DNA of 37,683 nucleotides from the NCBI GenBank assembly GCA_905193145.1, contig CAJJNP010000009.1, forward strand, positions 1 through 37,683, written 5' to 3'. Every line of letters begins with the position of its first letter. The stretch's first letter is position 1. The translations under genes were made by a program, and so were the position numbers. The DNA comes from an uncultured Odoribacter sp. Its GTDB lineage: Bacteria; Bacteroidota; Bacteroidia; Bacteroidales; Marinifilaceae. Shown here piece after piece: positions 1-37,683 of this stretch. The notes below the pieces were generated by a model. That model saw only the letters and a list, made by a program, of their open reading frames with translations, was not told where the DNA came from and made no database searches.

Positions 1-36
1 AGCTTATTTAATTTGTGGTAATGTCTCTGATTGGTG

Positions 37-58
37 AATTTGCAACCAATTTGCAACC
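37..58. repeat. Tandem 11-bp direct repeat
   Basis: The 11-mer AATTTGCAACC occurs twice head to tail (37-47 and 48-58), just upstream of the first gene's promoter. It could be a regulator-binding site, or the edge of something that lies beyond the window. Only the repeat itself is seen; its role is unknown. Confidence 0.6.
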
Positions 59-88
59 GAATAAGTTTTTGTCTTGTCTGTAATTTTA

Positions 89-96
89 TATTTTTG
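89..96 (+). promoter_or_regulatory. Bacteroides-type -7 promoter element for the beta-propeller lipoprotein
   Basis: TATTTTTG at 89-96 matches the Bacteroidetes -7 consensus TAnnTTTG. A TTTTTG tract at 66-71 could serve as the -33 element, though its spacing (17 bp) is short. It lies shortly before the ATGs at 115 and 127 and argues against the longer ORF that starts upstream at 31. Confidence 0.5.
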
Positions 97-114
97 TCTT
101 TATTTGAATTCAAA

Positions 115-1254
115 ATGTCACTGAAAATGAGAATTATAATTTTGCTTTTTTGTGTTTTTATTTTGGGGTGTAAACAAACGAGCAAATCCTTGGAACAAGG
201 GGCACAAGTAAAATTTATACCTTTAAAAGAAGCATCTTTTGTGGAGGATTTGGCTCCATTCGTAGATACTTTGTTATGTATTGAGCCTGAGTGCCCATTG
301 CCTTCTCCTTTAAGTAAAATGTTGGTAGATAGAGATGGAAGTATGTATATGTTGGGTTTCGGAGGGCAGATGTTGGCATTGACATCGGAAGGAAAGAAAT
401 ATAAAAATCTTGTCGGTCATGGGAGAGCCAATAATGAGTATGTGCGAGTGAGCGATATTGCCTTGCGTCAAACTCCAAAGGAGTTGCTTGTGTTAGATGA
501 GGACAAGGTACTTGTTGTTGGATTAGATGATTCTGTTGTTGTGAAGAATTTTAGAATTCCTGATAATATCCCGTTTGATGGAATAGCACCAGCTGCGGAA
601 GGACACTATTGGCTTTTTTCAGCTTTTCCAGGGAGTGAAGATAATTATTTGTTACGATTAATTGATGAAGAAGGTAGGGTGTTATCCAAAGAGTTGGAAG
701 GTGTTGATTTGGCGGTTAGTTTTATGAATATTACCCAATCAGCGAATAATATTTATTATTTGAAACCGCAGAGTTCAGAGCAGATATTTTATCAATTAGA
801 ACAAGATTCTTTGATTCCTCGCTATGAAGTGGACTTTGGGGATAAAAGTATCCCAGAGCGTTATTATTTTGATGTGACAAAAAATGATATGGCTCAATAT
901 ATGAATGCTCCTTATTTTAAACAGCTTAGTTTTGCTCATGAAACAAAGAATCATTTTTATTTTAAGTGTGCAGGAGAAAATGCCGTGGAGTATAACTTCC
1001 TAATGAATAAAAGGAAGCCGTATGGTGGAATAGCTTGGATAAATCGGGATAAATCCTCAGATATTTATGTGATAGGAGCAGATGACCGCTTTCTTTATGT
1101 TGTGTTTAATAAACATCAAGCAGAAGTATATAATGATTCTAAAGAGACTAATCTATTGTATCGTTATATTGTACAAACAATAGATACTGGGGTTGTCTTT
1201 AAAGATTTGGATGAGGTAATCGTCAAGTTGTCTTTTAAAAATATAATACCGTAA
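115..1254 (+). CDS. 6-bladed beta-propeller lipoprotein (BF3164-like)
   Basis: Predicted cell-surface or periplasmic lipoprotein. I chose the ATG at 115 (379 aa); the in-frame ATG at 127 is equally good. Either gives a lipoprotein signal of short basic start, hydrophobic core and lipobox ILGC, with the Cys at residue 19. The open frame extends back to 31, but that stretch carries the likely promoter. The rest resembles the 6-bladed beta-propeller family common in Bacteroidales (Pfam 17170 type): an opening IPLKE strand, a VGHGRANNEY segment at the place where these proteins often carry a G-x-G-x-x-EY turn, and repeated short beta-strand blocks. Such proteins are often found near surface transport systems, but no SusC/SusD genes are in view, so the ligand is unknown. 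Family assignment fairly sure; function unknown. Confidence 0.75.
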   Translation: MSLKMRIIILLFCVFILGCKQTSKSLEQGAQVKFIPLKEASFVEDLAPFVDTLLCIEPECPLPSPLSKMLVDRDGSMYMLGFGGQMLALTSEGKKYKNLVGHGRANNEYVRVSDIALRQTPKELLVLDEDKVLVVGLDDSVVVKNFRIPDNIPFDGIAPAAEGHYWLFSAFPGSEDNYLLRLIDEEGRVLSKELEGVDLAVSFMNITQSANNIYYLKPQSSEQIFYQLEQDSLIPRYEVDFGDKSIPERYYFDVTKNDMAQYMNAPYFKQLSFAHETKNHFYFKCAGENAVEYNFLMNKRKPYGGIAWINRDKSSDIYVIGADDRFLYVVFNKHQAEVYNDSKETNLLYRYIVQTIDTGVVFKDLDEVIVKLSFKNIIP

Positions 1255-1282
1255 ATGTAGTGGAAATCGGATGATAATTTCC

Positions 1283-1290
1283 TATTTTTG
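1283..1290 (+). promoter_or_regulatory. -7 promoter element for the alcohol dehydrogenase
   Basis: TATTTTTG at 1283-1290 fits TAnnTTTG and sits 22 bp before the ATG at 1313, implying a very short leader. No clear -33 TTTG is present at the usual distance. Confidence 0.5.
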
Positions 1291-1312
1291 TATGAAACTA
1301 TAAATTACGATT

Positions 1313-2455
1313 ATGGAAAACTTTATTTTTCAAAACCCTACTAAATTGATTTTTGGGAAAGGGATGATTGCTCAGTTGTCAAAGGAAATTCCGGCAGGAA
1401 AACGCGTGATGGTGACTTTCGGTGGAGGAAGTGTGAAGAAAAATGGTGTATATGATCAGGTGAAGGAGGCTTTGAAAGCTTTTGAGGTTGTTGAATTTTG
1501 GGGAATTGAATCAAATCCGAAAGTGGAGACTTTGCGTGAAGCTATCAAATTGGGAAAAGAGAAGCAAGTGGATTTTCTGTTGGCAGTGGGAGGAGGAAGT
1601 GTGATTGATGGCACAAAATTAATTGCTGCCGGTTTGTTATATGATGGAGATGCTTGGGATTTGGTTTTGAAGGGGGTAAGCAAGCATGCTGTACCTTTAG
1701 CTACTGTGTTGACTCTTCCGGCAACAGGTTCGGAGATGAACAATGGAGCTGTGATTTCGAGAAAAGAAACAGCTGAGAAATTTGCATTTTATTCTTTTAA
1801 TCCAGTGTTTTCTATTCTTGACCCGACAGTGACATTTACTTTGCCGAAATGGCAGGTAGCTTGCGGTATTGCTGATACTTTTGTACACGTCATGGAGCAA
1901 TATATGACTCGTCCGGGACAGTCTCGTTTGATGGATCGCTGGGCAGAAGGAGTAATCCAGTCGTTGGTTGAAATAGCGCCATCCATCATGGAAAATCAGG
2001 AGGATTATGATAAAATGGCTGATTTTATGCTTTGTGCTACGATGGGATTGAATCACTTTATTGCAATGGGGGTATGTGAAGACTGGGCTACTCATATGAT
2101 AGGACATGAATTGACTGCGTTGCATGGCTTGACTCATGGAGCTACGTTGGCAATTGTATTGCCTGGCTTGTGGCGTACGTTGAAACAGAAAAAAATGGCT
2201 AAACTGGTACAGCTCGGTGAACGTGTATGGGGTATTCAGGATGGGTCGGATGAAGAACGTGCTGATCGGACAATAGAAAAGACAGAGGCATTCTTTCGTA
2301 GTTTAGGATTGCCTACTAGACTAGGAAATGCGCAGATAGGTGATGATACAATTATTGAAATTGAACGTCGTTTTATAGAGAGGAAAGTAGGCTTCGGTGA
2401 AGATGGTGATGTAACTGCCGAGATTGCTCGTCGGATCCTTGAAAACTGCAAATAG
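1313..2455 (+). CDS. Iron-containing (butanol-type, YqhD-like) alcohol dehydrogenase
   Basis: NAD(P)H-dependent group III alcohol dehydrogenase of 380 aa, full length for the family, interconverting aldehydes or ketones and alcohols in the cytoplasm. The nucleotide-binding GGGS motif is present in AVGGGSVIDG, followed by the conserved LPATGSEMN segment. The metal ligands line up with E. coli YqhD (D194, H198, H267, H281) at a constant offset of six: D188, H192, H261 and H275. This places it in the BdhA/YqhD branch rather than the glycerol dehydrogenase branch. It stands alone, with its own promoter, after an unrelated lipoprotein gene and 87 bp before the prenyl synthase ATG. The physiological substrate cannot be read from sequence; aldehyde detoxification or fermentation balance are plausible. 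Confidence 0.9.
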   Translation: MENFIFQNPTKLIFGKGMIAQLSKEIPAGKRVMVTFGGGSVKKNGVYDQVKEALKAFEVVEFWGIESNPKVETLREAIKLGKEKQVDFLLAVGGGSVIDGTKLIAAGLLYDGDAWDLVLKGVSKHAVPLATVLTLPATGSEMNNGAVISRKETAEKFAFYSFNPVFSILDPTVTFTLPKWQVACGIADTFVHVMEQYMTRPGQSRLMDRWAEGVIQSLVEIAPSIMENQEDYDKMADFMLCATMGLNHFIAMGVCEDWATHMIGHELTALHGLTHGATLAIVLPGLWRTLKQKKMAKLVQLGERVWGIQDGSDEERADRTIEKTEAFFRSLGLPTRLGNAQIGDDTIIEIERRFIERKVGFGEDGDVTAEIARRILENCK

Positions 2456-2495
2456 TAATTATTTCTTAAAATAGAGCGTATCGTTCTGTTTTTAC

Positions 2496-2541
2496 GCTTC
2501 TTTTGTTAATTTAGCACCTTGCTTAAATTAACAAAAGAAGC
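2496..2541 (+). promoter_or_regulatory. Perfect 18-bp inverted repeat abutting the prenyl synthase start
   Basis: Arms at 2496-2513 and 2524-2541 are perfect reverse complements (18 of 18), separated by 10 bp, and the second arm ends one base before the ATG at 2543. In a read-through transcript it would fold into a hairpin that sequesters the ribosome-binding region. The left arm also contains TAATTTAG (2507-2514), a near match to the -7 element, so it might instead be an operator. It lacks the U-tract of a classic terminator. Confidence 0.7.
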
Positions 2542-2542
2542 T

Positions 2543-3517
2543 ATGTATACAATAGAAGAGTTACGCAACTGCATTAAGGCAGAGTTAGACAAACAGGAAT
2601 ATGTAGAAGAACCTGTTTCTTTGTTCGAACCTATCAAATACATTATGGAGGATGGTGGCAAAAGGCTGCGTCCGGTGTTGGCTTTACTTGCTTACAATCT
2701 TTATCGGGATGATGTGGAGAAAATTTTGAAATCAGTGATAGGTATTGAGATTTTCCATAATTATACGTTATTGCATGATGATGTGATGGATGATGCAGAA
2801 TTACGCCGTGGACGTCAGACAGTGCATAAGAAGTGGAACAGTAATGTTGCTATTTTAAGTGGAGATGCTGCTGCAATTACAGCTTATAGAATGATTGAAT
2901 CGGTGGATGACGAGTATTTGCGTCGTGTTATTGATGGATTTAATCAAGTGGCGATGGATGTTTGTAAAGGTCAGCAGTATGATATGGAATTTGAAGCTCG
3001 TGATGATGTGACAGAACAGGAGTATATTGATATGATTTATCTGAAAACTTCTGTATTGATTGCAGGTAGTATCCGTCATGGAGCTTTGGTGGCAGGAGCT
3101 CCGGAACATGAGTATAATGCTTTATATGACTTCGGTGGGTATCTGGGATTGGTATTTCAATTGCAGGATGATTATTTGGATGTGTACGGTGATGTTGCAG
3201 AATTTGGGAAAAAAATCGGTGGCGATATTTTAAGCAATAAGAAAACTTATATGTTAATCAAGGCATTGGAGTTGGCCAGTCCAGAAGATAAAGCATTGCT
3301 GAAGGAATGGATTGCTAAAAAAGAGTTTGATCCACAAGAGAAAATTAAGGCTGTAACAGAAATATATAATCGTACAGGAATCAAAGAGGTGGTAATGTCT
3401 AAAATAGATAGCTACATGGCAAAGAGTCGTGAAGCTTTGGCTATGGTGGATGTACCAGAGGAACGGAAGGTATATTTCCGCGAGATGGTGGATTACATTG
3501 GCGGTCGAAAAAAATAA
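2543..3517 (+). CDS. Polyprenyl (geranylgeranyl/farnesyl/octaprenyl-type) diphosphate synthase
   Basis: Trans-isoprenyl diphosphate synthase, 324 aa from the ATG at 2543. A TTG at 2519 extends the frame but falls inside the inverted repeat, so ATG is preferred. The enzyme condenses isopentenyl diphosphate onto an allylic primer through Mg2+ held by two Asp-rich motifs. The first (FARM) is DDVMD at 79-83 in LLHDDVMDDAELRRG, and the second (SARM) is DDYLD at 209-213 in QLQDDYLD. The GGKRLRP motif near residue 45 binds substrate. Chain length is set by residues just before FARM and cannot be judged confidently. The product may feed menaquinone side-chain synthesis. It is the first gene of a closely spaced plus-strand run with dCMP deaminase and a processing protease. 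Confidence 0.9.
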   Translation: MYTIEELRNCIKAELDKQEYVEEPVSLFEPIKYIMEDGGKRLRPVLALLAYNLYRDDVEKILKSVIGIEIFHNYTLLHDDVMDDAELRRGRQTVHKKWNSNVAILSGDAAAITAYRMIESVDDEYLRRVIDGFNQVAMDVCKGQQYDMEFEARDDVTEQEYIDMIYLKTSVLIAGSIRHGALVAGAPEHEYNALYDFGGYLGLVFQLQDDYLDVYGDVAEFGKKIGGDILSNKKTYMLIKALELASPEDKALLKEWIAKKEFDPQEKIKAVTEIYNRTGIKEVVMSKIDSYMAKSREALAMVDVPEERKVYFREMVDYIGGRKK

Positions 3518-3539
3518 ACAATACTGAAATAGATTGATT

Positions 3540-3971
3540 ATGGAAGATAATGCAAAACAACGGCTGTTGGACGTTCGCTATTTGCGTATGGCTCGAATTT
3601 GGGCAGAAAATTCATATTGTAAACGGCGACAAGTGGGAGCGTTGATAGTGAAGGATAAATCTATTATTTCTGATGGATATAACGGTACTCCTTCTGGCTT
3701 CGAGAATATATGTGAAGATGAGCAGGAACGTACGAAACCTTATGTTTTGCATGCAGAGGCAAATGCGATTACAAAAGTGGCGAAATCAAGTAATAGCAGT
3801 GATGGTGCTACTTTATATGTAACAGCTTCTCCTTGTATTGAGTGTGCTAAATTGATTATCCAATCGGGTATTAGACGGGTGGTTTATTCAGAACTATACC
3901 GTTGTAGTGATGGAATTGAATTATTGAAAAAAGCCGGTGTGAAAGTTGATTTTATAGAAATAGAAAAGTAA
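3540..3971 (+). CDS. dCMP/cytidine deaminase family protein (ComEB-like)
   Basis: Zinc-dependent deoxycytidylate deaminase of 143 aa, full length. It would convert dCMP to dUMP to supply thymidylate synthesis. The zinc site is HAE at 71-73, with E73 as catalytic acid, and PCIEC with Cys99 and Cys102. The motif GYNGTPSGFEN is typical of dCMP deaminases rather than tRNA adenosine deaminases. The start is taken as the ATG at 3540; a TTG two codons upstream is also in frame. It begins 22 bp after the prenyl synthase and ends 5 bp before the S41 protease, so co-transcription is likely although the functions are unrelated. Confidence 0.9.
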   Translation: MEDNAKQRLLDVRYLRMARIWAENSYCKRRQVGALIVKDKSIISDGYNGTPSGFENICEDEQERTKPYVLHAEANAITKVAKSSNSSDGATLYVTASPCIECAKLIIQSGIRRVVYSELYRCSDGIELLKKAGVKVDFIEIEK

Positions 3972-3976
3972 AAAAT

Positions 3977-5581
3977 ATGTATAATAATAAGTTCAGAGCG
4001 ATTCTTTTCCCGGTGATATTGGCTGTAGCCGTTGTGTTGGGAATGTTGATTAATGCTGCCATGAGCAGGCAAAAAGTACAGATTCCGGTAGGGAAAAATG
4101 CCATCACTCCGATGCAGGGAGGGAAGTTGGACCTTATTTTGAACATGATTAACTATTCATATGTTGATACGGTTGATATTCATAAAATAGAGGAAAATGC
4201 AATTCCTCATATTTTAAGTGATTTGGATCCACATACTGTGTATATTCCGGCAAAAGATATGCAGCGGGTGAATGAGGAGATGGTGGGAAATTTTGGTGGT
4301 ATAGGAGTGCAGTTTTATAAGTATTTAGATACGGTGACTGTCGTGAAGGTGGTGCCTGGAGGGCCGGCAGAAAAAGCAGGATTGAAGGATGGTGACCGTA
4401 TTGTGCGAGTAAATGATTCGTTGGTGGCCGGATGTAATATGGAAACCGATGCTATTATGAAGTTGATGAGGGGAGAAGTAGGAACTGATGTGACGTTAAC
4501 ATTGGCTCGCAGGGGAGAAGATAAGCCATTCAAGAAACGTGTAGTAAGGGGAAATATTCCAATTAAGAGTGTTGCTGTTGCTTATATGGTAGATGATACA
4601 ACGGGCTTAGTGAAGGTAAACACTTTTGGAATGAATACTTATAACGAATTTATGCAATCATTGGAAAAATTATCGGCGCAAGGAATGAAGAAAGTGATTG
4701 TTGACTTGCGGGATAATGAGGGGGGAATTTTGCCTATAGCAATACAGATGATTAATGAATTTTTGCCTGAGGGTAGATTGATTCTATATACACAGGGGAA
4801 GGCTGCTCCTCGTATGGATTATAATTCTAATGGAAAGGGGCAATATAAAGAATTGCCTTTGGAGGTTTTGATAAATGATTTTAGTGCCTCTGCTAGTGAA
4901 ATTTTTGCTGGAGCTATTCAAGATAACGATAGGGGAATGATTGTTGGAAGACGTTCATTTGGTAAGGGGTTGGTGCAGGAGCAGCGGATATTGCCAGATG
5001 GTTCTGCTTTACGGTTGACTGTCGCTCGCTATTATATTCCTTCTGGCCGTTCTATTCAGAAGCCTTATGACCAAGGGAAAGAGAAATATTACAGCGATAT
5101 TTATGAGCGGATTATGCATGGAGAGTTTTTGCAAAAGGATAGTATTCATTTTGATGAAAACTTAAAATTCAAGACAGTAGGTGGACGCACCGTTTATGGT
5201 GGTGGTGGTGTAATGCCGGATGTTTTTGTTCCGAATGATACCAGTGGATATTCTGATTATTTAGTGGAAGTGAGTCGTAAAAAACAGTTGCTTTATGAAT
5301 ATACCTTTGAATTTATGGATAAACATCGTCCAGAAATGAAAGGTATCAAGAATTATAAGCAACTACTAAAATATTTAGAGCAATTTGATTTGGTGGATGA
5401 AATGGCTGACTATGCGGCTCGTCATGGAGTGAAACGGGACTCCAAGGGTATTCGAGCTTCTCGGACAATATTAGAAACAACTATCAAAGCATTTATTGGT
5501 AGACATGTGTTGGATGATGAGGGCTTTTTCCCGATTTATTATATGGATGATATAACAATAAAAAAAGCTCTTGAGGTATAA
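3977..5581 (+). CDS. S41 family C-terminal processing protease with PDZ domain
   Basis: Envelope serine protease of 534 aa, anchored by an N-terminal hydrophobic segment (about residues 7-27) with the rest in the periplasm. Order of parts: an N-terminal helical region; a PDZ domain around residues 100-190 (GNFGGIGVQFY, then GGPAEKAGLKDGDRIV); the S41 catalytic core with SASASE at 303-308 carrying the nucleophile; Lys330 in FGKGLVQ as general base; then a C-terminal domain. Family members trim the C-termini of exported proteins by a Ser-Lys dyad. The length is typical of Bacteroidetes members. Its stop shares one base with the start of the next gene (TAATG), implying translational coupling to the nuclease. 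Confidence 0.92.
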   Translation: MYNNKFRAILFPVILAVAVVLGMLINAAMSRQKVQIPVGKNAITPMQGGKLDLILNMINYSYVDTVDIHKIEENAIPHILSDLDPHTVYIPAKDMQRVNEEMVGNFGGIGVQFYKYLDTVTVVKVVPGGPAEKAGLKDGDRIVRVNDSLVAGCNMETDAIMKLMRGEVGTDVTLTLARRGEDKPFKKRVVRGNIPIKSVAVAYMVDDTTGLVKVNTFGMNTYNEFMQSLEKLSAQGMKKVIVDLRDNEGGILPIAIQMINEFLPEGRLILYTQGKAAPRMDYNSNGKGQYKELPLEVLINDFSASASEIFAGAIQDNDRGMIVGRRSFGKGLVQEQRILPDGSALRLTVARYYIPSGRSIQKPYDQGKEKYYSDIYERIMHGEFLQKDSIHFDENLKFKTVGGRTVYGGGGVMPDVFVPNDTSGYSDYLVEVSRKKQLLYEYTFEFMDKHRPEMKGIKNYKQLLKYLEQFDLVDEMADYAARHGVKRDSKGIRASRTILETTIKAFIGRHVLDDEGFFPIYYMDDITIKKALEV

Positions 5582-6426
5582 TGGGAAAAAGAAGAAAAAG
5601 AAGAAAAAAAAACAAGACTCAGAGTGGGTTTAAAATATTTTTATATCTAGTAATAGTAGTTTTACTTTTTGGGGTAGGCTACTATTATTATAATGATATA
5701 GAATATTTAGGGAAGACAGTTGTTGAACAGGTAAAATCTGTTGATAATACTTTTGCTGACGAGATAAATATGGCAGATTGTCTGCCGCAGGGAGACTGTG
5801 ATATTGTTCGGCATAAATATTATGTATTGGGCTATAGTGAGGAGCATGAGCAGGCGGTTTGGGTGTATTATACTCCTTGTATTGGAAAAGGAAATGGAAA
5901 AGCTTCAAGAACAAATGATTTCAGAGAAGATCCTGTAGTGGAAACCGGTAGCGCAGATCCGATAGATTATAAGCGAAGCGGTTATGATCGGGGCCATTTA
6001 TGTCCTGCGGGAGATATGACTTTATCGCAAGAGGCGATGAGTGAAACATTTTTTATGTCGAATATGTCACCTCAGGTGCCAAGCTTTAATCGTGGAATCT
6101 GGAAGAAATTAGAAGAACAAGTTCGTATATGGGGTGCTCGAGAGGTGATTTGGGTTGTTACTGGGCCTGTTTTTAAAGATGTGAAGGGTGAAATAGGGGT
6201 AAATAAAGTAACTGTGCCAGGGTATTATTATAAAGTAGTTTATTCGCCTTCTAGAAAAGAGATGATAGGATTTATTATGCCAAATGCTCAAAGTAAAAAA
6301 TCAATTGTAGATTATGTTGTATCGGTTGATTCTGTAGAAGTATTTACCGGTCTTGATTTCTTCCCTCAATTGCCGGATGCATTGGAAGATTGTCTAGAGG
6401 CTGCTTCTAATATAAAAAGATGGTAA
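5581..6426 (+). CDS. Membrane-anchored DNA/RNA non-specific endonuclease (DRGH family)
   Basis: Nuclease of the Serratia NucA/EndoG superfamily, 281 aa. After a very basic N-terminus (run of R and K) comes one hydrophobic segment at about residues 19-41, so the catalytic domain should face the periplasm or exterior. The hallmark DRGH motif is at 136-139 (YDRGHLCPAGDM), where the His activates water, followed by the Asn-bearing FMSNMSPQ segment that helps hold Mg2+. Its start overlaps the protease stop by one base. Family members degrade DNA and RNA for nutrition or clearance; a role coupled to the neighbouring protease is only suggested by the overlap. Confidence 0.9.
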   Translation: MGKRRKRRKKNKTQSGFKIFLYLVIVVLLFGVGYYYYNDIEYLGKTVVEQVKSVDNTFADEINMADCLPQGDCDIVRHKYYVLGYSEEHEQAVWVYYTPCIGKGNGKASRTNDFREDPVVETGSADPIDYKRSGYDRGHLCPAGDMTLSQEAMSETFFMSNMSPQVPSFNRGIWKKLEEQVRIWGAREVIWVVTGPVFKDVKGEIGVNKVTVPGYYYKVVYSPSRKEMIGFIMPNAQSKKSIVDYVVSVDSVEVFTGLDFFPQLPDALEDCLEAASNIKRW

Positions 6427-6440
6427 ATTAGAGAAGATAA

Positions 6441-7382
6441 ATGGGCGAACAGGTATATAAGTTTCATTTTGCTCCTTTGCAGGGGTATTCAGACCATATT
6501 TTTCGAAATGCTTTTGAGAAATATTTTGGTGGTATAGATGTTTATTATACACCTTTTATTAGAATAGAGAAAGGTGATTTTCGTAAACGCGATTTGCGGG
6601 ATATTGGTCCGGAGTTTAATCATGGTTTAGAATTAGTGCCGCAGATTTTGCCGGGTACGCACGATGAATTTTGTCGTTTGGTAGAGATGTTATGTGATAG
6701 AGGATATTGTAGGGTAGATGTGAATTTAGGTTGTCCGTTTCCTTTGGTTGCAGGTAAGAAGAAAGGTGCAGGAATGTTGCCTTATCCAGAGTTGGTAGAA
6801 GAAATATTATGTGCGATGAAAGAGTTCTCGGATATACAGTTTTCATTGAAAATGAGATTAGGGTGGGAGGATGTGAAAGAGAGTCTGTTATTGGTGGACA
6901 TAATTAATTGCTTTCCGTTGGAACATATAACGTTGCATGCCCGTACGGGAAGACAACAATATAAAGGTAGTGTCCAACTTGATGCTTTTGCAGCATTTTA
7001 TGAATTAGTAAAACATCCTTTATTCTATAATGGAGATATATTGACCATTGAGGATATAAAGCGAATTTTGGGTATGTTTCCTGCTTTAAAAGGCATTGCT
7101 ATTGGGAGAGGTTTACTTGCAGATCCATGGCTAGTTGCAGCGTATAAGCAATTGAATATCGGTGATGAAAAGAAGCATAAGGAAGTTTTGGCTCTTTTTC
7201 ATTATGAATTGTTTTCTGCCTATGCTGCCGTTTTACAAGGAAATGCTCAGCTGTTAAGTAAGATGAAGTCTTTTTGGGAATATTTTTTACCGACAACAGA
7301 TCGAAAATTATTGAAGATGATAAAGAAATCTAATCGTATATCTCAGTACAATGAGGCTGTGAAATTGATTTTCGGGAGATGA
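6441..7382 (+). CDS. tRNA-dihydrouridine synthase
   Basis: FMN enzyme of 313 aa that reduces specific uridines in tRNA to dihydrouridine. Landmarks are the opening APLQGYSD, the catalytic Cys98 in VNLGCPFP, the HARTGRQQYKG phosphate and FMN segment near residue 170, NGDI near 205, and IGRGLLADPWL near 220. These are standard Dus features. The length and the loop after Cys98 (KKKGAGML) look closest to the DusC side of the family, but which tRNA position it modifies cannot be assigned. It starts 14 bp after the nuclease, and its stop overlaps the next start by four bases (ATGA). Confidence 0.92.
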   Translation: MGEQVYKFHFAPLQGYSDHIFRNAFEKYFGGIDVYYTPFIRIEKGDFRKRDLRDIGPEFNHGLELVPQILPGTHDEFCRLVEMLCDRGYCRVDVNLGCPFPLVAGKKKGAGMLPYPELVEEILCAMKEFSDIQFSLKMRLGWEDVKESLLLVDIINCFPLEHITLHARTGRQQYKGSVQLDAFAAFYELVKHPLFYNGDILTIEDIKRILGMFPALKGIAIGRGLLADPWLVAAYKQLNIGDEKKHKEVLALFHYELFSAYAAVLQGNAQLLSKMKSFWEYFLPTTDRKLLKMIKKSNRISQYNEAVKLIFGR

Positions 7383-7759
7383 AGAAGATATTGTATATAA
7401 CGGTTGGAGTTATTTCTGTTGTATTGGGAATTATTGGGATTTTTGTTCCAGGACTGCCAACAACACCTTTTTTGCTGTTGAGTTCTTGGTTGTTTTACAA
7501 AAGTTCTAAGAGCATGCATGATTGGTTACATCGTTCTTATTTAGGAAGGTATATTCGTCGTTACGAAACGCAAGAAGGAGCGAGTATATTATCAAAAGTG
7601 ATATCTTTGGTGTGCATGTGGATTATGATATCAATTTCTGCATTCTGTTTTTTTGAGCATCCCCATGCCCGTATCGTGTTAATGATACTTGGATGTATTG
7701 GAAGTTATTGTGTATTGTTTGTGGTTCCTACCGCATCTAAAAAGAAAAAACGGCTTTAA
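7379..7759 (+). CDS. DUF454 / YbaN-family small membrane protein
   Basis: Inner-membrane protein of 126 aa with about three hydrophobic segments: residues 4-30 (with the characteristic GIFVPGLPTTPFLLLSSW motif around the end of the first segment), then two near 75-95 and 97-115. The conserved GLPTTPF and the following FYKSSKSMHDWL are diagnostic of the DUF454 family. The function of the family is not known. The gene overlaps the Dus stop by four bases and is the last gene of the run; its stop codon lies inside the terminator palindrome that follows. Confidence 0.85.
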   Translation: MKKILYITVGVISVVLGIIGIFVPGLPTTPFLLLSSWLFYKSSKSMHDWLHRSYLGRYIRRYETQEGASILSKVISLVCMWIMISISAFCFFEHPHARIVLMILGCIGSYCVLFVVPTASKKKKRL

Positions 7760-7769
7760 AGCCGTTTTT
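7746..7769 (+). terminator. Bidirectional rho-independent terminator
   Basis: A perfect 24-bp palindrome (AAAAACGGCTTT and its complement) with A and T flanks on both sides, between convergent DUF454 and leuS. It includes the DUF454 stop codon (7757-7759) and ends 3 bp before the leuS stop, so it probably ends both transcripts. Confidence 0.85.
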
Positions 7770-7772
7770 CTA

Positions 7773-10541
7773 TTAAATAACAACGTTGATAATTTTCTTT
7801 GGGACGATAATCATTTTGCGGATTTCTTTGCCATCTAGCCATTTTTTTGCATCTGGTGAAGCTTTGACAGCAGTCTCTATCTCTGCATTGGTTGCTGTTA
7901 GAGGCATAGAGAGTTTGAAACGGACTTTACCATTGAATGATACCGGATATTCGAAGTTATCTTCTGTAAGATATTTTTCTTCCCATTTAGGAAAGGTTGC
8001 AGTGGTAATGCTATTGGTATGTCCTAATAAATGCCATACTTCTTCTGCAATGTGTGGAGCATAAGGAGCAATGGCTATTACTAGAGGTTCGAGAATAGCC
8101 CGTTTGTTACATTTTAAAGCACCTAATTCATTAACACAAATCATGAAAGCCGGAATAGAAGTATTGAATGAGAAGTTTTCAATATCAAATTCTATTTTCT
8201 TTAGTGTTTTATGTAATATTTTCAGTTCCTCTTTTGTGGGAGTTTCTTCGCTGACTGCAAAGTTTTCTCCTTGAAGATAAAGACGCCAAAATTTACGAAG
8301 GAATTTATAAACACCGTCTATACCCTGGGTATCCCAAGGTTTGTGAGCCTCAAGAGGCCCAAGGAACATTTCATATAGGCGTAAGGTGTCAGCACCGAAT
8401 TGTGCTATGATATCATCTGGATTGACAACATTGAACATCGATTTTGACATCTTTTCAATAGCCCAGCCACAGATATATTTGCCGTCTTCCAAGATGAATT
8501 CTGCATTTGCAAATTCAGGCATCCAATGTTTGAAGGCTTCAAGGTCTAGAATGTCGTTGTGTACAATATTTACATCAACATGAATTTCTGTCGTTTCATA
8601 TTGTTTTTTTAAGCCGGCAGATACGTATTTGTTGGTACCTACAATGCGATATACAAAATTAGAGCGTCCTTGAATCATCCCTTGGTTGATAAGTTTTTTA
8701 AAGGGCTCAGATTCGCATACGACACCTAAATCATATAAGAACATATTCCAAAAACGAGAATAAATCAAGTGTCCGGTTGCATGTTCGGCTCCGCCTAAAT
8801 ATAAATCTACATTACGCCAATATTGGTTGGCTTCTTTGCCTACAAGTGTTTTATCATTATGAGGGTCCATGTAACGTAAGTAATAGGCAGAGGAACCGGC
8901 AAAGCCTGGCATGGTATTCAACTCAATCGGGAAACCTTCTTTTGTTGTCCAGTTTTTTGCACGTCCCAGTGGAGGTTCTCCGCTTTCAGTCGGTAGATAT
9001 TTGTCAATTTCTGGTAATTCTAATGGAAGTTTAGATTCGTCCATCATGTAAGGCATTCCCTCTTTGTAATATACCGGGAACGGCTCTCCCCAATAGCGTT
9101 GGCGGCTGAATATAGCATCGCGAAGGCGATAGTTGATTTTGCTTTTTCCGATACCTCGCTTTTCAACTTCTTCAGCTATAAAACGGATAGCTTCTTTTAC
9201 ATCCATTCCATTAATGGCTCGGCTATTGATCATCTTTCCTTCTTTCGCATCGTAAGAGCTTTCGCTTAAATCAATCGGTTGCCCATTGTCTATTACAGGA
9301 ATGATGGGTAAATTGAATTTACGTGCAAAAGCATAGTCTCGGCTGTCGTGAGCAGGTACTGCCATGATTGCTCCGGTGCCATAACCGGCCAGGACATACT
9401 CACTAATCCATACGGGTATAGCTTCGTTTGTGAATGGATTGATTGCATAGGATCCGGAAAAAACTCCTGTGACTGTTTTTACTTCGCTTTGGCGTTCGCG
9501 TTCTGTTCGCTTTGCAACATAATTTAAATACTCATTGACAGCATTTTCCTGTTGTGGAGTTGTAAGTTGTTTGACATATTCACTTTCTGGTGCCAATACC
9601 ATAAAACTTACACCATAGATGGTGTCAGGGCGAGTGGTGAATATTTTAAGTTGAATATCAGAATCTTTTACATTGAAAGTAACATCGGCTCCTTGTGAAC
9701 GTCCAATCCAATTACGTTGTATGTCTTTTAATGATTCTGACCAGTCAACAGAGTTCAACCCATCAAGTAGACGTTGGGCGTAAGCAGAAACGCGAAGCGA
9801 CCATTGGCGCATGTTTTTCTGAACAACGGGGTAGCCTCCACGAACAGACAGCCCGTCTTTGACTTCATCATTTGCTAATACTGTGCCTAATTGTGGACAC
9901 CAATTTACCATCGTATCTGCCAGATAGGCAATACGGTAGTTTAATAGTATATTTTGTTGCTTTTGTTCGCTCATGGCCTTCCATTCTGCAGCTGTGAAAG
10001 TTGGAGTTTCAGAACAAGCGGCATTAATGTGGGCATTGCCTTCAGCTGTAAAAGTTGTAACCAATTGCTCTATAGGTTCTGCTTTTTGAGTGTCCTTGTT
10101 AAACCAATGGTTGAACATTTGGATAAAAGCCCATTGTGTCCATTTGTAATATTGTGGATTGCAGGTACGAACTTCTCGACTCCAATCGTAAGAAAAACCG
10201 ATTTTATCTAGTTGTTCTCGGTAACGAGCAATATTTTTTTCAGTTGTGATAGCGGGATGTTGTCCTGTTTGGATGGCATATTGTTCTGCAGGCAATCCAT
10301 AAGCATCGTATCCCATAGGGTGGAGGACATTAAAACCTTTTAAACGCTTGTATCTGGAGTAGATATCTGATGCAATATATCCTAGTGGATGTCCTACGTG
10401 TAATCCGGCTCCGGAAGGGTACGGGAACATGTCCAGAACATAAAATTTGGGTTTTGAGGAATCCACCTCTACTTTATACGTTTGGTTTTCTCGCCAATAG
10501 TTTTGCCACTTTTGTTCTATTTCCTTGAAGTTGTATTCCAT
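7773..10541 (-). CDS. leuS: Leucyl-tRNA synthetase
   Basis: Class I aminoacyl-tRNA synthetase charging tRNA-Leu in the cytoplasm. At 922 aa it is the full length of Bacteroidetes LeuRS. The HIGH-type signature is HVGH at 48-51, followed by PLGYIASD. The CP1 editing domain, which hydrolyses mischarged tRNA, is present with its typical [17 protein letters not shown] block. The KMSKS signature starts at about residue 697 ([10 protein letters not shown]). The anticodon-binding helical domain and a C-terminal extension complete it. The start is the ATG at 10541 ([13 protein letters not shown], a typical LeuRS opening). The gene is convergent with DUF454 and divergent from the symporter. Confidence 0.97.
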
Positions 10542-10617
10542 ATTGTATTACTTTGTATTACTACTGTTAGGATATATTTTATTGAAAAGGTTTATAAAGA
10601 TAAAAAATATTAGTTGA

Positions 10618-10625
10618 CAAAGATA
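10618..10625 (-). promoter_or_regulatory. Candidate leuS promoter (-7 element)
   Basis: The reverse complement reads TATCTTTG, a perfect TAnnTTTG. It implies a leader of roughly 70 nt before leuS. No convincing -33 element is seen. Confidence 0.5.
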
Positions 10626-10684
10626 TGAATTTTGTTGATGTTATATAGCGAATAGAATGAATTTAAGATAATTTCGCAGTATAG

Positions 10685-10716
10685 TTGTAGTTGCAGAATG
10701 AACAATATTATCTTTG
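10685..10716 (+). promoter_or_regulatory. Candidate promoter for the symporter gene
   Basis: TATCTTTG at 10709-10716 is a perfect -7 element, with TTG at 10685-10687 at an acceptable distance (21 bp). The start codon at 10746 lies about 30 nt downstream. Confidence 0.6.
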
Positions 10717-10745
10717 TAAAAATTAAATATCATAAATGAAGTAAT

Positions 10746-12203
10746 ATGACGACAGGGTTAATTGCAATAATATTATTAGCCTATTTTGGTTTGTTGATAA
10801 TTGTCAGTTTTTTCACTGGACGAAAATCTGATAGCGAAACATTTTTTACTGGTAATAGGGCATCTCCATGGTATTTGGTGGCTTTTGGGATGATTGGAGC
10901 TTCACTTTCCGGGGTAACTTTTATTTCTATACCGGGCGAAGTAGGAAATAGTGCATGGACTTATCTTCTTGTGGTATTAGGAAATTGCGTGGGATACATT
11001 GTGATAGCAATGCTCTTATTGCCTTTGTTTTATCGCCTTAATTTGATTTCTATTTATTCGTGGTTAGGTACACGATTAGGGGAAAGTGCTCGTTTAACCG
11101 GTTCGTTTTTCTTTATTTTGTCTCAGCTGGTAGGAGCTTCATTCCGTTTGTTTTTGGTCGTTGGAGTATTGCAATTAGTTTTATTTGATTCATTGGGAAT
11201 ACCCTTTGCAGCGACTGTTTTTATAACAATTGGATTAGTATGGATATATACATTCCGAGGAGGAATCAAGACCATTGTGTGGACGGATGCTTTGCAGACA
11301 GTGTTTATGTTGATTTCTGTTATATTGACAATTGTGATTGTTTGTCGAGAACTTGACTTGAATGTCGGGTCTATGATAGCGATGGTACACGGAAGCGAGT
11401 TGTCTAGTATCTTTGATTTTGATTGGCATTCGGAACATAATTCGATAAAACAGTTTATCGCTGGAATAGCTATTACAGTAGCTTTGAATGGATTGGACCA
11501 AAATATGATGCAGAAAAATTTGACATGTAAATCCGTGCAAGCATGCCGGATAAATATGTTTTCTTTTTCTGGAATGTTTTTGTTAGCTAATATTTTATTT
11601 TTGACATTAGGTGTTTTATTATATAGTTATGCTGCTTGTAATGGTATTAAATTACCTTCAAAAACAGATGATGTATTTGCTTTTTTGACATTGAATTATT
11701 TTGGGTTGGCAGCAGGAATTTTTTTCCTATTAGGAATTACAGCTGCGGCTTATTCATCAGTGGACTCTTCGTTGACAGCTTTGACGACTTCTTTTTCAAT
11801 TGATTTTTTAAAATTAGATCCTAAAGATAGCGGGCAGCGCGACAAGCGTGTTTGGGTTCATGTATTTTTTTCGTTATTGATGTGTTTGGTTATAGTCCTT
11901 TTTCGGGAATTAAATGATAGTAGTGTTATAAATACGTTGTTTAAGGCTGTTGGATATACTTATGGACCTATATTGGCTTTATTTGCATTTGGAATGTTGA
12001 CGAGGTATAATGTTAAGCAGCGTTGGGTGCCATTGGTTTGTATCTTGTCTCCGGTTTTATCATATGTTATTAATTGTAATTCTGAAGAATGGTTGTGGGG
12101 GTATCATTTTGGTTTTGAAATTCTTTTGTTGAATGCTTTTATATGTTTTGTTGGGCTGTTTTTTGTGCGTGTTAAAGGGAAAAGCGTGGTAGGGATAAGT
12201 TAA
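10746..12203 (+). CDS. Sodium:solute symporter (SSS family)
   Basis: Cytoplasmic-membrane secondary transporter of 485 aa with about 13 hydrophobic segments. It carries SSS family marks: an N-terminal TM followed by FFTGNRASPWYLVAFGMIGASLSG, the conserved stretch holding the sodium-site region; the YTFRGGIKTIVWTD motif near residue 170; and AAYSSVDSSLTALTTS near residue 340. It would import a small solute (sugar, carboxylate, amino acid or similar) with Na+. The substrate cannot be inferred, because the only downstream neighbour is a SPOR lipoprotein. It has its own promoter and a 33-bp gap to the SPOR gene, so the two may be co-transcribed. Confidence 0.9.
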   Translation: MTTGLIAIILLAYFGLLIIVSFFTGRKSDSETFFTGNRASPWYLVAFGMIGASLSGVTFISIPGEVGNSAWTYLLVVLGNCVGYIVIAMLLLPLFYRLNLISIYSWLGTRLGESARLTGSFFFILSQLVGASFRLFLVVGVLQLVLFDSLGIPFAATVFITIGLVWIYTFRGGIKTIVWTDALQTVFMLISVILTIVIVCRELDLNVGSMIAMVHGSELSSIFDFDWHSEHNSIKQFIAGIAITVALNGLDQNMMQKNLTCKSVQACRINMFSFSGMFLLANILFLTLGVLLYSYAACNGIKLPSKTDDVFAFLTLNYFGLAAGIFFLLGITAAAYSSVDSSLTALTTSFSIDFLKLDPKDSGQRDKRVWVHVFFSLLMCLVIVLFRELNDSSVINTLFKAVGYTYGPILALFAFGMLTRYNVKQRWVPLVCILSPVLSYVINCNSEEWLWGYHFGFEILLLNAFICFVGLFFVRVKGKSVVGIS

Positions 12204-12236
12204 GTTGTATTGTGTAATCAAATATAAATTTTCATT

Positions 12237-12638
12237 ATGAGAACTATTATTATTTTATTGTCTTTGTTGGTTGTAGGATTGCTAACATCTTGCCAACAGA
12301 AGAAAAATAAAGCAGCCTTGACTGATCAAAAAGTAGAAATTGCAAAACCTTCGTCGGAAAAAACTGTAGAGACCATTTCTGAATTAGAAAAAACAGAGAA
12401 ATCTGTAAAACAAATGAATTATTATGTAGTAGCTGGTTGTTTTGAATTTAAAGAGAATGCAGAACGATTGAATCAATTGCTGATATCAAAGGGTTTTAAA
12501 TCACAGATATTGCCATTTTATAATTTAAATATGGTGACATATAGTGGCTATGAAACACGGGAAGAAGCTCAAGCTGCTTTAAATCAAATGGTCTTACAGC
12601 CTGGCAAGGAAATGCTTTGGGTGTACCCATTGAAGTAG
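12237..12638 (+). CDS. SPOR-domain lipoprotein
   Basis: Small lipoprotein of 133 aa. The signal peptide ends in the lipobox LTSC with Cys at 19, followed by a Lys/Glu-rich linker (about 20-58) and a C-terminal SPOR domain from about residue 60. That domain has the pattern YYVVAGCFEFKENAERLNQLL, then the middle SQILPFYNLNMVTYSGY and EEAQAAL. SPOR domains bind glycan strands lacking stem peptides at the division septum, so a role in cell division or peptidoglycan remodelling is likely. It follows the symporter by 33 bp and is convergent with prs. Confidence 0.85.
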   Translation: MRTIIILLSLLVVGLLTSCQQKKNKAALTDQKVEIAKPSSEKTVETISELEKTEKSVKQMNYYVVAGCFEFKENAERLNQLLISKGFKSQILPFYNLNMVTYSGYETREEAQAALNQMVLQPGKEMLWVYPLK

Positions 12639-12701
12639 TCTAATATATCAGCTTATGGTGCTTATATCGAAATAAGTCTGTGTAAAATATTTTGCAAAAA
12701 A

Positions 12702-12736
12702 GATGAGCTAAGCTTATAAATCAAGCTTGGCTCATC
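12702..12736 (-). terminator. prs rho-independent terminator
   Basis: A 14-bp stem with one G-U pair (arms 12702-12715 and 12723-12736) and a 7-base loop. On the minus strand it is followed by a run of six T, so it best serves prs. It may also stop the SPOR transcript coming from the other side. Confidence 0.85.
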
Positions 12737-12755
12737 TAGTATAAAGTAACACCTT

Positions 12756-13694
12756 TTATAAAATAAAGTGTTCACTGATAGATCTGTGTTCTACGACATT
12801 GCGGATGGTCTCTGCAAACAAATCTGCTACAGAAATGACACGTATTTTCGAACATTCCTGACGCTGCGGAATCGAGTCTGTGAATACAACTTCGTCCAAG
12901 GCAGATTTTTCAATGTTCTCGTAAGCTTTTCCTGAAAGTACGGCATGTGTTGCTACTGCACGCACACTCTTGGCTCCTTTTTCTTTCAAAATATCTGCAG
13001 CCTTACAAATGGTGCCGGCGGTGTCAATCATATCATCTACAATGACAATATTTTTATCACGGACATCACCGATTACTTTCATATCAGCCACTTCGTTTGG
13101 TCTTTCGCGAGTTTTGTGACAGATAATCAAGCCGCTATCAAAGAATTTAGCCCACGAATTAGCACGTTTTGAACCACCGATGTCGGGGGAAGCAATAGCC
13201 AGATTTTCCAATTTCAGAGAGCGGATGTAAGGAGCCAAAACGGTTGAGCCATAAAGATGGTCTACCGGAATGTCAAAGAATCCCTGAATCTGGTCTGCAT
13301 GCAAGTCCATGGTCATGATGCGGTCAACGCCGGCAGCATGCAGAAGGTTTGCTACTAATTTTGCACCGATGGCTACACGTGGACGGTCTTTTCGGTCCTG
13401 ACGGGCAAAGCCAAAATAAGGAATTACTGCAATTACTTTGTATGCTGATGCACGTTTTGCTGCATCAATCATCATCAGCAATTCCATGAGGTTGTCACTG
13501 GGCGGGAAAGTCGATTGTACAATGAAGACATGGTCACCACGAACTGTTTCATCGTAGGAAGTCGCAAATTCTCCGTCACTAAAATGCATAAAGGTCTTTT
13601 GTCCGAGTTCCAGATTCAATGAATCAGAAATCTTTTCAGCAATGTATTTGCTGTTTTCCCCGGAAAAAATCTTAACTTCGGAAAGATTTGACAT
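12756..13694 (-). CDS. prs: Ribose-phosphate pyrophosphokinase
   Basis: Makes PRPP from ribose 5-phosphate and ATP, the shared precursor of purines, pyrimidines, histidine, tryptophan and NAD. At 312 aa it is full length. The ATP-loop residues appear as FARQDRKDRPR, the signature DLHADQIQGFF follows RIMTM, and the PRPP-binding loop reads VIVDDMIDTAGT. The opening NLSEVKIFSGENSKYIAEKI and the FSDGE region (HFSDGEFAT) are typical class I PRPP synthase. Start is the ATG at 13694. It is divergent from the M20 peptidase. Confidence 0.96.
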   Translation of the reverse strand: MSNLSEVKIFSGENSKYIAEKISDSLNLELGQKTFMHFSDGEFATSYDETVRGDHVFIVQSTFPPSDNLMELLMMIDAAKRASAYKVIAVIPYFGFARQDRKDRPRVAIGAKLVANLLHAAGVDRIMTMDLHADQIQGFFDIPVDHLYGSTVLAPYIRSLKLENLAIASPDIGGSKRANSWAKFFDSGLIICHKTRERPNEVADMKVIGDVRDKNIVIVDDMIDTAGTICKAADILKEKGAKSVRAVATHAVLSGKAYENIEKSALDEVVFTDSIPQRQECSKIRVISVADLFAETIRNVVEHRSISEHFIL

Positions 13695-13739
13695 AATTTA
13701 GCCGTTTCAAATAGTTATGTATATAGTCCTTTCTGTCGA

Positions 13740-13747
13740 CAAAAGTA
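13740..13747 (-). promoter_or_regulatory. Candidate prs promoter (-7 element)
   Basis: The reverse complement reads TACTTTTG, matching TAnnTTTG, and lies 45 bp before the prs ATG. No clear -33 element is visible. Confidence 0.5.
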
Positions 13748-13840
13748 AGGAATTAATTGTGAATAGAGAATTGAAATTTGAAATTTCTTCGATTTGGCAG
13801 CTTTTTGTTGATTTGCTTTTTATTTTTGACTATTTCCTTT

Positions 13841-13848
13841 TATCTTTA
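13841..13848 (+). promoter_or_regulatory. Candidate M20 peptidase promoter (-7-like element)
   Basis: TATCTTTA differs from TAnnTTTG only at the last base and lies 54 bp before the ATG at 13903. If it is used, translation cannot begin at the upstream in-frame codons that extend the ORF to 13717. Confidence 0.4.
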
Positions 13849-13902
13849 TACCGTTTCAATTGTATCTATATTAATTTTAAACCAAATTATAAAACAGAAT
13901 CT

Positions 13903-15267
13903 ATGATAACGATAGAGCAGTACTTGGAAGAAAATAAAGAACGTTTTCTGAATGAGTTGTTTGAATTGATCCGTATCCCTTCGATATCTTCGCAGGCTGA
14001 GCACAAACCGGATATGTATAAATGTGCAGAAAAATGGAAATCATTGCTGTTGGCGGCAGGTGCTGACCGTGCTGAGGTATATGAAACTGCAGGCAATCCT
14101 GTTACTTATGGTGAGAAAATCATTGATCCGGCTTTACCTACCGTTTTAGTGTACGGCCATATGGATGTAATGCCTGTTGATCCGATTGACTTGTGGCACA
14201 CAGATCCTTTTGAACCTGTTATAAAAGACGGTAAAATTTGGGCACGTGGAGCTGATGATGATAAAGGACAGTCTTTTATGCATGCCAAGGCATTTGAATA
14301 TATGGTAGCTACCGGTACTTTGAGGTGTAATGTGAAATTTATGCTCGAAGGAGAGGAAGAAATCGGTTCTCCGAGCCTTCCTGAATTTTGCCGCAAATAC
14401 AAGGATATGCTAAAAGCAGATATTATCCTGGTTTCTGATACAAGCATGATTGCTCATGACACTCCTTCTATTACAACAGGTCTGCGTGGTTTGGCTTATT
14501 GGGAAGTGGAAATGACCGGTCCGAATGCAGACTTGCACTCTGGTATATTTGGCGGTGCCGTAGCCAATCCAATCAATGTATTGTGCAAGATGATTGCCGA
14601 TATGATAGATGAGCATGGACATATTACAATACCGGGATTTTATGATGACGTCTTGGAAGTAAGCGCAGAAGAAAGAGCTAAAATGGCTAAAGCTCCGTTT
14701 GACTTGGATGCTTATCAGAAATCTTTGGGAATAAAAGCAGTGCATGGAGAAGAGGGCTTTTCTACAAATGAACGTACCGGAATACGTCCTACCTTTGATG
14801 TTTGCGGTATTTGGGGAGGATATACAGGAGAAGGAGCAAAAACAGTATTGCCATCAGTTGCACATGCAAAAATCAGCAGTCGTTTGGTTCCCAATCAGAA
14901 ACACGATAAGATAGCAAAGATGTTCAAAGAATATTTTGAGTCGATTGCTCCTGAATATGTGAAATTGAAAGTTGAATATCTGCACGGAGGTCCGTCTTAT
15001 GTGTGCCCGATAGACTTGCCGGCTTACAAGGCTGCGGAAAAAGCATACGAAGAAGTATATGGTAAACAACCGGTGCCTGTACGTTCCGGTGGAAGTATTC
15101 CAATCATTGCAACGTTTGAAGAAGTGTTAGGTATCAAATCTATTTTGATGGGCTTTGGCTTAGGTTCTGATGCAATCCACTCTCCGAATGAAAATTATCC
15201 GTTGGAACAATTCTTTAACGGTATTCGTACAATTCCGAAATTCTATAAGTATTTTACTGAGAAATAA
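13903..15267 (+). CDS. M20 family metallopeptidase (dipeptidase-like)
   Basis: Di-zinc peptidase of 454 aa from the ATG at 13903 (MITIEQYLEENK). The frame stays open to 13717, but those extra residues are low-complexity and cover the promoter region. Metal and catalytic motifs of the M20 fold are present: YGHMDVMP with the first His and the catalytic Asp, ARGADDDKGQ with the bridging Asp, LEGEEEIGSPS with the catalytic Glu pair, LVSDTSM, and the C-terminal DAIHSPNE His. The dimerisation lid (LHSGIFGGAVANP) lies between. This matches the CNDP/PepV-like dipeptidase branch, probably cytoplasmic, as no signal peptide is seen. Monocistronic, closed by the terminator at 15293. Confidence 0.92.
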   Translation: MITIEQYLEENKERFLNELFELIRIPSISSQAEHKPDMYKCAEKWKSLLLAAGADRAEVYETAGNPVTYGEKIIDPALPTVLVYGHMDVMPVDPIDLWHTDPFEPVIKDGKIWARGADDDKGQSFMHAKAFEYMVATGTLRCNVKFMLEGEEEIGSPSLPEFCRKYKDMLKADIILVSDTSMIAHDTPSITTGLRGLAYWEVEMTGPNADLHSGIFGGAVANPINVLCKMIADMIDEHGHITIPGFYDDVLEVSAEERAKMAKAPFDLDAYQKSLGIKAVHGEEGFSTNERTGIRPTFDVCGIWGGYTGEGAKTVLPSVAHAKISSRLVPNQKHDKIAKMFKEYFESIAPEYVKLKVEYLHGGPSYVCPIDLPAYKAAEKAYEEVYGKQPVPVRSGGSIPIIATFEEVLGIKSILMGFGLGSDAIHSPNENYPLEQFFNGIRTIPKFYKYFTEK

Positions 15268-15292
15268 GCAAAATACAGACAATTTGAATAAT

Positions 15293-15326
15293 GAGGTTTG
15301 GAAGTTTTTCTTTCAAACCTCTTTTT
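15293..15326 (+). terminator. Terminator after the M20 peptidase
   Basis: The stem GAGGTTTG (15293-15300) pairs with CAAACCTC (15314-15321) and is followed by TTTTT, a standard rho-independent terminator for the plus strand. It sits between convergent genes. Confidence 0.85.
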
Positions 15327-16707
15327 ATAATGTAGTGTAAACAAAGAAGCGAGTACTCTGCTTGGCTGTTGGGATATGGATATGTTCCTTAATTGTCTGT
15401 ACTCGGGGACCGGTTAGAGTTATTTCGATTTGATTTTCAGCAGAATTTAATGGAACGCGGGCATAGGAAATAAGATAAGGCAATGTTTGCCAGTTGCGGG
15501 TATCTGCTTTTTCAGTGAGAGCGTTGGCAATGTTGACGGCAAAACCTAGCCATTCATTCTTTTTGGAAGCCATTTGTTTTATTCCTTGTTTGATGGCAAC
15601 CCTTAATAATGAGGTCGATAATTCTCGTAACATGCGATCGTTCAGTGTTTTGAAAGCTATTTGATTGATGTCTTCTGCTTTTTGTAACGGATAATTGATG
15701 CCGTTATATTCGATGACTCCACGGATAAATTGCAGGGGACGTTCTTGGTATTTGGGAAATACGACACGTACAATATTCACATCTGCCAATGAATTGCGGT
15801 CGGAGTCGGTATATCCGTTTCCCCAAAAGAAGGGTAGGGCAAGTCCTAATTCCTGATTTTGGAATACAATTCCTCCGACACCTTTATCGATTTTGGTAAA
15901 GGTAAGCCCCCATTCGGTTTTGACCGGTCCAAGCCCATTTAACCAAAACATAACCAACTCCCCGTCTTGTGATGATGGTTGTGGTGTGTATTTTTGGTGG
16001 AATTCTTTTTCATATAGGGCCAATTCATTGGTAAATCCCAGTTTGTGCGCTGTACGCAGTAAATCCTGCTTTAATTGTTCCGGAGCTGTCAGACCGAAAT
16101 TTTTGGCATAGTCGCTTTGGTAAATATTGTAGGCATTTCGATAAGCGATGAAAGCATCGTTCGTGTTGCCTGAGGCATCATAAATCAAACCCATTAAAAG
16201 ATGGGCAAATGCATCTTGTTGATACCGGTTTTTATGGTCCGGATATTTATCGTTTAATTGTTGAAGTCGGATATTGATTTTGCGGGCTTCTACAAGAGCG
16301 TCTTCCATGTTATTCATCCGGAGATAATTCATAGCTTTGTAGACATTAATCATAATGACTTCAAAATCTTCCGGTCGATAGGGGCGAACTTCAGGATTTG
16401 AGACGAGAGCTGTTATTTCCAGCAGGGCGTTCCGTCTTTGCTCTTCTGTTAATAGCTCTGCCGTTTCAAAAGCTTTATTGCTTTCTTCTGTCTGCCCCAG
16501 CATGAAATTGACATATCCCAGATTAAGGAAATAAAGAATTTTATTTTTGTCGCGCGATTGCTTCTTGTCTTTATGTAAAATTTTCCCCGCTTGCTCAAAA
16601 TTTCCCATACTTACAGCTTGTTGGAATGCTGCATTCCGTTGGTGCCAGGTGGCACATCCGGAAAGTAGGAAGAAAGCTGTACATAAAACACCAAGTAGCA
16701 ATCGCAT
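15325..16707 (-). CDS. COG3014-like TPR lipoprotein
   Basis: Lipoprotein of 460 aa: signal peptide with lipobox LSGC, Cys at residue 18. The N-terminal half (about 25-215) is helical and looks like TPR-type repeats (QQAVSMGNFEQAGKILHKD, then NLGYVNFMLGQTEESNKAFETAE). A second half is of mixed structure and contains EWGLTFTKIDKGVGGIVFQ. The pattern is that of the COG3014 family, usually found beside LpoB-like lipoproteins. The molecular role is not established; its position suggests service to peptidoglycan synthesis or outer-membrane assembly. Last gene of the four-gene minus-strand envelope operon; 23 bp separate it from the LpoB-like gene. Confidence 0.75.
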   Translation of the reverse strand: MRLLLGVLCTAFFLLSGCATWHQRNAAFQQAVSMGNFEQAGKILHKDKKQSRDKNKILYFLNLGYVNFMLGQTEESNKAFETAELLTEEQRRNALLEITALVSNPEVRPYRPEDFEVIMINVYKAMNYLRMNNMEDALVEARKINIRLQQLNDKYPDHKNRYQQDAFAHLLMGLIYDASGNTNDAFIAYRNAYNIYQSDYAKNFGLTAPEQLKQDLLRTAHKLGFTNELALYEKEFHQKYTPQPSSQDGELVMFWLNGLGPVKTEWGLTFTKIDKGVGGIVFQNQELGLALPFFWGNGYTDSDRNSLADVNIVRVVFPKYQERPLQFIRGVIEYNGINYPLQKAEDINQIAFKTLNDRMLRELSTSLLRVAIKQGIKQMASKKNEWLGFAVNIANALTEKADTRNWQTLPYLISYARVPLNSAENQIEITLTGPRVQTIKEHIHIPTAKQSTRFFVYTTL

Positions 16708-16730
16708 GGCAGATAAATATAATTATATTA

Positions 16731-17336
16731 TTAGAAAGCTCGGTCGCTGACCTGTTTTTTGATTTTCTTGTCTCCCATCCACACGACTTCGTTGGTTTCA
16801 AGATTGGTGAGTTCCAAATCTATCTGATAATATACGACTTTATTTTTCTTATATGCATCAACGATGCTGTTGATTGTACCTTGCAGCATGAAATCGGCTC
16901 CCAGTTCCAGACCCCATTTTTTTGCAGTCTCTGCAGAGGTATATCCCTGATTTTGTTGTTCGCGCTCTACTCGTAATTCCTGACGTTTTTCACCGGCTTG
17001 AACTAAACGGACACTGCCGTTTTTGATGATGGCTTTCTCGATGTCTTTGATGAAAGTTTCTGAGCTGATGTGTTCGTGACTTTTGTTGGTTACGGTGCCT
17101 ACAACTACTACCGGGCGTTTGTTGGCATGTTGGCTTTCATATATTGGCAGCCAGCGGGCAGTCAGTAGATCGCTGATCATTTCTGCCGACACCAATTGCG
17201 AATCAGTGTCATTCCAGCGTCCGCTAAGGTCGACAACTTCATTTGAGTTGATTCGTGATACTTTGCGGTTGGCACATCCGCTTAATACTGTGGCTAATAC
17301 AAAAACCAGCATGATGGTATAAATACTCTTTTTCAT
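16731..17336 (-). CDS. LpoB-like penicillin-binding-protein activator lipoprotein
   Basis: Lipoprotein of 201 aa with lipobox LSGC (Cys21), then the motif VDLSGRWNDTDSQLVSAEMISDLL and PVVVVGTVTNKSHEHIS, which match the LpoB family (PF13036). The fold continues with FIKDIEKAIIKNGSVRLV and ADFMLQGTINSIVD. In E. coli LpoB activates the peptidoglycan synthase PBP1B from the outer membrane. Here the same periplasmic role is inferred from the family and from neighbours that act on the cell wall. Sits between the COG3014-like gene and the DUF1460 gene (22 bp gap), so very likely co-transcribed. Confidence 0.8.
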   Translation of the reverse strand: MKKSIYTIMLVFVLATVLSGCANRKVSRINSNEVVDLSGRWNDTDSQLVSAEMISDLLTARWLPIYESQHANKRPVVVVGTVTNKSHEHISSETFIKDIEKAIIKNGSVRLVQAGEKRQELRVEREQQNQGYTSAETAKKWGLELGADFMLQGTINSIVDAYKKNKVVYYQIDLELTNLETNEVVWMGDKKIKKQVSDRAF

Positions 17337-17358
17337 GATATTCTTGTTTTATGTTATA

Positions 17359-18240
17359 TTATTCTTTTTCAATCAAATCCTGTGCCATACGTTGGTATGT
17401 CCTTCCAATAATGATGCCGCTTTGTGAACGAATGCCGGCCATATACTCTTTTAAAGGCGACAAACTTATCATCACTTTTTTATATTCGCTCGAAGCATGT
17501 AATAGGTGGATGGTTCCATTGTATAGGATTGCAATTCCCAAATGGGATGTATCCAATCCGGCAATATTCGTGGTAATCAGGATGATATCTCCTGCTTTGA
17601 TTTTAGAATATACTTTGTCGATATCTGATTTCGGTATGTAATAACGGGTTCGTTTGTTGATGGAATCCTCCATGTTTTTGATTTTTGTCAAAAGTTGGGG
17701 ATTATTCTTTAATGCAGGATAAAGCTCATGGTGTCCTGACATAAAGTTGATTTCCTTTGTGTGTTTTATACCGCCTAAGTCAGCAGTAATATCCTTCAGC
17801 AATAGATTTTGTTGCATCTCATATAGCCAGTCGGATGAATAGTGTAATCGAGAGGTAAAGTCTTCGATTATACCATCCCGATAGCGGATTTTTTGTAGAT
17901 TTTTTTTGAATGTATCTTCAGATGAAGAGGTATATTCAGGTAGAAATGCAAGGGCCAACACATTCTCAACAAATGTGACACAATCCAATTCCCGGAGATT
18001 GACAATGAGTTTTTCCCCATCGGCAGTATTCAGCGTGTTACTTTTGTAAGGAGTGTCAAGGAAAAAGCGGGCGATGGAAGAAATCCGCTCACCTGTCTCT
18101 TGTTCCTCTAAATGATTTGTTTGTGCATAATGCCAAAATTTCTGCAACACCAGTCTGTCCGCCTCGGAAATGACACAAGAATCGCACGAGGAGAAAAGAC
18201 TTGTCAGTAGTATCAACCATATGTTGCAGATAAAGGCCAT
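17359..18240 (-). CDS. DUF1460 N-acetylmuramoyl-L-alanine amidase-like / NlpC-P60-type protein
   Basis: Exported protein of 293 aa. The N-terminus is hydrophobic and ends in LFSSC at Cys19, a weak lipobox, so it may be a lipoprotein. The core carries the DUF1460 marks: ELDCVTFVEN with probable nucleophile Cys87, and SHLGIAIL with His233. These correspond to the Cys-His pair of the NlpC/P60-like papain fold. DUF1460 proteins cleave peptidoglycan stem peptides or muropeptide amides. FLDTPYKSNTLN (59-70) is the usual substrate-side motif before the Cys. Within the envelope operon its likely job is wall turnover, together with the LpoB-like and OmpA-like partners. Confidence 0.8.
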   Translation of the reverse strand: MAFICNIWLILLTSLFSSCDSCVISEADRLVLQKFWHYAQTNHLEEQETGERISSIARFFLDTPYKSNTLNTADGEKLIVNLRELDCVTFVENVLALAFLPEYTSSSEDTFKKNLQKIRYRDGIIEDFTSRLHYSSDWLYEMQQNLLLKDITADLGGIKHTKEINFMSGHHELYPALKNNPQLLTKIKNMEDSINKRTRYYIPKSDIDKVYSKIKAGDIILITTNIAGLDTSHLGIAILYNGTIHLLHASSEYKKVMISLSPLKEYMAGIRSQSGIIIGRTYQRMAQDLIEKE

Positions 18241-18258
18241 AGTATGTGTTTGTTATGA

Positions 18259-19089
18259 TTATTTTAAAATATCCATCAACTTTTCCAGTCTGGGAGCCAT
18301 GATGATTTCGGTGCGTCGGTTGCGGGCTCGTCCTGCTGCAGTATCATTATTATCGACAGGCATGTATTCTCCTCGTCCGGACGGTACGATCTGCAAAGGG
18401 TTGACTCCATATTCCTTGGTCAGAATGCGGACAACAGATGTAGCACGTACGACACTTAAATCCCAATTGTCTTTGAATTGAACGGTTTTAATCGGTTGGG
18501 TATCCGTATGTCCTTCAATTAAAATATCGATATCGGTCTGTTTTTTCAATACTTCTGCTAATTTTCCCAAGGCTGTTTTTCCTTGTTTATTGACCGTAGC
18601 ACTTCCGGATTGGAACAGCAGTTTATTTGACATGGCAACATAGACCTTGCCGTTTTTTTGAGTAACGCTCAATTCATCGCTGCTAAATCCAAGAAGAGCT
18701 TCCTTGACGCTGTTTAACAAGGTATTTACTTTTTCTTTTTGGGAGTTGATTTCATTCTGCAGTTCGTTGATGGTGGCTTCGCGTTCTGTCAGTTTGTCCA
18801 TTTTTTCCTTTAGCAATACATTCAATTTTTCTTGTGCAGAAAGATTGGTGTAAAGCGACTGACGGTACTCTTTGAGGGATTTTCCCATACGTGTTGTGTC
18901 TTGTTGTAGATTGCTAATCTGTTTTTGAAGGCGTGCGTTGTCTTCTTGTGAGCGTGCCAGGTCTTTTTCCAGCGCTCTTTCACGGCTGAGAGCTGCCAGA
19001 CGTCCATTTTCTGCTATAGTAAATTTGTTTTTGCTGACACAAGAAGATACAAGTGTCAGTATGCAAACGGCATAAACGATAGTTTTCAT
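18259..19089 (-). CDS. OmpA-family peptidoglycan-binding lipoprotein with coiled coil
   Basis: Lipoprotein of 276 aa: signal peptide ending in VSSC (Cys17), then a long coiled-coil region (about 25-115, rich in Q, K, E and L heptads), then an OmpA C-terminal domain from about 150. That domain shows LIEGHTDTQPI, the NWDLSVVRATSVVRIL helix, and GRGEYMPVDNNDTAAGRARNRRTEI with the residues that grip diaminopimelate. It would tether the outer membrane to peptidoglycan. First gene of the operon with DUF1460 (18 bp gap), LpoB-like and COG3014-like genes; its promoter is at 19119. Confidence 0.88.
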   Translation of the reverse strand: MKTIVYAVCILTLVSSCVSKNKFTIAENGRLAALSRERALEKDLARSQEDNARLQKQISNLQQDTTRMGKSLKEYRQSLYTNLSAQEKLNVLLKEKMDKLTEREATINELQNEINSQKEKVNTLLNSVKEALLGFSSDELSVTQKNGKVYVAMSNKLLFQSGSATVNKQGKTALGKLAEVLKKQTDIDILIEGHTDTQPIKTVQFKDNWDLSVVRATSVVRILTKEYGVNPLQIVPSGRGEYMPVDNNDTAAGRARNRRTEIIMAPRLEKLMDILK

Positions 19090-19118
19090 ACGAATGTTTT
19101 TATTTGATATTTAAAATA

Positions 19119-19126
19119 CAAACTTA
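19119..19126 (-). promoter_or_regulatory. Promoter element of the envelope operon
   Basis: The reverse complement reads TAAGTTTG, a perfect TAnnTTTG, 30 bp before the OmpA-family ATG. No clear -33 element is visible. Confidence 0.5.
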
Positions 19127-19583
19127 GCAGAAAAGAACGGTAAAACGAAAAAAATGTAGGGATAAATTGTATAATCGGCTTTGCTATTATTCTCCTTTGA
19201 CCTGTTCTTATTTTGCTCTTACTTCCCTTTTACTCTCATCCGTAGCTGGCGGCAACCTCCTCCGTTGCATCTTCCTTCTCGTTCGGATGAGCTTCGGGGG
19301 AACTTCGGAGGAGGAACGGGGAAAGGTGAGATATAAGTGAGACATGCGTAAAAGGTTAAAGGGAGAGCTTTCGGAGTCCCTTTTCGGAGAATTGAAATTG
19401 TTTTATTCTGTCAATACAAATCAATCTATTTTGCATTATTCGATAATAGTTTTTTGAATAGTAATCGTTTGGCAATGTATGAAATGACGTAAGTGAATAT
19501 ACTTAAAAGATGATATTTGGCATATATGTCAATTATTTGATAAGATTATCATAGAAATATACTACTTTAGCCAAAACTTTGAG
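19127..19583. other. Long intergenic segment with structured GC-rich block
   Basis: No credible gene is seen here. The part 19195-19390 is richer in G and C than its surroundings and holds two interleaved inverted repeats: CTCATCCG 19235-19242 with CGGATGAG 19284-19291, and CCTCCTCCG 19256-19264 with CGGAGGAGG 19306-19314. The motif TTCGG recurs five times (near 19282, 19293, 19304, 19371, 19384). The rest (19390-19583) is AT-rich and includes a 16-bp near-palindrome (19517-19532) and AATATACT boxes. It marks the left edge of the accessory island. Confidence 0.6.
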
Positions 19584-19591
19584 TATATTTG
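19555..19591 (+). promoter_or_regulatory. XRE gene promoter with inverted-repeat operator
   Basis: TATATTTG (19584-19591) is a perfect -7 element 25 bp before the XRE ATG. AAATATACT (19555-19563) and its exact complement AGTATATTT (19582-19590) flank the promoter, the second arm overlapping the -7 element. A further AATATACT lies at 19496-19503. Self-regulation by the XRE protein is a natural inference. Confidence 0.6.
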
Positions 19592-19616
19592 TAGAAGTAA
19601 CAATAAAAATGACGAT

Positions 19617-19820
19617 ATGAGCAACGATATTAATCGCTTGAAAGTGGTGCTTGCAGAGAAAAAACGCACCAACAAATGGTTGGCAGAACAGCTTGGTAAG
19701 GACCAGGGAACAGTCTCTAAATGGTGCACTAATACTTTGCAACCTAATCTCGAAACTCTGGTTCAGATTGCCAAGGTTCTCGATGTAGATACAAAGGATT
19801 TATTGTGGTCCATAAAGTAA
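19617..19820 (+). CDS. Small XRE-family HTH regulator
   Basis: DNA-binding protein of 67 aa made of a single Cro/C1-type helix-turn-helix. LAEQLGKDQGTVSKWC (about 22-37) is the HTH, followed by LQPNLETLVQIAKVLDVDTKDLL. Short solitary XRE proteins like this act as control proteins of restriction-modification systems or as antitoxin-like repressors. It is the first gene of the accessory island, 12 bp before the DUF3791 gene, with repeated AATATACT boxes at its promoter. Whether it controls only the TA-like trio or also the methyltransferase genes 1.1 kb downstream is open. Confidence 0.85.
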   Translation: MSNDINRLKVVLAEKKRTNKWLAEQLGKDQGTVSKWCTNTLQPNLETLVQIAKVLDVDTKDLLWSIK

Positions 19821-19832
19821 TTCAATACCATC

Positions 19833-20060
19833 ATGGATAAGAAGCAACAAGACATTGCATATTTTATTGCTTTTAGCATTGAGCAATATAAAAATGCAAA
19901 AGGTATGAGTGGCGAAGAAGTCATGCAACTATTTAACAGATATAGAGTTCTGGAATATTTGCAGGATTTCTTTGATGTATTGCATACACAAGGGTATCAA
20001 TGGATTATCAATGATATTGACCAATTTATAAACCTAAGAAAACAGGAGGAGCAGAAATGA
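19833..20060 (+). CDS. DUF3791 small protein, putative antitoxin partner
   Basis: Protein of 75 aa, predicted mostly helical. QQDIAYFIAFSIEQYKNAKGMSGEEV followed by LFNRYRVLEYLQDFFDVLHTQG and INDIDQFI fits DUF3791 as I recall it. The family has no firm function but is typically found next to DUF3990 genes in Bacteroidales and Firmicutes. It overlaps the DUF3990 start by four bases (ATGA), so the pair is translationally coupled. By context it may be the antitoxin or a partner of the DUF3990 protein; this is inference. Confidence 0.75.
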   Translation: MDKKQQDIAYFIAFSIEQYKNAKGMSGEEVMQLFNRYRVLEYLQDFFDVLHTQGYQWIINDIDQFINLRKQEEQK

Positions 20061-20542
20061 AAATATATCATGGTAGTGTAGATGTGGTGAGTAATCCTGA
20101 AATCAGAGAACCTAATCGTCGTCTTGATTATGGTGCAGGTTTTTATGCAACAACATCATACGAACAGGCAGAGCGTTGGGTACAACGTAAAATGAGAGAA
20201 TGTAAATCTGGGAAAGGTTTTATAAATGTATATGATTTTGATGGAAAAGTGATGGATACGTTGAAGTCTCTGTCATTCACAACACCAACAGAAGAATGGG
20301 TTGATTTTGTGATGTTGAATAGAACGGAGCAAGATTATATTCATGATTATGATATTGTGTATGGTCCTGTAGCTAATGACCGAGTATATGCTGCATTTGC
20401 GTTATACGAAGCTCACCTCATCAGCAAACAGATACTTATAGCAGAATTGAAGACCTATAAGTTGGTAGACCAATATCTTTTTCATACTGAGAGATCACTT
20501 GAAAGTATAACATTTATTGAGGCAAAGGAGGTTACATTATGA
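20057..20542 (+). CDS. DUF3990 protein, ADP-ribosyltransferase-like putative toxin
   Basis: Protein of 161 aa opening with KIYHGS (Tyr4-His5-Gly6) and then LDYGAGFYATTSYEQAERW at 23-41. The YHGS start and the GxGFYxT segment recall the NAD-binding half of ADP-ribosyltransferase folds, the clan to which DUF3990 is assigned as far as I remember. Further marks are NVYDFDGKVMD and VYGPVANDRVYAAFALYEA, where a catalytic acid may lie. It overlaps DUF3791 upstream by four bases and the 72-aa gene downstream by four bases. This looks like a compact operon with a nucleotide- or protein-modifying toxin in the middle. Catalytic activity and target are not shown. Confidence 0.75.
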   Translation: MKIYHGSVDVVSNPEIREPNRRLDYGAGFYATTSYEQAERWVQRKMRECKSGKGFINVYDFDGKVMDTLKSLSFTTPTEEWVDFVMLNRTEQDYIHDYDIVYGPVANDRVYAAFALYEAHLISKQILIAELKTYKLVDQYLFHTERSLESITFIEAKEVTL

Positions 20543-20757
20543 TAGGCGAAATTAATCAAAGTAATCTATATCTACTTATACCCTCAAAGGTAAGTTGGCT
20601 TGCTGATATGCTTTGCAAAAATAAGGCAATGAGTCTTGTTGAAGCTATCAAGAAAATATACTCATCCAAACTATACAAAAAACTTCAGGATGAGAGTACA
20701 AAGAAATGGCATCTTGGTCCAGTGGATTTGTATCAGGAATTGATGAATGAAAAATAG
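20539..20757 (+). CDS. Small protein of the DUF3791/DUF3990 module
   Basis: Protein of 72 aa, helical, without export signals. The pattern SKVSWLADMLCKNKAMSLVEAIKKIYSS then LYKKLQDESTKKWHLGPVDLYQEL resembles short proteins I associate with DUF3990 operons, in which an Ala- and Leu-spaced helix is followed by a short aromatic tail. Its start overlaps the DUF3990 stop by four bases. It could be the immunity or antitoxin component, with DUF3791 the other candidate. I do not recognise a named domain with certainty. Confidence 0.65.
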   Translation: MIGEINQSNLYLLIPSKVSWLADMLCKNKAMSLVEAIKKIYSSKLYKKLQDESTKKWHLGPVDLYQELMNEK

Positions 20758-20892
20758 ATAATTGTTTGCCAGTTGAGCCATTAAGTGAATCATTAAAATC
20801 AATGGAACAACAAGGCTAAAAAAACTGGTGAACATATGCTGATAGAGTTTGGTAAAACTATATTTATTTATAGATATATTAAATCATAAAAG

Positions 20893-21921
20893 ATGAGATA
20901 TTTAGGGAGTAAGGAATCTCTTACAAATCAGATATTAGAATTACTTAGAAGCAAAGGTCTATTGCAGAATGATTATGTGTTCTGTGACGGTTTTTGCGGT
21001 ATGGGATCTATTGCTGATTCCGTAAAAAACATATATAGGAAAATTATCATCAACGATTCACTTAAATGCGCTTCTGTTTTCACACATGCTAAGTTGATTG
21101 CAAATGAATGTACTTTCGAAATGCTGGGCTTTGATCCTTTCGAATTCCTAAACAACTGCGATGGATTTAGAGAAGGTTTTGTTTATCAGAACTATTCTCC
21201 AGGAGTATCTGATCGCATGTATTTCACCAAAGAAAATGCGGGACGTATTGATTATTTTAGAGATCAAATTGAGAAATGGTATGTGTCAAATGATATAAAC
21301 AACAATGAATATTCTTATTTGTTAGCCTGCTTGCTTGAATCAGTTTCTGACGTATCGAATACAGCTGGGGTGTATGGTGCCTTCCTTAAACATTGGGATA
21401 AAAGAGCACTCAAGCCTATTGTGTTCAGTAGAATAGATGCTTCATTAGGTATAGCTAACGAAGTTGAAGTCTATAATTCGAAGATTGAGGATATAATCTC
21501 GAATATTGATTGTGACATACTATACCTTGATCCACCATATACTCAAAACCAATATGGTACGCAATACCATTTATTGGAAACACTCGTCTTAAACGACACA
21601 CCAACAATTAGTAGGATTACAGGGTCTCGTCCCACTACACCAATGCGCTCACAATGGTCAAAGAACTATTGTGCCCATGTTCTTTTTGATAAAGTCGTTG
21701 CTGAAACAAAGGCCAAATATATTGTCTTCAGCTATAATAATGATGGATTTATGTCGAAAGACTTTATTGAGACCACCCTGAAACGGTATGGAGTTGAGGA
21801 AAGTTACATATGCGAAATTATTAATTATAAAAAATATAATAACTTCAAGTGCCAAGGCGCTGATGATCATTTTGAATTTTTGTTCTTTATAGAAAAAAAC
21901 CTTCCGACTCTATTGTCATAG
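20893..21921 (+). CDS. D12-class adenine-N6 DNA methyltransferase, M.FokI N-half-like (M1)
   Basis: Amino-methyltransferase of 342 aa. MRYLGSKESL is the D12 motif X, FCDGFCGMGSIA the SAM-binding motif I (FxGxG), and LDPPY at 212-216 the catalytic motif IV. The segment SNTAGVYGAFLKHWDKRAL closely recalls, from memory, the N-terminal domain of M.FokI, the Type IIS methylase that modifies one strand of an asymmetric site. Here it is a separate gene, followed after 8 bp by a second D12 methyltransferase, like a split version of that two-domain enzyme. Expected role: protecting host DNA from the linked HNH nuclease. The recognition sequence cannot be predicted reliably. Confidence 0.88.
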   Translation: MRYLGSKESLTNQILELLRSKGLLQNDYVFCDGFCGMGSIADSVKNIYRKIIINDSLKCASVFTHAKLIANECTFEMLGFDPFEFLNNCDGFREGFVYQNYSPGVSDRMYFTKENAGRIDYFRDQIEKWYVSNDINNNEYSYLLACLLESVSDVSNTAGVYGAFLKHWDKRALKPIVFSRIDASLGIANEVEVYNSKIEDIISNIDCDILYLDPPYTQNQYGTQYHLLETLVLNDTPTISRITGSRPTTPMRSQWSKNYCAHVLFDKVVAETKAKYIVFSYNNDGFMSKDFIETTLKRYGVEESYICEIINYKKYNNFKCQGADDHFEFLFFIEKNLPTLLS

Positions 21922-21929
21922 AGTCTCCA

Positions 21930-22745
21930 TTGAATTATACTGGTAGTAAATCCAAAATGGTTGGATTTATCAAGAGTCAGTTACCTTCTGGCAATATAGA
22001 TACTTTCATTGATGCTTTTGGTGGCGGATTCAATGTAGGAGTAAACATCGACGCAAATAAAATCATATATAATGATATCAATCCGTTTGTGGAAGGACTA
22101 ATTCGTTCTTTCTATAGCGAACCATGCTCGTATTTACAATACATCGAAAAACAAATAAAGAAGTACAATCTTTCACCCGACAACAAAAAAGGCTTCCTTC
22201 AGTTGCGAGAAAAATATAATAGTATACCTGTGAATAAACGTGATCCTCGTATGCTTTACACGCTCATCTTATATGGATTCCAGCAACAAATTAGATTCAA
22301 CACCAATTGGGGGTTCAACAACCCTGCAGGTTCACGTTGGTTTAATGAAAATCTTCTTTCAAAATTTATTGCCTTTACACGAAGTTTGCAAGCTAAAAAT
22401 GTGGTGTTCATGAATTCAAGTTTTAAAAATCTTGATATACAATTTACCCCAAATATGTTCATTTACGCCGACCCTCCTTATCGTTCGACTCTTGGTGTAT
22501 ACAATGATGGTAAACGTGGTTTTGAAGGATGGACTTTGGAACATGAACAACAATTGTGTGAATTCCTCGATATAGCAAACAAACATGAGTCAAAGTTCAT
22601 GTTGTCTTACGTAGTCAGTGTTGGAGATTTTACAAACAACGAAATTATAGAATGGACAAATAAAAACAAATATCACATGGTAAATGTAGTTACTCCACAA
22701 GGTAGGTACAATAATCGCCATGAGGTATTAATCAAAAACTACTAA
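21930..22745 (+). CDS. D12-class adenine-N6 DNA methyltransferase (M2), TTG start
   Basis: Dam/DpnM-like adenine methyltransferase of 271 aa. Motif X is NYTGSKSKMV, motif I DAFGGGFNVG, and motif IV DPPY at 181-184. No in-frame ATG lies at the N-terminus, and TTG at 21930 gives the exact family opening, so TTG is the probable start. It lies only 8 bp behind M1, and 2 bp separate its stop from the HNH start. With M1 it could modify the two strands of an asymmetric site. The target-recognition region between motifs I and IV (FNTNWGFNNPAGSRWFNE) is well preserved, so the enzyme looks intact. Confidence 0.87.
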   Translation: MNYTGSKSKMVGFIKSQLPSGNIDTFIDAFGGGFNVGVNIDANKIIYNDINPFVEGLIRSFYSEPCSYLQYIEKQIKKYNLSPDNKKGFLQLREKYNSIPVNKRDPRMLYTLILYGFQQQIRFNTNWGFNNPAGSRWFNENLLSKFIAFTRSLQAKNVVFMNSSFKNLDIQFTPNMFIYADPPYRSTLGVYNDGKRGFEGWTLEHEQQLCEFLDIANKHESKFMLSYVVSVGDFTNNEIIEWTNKNKYHMVNVVTPQGRYNNRHEVLIKNY

Positions 22746-22747
22746 TT

Positions 22748-23929
22748 ATGGTAGCAGTAATAACATATCGCCCTAATGCTCAAAAGACTCCTGGTCTATT
22801 TGATAGAATCTTGACAAGCGATATTCTTCGGGATATATGTGTGAGAGTCACAGGACAAGACGAATATAGGGTAGTTCGTGATACATCGACATATAACAGA
22901 GGAAGATTAATCACTATTGAATATTGCGGCATGAAGAACTATGTTTCTTTATCAGAAGTTTCTGTAGAAGGCCGTAATCAGAGTGTTCAGAGCATTCCAA
23001 CCGCTATGAATCTTTTTTATGCAGACCCTTCTGTGAATAAAGCTCTTTACTATTATTTTGTGCCTCATAATGGCAACTATTTCACTGATTACCATCTTGT
23101 TTATTTCCGTTTATTAAAAACGGCAGGTATGATTTTCTTAAATTTTCTTGATTATTATCCATCGGAGATATATGCTTTCAGGAGTATTGATGAAATAATA
23201 GACGAAAGGAATGATAACCGAGAAACAAATAGATCAAATAATTCCTCGTTCATTTCAAAAACATCAGATAAAGTTCAGATTTATGCAAAGACCTATGGTG
23301 CAAGCAAGTATGAATCTACACTTCTGGCTATAGCTGCATCAAAAATAACTGATAGGCCTATTGACTTATACAACATTTGTGAGCAAGATCTTACTCACTT
23401 ACCCGCGGCATCTTTGACTACAATAAACGCCTTGGGCAATATCTCTGTACACGATACATCTATTACATTAGAGAAGAGAACTTTTATCAACTCTAGAGAT
23501 AAAAGCGAGTTGCGCTCACCAATATATCAGCGCAACCTTTTGCAAAGGCTTGGTCGTAAACATTGTGCGCTGTGTGGATGTGAAATTTCAGAAATTATTC
23601 AGGGGGCGCATATATGGGGCGTCGCGGAGATTGCTCGGAATGACCAATTTAACGATGATGTTAAGTTTGACCATGCAATAAGTGGCGAAAATGGATTGTG
23701 GCTTTGCCAAAACCATCACAAATTGTTTGACTCGCACTATCTGGCATTTAATGTAGATGGTCACTTAATGGTTCCAAGCAACTTACGTGATGAAGATGGC
23801 AGATTCATACGTAGCATTACCGAAAAACACATCTTGAGTGATCAAATTATGACGGATAATTTCATATGGTATCTTTCTCAACGCAATCGTATACGTGATT
23901 ATTCCCATTACCAGCGATTAGTAGTATGA
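22748..23929 (+). CDS. HNH nuclease, probable restriction endonuclease
   Basis: Protein of 393 aa with a C-terminal HNH domain at about 273-328: zinc-type Cys pair CALC (273-276), AHIWGV with His288, then NGLWLCQNHHKLFD (315-328) with the Asn and the two His (323-324). This HNH_2-type arrangement fits restriction endonucleases. The N-terminal 260 residues have no domain I recognise, apart from KTYGASKYE near 190-200, and probably hold DNA recognition. It sits between M2 and M3 in one tightly packed operon, the usual place for the cutting subunit. Its stop overlaps the M3 start by four bases. No signal peptide. Cleavage activity and site are unknown. Confidence 0.82.
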   Translation: MVAVITYRPNAQKTPGLFDRILTSDILRDICVRVTGQDEYRVVRDTSTYNRGRLITIEYCGMKNYVSLSEVSVEGRNQSVQSIPTAMNLFYADPSVNKALYYYFVPHNGNYFTDYHLVYFRLLKTAGMIFLNFLDYYPSEIYAFRSIDEIIDERNDNRETNRSNNSSFISKTSDKVQIYAKTYGASKYESTLLAIAASKITDRPIDLYNICEQDLTHLPAASLTTINALGNISVHDTSITLEKRTFINSRDKSELRSPIYQRNLLQRLGRKHCALCGCEISEIIQGAHIWGVAEIARNDQFNDDVKFDHAISGENGLWLCQNHHKLFDSHYLAFNVDGHLMVPSNLRDEDGRFIRSITEKHILSDQIMTDNFIWYLSQRNRIRDYSHYQRLVV

Positions 23930-25143
23930 TGCTTAAAGAATATAAAACAAAACAATTCTCCGACTTTAAACTATATTGTGGAGATTCTACAGATGTCATG
24001 TCGCAGATTGATAATCAATTCGATATGATATTTGCAGACCCGCCATATTTTTTATCAACAGGGAATGGAAGAGTCAATATCAACGGCAAGTATATCAAAT
24101 TTGATAAAGGCGAGTGGGATAAAGTACGTTCCTCAGATGAAAAGGACAAATTCAATATGTCTTGGCTTACTTTATGCAAAGAACGTTTAAAAAATAACGG
24201 TACTATTTGGGTCTCAGGGACGTATCATAACATTTTCTCCGTAGCTGATTGCATGGAATCACTAGGTTTCAATATTCTGAATTTTATAGTATGGCATAAA
24301 ACAGATCCACCACATTCACTAACCGAAAAGCGCTTTGATTTCTCTGCGGAGTATATCATATGGGCAAGCAAAACCAAATATGCTGACCATTATTTCAATA
24401 AGGAGTTGATGACCGCAATGAATAATGGTGAACCCATGCAAGATGTCTGGACTATGTCAGCGACAGAGCAATGGGAAAAGATGTGTGGAAAGCATCCTAC
24501 ACAAAAGCCCCTACAATTGCTGTACCGAATAATTATGGCCTCTACTCTTCCTGGTGCATCAATACTCGACCCTTTTGCTGGGAGTTGTACTACAGGTATC
24601 GCTGCTAATCTTACAGGAAGAACATTTGTTGGAATAGATCAAAGTACAGAATATCTTGACCTAGGTGTTAGACGTAAACAGGCTATTGTGGATTCTAATA
24701 CAGCATCCGATTTATATGTGAAAATGGTAGCTAATCCTAACGAGCCCATGGTTTTAGTTAATCATGCAAGACCGGAACTATACAATAAGATGATCGAAAC
24801 AGGTATCTGCTATTTAAGAGCAGGTGATTCGTGTGGATCGCTTCTTGTTAAGCCAGGATTTGAGCGTATTCAATACGTGCTATTACATAACGGTGGTGCT
24901 AATGCCAAACTTTTCAAGTTAAAAACAAAAGGGCGTTTTCAGATATGGACAAAAGATTCGTTGGGTAATTATGGTTTCAATCCGACTCATGCACCATATT
25001 ACGTTATATTACCATTTGATAATCAATCAGAAATAAAGATGGAATGCACGCCGAACCTATTTGAAAACAAGTACACTTATGTGGCTAAGATAAGACCTAT
25101 TAGTGAATTCATTAGTAGTACATTTGATAGACTAGAGAGATGA
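23926..25143 (+). CDS. Beta-class amino-methyltransferase with C-terminal extension (M3)
   Basis: Protein of 405 aa. Motif order is beta-class: catalytic DPPY first (38-41, in FADPPYFLSTGNGRV), then KHPTQKP near 190 and the SAM-binding DPFAGSCTTG at 215-224, as in M.MboII or M.RsrI. Such enzymes make N6-methyladenine or N4-methylcytosine. The methylase core ends near 245. About 150 further residues (roughly 255-405) are not part of a normal beta-class enzyme and match no domain I recognise; they might recognise DNA or contact the nuclease. Two tandem ATG codons (23926, 23929) overlap the HNH stop. As the third methyltransferase of one operon it is surplus to a two-strand scheme. Confidence 0.85.
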   Translation: MMLKEYKTKQFSDFKLYCGDSTDVMSQIDNQFDMIFADPPYFLSTGNGRVNINGKYIKFDKGEWDKVRSSDEKDKFNMSWLTLCKERLKNNGTIWVSGTYHNIFSVADCMESLGFNILNFIVWHKTDPPHSLTEKRFDFSAEYIIWASKTKYADHYFNKELMTAMNNGEPMQDVWTMSATEQWEKMCGKHPTQKPLQLLYRIIMASTLPGASILDPFAGSCTTGIAANLTGRTFVGIDQSTEYLDLGVRRKQAIVDSNTASDLYVKMVANPNEPMVLVNHARPELYNKMIETGICYLRAGDSCGSLLVKPGFERIQYVLLHNGGANAKLFKLKTKGRFQIWTKDSLGNYGFNPTHAPYYVILPFDNQSEIKMECTPNLFENKYTYVAKIRPISEFISSTFDRLER

Positions 25144-25244
25144 TATGATTGAATGTTTAATCGAAGTATTTGAGGAAAATTAAATGTCAATCAGTTTGGA
25201 TAAATATATTGAGGTGAGAAAGTTTTAAAATAAAATATTGTGAT
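25144..25244 (+). other. Short gap with two mini-ORFs
   Basis: Between M3 and the Abi gene lie two tiny frames: 25145-25183 (12 codons plus stop) and 25184-25228 (14 codons plus stop). They may be decayed ends of a lost gene or chance. No clear -7 element is seen, so the Abi gene may be read from the upstream operon. Confidence 0.35.
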
Positions 25245-26117
25245 ATGGATTGTAAAATATTGATTAATAGAAATATTATTAATATTCTTATCGGAGATGA
25301 GAAAGTATGTGAAGAATATAGACTTCCATATTTATCTGGTCCTGATTTGTGTGCTTTATCTACAGAATTCGGTTTACAAAAATCTTATTCCTGGAATGGA
25401 GGTGGAGTGAGTAGATGGGTGTATATGCAGGATTTAATGACATATTTAGAAAAGCAAGGTCGATTATTTGAATTATTTTCTAGATTGTTTGATAGACAAT
25501 ATTTTAAAGAATTATCTAAACTAACATCTCCAGAATTAGTGACATCAACATATAATTCAATAGTGGATTGTGCTATAAAACGAATTAATGCTAATCTTAT
25601 ACTTGCTAAAAAAGAATTAAGAGTTCATAAAGGTCAGTTCACATTGACAGATGCTGGAACAGAACCAGTATTTATAGCTCCTAAGGTAAAAGTTGTGGAT
25701 AGACAATATATACGTGAATTACCAGAACGAATAAAAGATGATCTTGAACATAAGGATTATGATAGTGTCATTACAAAGTCTAGGACTCTTTTAGAAGAAG
25801 TCTTAATTTTTATAATTGAAAGATTGACTAAAGAACGATATAAGAGTAACGGCGATCTAGTTAAGATTTATCAAGAAACTACGGATTTGCTAAATATGCG
25901 ACAAAAAGGCGATTGGGACAAACGTGTAAATGAATTATTAGGAGGAATGCATAAAATAGTTAGTGCCATAGCAAGTATGAGAAACTTGAATAGTGATGCT
26001 CATGGTGCAGGTGCTGGAAGAATTAATATTCGTGAAAGAGAAGCTCTTTTAGCAGCAAATTCGTCTATGATGCTTGCAGAATATTGGCTGGCAGTTTATG
26101 AAACAAAAGCTAAATAA
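25245..26117 (+). CDS. Abortive-infection protein with Abi_C/HEPN-like C-terminus
   Basis: Soluble protein of 290 aa. The C-terminal half (about 150-285) matches the abortive-infection C-terminal domain (Abi_C, PF14355): DYDSVITKSRTLLEEVL, then a helical region and RNLNSDAHGAG. The latter contains R246-x6-H253, the spacing of the HEPN RNase motif, so an RNA-cutting suicide activity is a reasonable hypothesis. The N-terminal part (1-140) has LSGPDLCALSTEFGL and YSWNGGGVSRWVYM, whose role is unknown; it may sense infection. Placed 101 bp after M3 on the same strand, so likely part of the same defence island. Its 3' end overlaps a small opposing ORF by 69 bp. Confidence 0.8.
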   Translation: MDCKILINRNIINILIGDEKVCEEYRLPYLSGPDLCALSTEFGLQKSYSWNGGGVSRWVYMQDLMTYLEKQGRLFELFSRLFDRQYFKELSKLTSPELVTSTYNSIVDCAIKRINANLILAKKELRVHKGQFTLTDAGTEPVFIAPKVKVVDRQYIRELPERIKDDLEHKDYDSVITKSRTLLEEVLIFIIERLTKERYKSNGDLVKIYQETTDLLNMRQKGDWDKRVNELLGGMHKIVSAIASMRNLNSDAHGAGAGRINIREREALLAANSSMMLAEYWLAVYETKAK

Positions 26118-26285
26118 TAACAATATAATAGGTTTCTTGAGGATGTAAATTAAACTCATAGGGGGTTGTAACTCAATATCGTTGTTTTCTATTAGTTCGG
26201 TAATAGTTTGTCGAACAACGTCCCATGTGTGAGTATTTTCATATTCTTTGTAGGGGTGTTCCATATTTTTTAGAATTAAATTCAT
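26049..26285 (-). CDS. Small protein, probably C-terminally altered, opposite the Abi gene
   Basis: Frame of 78 aa; the likely start is the second Met (MEHPYKEYE, ATG at 26264) or the one at 26285. The first 50 residues (HPYKEYENTHTWDVV, ITELIENNDIELQPP) resemble a small Bacteroidales protein family I recall by sight, in which a short hydrophilic helical protein ends soon after that stretch. From about residue 46 the sequence becomes an unusual hydrophobic and Cys-rich tail that runs antisense into the Abi gene. This suggests the original 3' end was lost, by frameshift or by junction with the Abi gene. A perfect -7 element lies upstream at 26311. Function unknown. Confidence 0.45.
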   Translation of the reverse strand: MNLILKNMEHPYKEYENTHTWDVVRQTITELIENNDIELQPPMSLIYILKKPIILLLFSFCFINCQPIFCKHHRRICC

Positions 26286-26550
26286 TTATCGATTTCAATT
26301 GCATACATCACAAATTTACAAAATATGCCATTCATTAGTTTGTGATGAACAGTATTTTTTTGTGATTCTTTGCTTAGTTCCAATTCCATACGATTTCTTT
26401 ATCTCTAATAAGCCGTATTATACCAATAGTCAATCAGATTATGGCATGAGAATCAATCACCACCATCCAACATCAAATAGTGTCTTGTGATTTGAACGTT
26501 TTTTCTTCACTTGCTGATTGATTCAGCTTCCTTGCTGTTCTCTCTGAAAG
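26286..26550. other. AT-rich gap at the right edge of the island
   Basis: No convincing gene. Contents: an inverted repeat CATCACAAA (26306-26314) with TTTGTGATG (26339-26347); a further TTTGTGAT at 26356 or nearby; and the small gene's -7 element. The plus-strand frame 26299-26490 has no promoter and no recognisable composition. No repeat shared with the left edge of the island was seen by eye. Confidence 0.5.
26311..26318 (-). promoter_or_regulatory. -7 element for the small minus-strand gene
   Basis: The reverse complement reads TAAATTTG, a perfect TAnnTTTG, 26 bp before the Met codon at 26285. It partly overlaps the left arm of the CATCACAAA inverted repeat, so repression by a factor binding there is possible. 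Confidence 0.45.
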
Positions 26551-26582
26551 TTTGTAAGAGCGGAAAAAAATGTATAACTTTG
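26551..26582 (+). promoter_or_regulatory. mscS promoter, near-ideal Bacteroides form
   Basis: TTTG (26551-26554), exactly 20 bp spacing, then TAACTTTG (26575-26582). This is a textbook Bacteroidetes promoter. It lies inside the long version of the mscS frame, showing that the ATG at 26570 is not the start. Confidence 0.8.
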
Positions 26583-26632
26583 TTATTTCAATAAGACTAA
26601 AAGGAGCATACTCACATTTAAAATTTATAATT

Positions 26633-27475
26633 ATGTTATTTACAGTAAGTCCTGAACTGAATTTGAGCTTTGGTCAAGTGCTTGAAAAGTTGATTAATTT
26701 TGCAATTGATGCAGGTAAAGACATCTTGGTTGCTATCCTGATTTATGTTATCGGGCGTATCATTATCAAGTATATTGGAAAATTGGTTTCCAAGATATTG
26801 GAAAAACGTCGGGTGGAAATCAGCGTGCAGACTTTTTTGAAGAGCCTTTTAAAGATTTTGTTGAATCTGATTCTGGCATTTGCCATTATTGGTAAGTTGG
26901 GAGTTGAGACAACCAGTTTCGCTGCTCTGTTGGCATCCGCCGGTGTGGCAATCGGTATGGCATTGTCCGGCAATCTGTCCAATTTCGCAGGAGGATTGAT
27001 TGTGTTGGTTTTCAAGCCTTTTAAAGTTGGTGATTATATTGACGGAGCCGGTGTTAGCGGAACTGTACAAGAGATACAGATTTTCCATACGATTTTGTTG
27101 ACTCCGGATAATAAAGTGGTTTATGCTCCGAATGGCGCATTGAGCGGTAATGCAATCACAAACTACAGCAGAAAAGACACCCGACGGGTTGATTTTACAT
27201 TTGGAGTAGAATATAATGAGGATTTTGATAAGGTAAAGGCCGTGTTGATGAGGATTATAGATGCTGACAAACGTATTTTGAAAACTCCGGAACCGATGAT
27301 TGCTTTGGGCTCTTTGGGTGCAAGCAGTGTGGATATTACGGTGCGTGTTTGGGTGGCAACTCCTGATTATTGGGGTGTGTATTTTGATATGAACCAAATT
27401 GTATATGCAACCTTCAACAAAGAGGGTATCGGATTTCCTTTCCCGCAGCTTACATTGCATCAGGCTAGAAATTGA
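26633..27475 (+). CDS. MscS-family mechanosensitive ion channel
   Basis: Inner-membrane channel of 280 aa that opens on membrane tension to relieve osmotic shock. Three TM segments occur at about 20-50, 68-90 and 93-115. TM3 is the pore helix with the family's Gly/Ala pattern (SAGVAIGMALSGNLSNFAGGLIVLVFKPF). The cytoplasmic beta domain follows (VGDYIDGAGVSGTVQEI, VYAPNGALSGNAITNYS). I start at the ATG at 26633 (MLFTVSPEL) rather than 26570, because the promoter ends at 26582 and leaves about 45 nt of leader. Single gene, closed by the terminator at 27501. Confidence 0.93.
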   Translation: MLFTVSPELNLSFGQVLEKLINFAIDAGKDILVAILIYVIGRIIIKYIGKLVSKILEKRRVEISVQTFLKSLLKILLNLILAFAIIGKLGVETTSFAALLASAGVAIGMALSGNLSNFAGGLIVLVFKPFKVGDYIDGAGVSGTVQEIQIFHTILLTPDNKVVYAPNGALSGNAITNYSRKDTRRVDFTFGVEYNEDFDKVKAVLMRIIDADKRILKTPEPMIALGSLGASSVDITVRVWVATPDYWGVYFDMNQIVYATFNKEGIGFPFPQLTLHQARN

Positions 27476-27500
27476 TGTTTAGTTGATATTCAGATATGTA

Positions 27501-27535
27501 AAGTCCCTGTCGAAAATGTCGGCAGGGACTTTTTC
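27501..27535 (+). terminator. mscS terminator
   Basis: The stem AAGTCCCTG (27501-27509) pairs with CAGGGACTT (27523-27531) and is followed by a T run. It lies between the convergent mscS and TPR regulator genes, and its last bases reach the TPR stop codon. Confidence 0.9.
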
Positions 27536-29193
27536 TATAGAAGTTTTAAAAACAATTCTTTGTTATCGGAATCTGAAGATTTGATTTGTAATTTGAGACG
27601 TGATTTGCGGGTATAGACATTCGTGATGTTGTTTTTCATGAACAGACTGATTACTTGTGGGGAAAAACCTGCAAATATATAACAGAGCAGTTGTATGTCG
27701 CTTTCTTTCATGCTAGGAAAATCATTTTTTAATTTCATCATGGCATTGTCGTGGCAAAGATTTACAATTGTTTCCAATTCCTGTCGCATTTTCGGATTTT
27801 TTGAAAACTCTAGGATAATCTGTTTTACCTGTTGGAACATGTTGGTTTGCTGGATAGCCGTATTCTCTTTTTCGTAGTATTTCCTGCCGAGTTTTTCGAT
27901 TAACTCAAATCGTGATGCGACTAGTCCTTTTAAACGGCTTTCCATGTCTTGCCGTTCAATCAGATTGTCTGTGAGTCTTTTGTATTCTATGCTGGCTTTT
28001 TCGCTTAATAGCAGGTAATGGTTTGTGCGTTCTCGCTGTATGTGTATGAAGCGTCGTATAATAAAACAAGTGGTAATGATTGATACAACAATGATAACCG
28101 ATATGATTATTTCCCAAAAGTTTCGGATTTCCATCCGGTATTTTGCAAGTTCTGCCTGTTTTTTAAAATATTCCCGTTCAACCATGCCTGCTGAGAACTG
28201 TATTTCGCTACGTGTTAATGAGTCTGTCAAGGTAATGTAGCGATGGATTCTGTCTATTGCATCTTGCAATTGTTCGGTCTGGGTGTTTATTTTAAAGGCA
28301 ACGTATTGTAAGTATGCCATGTCGAAAGGATTGTTACTGTGACTTTCTGCGAGATTCAGATAATGTCTGGCACTGTCGATATTATTCCTTATGACATTTA
28401 TATTCATGAGTGTTTGATATTTGTATAAAGAATCGTTCCTTGCATATTTTTCTATGCGTTCTAGCAATGCTGGAGGAATGTTTTTTCTGTCTGTTATAAC
28501 ATAAAGAGAGGACAGGTTATTCATAGCTGTTTGTGCAGTTTCTTTGATATTTTGTTCGTCGGACAAATGCAGGGCAGTGGAGTAAAGTTTTATAGCCTTG
28601 GAGATGTTTTTCATTCGATAAGTTGCTGCTGCCATGTCTAGAATTGCATATATTTCTTCTGTTGAGGCATTTGCTTTTTGCAAAAAGTCTCGCGATTGCT
28701 GAAAATAGAGAAATGCTCTGTTGTAGTTCATCTGTTCATAATAAACTTTCCCTATTTGTTTGTGTAATAAGCCTAATCCTTTATAGTTCGGTTTAGATGT
28801 TCGTTCCAGCATTTCATCTATTATCAGAAACAATCGTAAAGCCTCCAGTTGATTGTTTGCATTCAATTTGATTTTTCCCCGGTAAAACAAGGTCTTGCAT
28901 TGGTTGGCTATGTCGTGAGAAGAATCTTTGTAATAATTCCAGGCTTGAAGAATCAGTGAGTCGTCTGTTACCTTGATGTTGTTTTTATCCAAGGCTTCCG
29001 AATATAGTAAGGCATACCTGGCATCGTCCTTGGGATTAAGTGATACTGGTTGAATCTGTTTTAATATGTATAAGGCACTATCCGGTTTATGAAGCAATAA
29101 TCGTTCTGCTTCATCAAGCTGTAAATTATTATTCTTTTTGCATCCGAGGAGGCAAAAGAGAAATGTGAATATTAAAATCAATTCATGTTTCAT
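27535..29193 (-). CDS. TPR membrane regulator with C-terminal HTH-like domain
   Basis: Protein of 552 aa of a Bacteroidales regulator type. A lipoprotein-like signal ends in LLGC (Cys18), followed by TPR-like repeats (about 25-335: LLLHKPDSALYILKQIQP, LLHKQIGKVYYEQMNYNRAFLYFQQS). A single TM spans about 359-380 (NFWEIIISVIIVVSIITTCF), then a coiled coil, then a C-terminal region with ESDIQLLCYIFAGFSPQVISLF and ITNVYTRKSRLK that looks like a LuxR-type DNA-binding helix pair. It would sense something outside and act inside the cell. A Cys18 lipid anchor and a downstream TM are hard to reconcile, so the N-terminus may simply be cleaved or uncleaved. Divergent from the lipoprotein gene at 29394, a probable target. 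Confidence 0.72.
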   Translation of the reverse strand: MKHELILIFTFLFCLLGCKKNNNLQLDEAERLLLHKPDSALYILKQIQPVSLNPKDDARYALLYSEALDKNNIKVTDDSLILQAWNYYKDSSHDIANQCKTLFYRGKIKLNANNQLEALRLFLIIDEMLERTSKPNYKGLGLLHKQIGKVYYEQMNYNRAFLYFQQSRDFLQKANASTEEIYAILDMAAATYRMKNISKAIKLYSTALHLSDEQNIKETAQTAMNNLSSLYVITDRKNIPPALLERIEKYARNDSLYKYQTLMNINVIRNNIDSARHYLNLAESHSNNPFDMAYLQYVAFKINTQTEQLQDAIDRIHRYITLTDSLTRSEIQFSAGMVEREYFKKQAELAKYRMEIRNFWEIIISVIIVVSIITTCFIIRRFIHIQRERTNHYLLLSEKASIEYKRLTDNLIERQDMESRLKGLVASRFELIEKLGRKYYEKENTAIQQTNMFQQVKQIILEFSKNPKMRQELETIVNLCHDNAMMKLKNDFPSMKESDIQLLCYIFAGFSPQVISLFMKNNITNVYTRKSRLKLQIKSSDSDNKELFLKLL

Positions 29194-29264
29194 GGCTTAA
29201 ATATCGCAAAAACTTTCATATTTCCATGCATGTAAGATAAGTGTAAGAAAATAAAGATGATTAA

Positions 29265-29299
29265 ATTTGTAATACGCTTGTAATCTTTGTATTACAAAT
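29265..29299. promoter_or_regulatory. Inverted repeat in the divergent regulatory region
   Basis: ATTTGTAATAC (29265-29275) and its exact complement GTATTACAAAT (29289-29299), with a 13-base loop. TGTAAG/TGTAAT also recurs five times between 29230 and 29310. It lies between the TPR regulator and its divergent neighbour, so it is a candidate regulator-binding site. Confidence 0.5.
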
Positions 29300-29393
29300 G
29301 CTATTGTAAGATTATATCGTACGTATGATAACTCTTGATAACCTGAAATGTATTTTATTTGCAGCATAATATTTTCACTTAAAACATAAAAAT

Positions 29394-30839
29394 ATGAAAC
29401 AAATTTTATTGGTAGCAATTATTTTACAGATTGCTTTTACAGGATGTCAGTATGAATCAGACATCACAAAAGAAGTGTTGCAAAAAGAAGTATTGCAAAA
29501 GACAAGATGTAGGGCATCCTCGAGAATGAGATTTAATTCATCAGAAGAGGTTCAATCGTTGTTAGACCAAATGCAAAATGGAGATTATAGTAATGCAAAA
29601 ACAAAAGCTTATAAAAGTGACAATTTCCTGTCTTTGAATGAATTCTTAATTCAAACAGCACTTGATTCTCTTACTGAGGAAGAATTAAAACAGATTCAAG
29701 CAGAGGGATTGGTTTATGACCCCGAAGATACATTAATTGCAGATCCTAATTTTTGTGATTTATTAAATGCAAATCGTGAAATAGTGGTTGGAGAAAAAGT
29801 GTATAAATATATACAAGAAGGTGTATTACGATGTAATATTTCAGAAGATTCATTATTGTTGAATTTAGATATAGATTTGAGTTTAATAAAAGATACAATT
29901 GGTAGTGTAAATTTTATACCACTAAAAAATAGTTTGGAATTTTTGCCAATTAATTATAGTCAACATATTGAAAATGAAGTTCCAATAACACGTTCTTCAG
30001 GTTTAGGTGATTTAAAACTTGAGAATGGTTTTATAATTAGTGCTAATAATGTGAGAGATATAAAATGGAAAAGTAGAGGAGATGCGGGATTGATACAACA
30101 TGGTCTATCGTCAATTTTAAGTAAGAATACTGTCGTAGAATCAAATTTTGATAAAAGACACCGTATGAAGTTGCGCATGTATGAACAAAATTACGTTGTA
30201 GCTCGTACAATAGGAATGACTTTAAGAATGCAACAAAGGAGGCTGAGAATTTGGTGGAGAAAAAAAGCAGATGAGTTTCATTATGGATGGACAGGATTAG
30301 AGTTGGCATACCGTTTTCAAGAAAGACCGATTCCTCCTATACATACACCAGATTGGCCTAAAAATGAAGTTGGAGATTCTAGAACACCTGATTATATTAG
30401 TAAAAAGTTTCCTTTTGATGATAATGATATTATACTTTTTTATGTTCCATTTAGCAATTATCCAATAAAAACGGCTAATGTAAACAAACTTGCATCTGAG
30501 GCACTTAATAAAGTTTCTTCTAATATTCGAAATTATTTCACTAGCCATAATAAACAAGGAGTATTTACGACAGAACCGTATCCGCATGAGCATAATTTAT
30601 TGGTTGTAGTTCCTCAAATAGAAAAGCATGCTTATAATGATGGTCGAGAAGTATATAGATTTGATACAGATTGGCTTTCTGGTAATTATACTGTCGGGGT
30701 GCAGGTATATCCAAGTATAAAAAAAGCAAATGTGAGTTTTAAAGCACCTTATAAAGCTCATATTGCAAGAGGGTGTGTATATGGTGCAGTAAAATGGAAT
30801 GGAAAATGGAAAGCTGCAAGAATTTATACCTGTGATTAA
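29394..30839 (+). CDS. Exported lipoprotein of unknown function
   Basis: Protein of 481 aa with lipobox FTGC (Cys18). Right after the anchor is a near-exact repeat KEVLQKEVLQK, then a helical acidic stretch (45-150). A long mixed region follows with aromatic and Arg-rich parts (MQQRRLRIWWRKKADEF) and a C-terminal block with KWNGKWKAARIY. I do not recognise a domain. It lacks sugar-binding or enzyme signatures I could name. With the small beta-barrel protein 20 bp downstream and a divergent TPR regulator it forms a likely regulated surface pair, perhaps an adhesin-like or stress-response unit. AT-rich, without signs of decay. Confidence 0.75.
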   Translation: MKQILLVAIILQIAFTGCQYESDITKEVLQKEVLQKTRCRASSRMRFNSSEEVQSLLDQMQNGDYSNAKTKAYKSDNFLSLNEFLIQTALDSLTEEELKQIQAEGLVYDPEDTLIADPNFCDLLNANREIVVGEKVYKYIQEGVLRCNISEDSLLLNLDIDLSLIKDTIGSVNFIPLKNSLEFLPINYSQHIENEVPITRSSGLGDLKLENGFIISANNVRDIKWKSRGDAGLIQHGLSSILSKNTVVESNFDKRHRMKLRMYEQNYVVARTIGMTLRMQQRRLRIWWRKKADEFHYGWTGLELAYRFQERPIPPIHTPDWPKNEVGDSRTPDYISKKFPFDDNDIILFYVPFSNYPIKTANVNKLASEALNKVSSNIRNYFTSHNKQGVFTTEPYPHEHNLLVVVPQIEKHAYNDGREVYRFDTDWLSGNYTVGVQVYPSIKKANVSFKAPYKAHIARGCVYGAVKWNGKWKAARIYTCD

Positions 30840-30859
30840 ACATTAACAACAGTGATGCT

Positions 30860-31393
30860 ATGAAACAAATTTTTATTTTATTATTTTTTATTCCATGTTC
30901 GCTTTTTGGGCAAGATATAACAAGGTTTGAAGTCGAGGTTGCAATAGGTCCTAATTTTGGAAAGAAGAAGGTGGAAGGTTGTAATATTCGAGAAGGAATT
31001 GATATAATTTTGGAAGCGAGGTGTAATTATTCTTCCCATTTTGATTTTGGATTGCAGTTTTTGGTAGGGGCTTATGATTTGTTGTATAAAGGAAGAGGTG
31101 TTGAAGAGACCTATCGGAATATGATATTACAGCCTGTGGTTGACTATAATTTTCGTATGAGCAAACATGTTTCTTCATTTGTTGGTGGAGGATTGGGAAT
31201 GGCAATTGTTGATGTTGATTTGGGGTATAATCAGTTTAATTCCATCTGTTTTACACCTCGTTTAGGGGTTGAATTATTCAAACACCTAAGGATGACACTT
31301 GATTACAGGTTGTTGAAGTGGGATTTAAGTTTTTGGAATTGTAGTGTCGGATTTGTGTTGGGGGGAGGAAATAAGACTAGGAGACACCATTAG
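30860..31393 (+). CDS. Small outer-membrane beta-barrel protein
   Basis: Protein of 177 aa with a Sec signal peptide (MKQIFILLFFIPCSLFG, cleavage near Gln18). The remainder alternates short amphipathic strands (FEVEVAIGPNFG, FDFGLQFLVGAYDLL, VSSFVGGGLGMAIVDVDLGY, FTPRLGVELFKHLRMTLDYRL), ending WDLSFWNCSVGFVLGGG. This is the look of an eight-strand outer-membrane beta-barrel (OmpA/porin-like family). Its first residues resemble those of the upstream lipoprotein (MKQI). Last gene of the two-gene unit; its 3' end overlaps the convergent oxidoreductase by 69 bp, an unusually large overlap. Confidence 0.7.
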   Translation: MKQIFILLFFIPCSLFGQDITRFEVEVAIGPNFGKKKVEGCNIREGIDIILEARCNYSSHFDFGLQFLVGAYDLLYKGRGVEETYRNMILQPVVDYNFRMSKHVSSFVGGGLGMAIVDVDLGYNQFNSICFTPRLGVELFKHLRMTLDYRLLKWDLSFWNCSVGFVLGGGNKTRRHH

Positions 31394-31954
31394 CCGTTTG
31401 TCTATTTCTTCGAGAGCAGATTGCATGATTTTTTCGACATCGCTGCCGATGATGTCGAGGTTTTCGGCTTTGAAGAGCTGGGCCTCTTTGATGCCGAAGA
31501 AATTGTGGCATAAAGCACTCAAATAATCATATCCGAAATTGAAATGCACGGGTCCTCCGGCTGTCATTGCATAAATCAAACGATGGGCTTTACATAACCC
31601 GACTGGGTAGCCTTCCGGCGAATATTTGAAGGTTAGACCGGTGACAGTTACATATTCCATGTATGTTTTCAGGATTGCGGGGAAAGCCAGATCCCAATAT
31701 GGAGCAGCTATAACAATTGTATCGGCGGTTGCAAACTGGCGGGCATATTTTAGCTCCGGTGCATCAAGGCTGTTTGATTGGACATGGAGAAAGCGTTGTT
31801 GGAGGATATCCCAATTATCTATGGCTGGGATTTTTTCTGCTGCAAGATTCAGTTCTTCTATTTCTCCGTCTAGTCTCTTCAATAGATGTCTGGCAAGACG
31901 TAGGGTTCGTGATTCTTCTCTGATACATGCATTGATAAACAAAATCTTTTCCAT
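31325..31954 (-). CDS. NAD(P)H-dependent FMN oxidoreductase (azoreductase/quinone reductase-like)
   Basis: Flavodoxin-fold enzyme of 209 aa. INACIREESRTLRLARHLL is the FMN phosphate loop, VIAAPYWDLAFPAILKTYMEYV the flavin-binding PxWxxxxPAxLK block typical of the AzoR/NQO family, and TAGGP the second flavin loop. It would reduce quinones or azo and nitro compounds with NAD(P)H, a possible detoxification step. The C-terminal tail (about 20 residues, SPSLISSPQHKSDTTIPKT) lies over the antisense beta-barrel gene and may be a recent extension. Upstream is pheS, separated by a terminator-like hairpin. Confidence 0.87.
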   Translation of the reverse strand: MEKILFINACIREESRTLRLARHLLKRLDGEIEELNLAAEKIPAIDNWDILQQRFLHVQSNSLDAPELKYARQFATADTIVIAAPYWDLAFPAILKTYMEYVTVTGLTFKYSPEGYPVGLCKAHRLIYAMTAGGPVHFNFGYDYLSALCHNFFGIKEAQLFKAENLDIIGSDVEKIMQSALEEIDKRLMVSPSLISSPQHKSDTTIPKT

Positions 31955-31976
31955 GATTTTTGCTCCGGTTAAAATG

Positions 31977-32008
31977 AATCCCGAAATACTTTCCTATATT
32001 TCGGGATT
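31977..32008 (-). terminator. pheS terminator
   Basis: A perfect 12-bp stem (31977-31988 with 31997-32008) and an 8-base loop, 27 bp after the pheS stop on the minus strand. A short T run follows shortly after. It could reduce read-through into the oxidoreductase gene. Confidence 0.75.
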
Positions 32009-32034
32009 CTGTATCGTATAAAATAAATCGGCTC

Positions 32035-33054
32035 TTATATAGCTGTTGTAAACTGTTCCAGGAAACGGATGTCGTTGTCAAAGAACAAGCGGATGTCTTT
32101 GATTCCGTATTTTAGCATGGTGATACGCTCAATACCCATGCCGAGAGCGAATCCTGTATATTTGTTTTTGTCAATACCATTCAGTTCCAATACATTGGGG
32201 TCAACCATGCCGCAACCGAGGATTTCCAACCAACCGGTGCCTTTACATACATTACAGCCTTTCCCGTGGCAAAGCGAGCAGGAAACGTCCATTTCTGCCG
32301 ATGGCTCTGTAAACGGGAAATAGGACGGGCGTAAACGGATTTGAGTGTCTGCACCGAACAGTTCCTTGGCAAAATAGGTCAAGGTTTGTTTTAAGTCTGC
32401 GAAAGATACATTTTCGTCAATGTATAAGGCTTCGATTTGGTGGAAAATACAATGCGCACGTGCTGAAATGGCTTCATTGCGGAATACTCGTCCCGGAGTC
32501 ACCAGACGGATGGGAGGAGTGTGGGTTTCCATATCATGAACCTGAACAGATGAGGTATGGGTACGCAACAAGATGTCCGGATGCTTTTCGATGAAAAAAG
32601 TATCCTGCATATCGCGTGCCGGATGTTCCTCAGGGAAGTTCAAGGCTGAAAAAACATGCCAGTCGTCTTCAATTTCCGGACCTTCTGAGATGGTGAATCC
32701 GAGACGGGAGAATATGTTCAGTATTTCGTTTTTGACTATTGACAGGGGATGGCGTGAACCTAAATTCACGGTATCGCCCGGCATGGTTAGATCAATGCCG
32801 GTTTTGCCATTGTCTGACGAGCACAATTGTTCTTTCAGTTCGTTTACTTTATTGAGAGCCGCTGTCTTCAGTTCGTTCAGGGCTTTGCCGATTTCTTTTT
32901 TCTGTTCGTTGGGTACATTTTTAAAGTCTTCAAACAAAGTTGCAATACTACCCTTTTTGCTCAGGTGTTTGATTCTGAACTGTTCCACTTCCTCGGGAGT
33001 GGTGGCATTAAAGCCTGCAATTTCTGTTATAAGTTGGTTTATCTGATCTAACAT
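32035..33054 (-). CDS. pheS: Phenylalanyl-tRNA synthetase alpha subunit
   Basis: Class II synthetase subunit, 339 aa from the ATG at 33054 (MLDQINQLITEI, the usual opening); a TTG at 33060 is also in frame. It charges tRNA-Phe together with PheT, which is not in this window. An N-terminal coiled coil precedes the catalytic core, with motif 2 in TPGRVFRNEAISARAHCIFHQ and motif 3 in FALGMGIERITMLKYG. An extra cluster CSLCHGKGCNVCKG (CxxC...CxxC), inserted before the LEILGCGM segment, looks like a small zinc knuckle, which I believe is typical of Bacteroidetes PheS. Followed by a terminator. Confidence 0.96.
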   Translation of the reverse strand: MLDQINQLITEIAGFNATTPEEVEQFRIKHLSKKGSIATLFEDFKNVPNEQKKEIGKALNELKTAALNKVNELKEQLCSSDNGKTGIDLTMPGDTVNLGSRHPLSIVKNEILNIFSRLGFTISEGPEIEDDWHVFSALNFPEEHPARDMQDTFFIEKHPDILLRTHTSSVQVHDMETHTPPIRLVTPGRVFRNEAISARAHCIFHQIEALYIDENVSFADLKQTLTYFAKELFGADTQIRLRPSYFPFTEPSAEMDVSCSLCHGKGCNVCKGTGWLEILGCGMVDPNVLELNGIDKNKYTGFALGMGIERITMLKYGIKDIRLFFDNDIRFLEQFTTAI

Positions 33055-33081
33055 TGTCAATGCGTTTGATTATCAAGGTTA

Positions 33082-33089
33082 CAAAACTA
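33082..33089 (-). promoter_or_regulatory. Candidate pheS promoter (-7 element)
   Basis: The reverse complement reads TAGTTTTG, fitting TAnnTTTG, 27 bp before the pheS ATG. Several TTGAAAATT copies follow upstream (33099-33130), without a clear -33 element. Confidence 0.5.
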
Positions 33090-33148
33090 AGGCATTTAAT
33101 TGAAAATTGAAAATTGCCGGTTGAAAATTAGGAAATAAAGCACAAAAA

Positions 33149-33538
33149 TTACTTTTTCCGGCGTAAAATATGCAAAATCATGGGATAACTCAGGCAGGCA
33201 ACGACAGCTCCAGCGAAATCAGCCAGCAAATCGTATATTTCTCCGCTTCGGTTGAAAAAGTAATATTGCAGTATTTCTATCAATCCTCCGTACACAACCG
33301 TATAAATGCAGGCTATCAGATATGATTTCCAGCGGGCAAGGTGGCTGTAATAAACCAATGGGAATATCAACAATAAAGATGCAACAAAAAATAATCCACC
33401 ATGTACTATTTTGTCAATATACGGGATGTTGAATCGAGGATTGGGTATAGCATCCCCGGGCAATGCGCAAAGGGTGAAAATAATCACTGTCCATAAGATG
33501 GTGATACCGATGATGGTGGTGCGCGGTGGAATATGCAT
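33149..33538 (-). CDS. VanZ-family membrane protein
   Basis: Small integral membrane protein of 129 aa with four hydrophobic segments. The VanZ family pattern is clear: a first TM (WTVIIFTLCALPG), then DKIVHGGLFFVASLLLIF with the conserved Lys-xx-His, then YGGLIEILQYYFFNRSGEIYDLLADFAGAVVACL with the E-x-x-Q and DLLADFAG motifs. The family includes the teicoplanin-resistance VanZ, but most members have no proven role; resistance must not be assumed here. It starts 2 bp from the stop of the upstream isomerase gene, so the two form an operon. Confidence 0.85.
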   Translation of the reverse strand: MHIPPRTTIIGITILWTVIIFTLCALPGDAIPNPRFNIPYIDKIVHGGLFFVASLLLIFPLVYYSHLARWKSYLIACIYTVVYGGLIEILQYYFFNRSGEIYDLLADFAGAVVACLSYPMILHILRRKK

Positions 33539-33540
33539 GG

Positions 33541-34353
33541 CTATTCTTCTAAAATGCGTACTTTAATCCGGATATCTTCCAGAGGCCTGTCGCTTTTGTC
33601 TGTGGGGACTGCCGCGATTTTATCGATGATTTCAAAGCCGTCTATCACTTCGCCGAATACGGTGTATTCTTTGTCGAGATGATGTACACCGCCTTGGTTG
33701 ATGTAGGCTTCTCTTTTGGCATCGTCCATGTAGATTTTGTCTGTGTTGGCATTCCATTCAAATTCAATATCAGCCTTTATTTTGTTGGCTATCTTACGGA
33801 ATTCTGCCACTTTTTTCTGTTTGCGGAGTGTATCAAGGATGGCTTTTTTGTCCGGAGTGTAATATTTTTTCTGGATTGCCCTTTTAATGGGAACGTTGAC
33901 CTGCTTTTCCATGATTTCCACTTCTTTAGGCGAATATTTACGGCCTTGTACAATATAGAATTGTGATATGTCGGATTCTTTGAAAAAGTTTACGCGATCC
34001 GGCTGTCGGGGCGCGGCAAGGGCTCCTTTTTTATGATAATGGTGTGGCTTGATTTCTGCATCGATTACAATTGGTTTGCCATAGCCGATTTCGCTGCCTT
34101 TAATGGCATTTCGACTGTCTGATGAGCCTCCTTGGATGACAAAATCCTTGATGACCCGATAAAACAATGTGCCGTCATAGTGTTTGGCTTTGGCCAGACG
34201 GATGAAATTATCCCGATGTTGAGGCGTGTCGTTGTATAATTTTACAGTCATGTTGCCGTAGTTCGTTTCGATGACTGCTTTTACTTCTTTTTCTTGTGCG
34301 ATAGCCGAATATGTACAAAGAAGTGCGAATAATGCCAGGGTGTATAGTTTCAT
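33541..34353 (-). CDS. Exported cyclophilin-type peptidyl-prolyl isomerase
   Basis: Periplasmic folding catalyst of 270 aa, starting at the ATG at 34353 (MKLYTLALFALL); a longer frame to 34407 would run over the promoter. The signal peptide ends near AIAQ. The cyclophilin core shows YDGTLFYRVIKDFVIQGG with the catalytic Arg in FYRVI and the QGG segment, then EYTVFGEVIDGFEIIDKI. A charged insert of about 70 residues (EVEIMEKQVNVPIKRAIQK and following) splits the domain, as in other Bacteroidetes exported cyclophilins. It lies 2 bp upstream of the VanZ-like gene. Confidence 0.9.
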   Translation of the reverse strand: MKLYTLALFALLCTYSAIAQEKEVKAVIETNYGNMTVKLYNDTPQHRDNFIRLAKAKHYDGTLFYRVIKDFVIQGGSSDSRNAIKGSEIGYGKPIVIDAEIKPHHYHKKGALAAPRQPDRVNFFKESDISQFYIVQGRKYSPKEVEIMEKQVNVPIKRAIQKKYYTPDKKAILDTLRKQKKVAEFRKIANKIKADIEFEWNANTDKIYMDDAKREAYINQGGVHHLDKEYTVFGEVIDGFEIIDKIAAVPTDKSDRPLEDIRIKVRILEE

Positions 34354-34376
34354 AGTACAATTTATTACCAATGACC

Positions 34377-34408
34377 CAAAGATATTATTCCATTTTTTAA
34401 TCTGCAAA
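34377..34408 (-). promoter_or_regulatory. Promoter of the peptidyl-prolyl isomerase gene
   Basis: On the minus strand TTTG (34405-34408) and TATCTTTG (34377-34384) are separated by exactly 20 bp, a near-ideal Bacteroidetes promoter. This decides the ATG at 34353. Confidence 0.78.
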
Positions 34409-34418
34409 TCTTAAGATT

Positions 34419-35627
34419 TTAATCTTGGGCACAAAGTTTACGGATTAGATAACGTACAGGGAAATAGGAGGCAATGTATCCGATAAAAAGAACAACTGCA
34501 ACGATGATTGCCAGATCGCTGAATACTAATTTTACCGGATAGGCATTGACAATATAGCTGCCGTCACCCAAAGTAATCAGTCCGAATTTTTCTTGGATGA
34601 GGCAAATGGTTGTGCCTGTAATCAGTCCGAGAAGGGTTCCGGTCAGGGTAATCAGATTTCCTTCGGTTTTAAATATGGTAATCAATTTATTTTCGGTCAT
34701 GCCCAATGCTTTATAGGTGGCAAGATCTTCTTTCTTGTCAAGAATCAGCATGGAGATTGAACCGACAATGTTGAAAGAGGCAATGAGTAGGATAAATAGC
34801 AGTATCAGGAATACGGCTAACTTTTCTGATTTCATCATAGCGTAGAAAGCCTGATTAAGCTGGTACTTGTCTTTTATCTGATATGTGTCAGGCAGTTTTT
34901 GTGCCAAAGTTTCTTTGACTGTCTTTGTTTGGGTCGGGTCAGACAGGCGAATCTCTACTTTGGATAATCGTTTGTCGGTGTCGAACAATTCTTGGGCAAG
35001 TCGTAAATCGGTGATGAGGTATTGGGCATCGATATCTTGTTGTGAACTGAAATAGGCACAGGGATAGACTTGCTTGGTATTTAGTGCTGTGCTACTTGTT
35101 TTTTTGTGTGCATCGGGGTAGTAAAGCAGTATCGGAGTGTTGGAGTCGAGCGGGGCTTGCAGGTGGGCTGCAACTCCATATCCCATAATGGCTTGGAAGC
35201 CTTGGGATGTTTGTAGCTGGAATGTTCCTTCCAAGAGGTTGGCTGTGATGCCGGAATTCTCAGCATAGTTTTTGTCCACACCTTTTACGACAACCGGTAA
35301 CATGCGCTCACCATAGCGGGCCAATGCTTTTTCTTCTATTATATTGTTATAAGAGGCAATGTCCGGTTGGGAGTTGATGGTTTGATAAAAAGAAGAATCA
35401 AAATAAGCATATTTCCCGGTTGCGGGTGAAATAATCAAATCGGGAGTGAAACTGTCGGTGCTTTTCTGTAGCAATATATCCATGCCGTTAAAGACAGAAA
35501 GTACAACAATCAGCGCTGTTGTGCCGATTGCTACCCCTGTCACGCTGATGGCAGAGATAATGTTGATGGCATTTTGTTTCTTCTTGGAAAAAAGATAGCG
35601 CCGTGCTATGAAGAAAGGCAACCGCAT
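34419..35627 (-). CDS. LolC/LolE-family ABC transporter permease
   Basis: Inner-membrane protein of 402 aa with the LolCE/FtsX layout. One N-terminal TM (about 20-50, in the opening ARRYLFSKKKQNAINIISAIS and GVAIGTTALIVVLSVFNGM) precedes a periplasmic domain (about 55-265), with three TM segments at the end. Family members extract lipoproteins from the inner membrane for the Lol pathway together with the ATPase LolD; that gene is not in view. KYQLNQAFYAMMKSEKLA and KEDLATYKALGMTENKL (the cytoplasmic coupling region) are typical. It follows rbfA by 7 bp on the same strand, so the pair is co-transcribed. Confidence 0.87.
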   Translation of the reverse strand: MRLPFFIARRYLFSKKKQNAINIISAISVTGVAIGTTALIVVLSVFNGMDILLQKSTDSFTPDLIISPATGKYAYFDSSFYQTINSQPDIASYNNIIEEKALARYGERMLPVVVKGVDKNYAENSGITANLLEGTFQLQTSQGFQAIMGYGVAAHLQAPLDSNTPILLYYPDAHKKTSSTALNTKQVYPCAYFSSQQDIDAQYLITDLRLAQELFDTDKRLSKVEIRLSDPTQTKTVKETLAQKLPDTYQIKDKYQLNQAFYAMMKSEKLAVFLILLFILLIASFNIVGSISMLILDKKEDLATYKALGMTENKLITIFKTEGNLITLTGTLLGLITGTTICLIQEKFGLITLGDGSYIVNAYPVKLVFSDLAIIVAVVLFIGYIASYFPVRYLIRKLCAQD

Positions 35628-35634
35628 ATTTCTA

Positions 35635-35970
35635 TTATTTCAACAATTCATCGATTTTGTCGATATAATCAAGGCTGTCGTCCACAAAAAAACGCAGTTC
35701 CGGAATGATGCGCATCTGCTTGCCGATTTTCTTGCCTAAGATGAAGCGAATGCTTTTGTTGTGTTCCTCCAGGCTGTTTAAAACACTTTCTGAGCGCTCG
35801 GAGGGGAAAATACTGACGTAAATTTTTGCGTATGAGAGGTCCGGGCTTACTCTTACGGTGGTAATTGACAGCATTGCACCCACTGCATATTCTCTACACT
35901 CTTGTTGAAACATTTCACTTAAGTCTCTCTGTATTAGACGAGCAACTTTATTTTGTCTGATTGAATCCAT
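35635..35970 (-). CDS. rbfA: Ribosome-binding factor A
   Basis: Small 30S maturation factor of 111 aa. The frame is open upstream as far as the tRNA gene, but the ATG at 35970 (MDSIRQNKVARLIQRDLSEMFQ) is the family start, and the extension would be the complement of the tRNA. The KH-like fold shows ITTVRVSPDLSYAKIYVSIFP with the A-type strand pattern and ELRFFVDDSLDYIDKIDELL at the end. It acts on the 16S rRNA 5' end during assembly. Divergent from tRNA-Pro and upstream of the LolC/E-like gene. Confidence 0.93.
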   Translation of the reverse strand: MDSIRQNKVARLIQRDLSEMFQQECREYAVGAMLSITTVRVSPDLSYAKIYVSIFPSERSESVLNSLEEHNKSIRFILGKKIGKQMRIIPELRFFVDDSLDYIDKIDELLK

Positions 35971-36001
35971 GTCGTGAAAAATTATTCGTAAAATTTTTCT
36001 G

Positions 36002-36009
36002 CAAATGTA
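36002..36009 (-). promoter_or_regulatory. rbfA promoter (-7 element)
   Basis: The reverse complement is TACATTTG, a perfect match, 32 bp before the rbfA ATG. The same octamer on the plus strand (36033-36040) serves the tRNA, making a divergent pair. Confidence 0.6.
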
Positions 36010-36032
36010 GTATTTTTTTCTGAAACATTTAT

Positions 36033-36040
36033 TACATTTG
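36033..36040 (+). promoter_or_regulatory. tRNA-Pro promoter (-7 element)
   Basis: TACATTTG (36033-36040) ends 10 bp before the tRNA starts, so initiation would fall close to the mature 5' end. No clear -33 TTTG is seen. Confidence 0.6.
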
Positions 36041-36050
36041 CAACCGCAAA

Positions 36051-36123
36051 CGAGATGTAGCGCAGTTGGTAGCGCGCCACGTTCGGGACGTGGAGGCCGC
36101 TGGTTCAAGTCCAGTCATCTCGA
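36051..36123 (+). tRNA. tRNA-Pro (anticodon CGG)
   Basis: A full cloverleaf of 73 nt. Acceptor arms CGAGATG and CATCTCG pair perfectly. D arm: GCGC/GCGC with loop AGTTGGTA. Anticodon stem: CCACG/CGTGG with loop TTCGGGA, anticodon CGG at 36084-36086, reading CCG. T arm: GCTGG/CCAGT with TTCAAGT. Discriminator A; no encoded CCA. The gene has its own promoter and terminator and is the only tRNA in the window. Confidence 0.97.
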
Positions 36124-36130
36124 CAAAATA

Positions 36131-36164
36131 AAAAAACGCATCATTTTTATGGTGCGTTTTTTTT
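36131..36164 (+). terminator. Terminator between tRNA-Pro and the histidine kinase
   Basis: The stem AAAAAACGCATCA pairs with TGGTGCGTTTTTT (one G-U pair, loop TTTTTA), ending in a T run. A and T flanks on both sides let it act on the tRNA (plus) and on the convergent kinase gene (minus). Confidence 0.85.
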
Positions 36165-36175
36165 ATTTTAGCTGT

Positions 36176-37630
36176 TTATACAGCTAAAGTTAAGCTGAAT
36201 TTACTTCCTCGACCTATTTCGCTTTCAATGGTCAGTTTGCCGCCATGAGCTTCGACAAAGTCTCGTGATATAGATAAACCGAGTCCGCTGCCTTGTACTT
36301 TAGTGCCGGGAACGCGGAAATAAGGTTCAAAAATACTGTCATGATATCGGGCATCAATACCTTTACCAAAATCTTTGACATATAATTCAATGTGCTTTTC
36401 GTCTTTTTGTTTGGCTCCGATAATGACGCGACTATATTCTGGGGAATAGCGTATGGCATTGCTGAGTAAGTTTGTTAATACCCAGGCAATTTTTTCACTG
36501 TCAACAAAAAGTTTGCTGATTTTATCTTCTGGATATTCAACTTCAATTTGAATACCGAATTTTTCGGCTTGTACCCGGTTGGCTTTGAGAGCGTATTCGA
36601 TGAGTTCTATAGGTTTGGTAATTTTGGGCTTTATTTGCAGTTTACCGCTTTCTACTTGAGTCATGTTTAGTAATTCTCCTGTAATATTCAATAGGCGTTC
36701 ACTGTTTTCCTTAATACTTTGCGAGAGTTCTTCTTGTTCGGTATTTAAAGAGCCTACTCGTTTGTCTTCTAACAATTGGAGACTCATAAGTATGGCAGAG
36801 ATAGGAGTTTTTAATTCATGAGAAATGGTGGAAATAAAAGTTGTTTTGGCCGTGTCCAATTCTTTAAATTCTGTAATATTTTTAAGCATGATGACATAGC
36901 CTTTCTGTTTTGAGGTATTGTTGTGGTTGTTGGTTTGGGTGATAGGCATGTATTTAATCTGAAAGTAACTCTCTTTGTTGTCTGCATATATTTTTAGAGG
37001 TTCGTCTTTCTTTTTATTTTCTGTTTTTTGCAGGGAAGGAAGTTCACGGATCAGACGTCGTAGCAAGTCGTTGCGTAATGCAATCTCTTGTGCGGGTTTC
37101 ATCCAGATATCTTCGCGTTGTACGTTTAATATGTTTAATGCTTCGTCATTGATGAAAAGGATGGTCATATTGTTATCTAATCCGATAATGGGTTCCTTTA
37201 CACTATTGATAATGGTTTCCATATAGTTTTTGGCAGCCATAATTTGTGAAAGGGTGCTTGAATGATAGTCGGATAATCTTTGGGCCATTCGGTTGAAGTT
37301 TTTAGACACTTCTTGAAATTCATGCTCTTCCAAATACAGCCTTTGGGTGTAATTGTGGTTTGCAATTTCTTGAATGCCTTTTATGATTTCTTGGATGGGT
37401 TTATTGATAGAGGAGGGGAGTAGAGAGAGCATAAGTATACCTATGCTGATACAGATACCTCCTACAATAGAAATCCATAAAAGAGCCCGTTGTAGTCCAG
37501 ACTCTGCAGCAGGACTAGTGGGTTCGGTTTCTGTCAAAATTTGCAGATTGACAATAGAAAGGGAAACAAGCAGTACAATCATGGCGACTAGAAGACCTAT
37601 GCCTAATGTCAGTTTCGTTTTTATATTCAT
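36176..37630 (-). CDS. Sensor histidine kinase (HAMP-PAS-HisKA-HATPase)
   Basis: Membrane kinase of 484 aa. Two TM segments (about 8-30 and 48-70) enclose a very short periplasmic loop, so it likely senses the membrane or cytoplasm. Then come HAMP (NKPIQEIIKGIQEIANHNYT), PAS (about 140-255: VKEPIIGLDNNMTILFIN), and HisKA with the phospho-acceptor His271 in ISHELKTPISAI. The HATPase_c domain has the N box (NLLSNAIRYSP, Asn391), DFGKG (Asp420) and GSGLGLSIS. All key residues are present. No response regulator is beside it in the window; its upstream neighbour lies outside. Target unknown. Confidence 0.92.
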   Translation of the reverse strand: MNIKTKLTLGIGLLVAMIVLLVSLSIVNLQILTETEPTSPAAESGLQRALLWISIVGGICISIGILMLSLLPSSINKPIQEIIKGIQEIANHNYTQRLYLEEHEFQEVSKNFNRMAQRLSDYHSSTLSQIMAAKNYMETIINSVKEPIIGLDNNMTILFINDEALNILNVQREDIWMKPAQEIALRNDLLRRLIRELPSLQKTENKKKDEPLKIYADNKESYFQIKYMPITQTNNHNNTSKQKGYVIMLKNITEFKELDTAKTTFISTISHELKTPISAILMSLQLLEDKRVGSLNTEQEELSQSIKENSERLLNITGELLNMTQVESGKLQIKPKITKPIELIEYALKANRVQAEKFGIQIEVEYPEDKISKLFVDSEKIAWVLTNLLSNAIRYSPEYSRVIIGAKQKDEKHIELYVKDFGKGIDARYHDSIFEPYFRVPGTKVQGSGLGLSISRDFVEAHGGKLTIESEIGRGSKFSLTLAV

Positions 37631-37683
37631 GGCGTTTTTTTTACTGGGGAAATATAATCAATTTTACATTCATTTTAGAAAGG

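What the first reader, a model, noticed from the sequence alone, without database searches (positions are those of the whole stretch)
20893..25143. Three amino-methyltransferases with one HNH nuclease in a single operon
Two D12-class adenine methyltransferases, an HNH nuclease and a beta-class methyltransferase are packed with gaps or overlaps of 8, 2 and -4 bp. An asymmetric Type IIS site needs two methyltransferases; a third is surplus. The nuclease is HNH rather than FokI-type. Motifs are seen directly; the R-M role is inferred. It may be a new R-M variant, for example one with more than one modified adenine per site or an activity regulated by M3.
Basis: partly seen in the sequence, partly recalled or inferred. 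Interest (0 to 1): 0.72.

Follow-up and report, generated by a model that had tools for sequence, protein, structure and literature searches.

The report
FokI-like HNH restriction system plus add-on methyltransferase
This is a bacterial DNA-cutting immune system whose two-headed protective enzyme is split by a frameshift in this copy, and whose 'extra' protective enzyme belongs to a family found beside many unrelated DNA-cutting systems and apparently re-tuned to each one's target.

Summary
The four ORFs exist as described, but the operon is a three-gene Type II R-M system. M1 and M2 are the halves of one FokI-type dual adenine methyltransferase: one ORF in 24 of 24 related loci and in 120 of the 120 best database hits, one of them 99.7%/99.3% identical to the window halves. 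The window copy is frameshifted at a 7-A run (21893-21899). The partner is a MAG4270-like HNH endonuclease with an intact HNH domain and an N-terminal part related to another endonuclease family. Fused MTase plus HNH is the core; M3 is present in 11 of 23 such loci, all 11 Bacteroidota. M3 is a CcrM/DpnA-like methyltransferase with a conserved ~140-aa extension lacking Pfam and PDB sequence matches. In Bacteroidales, methyltransferases with this extension sit beside DpnII, AlwI, EcoRV, MunI, MjaI, Sau3AI/MutH-like, DUF6996/6997 and HNH endonucleases. M3's two recognition loops, which fall on CcrM's strand-separating loops, differ by partner system more than its backbone does. Best explanation: M3 is an accessory methyltransferase matched to its partner's site, possibly acting on single-stranded or opened DNA as DpnA does. 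Recognition sequence and ssDNA activity are inferred, not shown.

The parts
20893..21921 (+). M1 = N-terminal half of a FokI-type dual D12 adenine methyltransferase (342 aa as read; ends early through a frame change)
   Evidence: PF02086 2.6e-30; PADLOC PDLC03287 positions 1-339 of 646, 1.1e-83; fused to M2 in 24 of 24 related loci
21893..21899 (+). run of seven A where the frame of the fused methyltransferase is lost (strain mutation, slippage site or sequencing/assembly error: not decided)
   Evidence: intact near-identical copy P0278 exists
21930..22745 (+). M2 = C-terminal half of the same methyltransferase; TTG 'start' is internal in relatives
   Evidence: PF02086 9.7e-28; PDLC03287 positions 367-641 of 646, 8.7e-70
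22748..23929 (+). putative restriction endonuclease (393 aa), MAG4270-like, with C-terminal HNH domain
   Evidence: PF13391 1.4e-9; NF045952 1.6e-8, 34.1 bits, below its 53-bit cut-off; 27 loci
22961..23305 (+). endonuclease aa 72-186: stretch related to the 471-aa endonuclease ('R471') of split two-methyltransferase systems; the EETK motif invariant in 11 R471 sequences is not kept
   Evidence: hmmsearch E 3.1e-10 to 1.5e-8 for 4 of 4 R471 sequences in an 11-sequence test set; hhalign probability 94.5; R471 motif
23564..23752 (+). HNH domain (aa 273-335) with invariant C273, C276, C278, H288, N315, C320, N322, H323, H324
23926..25143 (+). M3 = accessory beta-class methyltransferase (405 aa), CcrM/DpnA-like
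24037..24099 (+). M3 aa 38-58: DPPY motif and variable loop on the position of CcrM loop-2B
   Evidence: alignment; loops by system; CcrM loops PMC13092597 passages
24301..24348 (+). M3 aa 126-141: variable loop on the position of CcrM loop-45
24709..25140 (+). M3 aa 262-405: conserved C-terminal extension without Pfam or PDB sequence match
   Evidence: shared by 28 loci beside different R-M systems

Best explanation
A Type II (probably IIS-like) R-M system with an add-on. (1) Core: one FokI-type dual adenine methyltransferase, one half per strand of an asymmetric site, plus a single-chain HNH endonuclease that cuts unmodified DNA; its N-terminal region derives from, or shares ancestry with, a PD-(D/E)XK-like endonuclease but lacks that family's EETK motif, and the HNH domain presumably does the cutting. 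(2) In this copy the methyltransferase is frameshifted at an A-run; intact copies exist. (3) M3 is an accessory CcrM/DpnA-like adenine methyltransferase whose two recognition loops are matched to the partner endonuclease's site and whose common C-terminal extension marks a family that joins unrelated R-M systems. By analogy with DpnA and CcrM it reads one strand of opened or single-stranded DNA and so can mark incoming or just-replicated DNA that the double-strand methyltransferase would reach too late. Shown here: anatomy, fusion in relatives, core without M3, M3's spread over partner systems, loops differing by partner. Inferred: R-M activity, the site (GGATG/CATCC favoured, not established), M3 matching the same site, ssDNA action.
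For: Fused M1-M2 in 24 of 24 loci and 120 of 120 listed hits; related fused MTases next to annotated FokI-type endonucleases in 4 fetched plasmid loci (FokI domains checked in one). M3 present in 11 of 23 HNH loci with at least 1.2 kb held after the nuclease gene, all 11 Bacteroidota, and absent from 12, so it is not needed for the core. Loop identity minus backbone identity: +0.086 within systems (156 pairs), -0.234 between (250 pairs), 0 of 250 between-system pairs with loops more alike than backbone. HNH-system M3s L002 and L068 group apart from the other HNH M3s on the backbone tree yet keep the HNH-type loops. CcrM recognises mainly one strand through these loops and methylates ssDNA (passages of PMC13092597); DpnA methylates ssDNA (PMC3573125 abstract and passages).
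Against: No activity, cleavage site or methylome was seen. The D12 trees do not place the HNH clade with FokI rather than AlwI relatives, so GGATG is not proven. R471 systems, linked to GGATG only by gene order and lengths, carry no M3 in 8 of 8 loci. 5 of 28 extension loci (endonuclease R241) show no second methyltransferase, so there the M3-type enzyme may be the only one and would have to protect double-stranded DNA. For an asymmetric site one M3 marks only one strand, so ssDNA protection would be partial. System labels follow clades in part, so the permutation is no probability; DUF6996/6997 and Sau3AI-like loci were labelled GATC from their Dam-type partner or family. AlwI, EcoRV and MunI are single cases. 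GGATG is not avoided in the window (79 seen, 78.7 expected).
Confidence: 0.6

Rival explanations
1. M3 is simply a second ordinary double-strand methyltransferase for the same site (redundant protection, dosage buffer or insurance), with no special ssDNA role.
For: 5 of 28 extension loci show no other methyltransferase; loops match partner; CcrM also works on dsDNA.
Against: For DpnII systems DpnA is the known second enzyme and acts on ssDNA; a simple double would not explain one conserved extension shared across unrelated systems.
Confidence: 0.25
2. M3 has its own, different target and belongs to the defence island rather than to this R-M system (orphan or anti-restriction methyltransferase that happens to be next door).
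For: Beta-class orphan methyltransferases are common; the operon is followed by an AbiJ-like gene.
Against: M3 follows the HNH gene directly, overlapping by 4 bp here, and is found in 11 of 23 HNH loci; the loops fall into one type per partner system.
Confidence: 0.1
3. One reading: three separate methyltransferases modify three adenines of one asymmetric site.
For: Three methyltransferase domains are encoded. Recalled, not from a call: BstF5I (GGATG) is said to have four methyltransferases.
Against: M1 and M2 are one protein in relatives; GGATG/CATCC has one adenine per strand, so three adenines per site is not possible if that is the site.
Confidence: 0.03
4. The window system is dead: the frameshift removed part of the protective methyltransferase, M3 alone keeps protection, or the nuclease is silent.
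For: Frame is broken in the only copy seen in the window; M3 could fill the gap.
Against: Both halves remain open reading frames and could act as two proteins, as in the split systems L038 and L042; HNH and M3 are intact; the A-run may be a sequencing error.
Confidence: 0.2

Closest known systems
FokI R-M (GGATG; dual D12 methyltransferase joined in one chain)
   Same: Two D12 domains in one chain in the relatives; 31-35% (M1) and 34-40% (M2) identity to the methyltransferases beside FokI-type endonucleases on four plasmids
   Different: Endonuclease is HNH with no profile similarity to FokI-type endonucleases; the window chain is split by frameshift; M3 is added
MAG4270 family putative restriction endonuclease (NCBIfam NF045952)
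   Same: C-terminal match; Pusillibacter plasmid relative passes the cut-off (54 vs 53 bits) and sits after a fused D12 methyltransferase
   Different: Window protein scores 34.1 bits, below the cut-off
Split two-methyltransferase GGATG systems such as Pin25611FI/Pin17FI of Prevotella intermedia (PMC5608340, passages)
   Same: Dam-like + M1-like + ~471-aa endonuclease; that endonuclease shares a stretch with the HNH protein
   Different: No HNH, no M3 in 8 of 8 Bacteroidales loci; identity of R471 with the Pin enzymes rests on gene order and length only
DpnII system with ssDNA methylase DpnA (PMC3573125)
   Same: Extra beta-class methyltransferase beside a D12 methyltransferase and endonuclease; M3 N-terminal part 47-50% identical to the homologue in DpnII-type systems on Lactococcus and Staphylococcus plasmids
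   Different: Those relatives lack the C-terminal extension and carry GATC-type loops; M3 here serves another system
CcrM (6PBD)
   Same: Best solved relative; loops align with loop-2B and loop-45
   Different: C-terminal part did not align; CcrM is described as a cell-cycle enzyme for GANTC; loop sequence differs
Plasmid single-strand-specific methyltransferases M.BceJIII / M.EcoGIX (PMC7736820, abstract)
   Same: Shows m6A enzymes that protect entering single strands from restriction
   Different: Plasmid-borne and promiscuous (SAY), not in an R-M operon
BstF5I (recalled, no call)
   Same: GGATG system said to have more than two methyltransferases
   Different: Not compared; search of the paper library gave no paper on its methyltransferases among 3 listed

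Membership tests
Type II R-M with FokI-type dual methyltransferase | two D12 domains in one chain | tested here: met
   In 24 of 24 related loci and P0278; in the window itself the chain is interrupted by a frameshift
Type II R-M with FokI-type dual methyltransferase | adjacent endonuclease | tested here: met
   HNH gene 2 bp after M2; order kept in 24 loci
Type II R-M with FokI-type dual methyltransferase | FokI-type endonuclease domains | tested here: not met
   Pfam gives HNH_2 only; no profile match to FokI-type endonucleases (E 2.2 and hhalign 0.1%)
Type II R-M with FokI-type dual methyltransferase | recognition of GGATG/CATCC | tested here: inconclusive
   HNH clade not nested with FokI relatives; AlwI (GGATC) relatives join the FokI/R471 side (82 and 97% support)
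Type II R-M with FokI-type dual methyltransferase | cleavage outside the site, blocked by methylation | not testable with these tools
   needs enzyme assay
MAG4270 family (NF045952) | score above curated cut-off | tested here: not met
   34.1 of 53 bits; relative L030 54 bits
HNH nuclease fold | conserved Cys/His/Asn set and HNH fold | tested here: met
DpnA (ssDNA methylase of DpnII systems) | beta-class methyltransferase homologous to DpnII-system second enzyme | tested here: met
   47-50% identity over aa 1-250 to homologues beside DpnII endonucleases
DpnA (ssDNA methylase of DpnII systems) | beside a DpnII endonuclease, GATC loops | tested here: not met
   partner is HNH; loop type differs
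DpnA (ssDNA methylase of DpnII systems) | methylates single-stranded DNA | not testable with these tools
   needs enzyme assay
CcrM | N-terminal beta-class domain with loop-2B and loop-45 | tested here: met
CcrM | 83-aa C-terminal domain | tested here: inconclusive
   alignment stops at CcrM residue 261-269; the extension could not be folded alone

The most novel reading that the evidence does not exclude
A general class of modular accessory methyltransferases, marked by one C-terminal domain, plugs into unrelated Type II R-M systems of Bacteroidales (at least eight endonuclease types seen) and is re-targeted to each by exchange or rapid change of two strand-separating loops, giving each restriction system a DpnA-like single-strand 'customs pass' for incoming DNA.
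Probability: 0.35. Interest if true: 0.75.

Novelty: new variant of a known kind. Interest (0 to 1): 0.52.

Why it matters
DpnA is usually treated as a special feature of DpnII strains of competent bacteria. If M3 is its general form, many Bacteroidales restriction systems carry a built-in way to let single-stranded incoming DNA survive, which bears on gene exchange in the gut and on why some strains are hard to engineer. The loops that change with the partner also give a natural series (GATC, GGATC, GATATC, CAATTG, the HNH site) for learning how CcrM-like enzymes choose their target. The HNH endonuclease suggests a swap of the cutting domain on an older endonuclease scaffold.

Tried and rejected
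Rejected: M1 and M2 as separate genes. Rejected as unproven: GGATG as established site. Trees of the two D12 halves (21 rows each) leave it open: HNH rows are together with 100% (N half) and 63% (C half) support, and AlwI rows join the FokI/R471 side.

Literature: searches (10 of 10 used). I saw listings for all; passages of PMC4081073, PMC7653180, PMC5608340, PMC4687069, PMC8754150, PMC13092597, PMC12707154; abstract, section 15 and passages of PMC3573125; abstract and outline of PMC7736820. None of the listings or passages described the extended M3 family; that is no proof of absence from print. REBASE was not available.

Rows dropped: in the loop test 29 sequences were used: 13 HNH, 13 labelled GATC, 1 each AlwI, EcoRV, MunI. 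Left out: 5 R241 rows (site unknown), L112 (different methyltransferase), L114 and L121 (no context), L117, L118 and L123 (short fragments), and 4 short DpnA-type rows. The backbone trees used 34 rows.
Full report
OBSERVATION. They lie between a DUF3990 gene (20057-20542) and an AbiJ-like gene (25245-26117).

M1 AND M2 ARE ONE GENE. A PADLOC type II methyltransferase profile of 646 positions matches M1 over 1-339 and M2 over 367-641. With the HNH protein as query, 27 loci were found in named genomes; 24 hold both methyltransferase halves upstream, always in the order M1-M2-HNH, and in 24 of 24 the halves are a single ORF of 613-637 aa. The protein search with the fused L001 protein listed 120 best hits; 120 of 120 hold both halves and one, P0278, is 99.7% and 99.3% identical to the window halves. 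In the window the frame changes at seven A (21893-21899) and the TTG read as the M2 start is an internal codon in the relatives. Whether this is a strain mutation, a slippage site or a sequencing error cannot be told. Two-gene versions of this methyltransferase do exist elsewhere (L038, L042), so the halves might still work separately.

AN OLDER SCAFFOLD. A profile of the HNH family matches, over aa 72-186, the 471-aa endonuclease of split systems from Psychrobacter and Bartonella (E 3.1e-10 to 1.5e-8 in an 11-sequence test set; hhalign 94.5%) and not FokI or AlwI endonucleases. Eleven R471 sequences keep an invariant D and an EETK motif typical of PD-(D/E)XK enzymes; the HNH proteins do not keep it. 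Inference: the cutting job moved to the HNH domain. Eight Bacteroidales loci of the R471 type have the order Dam-like, M1-like, R471 wherever the contig shows it, the same order and similar lengths as the Prevotella intermedia systems assigned to GGATG/CATCC by REBASE prediction and methylome motifs (PMC5608340 passages). I did not compare the Prevotella sequences. None of the eight has M3.

THE SITE. GGATG/CATCC is favoured by these relations but not established: in trees of both halves the AlwI (GGATC) relatives join the FokI/R471 side (82 and 97% support) and the HNH clade stands apart. M3 loops of the HNH systems differ from those of the AlwI-system M3 (identity 0.37, backbone 0.60), which speaks mildly against GGATC if M3 is matched to its partner.

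M3 IS OPTIONAL FOR THE CORE. Of 23 HNH loci with at least 1.2 kb held after the nuclease gene, 11 have M3, all Bacteroidota by record title or taxonomy (L013 looked up). Of the 12 without it, 3 are titled Bacteroidota (L011, L017, L022) and 9 are titled Fibrobacter, Colwellia, Moraxellaceae, archaea, candidate phyla or 'uncultured bacterium'. Most of these are metagenome-assembled genomes, so single assignments may be wrong.

M3 IS A MODULE SHARED BY MANY SYSTEMS. Full-length M3 was found in 10 of 393 Bacteroidales genomes (12 places) and in 1 of 395 genomes of the phylum sample (G001). The extension alone was found in 2 of 395 genomes of the class sample and in 2 of 15, 5 of 20, 2 of 14, 12 of 18 and 1 of 9 genomes of five families (these searches overlap). 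For 28 such places (24 genomes) the surroundings were read. Seventeen have an endonuclease and another methyltransferase: 9 DpnII; 2 DUF6996/6997 (a REase family in PADLOC); and one each of Sau3AI/MutH-like, AlwI, EcoRV, MunI with an MT-A70-type methyltransferase, MjaI (two copies, where the extension sits on a different, SPPY-type methyltransferase), and HNH. Two are DpnII at a contig edge, four are cut by contig ends, and five stand beside an endonuclease-like protein (R241) with no other methyltransferase seen; one of these five (L077) keeps a Dam fragment upstream. So the extended enzyme is not always an extra.

LOOPS FOLLOW THE PARTNER. Two stretches of M3 (aa 45-58 and 126-141) change with the partner system. 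Over 29 sequences with a labelled partner, loop identity minus backbone identity is +0.086 within systems (156 pairs; 142 of them at or above zero) and -0.234 between systems (250 pairs; none above zero); 0 of 10,000 label shuffles reach the contrast. Labels partly follow clades, so this is a description, not a probability. Better: M3s of two HNH systems, L002 and L068, group apart from the other HNH M3s on the backbone tree (90% support for the main HNH clade against the rest), L068 being 0.70 identical in backbone to a DpnII M3 and 0.63 to the window M3, while its loops are 0.34 and 0.63 identical respectively. The extension tree is again different, placing window and L001 with the EcoRV-system M3, which suggests mosaic evolution.

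VERDICT. The core is an unusual but widespread member of a known kind; the three-methyltransferase reading is partly a frameshift. What is new to me is the extended M3 family and its partner-matched loops. I found no description of it in the listings and passages seen (searches named in Tried and rejected), which is no proof that none exists.

Noticed in passing
window 25245-26117: AbiJ-like gene (PADLOC AbiJ 2.5e-76; Pfam Abi_C) directly after the operon: a small defence island
   Followed up: no
window 20057-20542: DUF3990 protein, matches PADLOC candidate PDC-M13B (2e-63), upstream of the operon
   Followed up: no
window 1-37683: GATC is rare (49 seen, 127.6 expected from shorter words) while GGATG is not (79 vs 78.7); may be a taxon trait, not tested
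   Followed up: no
L015 5901-7034: second, diverged HNH protein (35% to the window one) right after the first: possibly one subunit per strand
   Followed up: no
L022 8001-9183: HNH gene split by a frame change in a Prevotella genome with an intact fused methyltransferase and no M3
   Followed up: no
L038 5433-8307: two tandem R471-type endonuclease genes (467 and 471 aa) after split methyltransferases on a Psychrobacter plasmid
   Followed up: partly
L112 3507-7368: two MjaI-family endonucleases facing two methyltransferases, one carrying the M3-type extension on an SPPY-type domain
   Followed up: partly
L077, L108, L116, L119, L120: extended methyltransferase with GATC-type loops beside a ~240-aa protein (weak HARE-HTH and REase_II matches) and no second methyltransferase
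   Followed up: partly
L079 7202-8527 (L046 160-1485): 441-aa protein without Pfam, NCBIfam or PADLOC match between a DpnII endonuclease and a short DpnA-like methyltransferase in G001
   Followed up: partly
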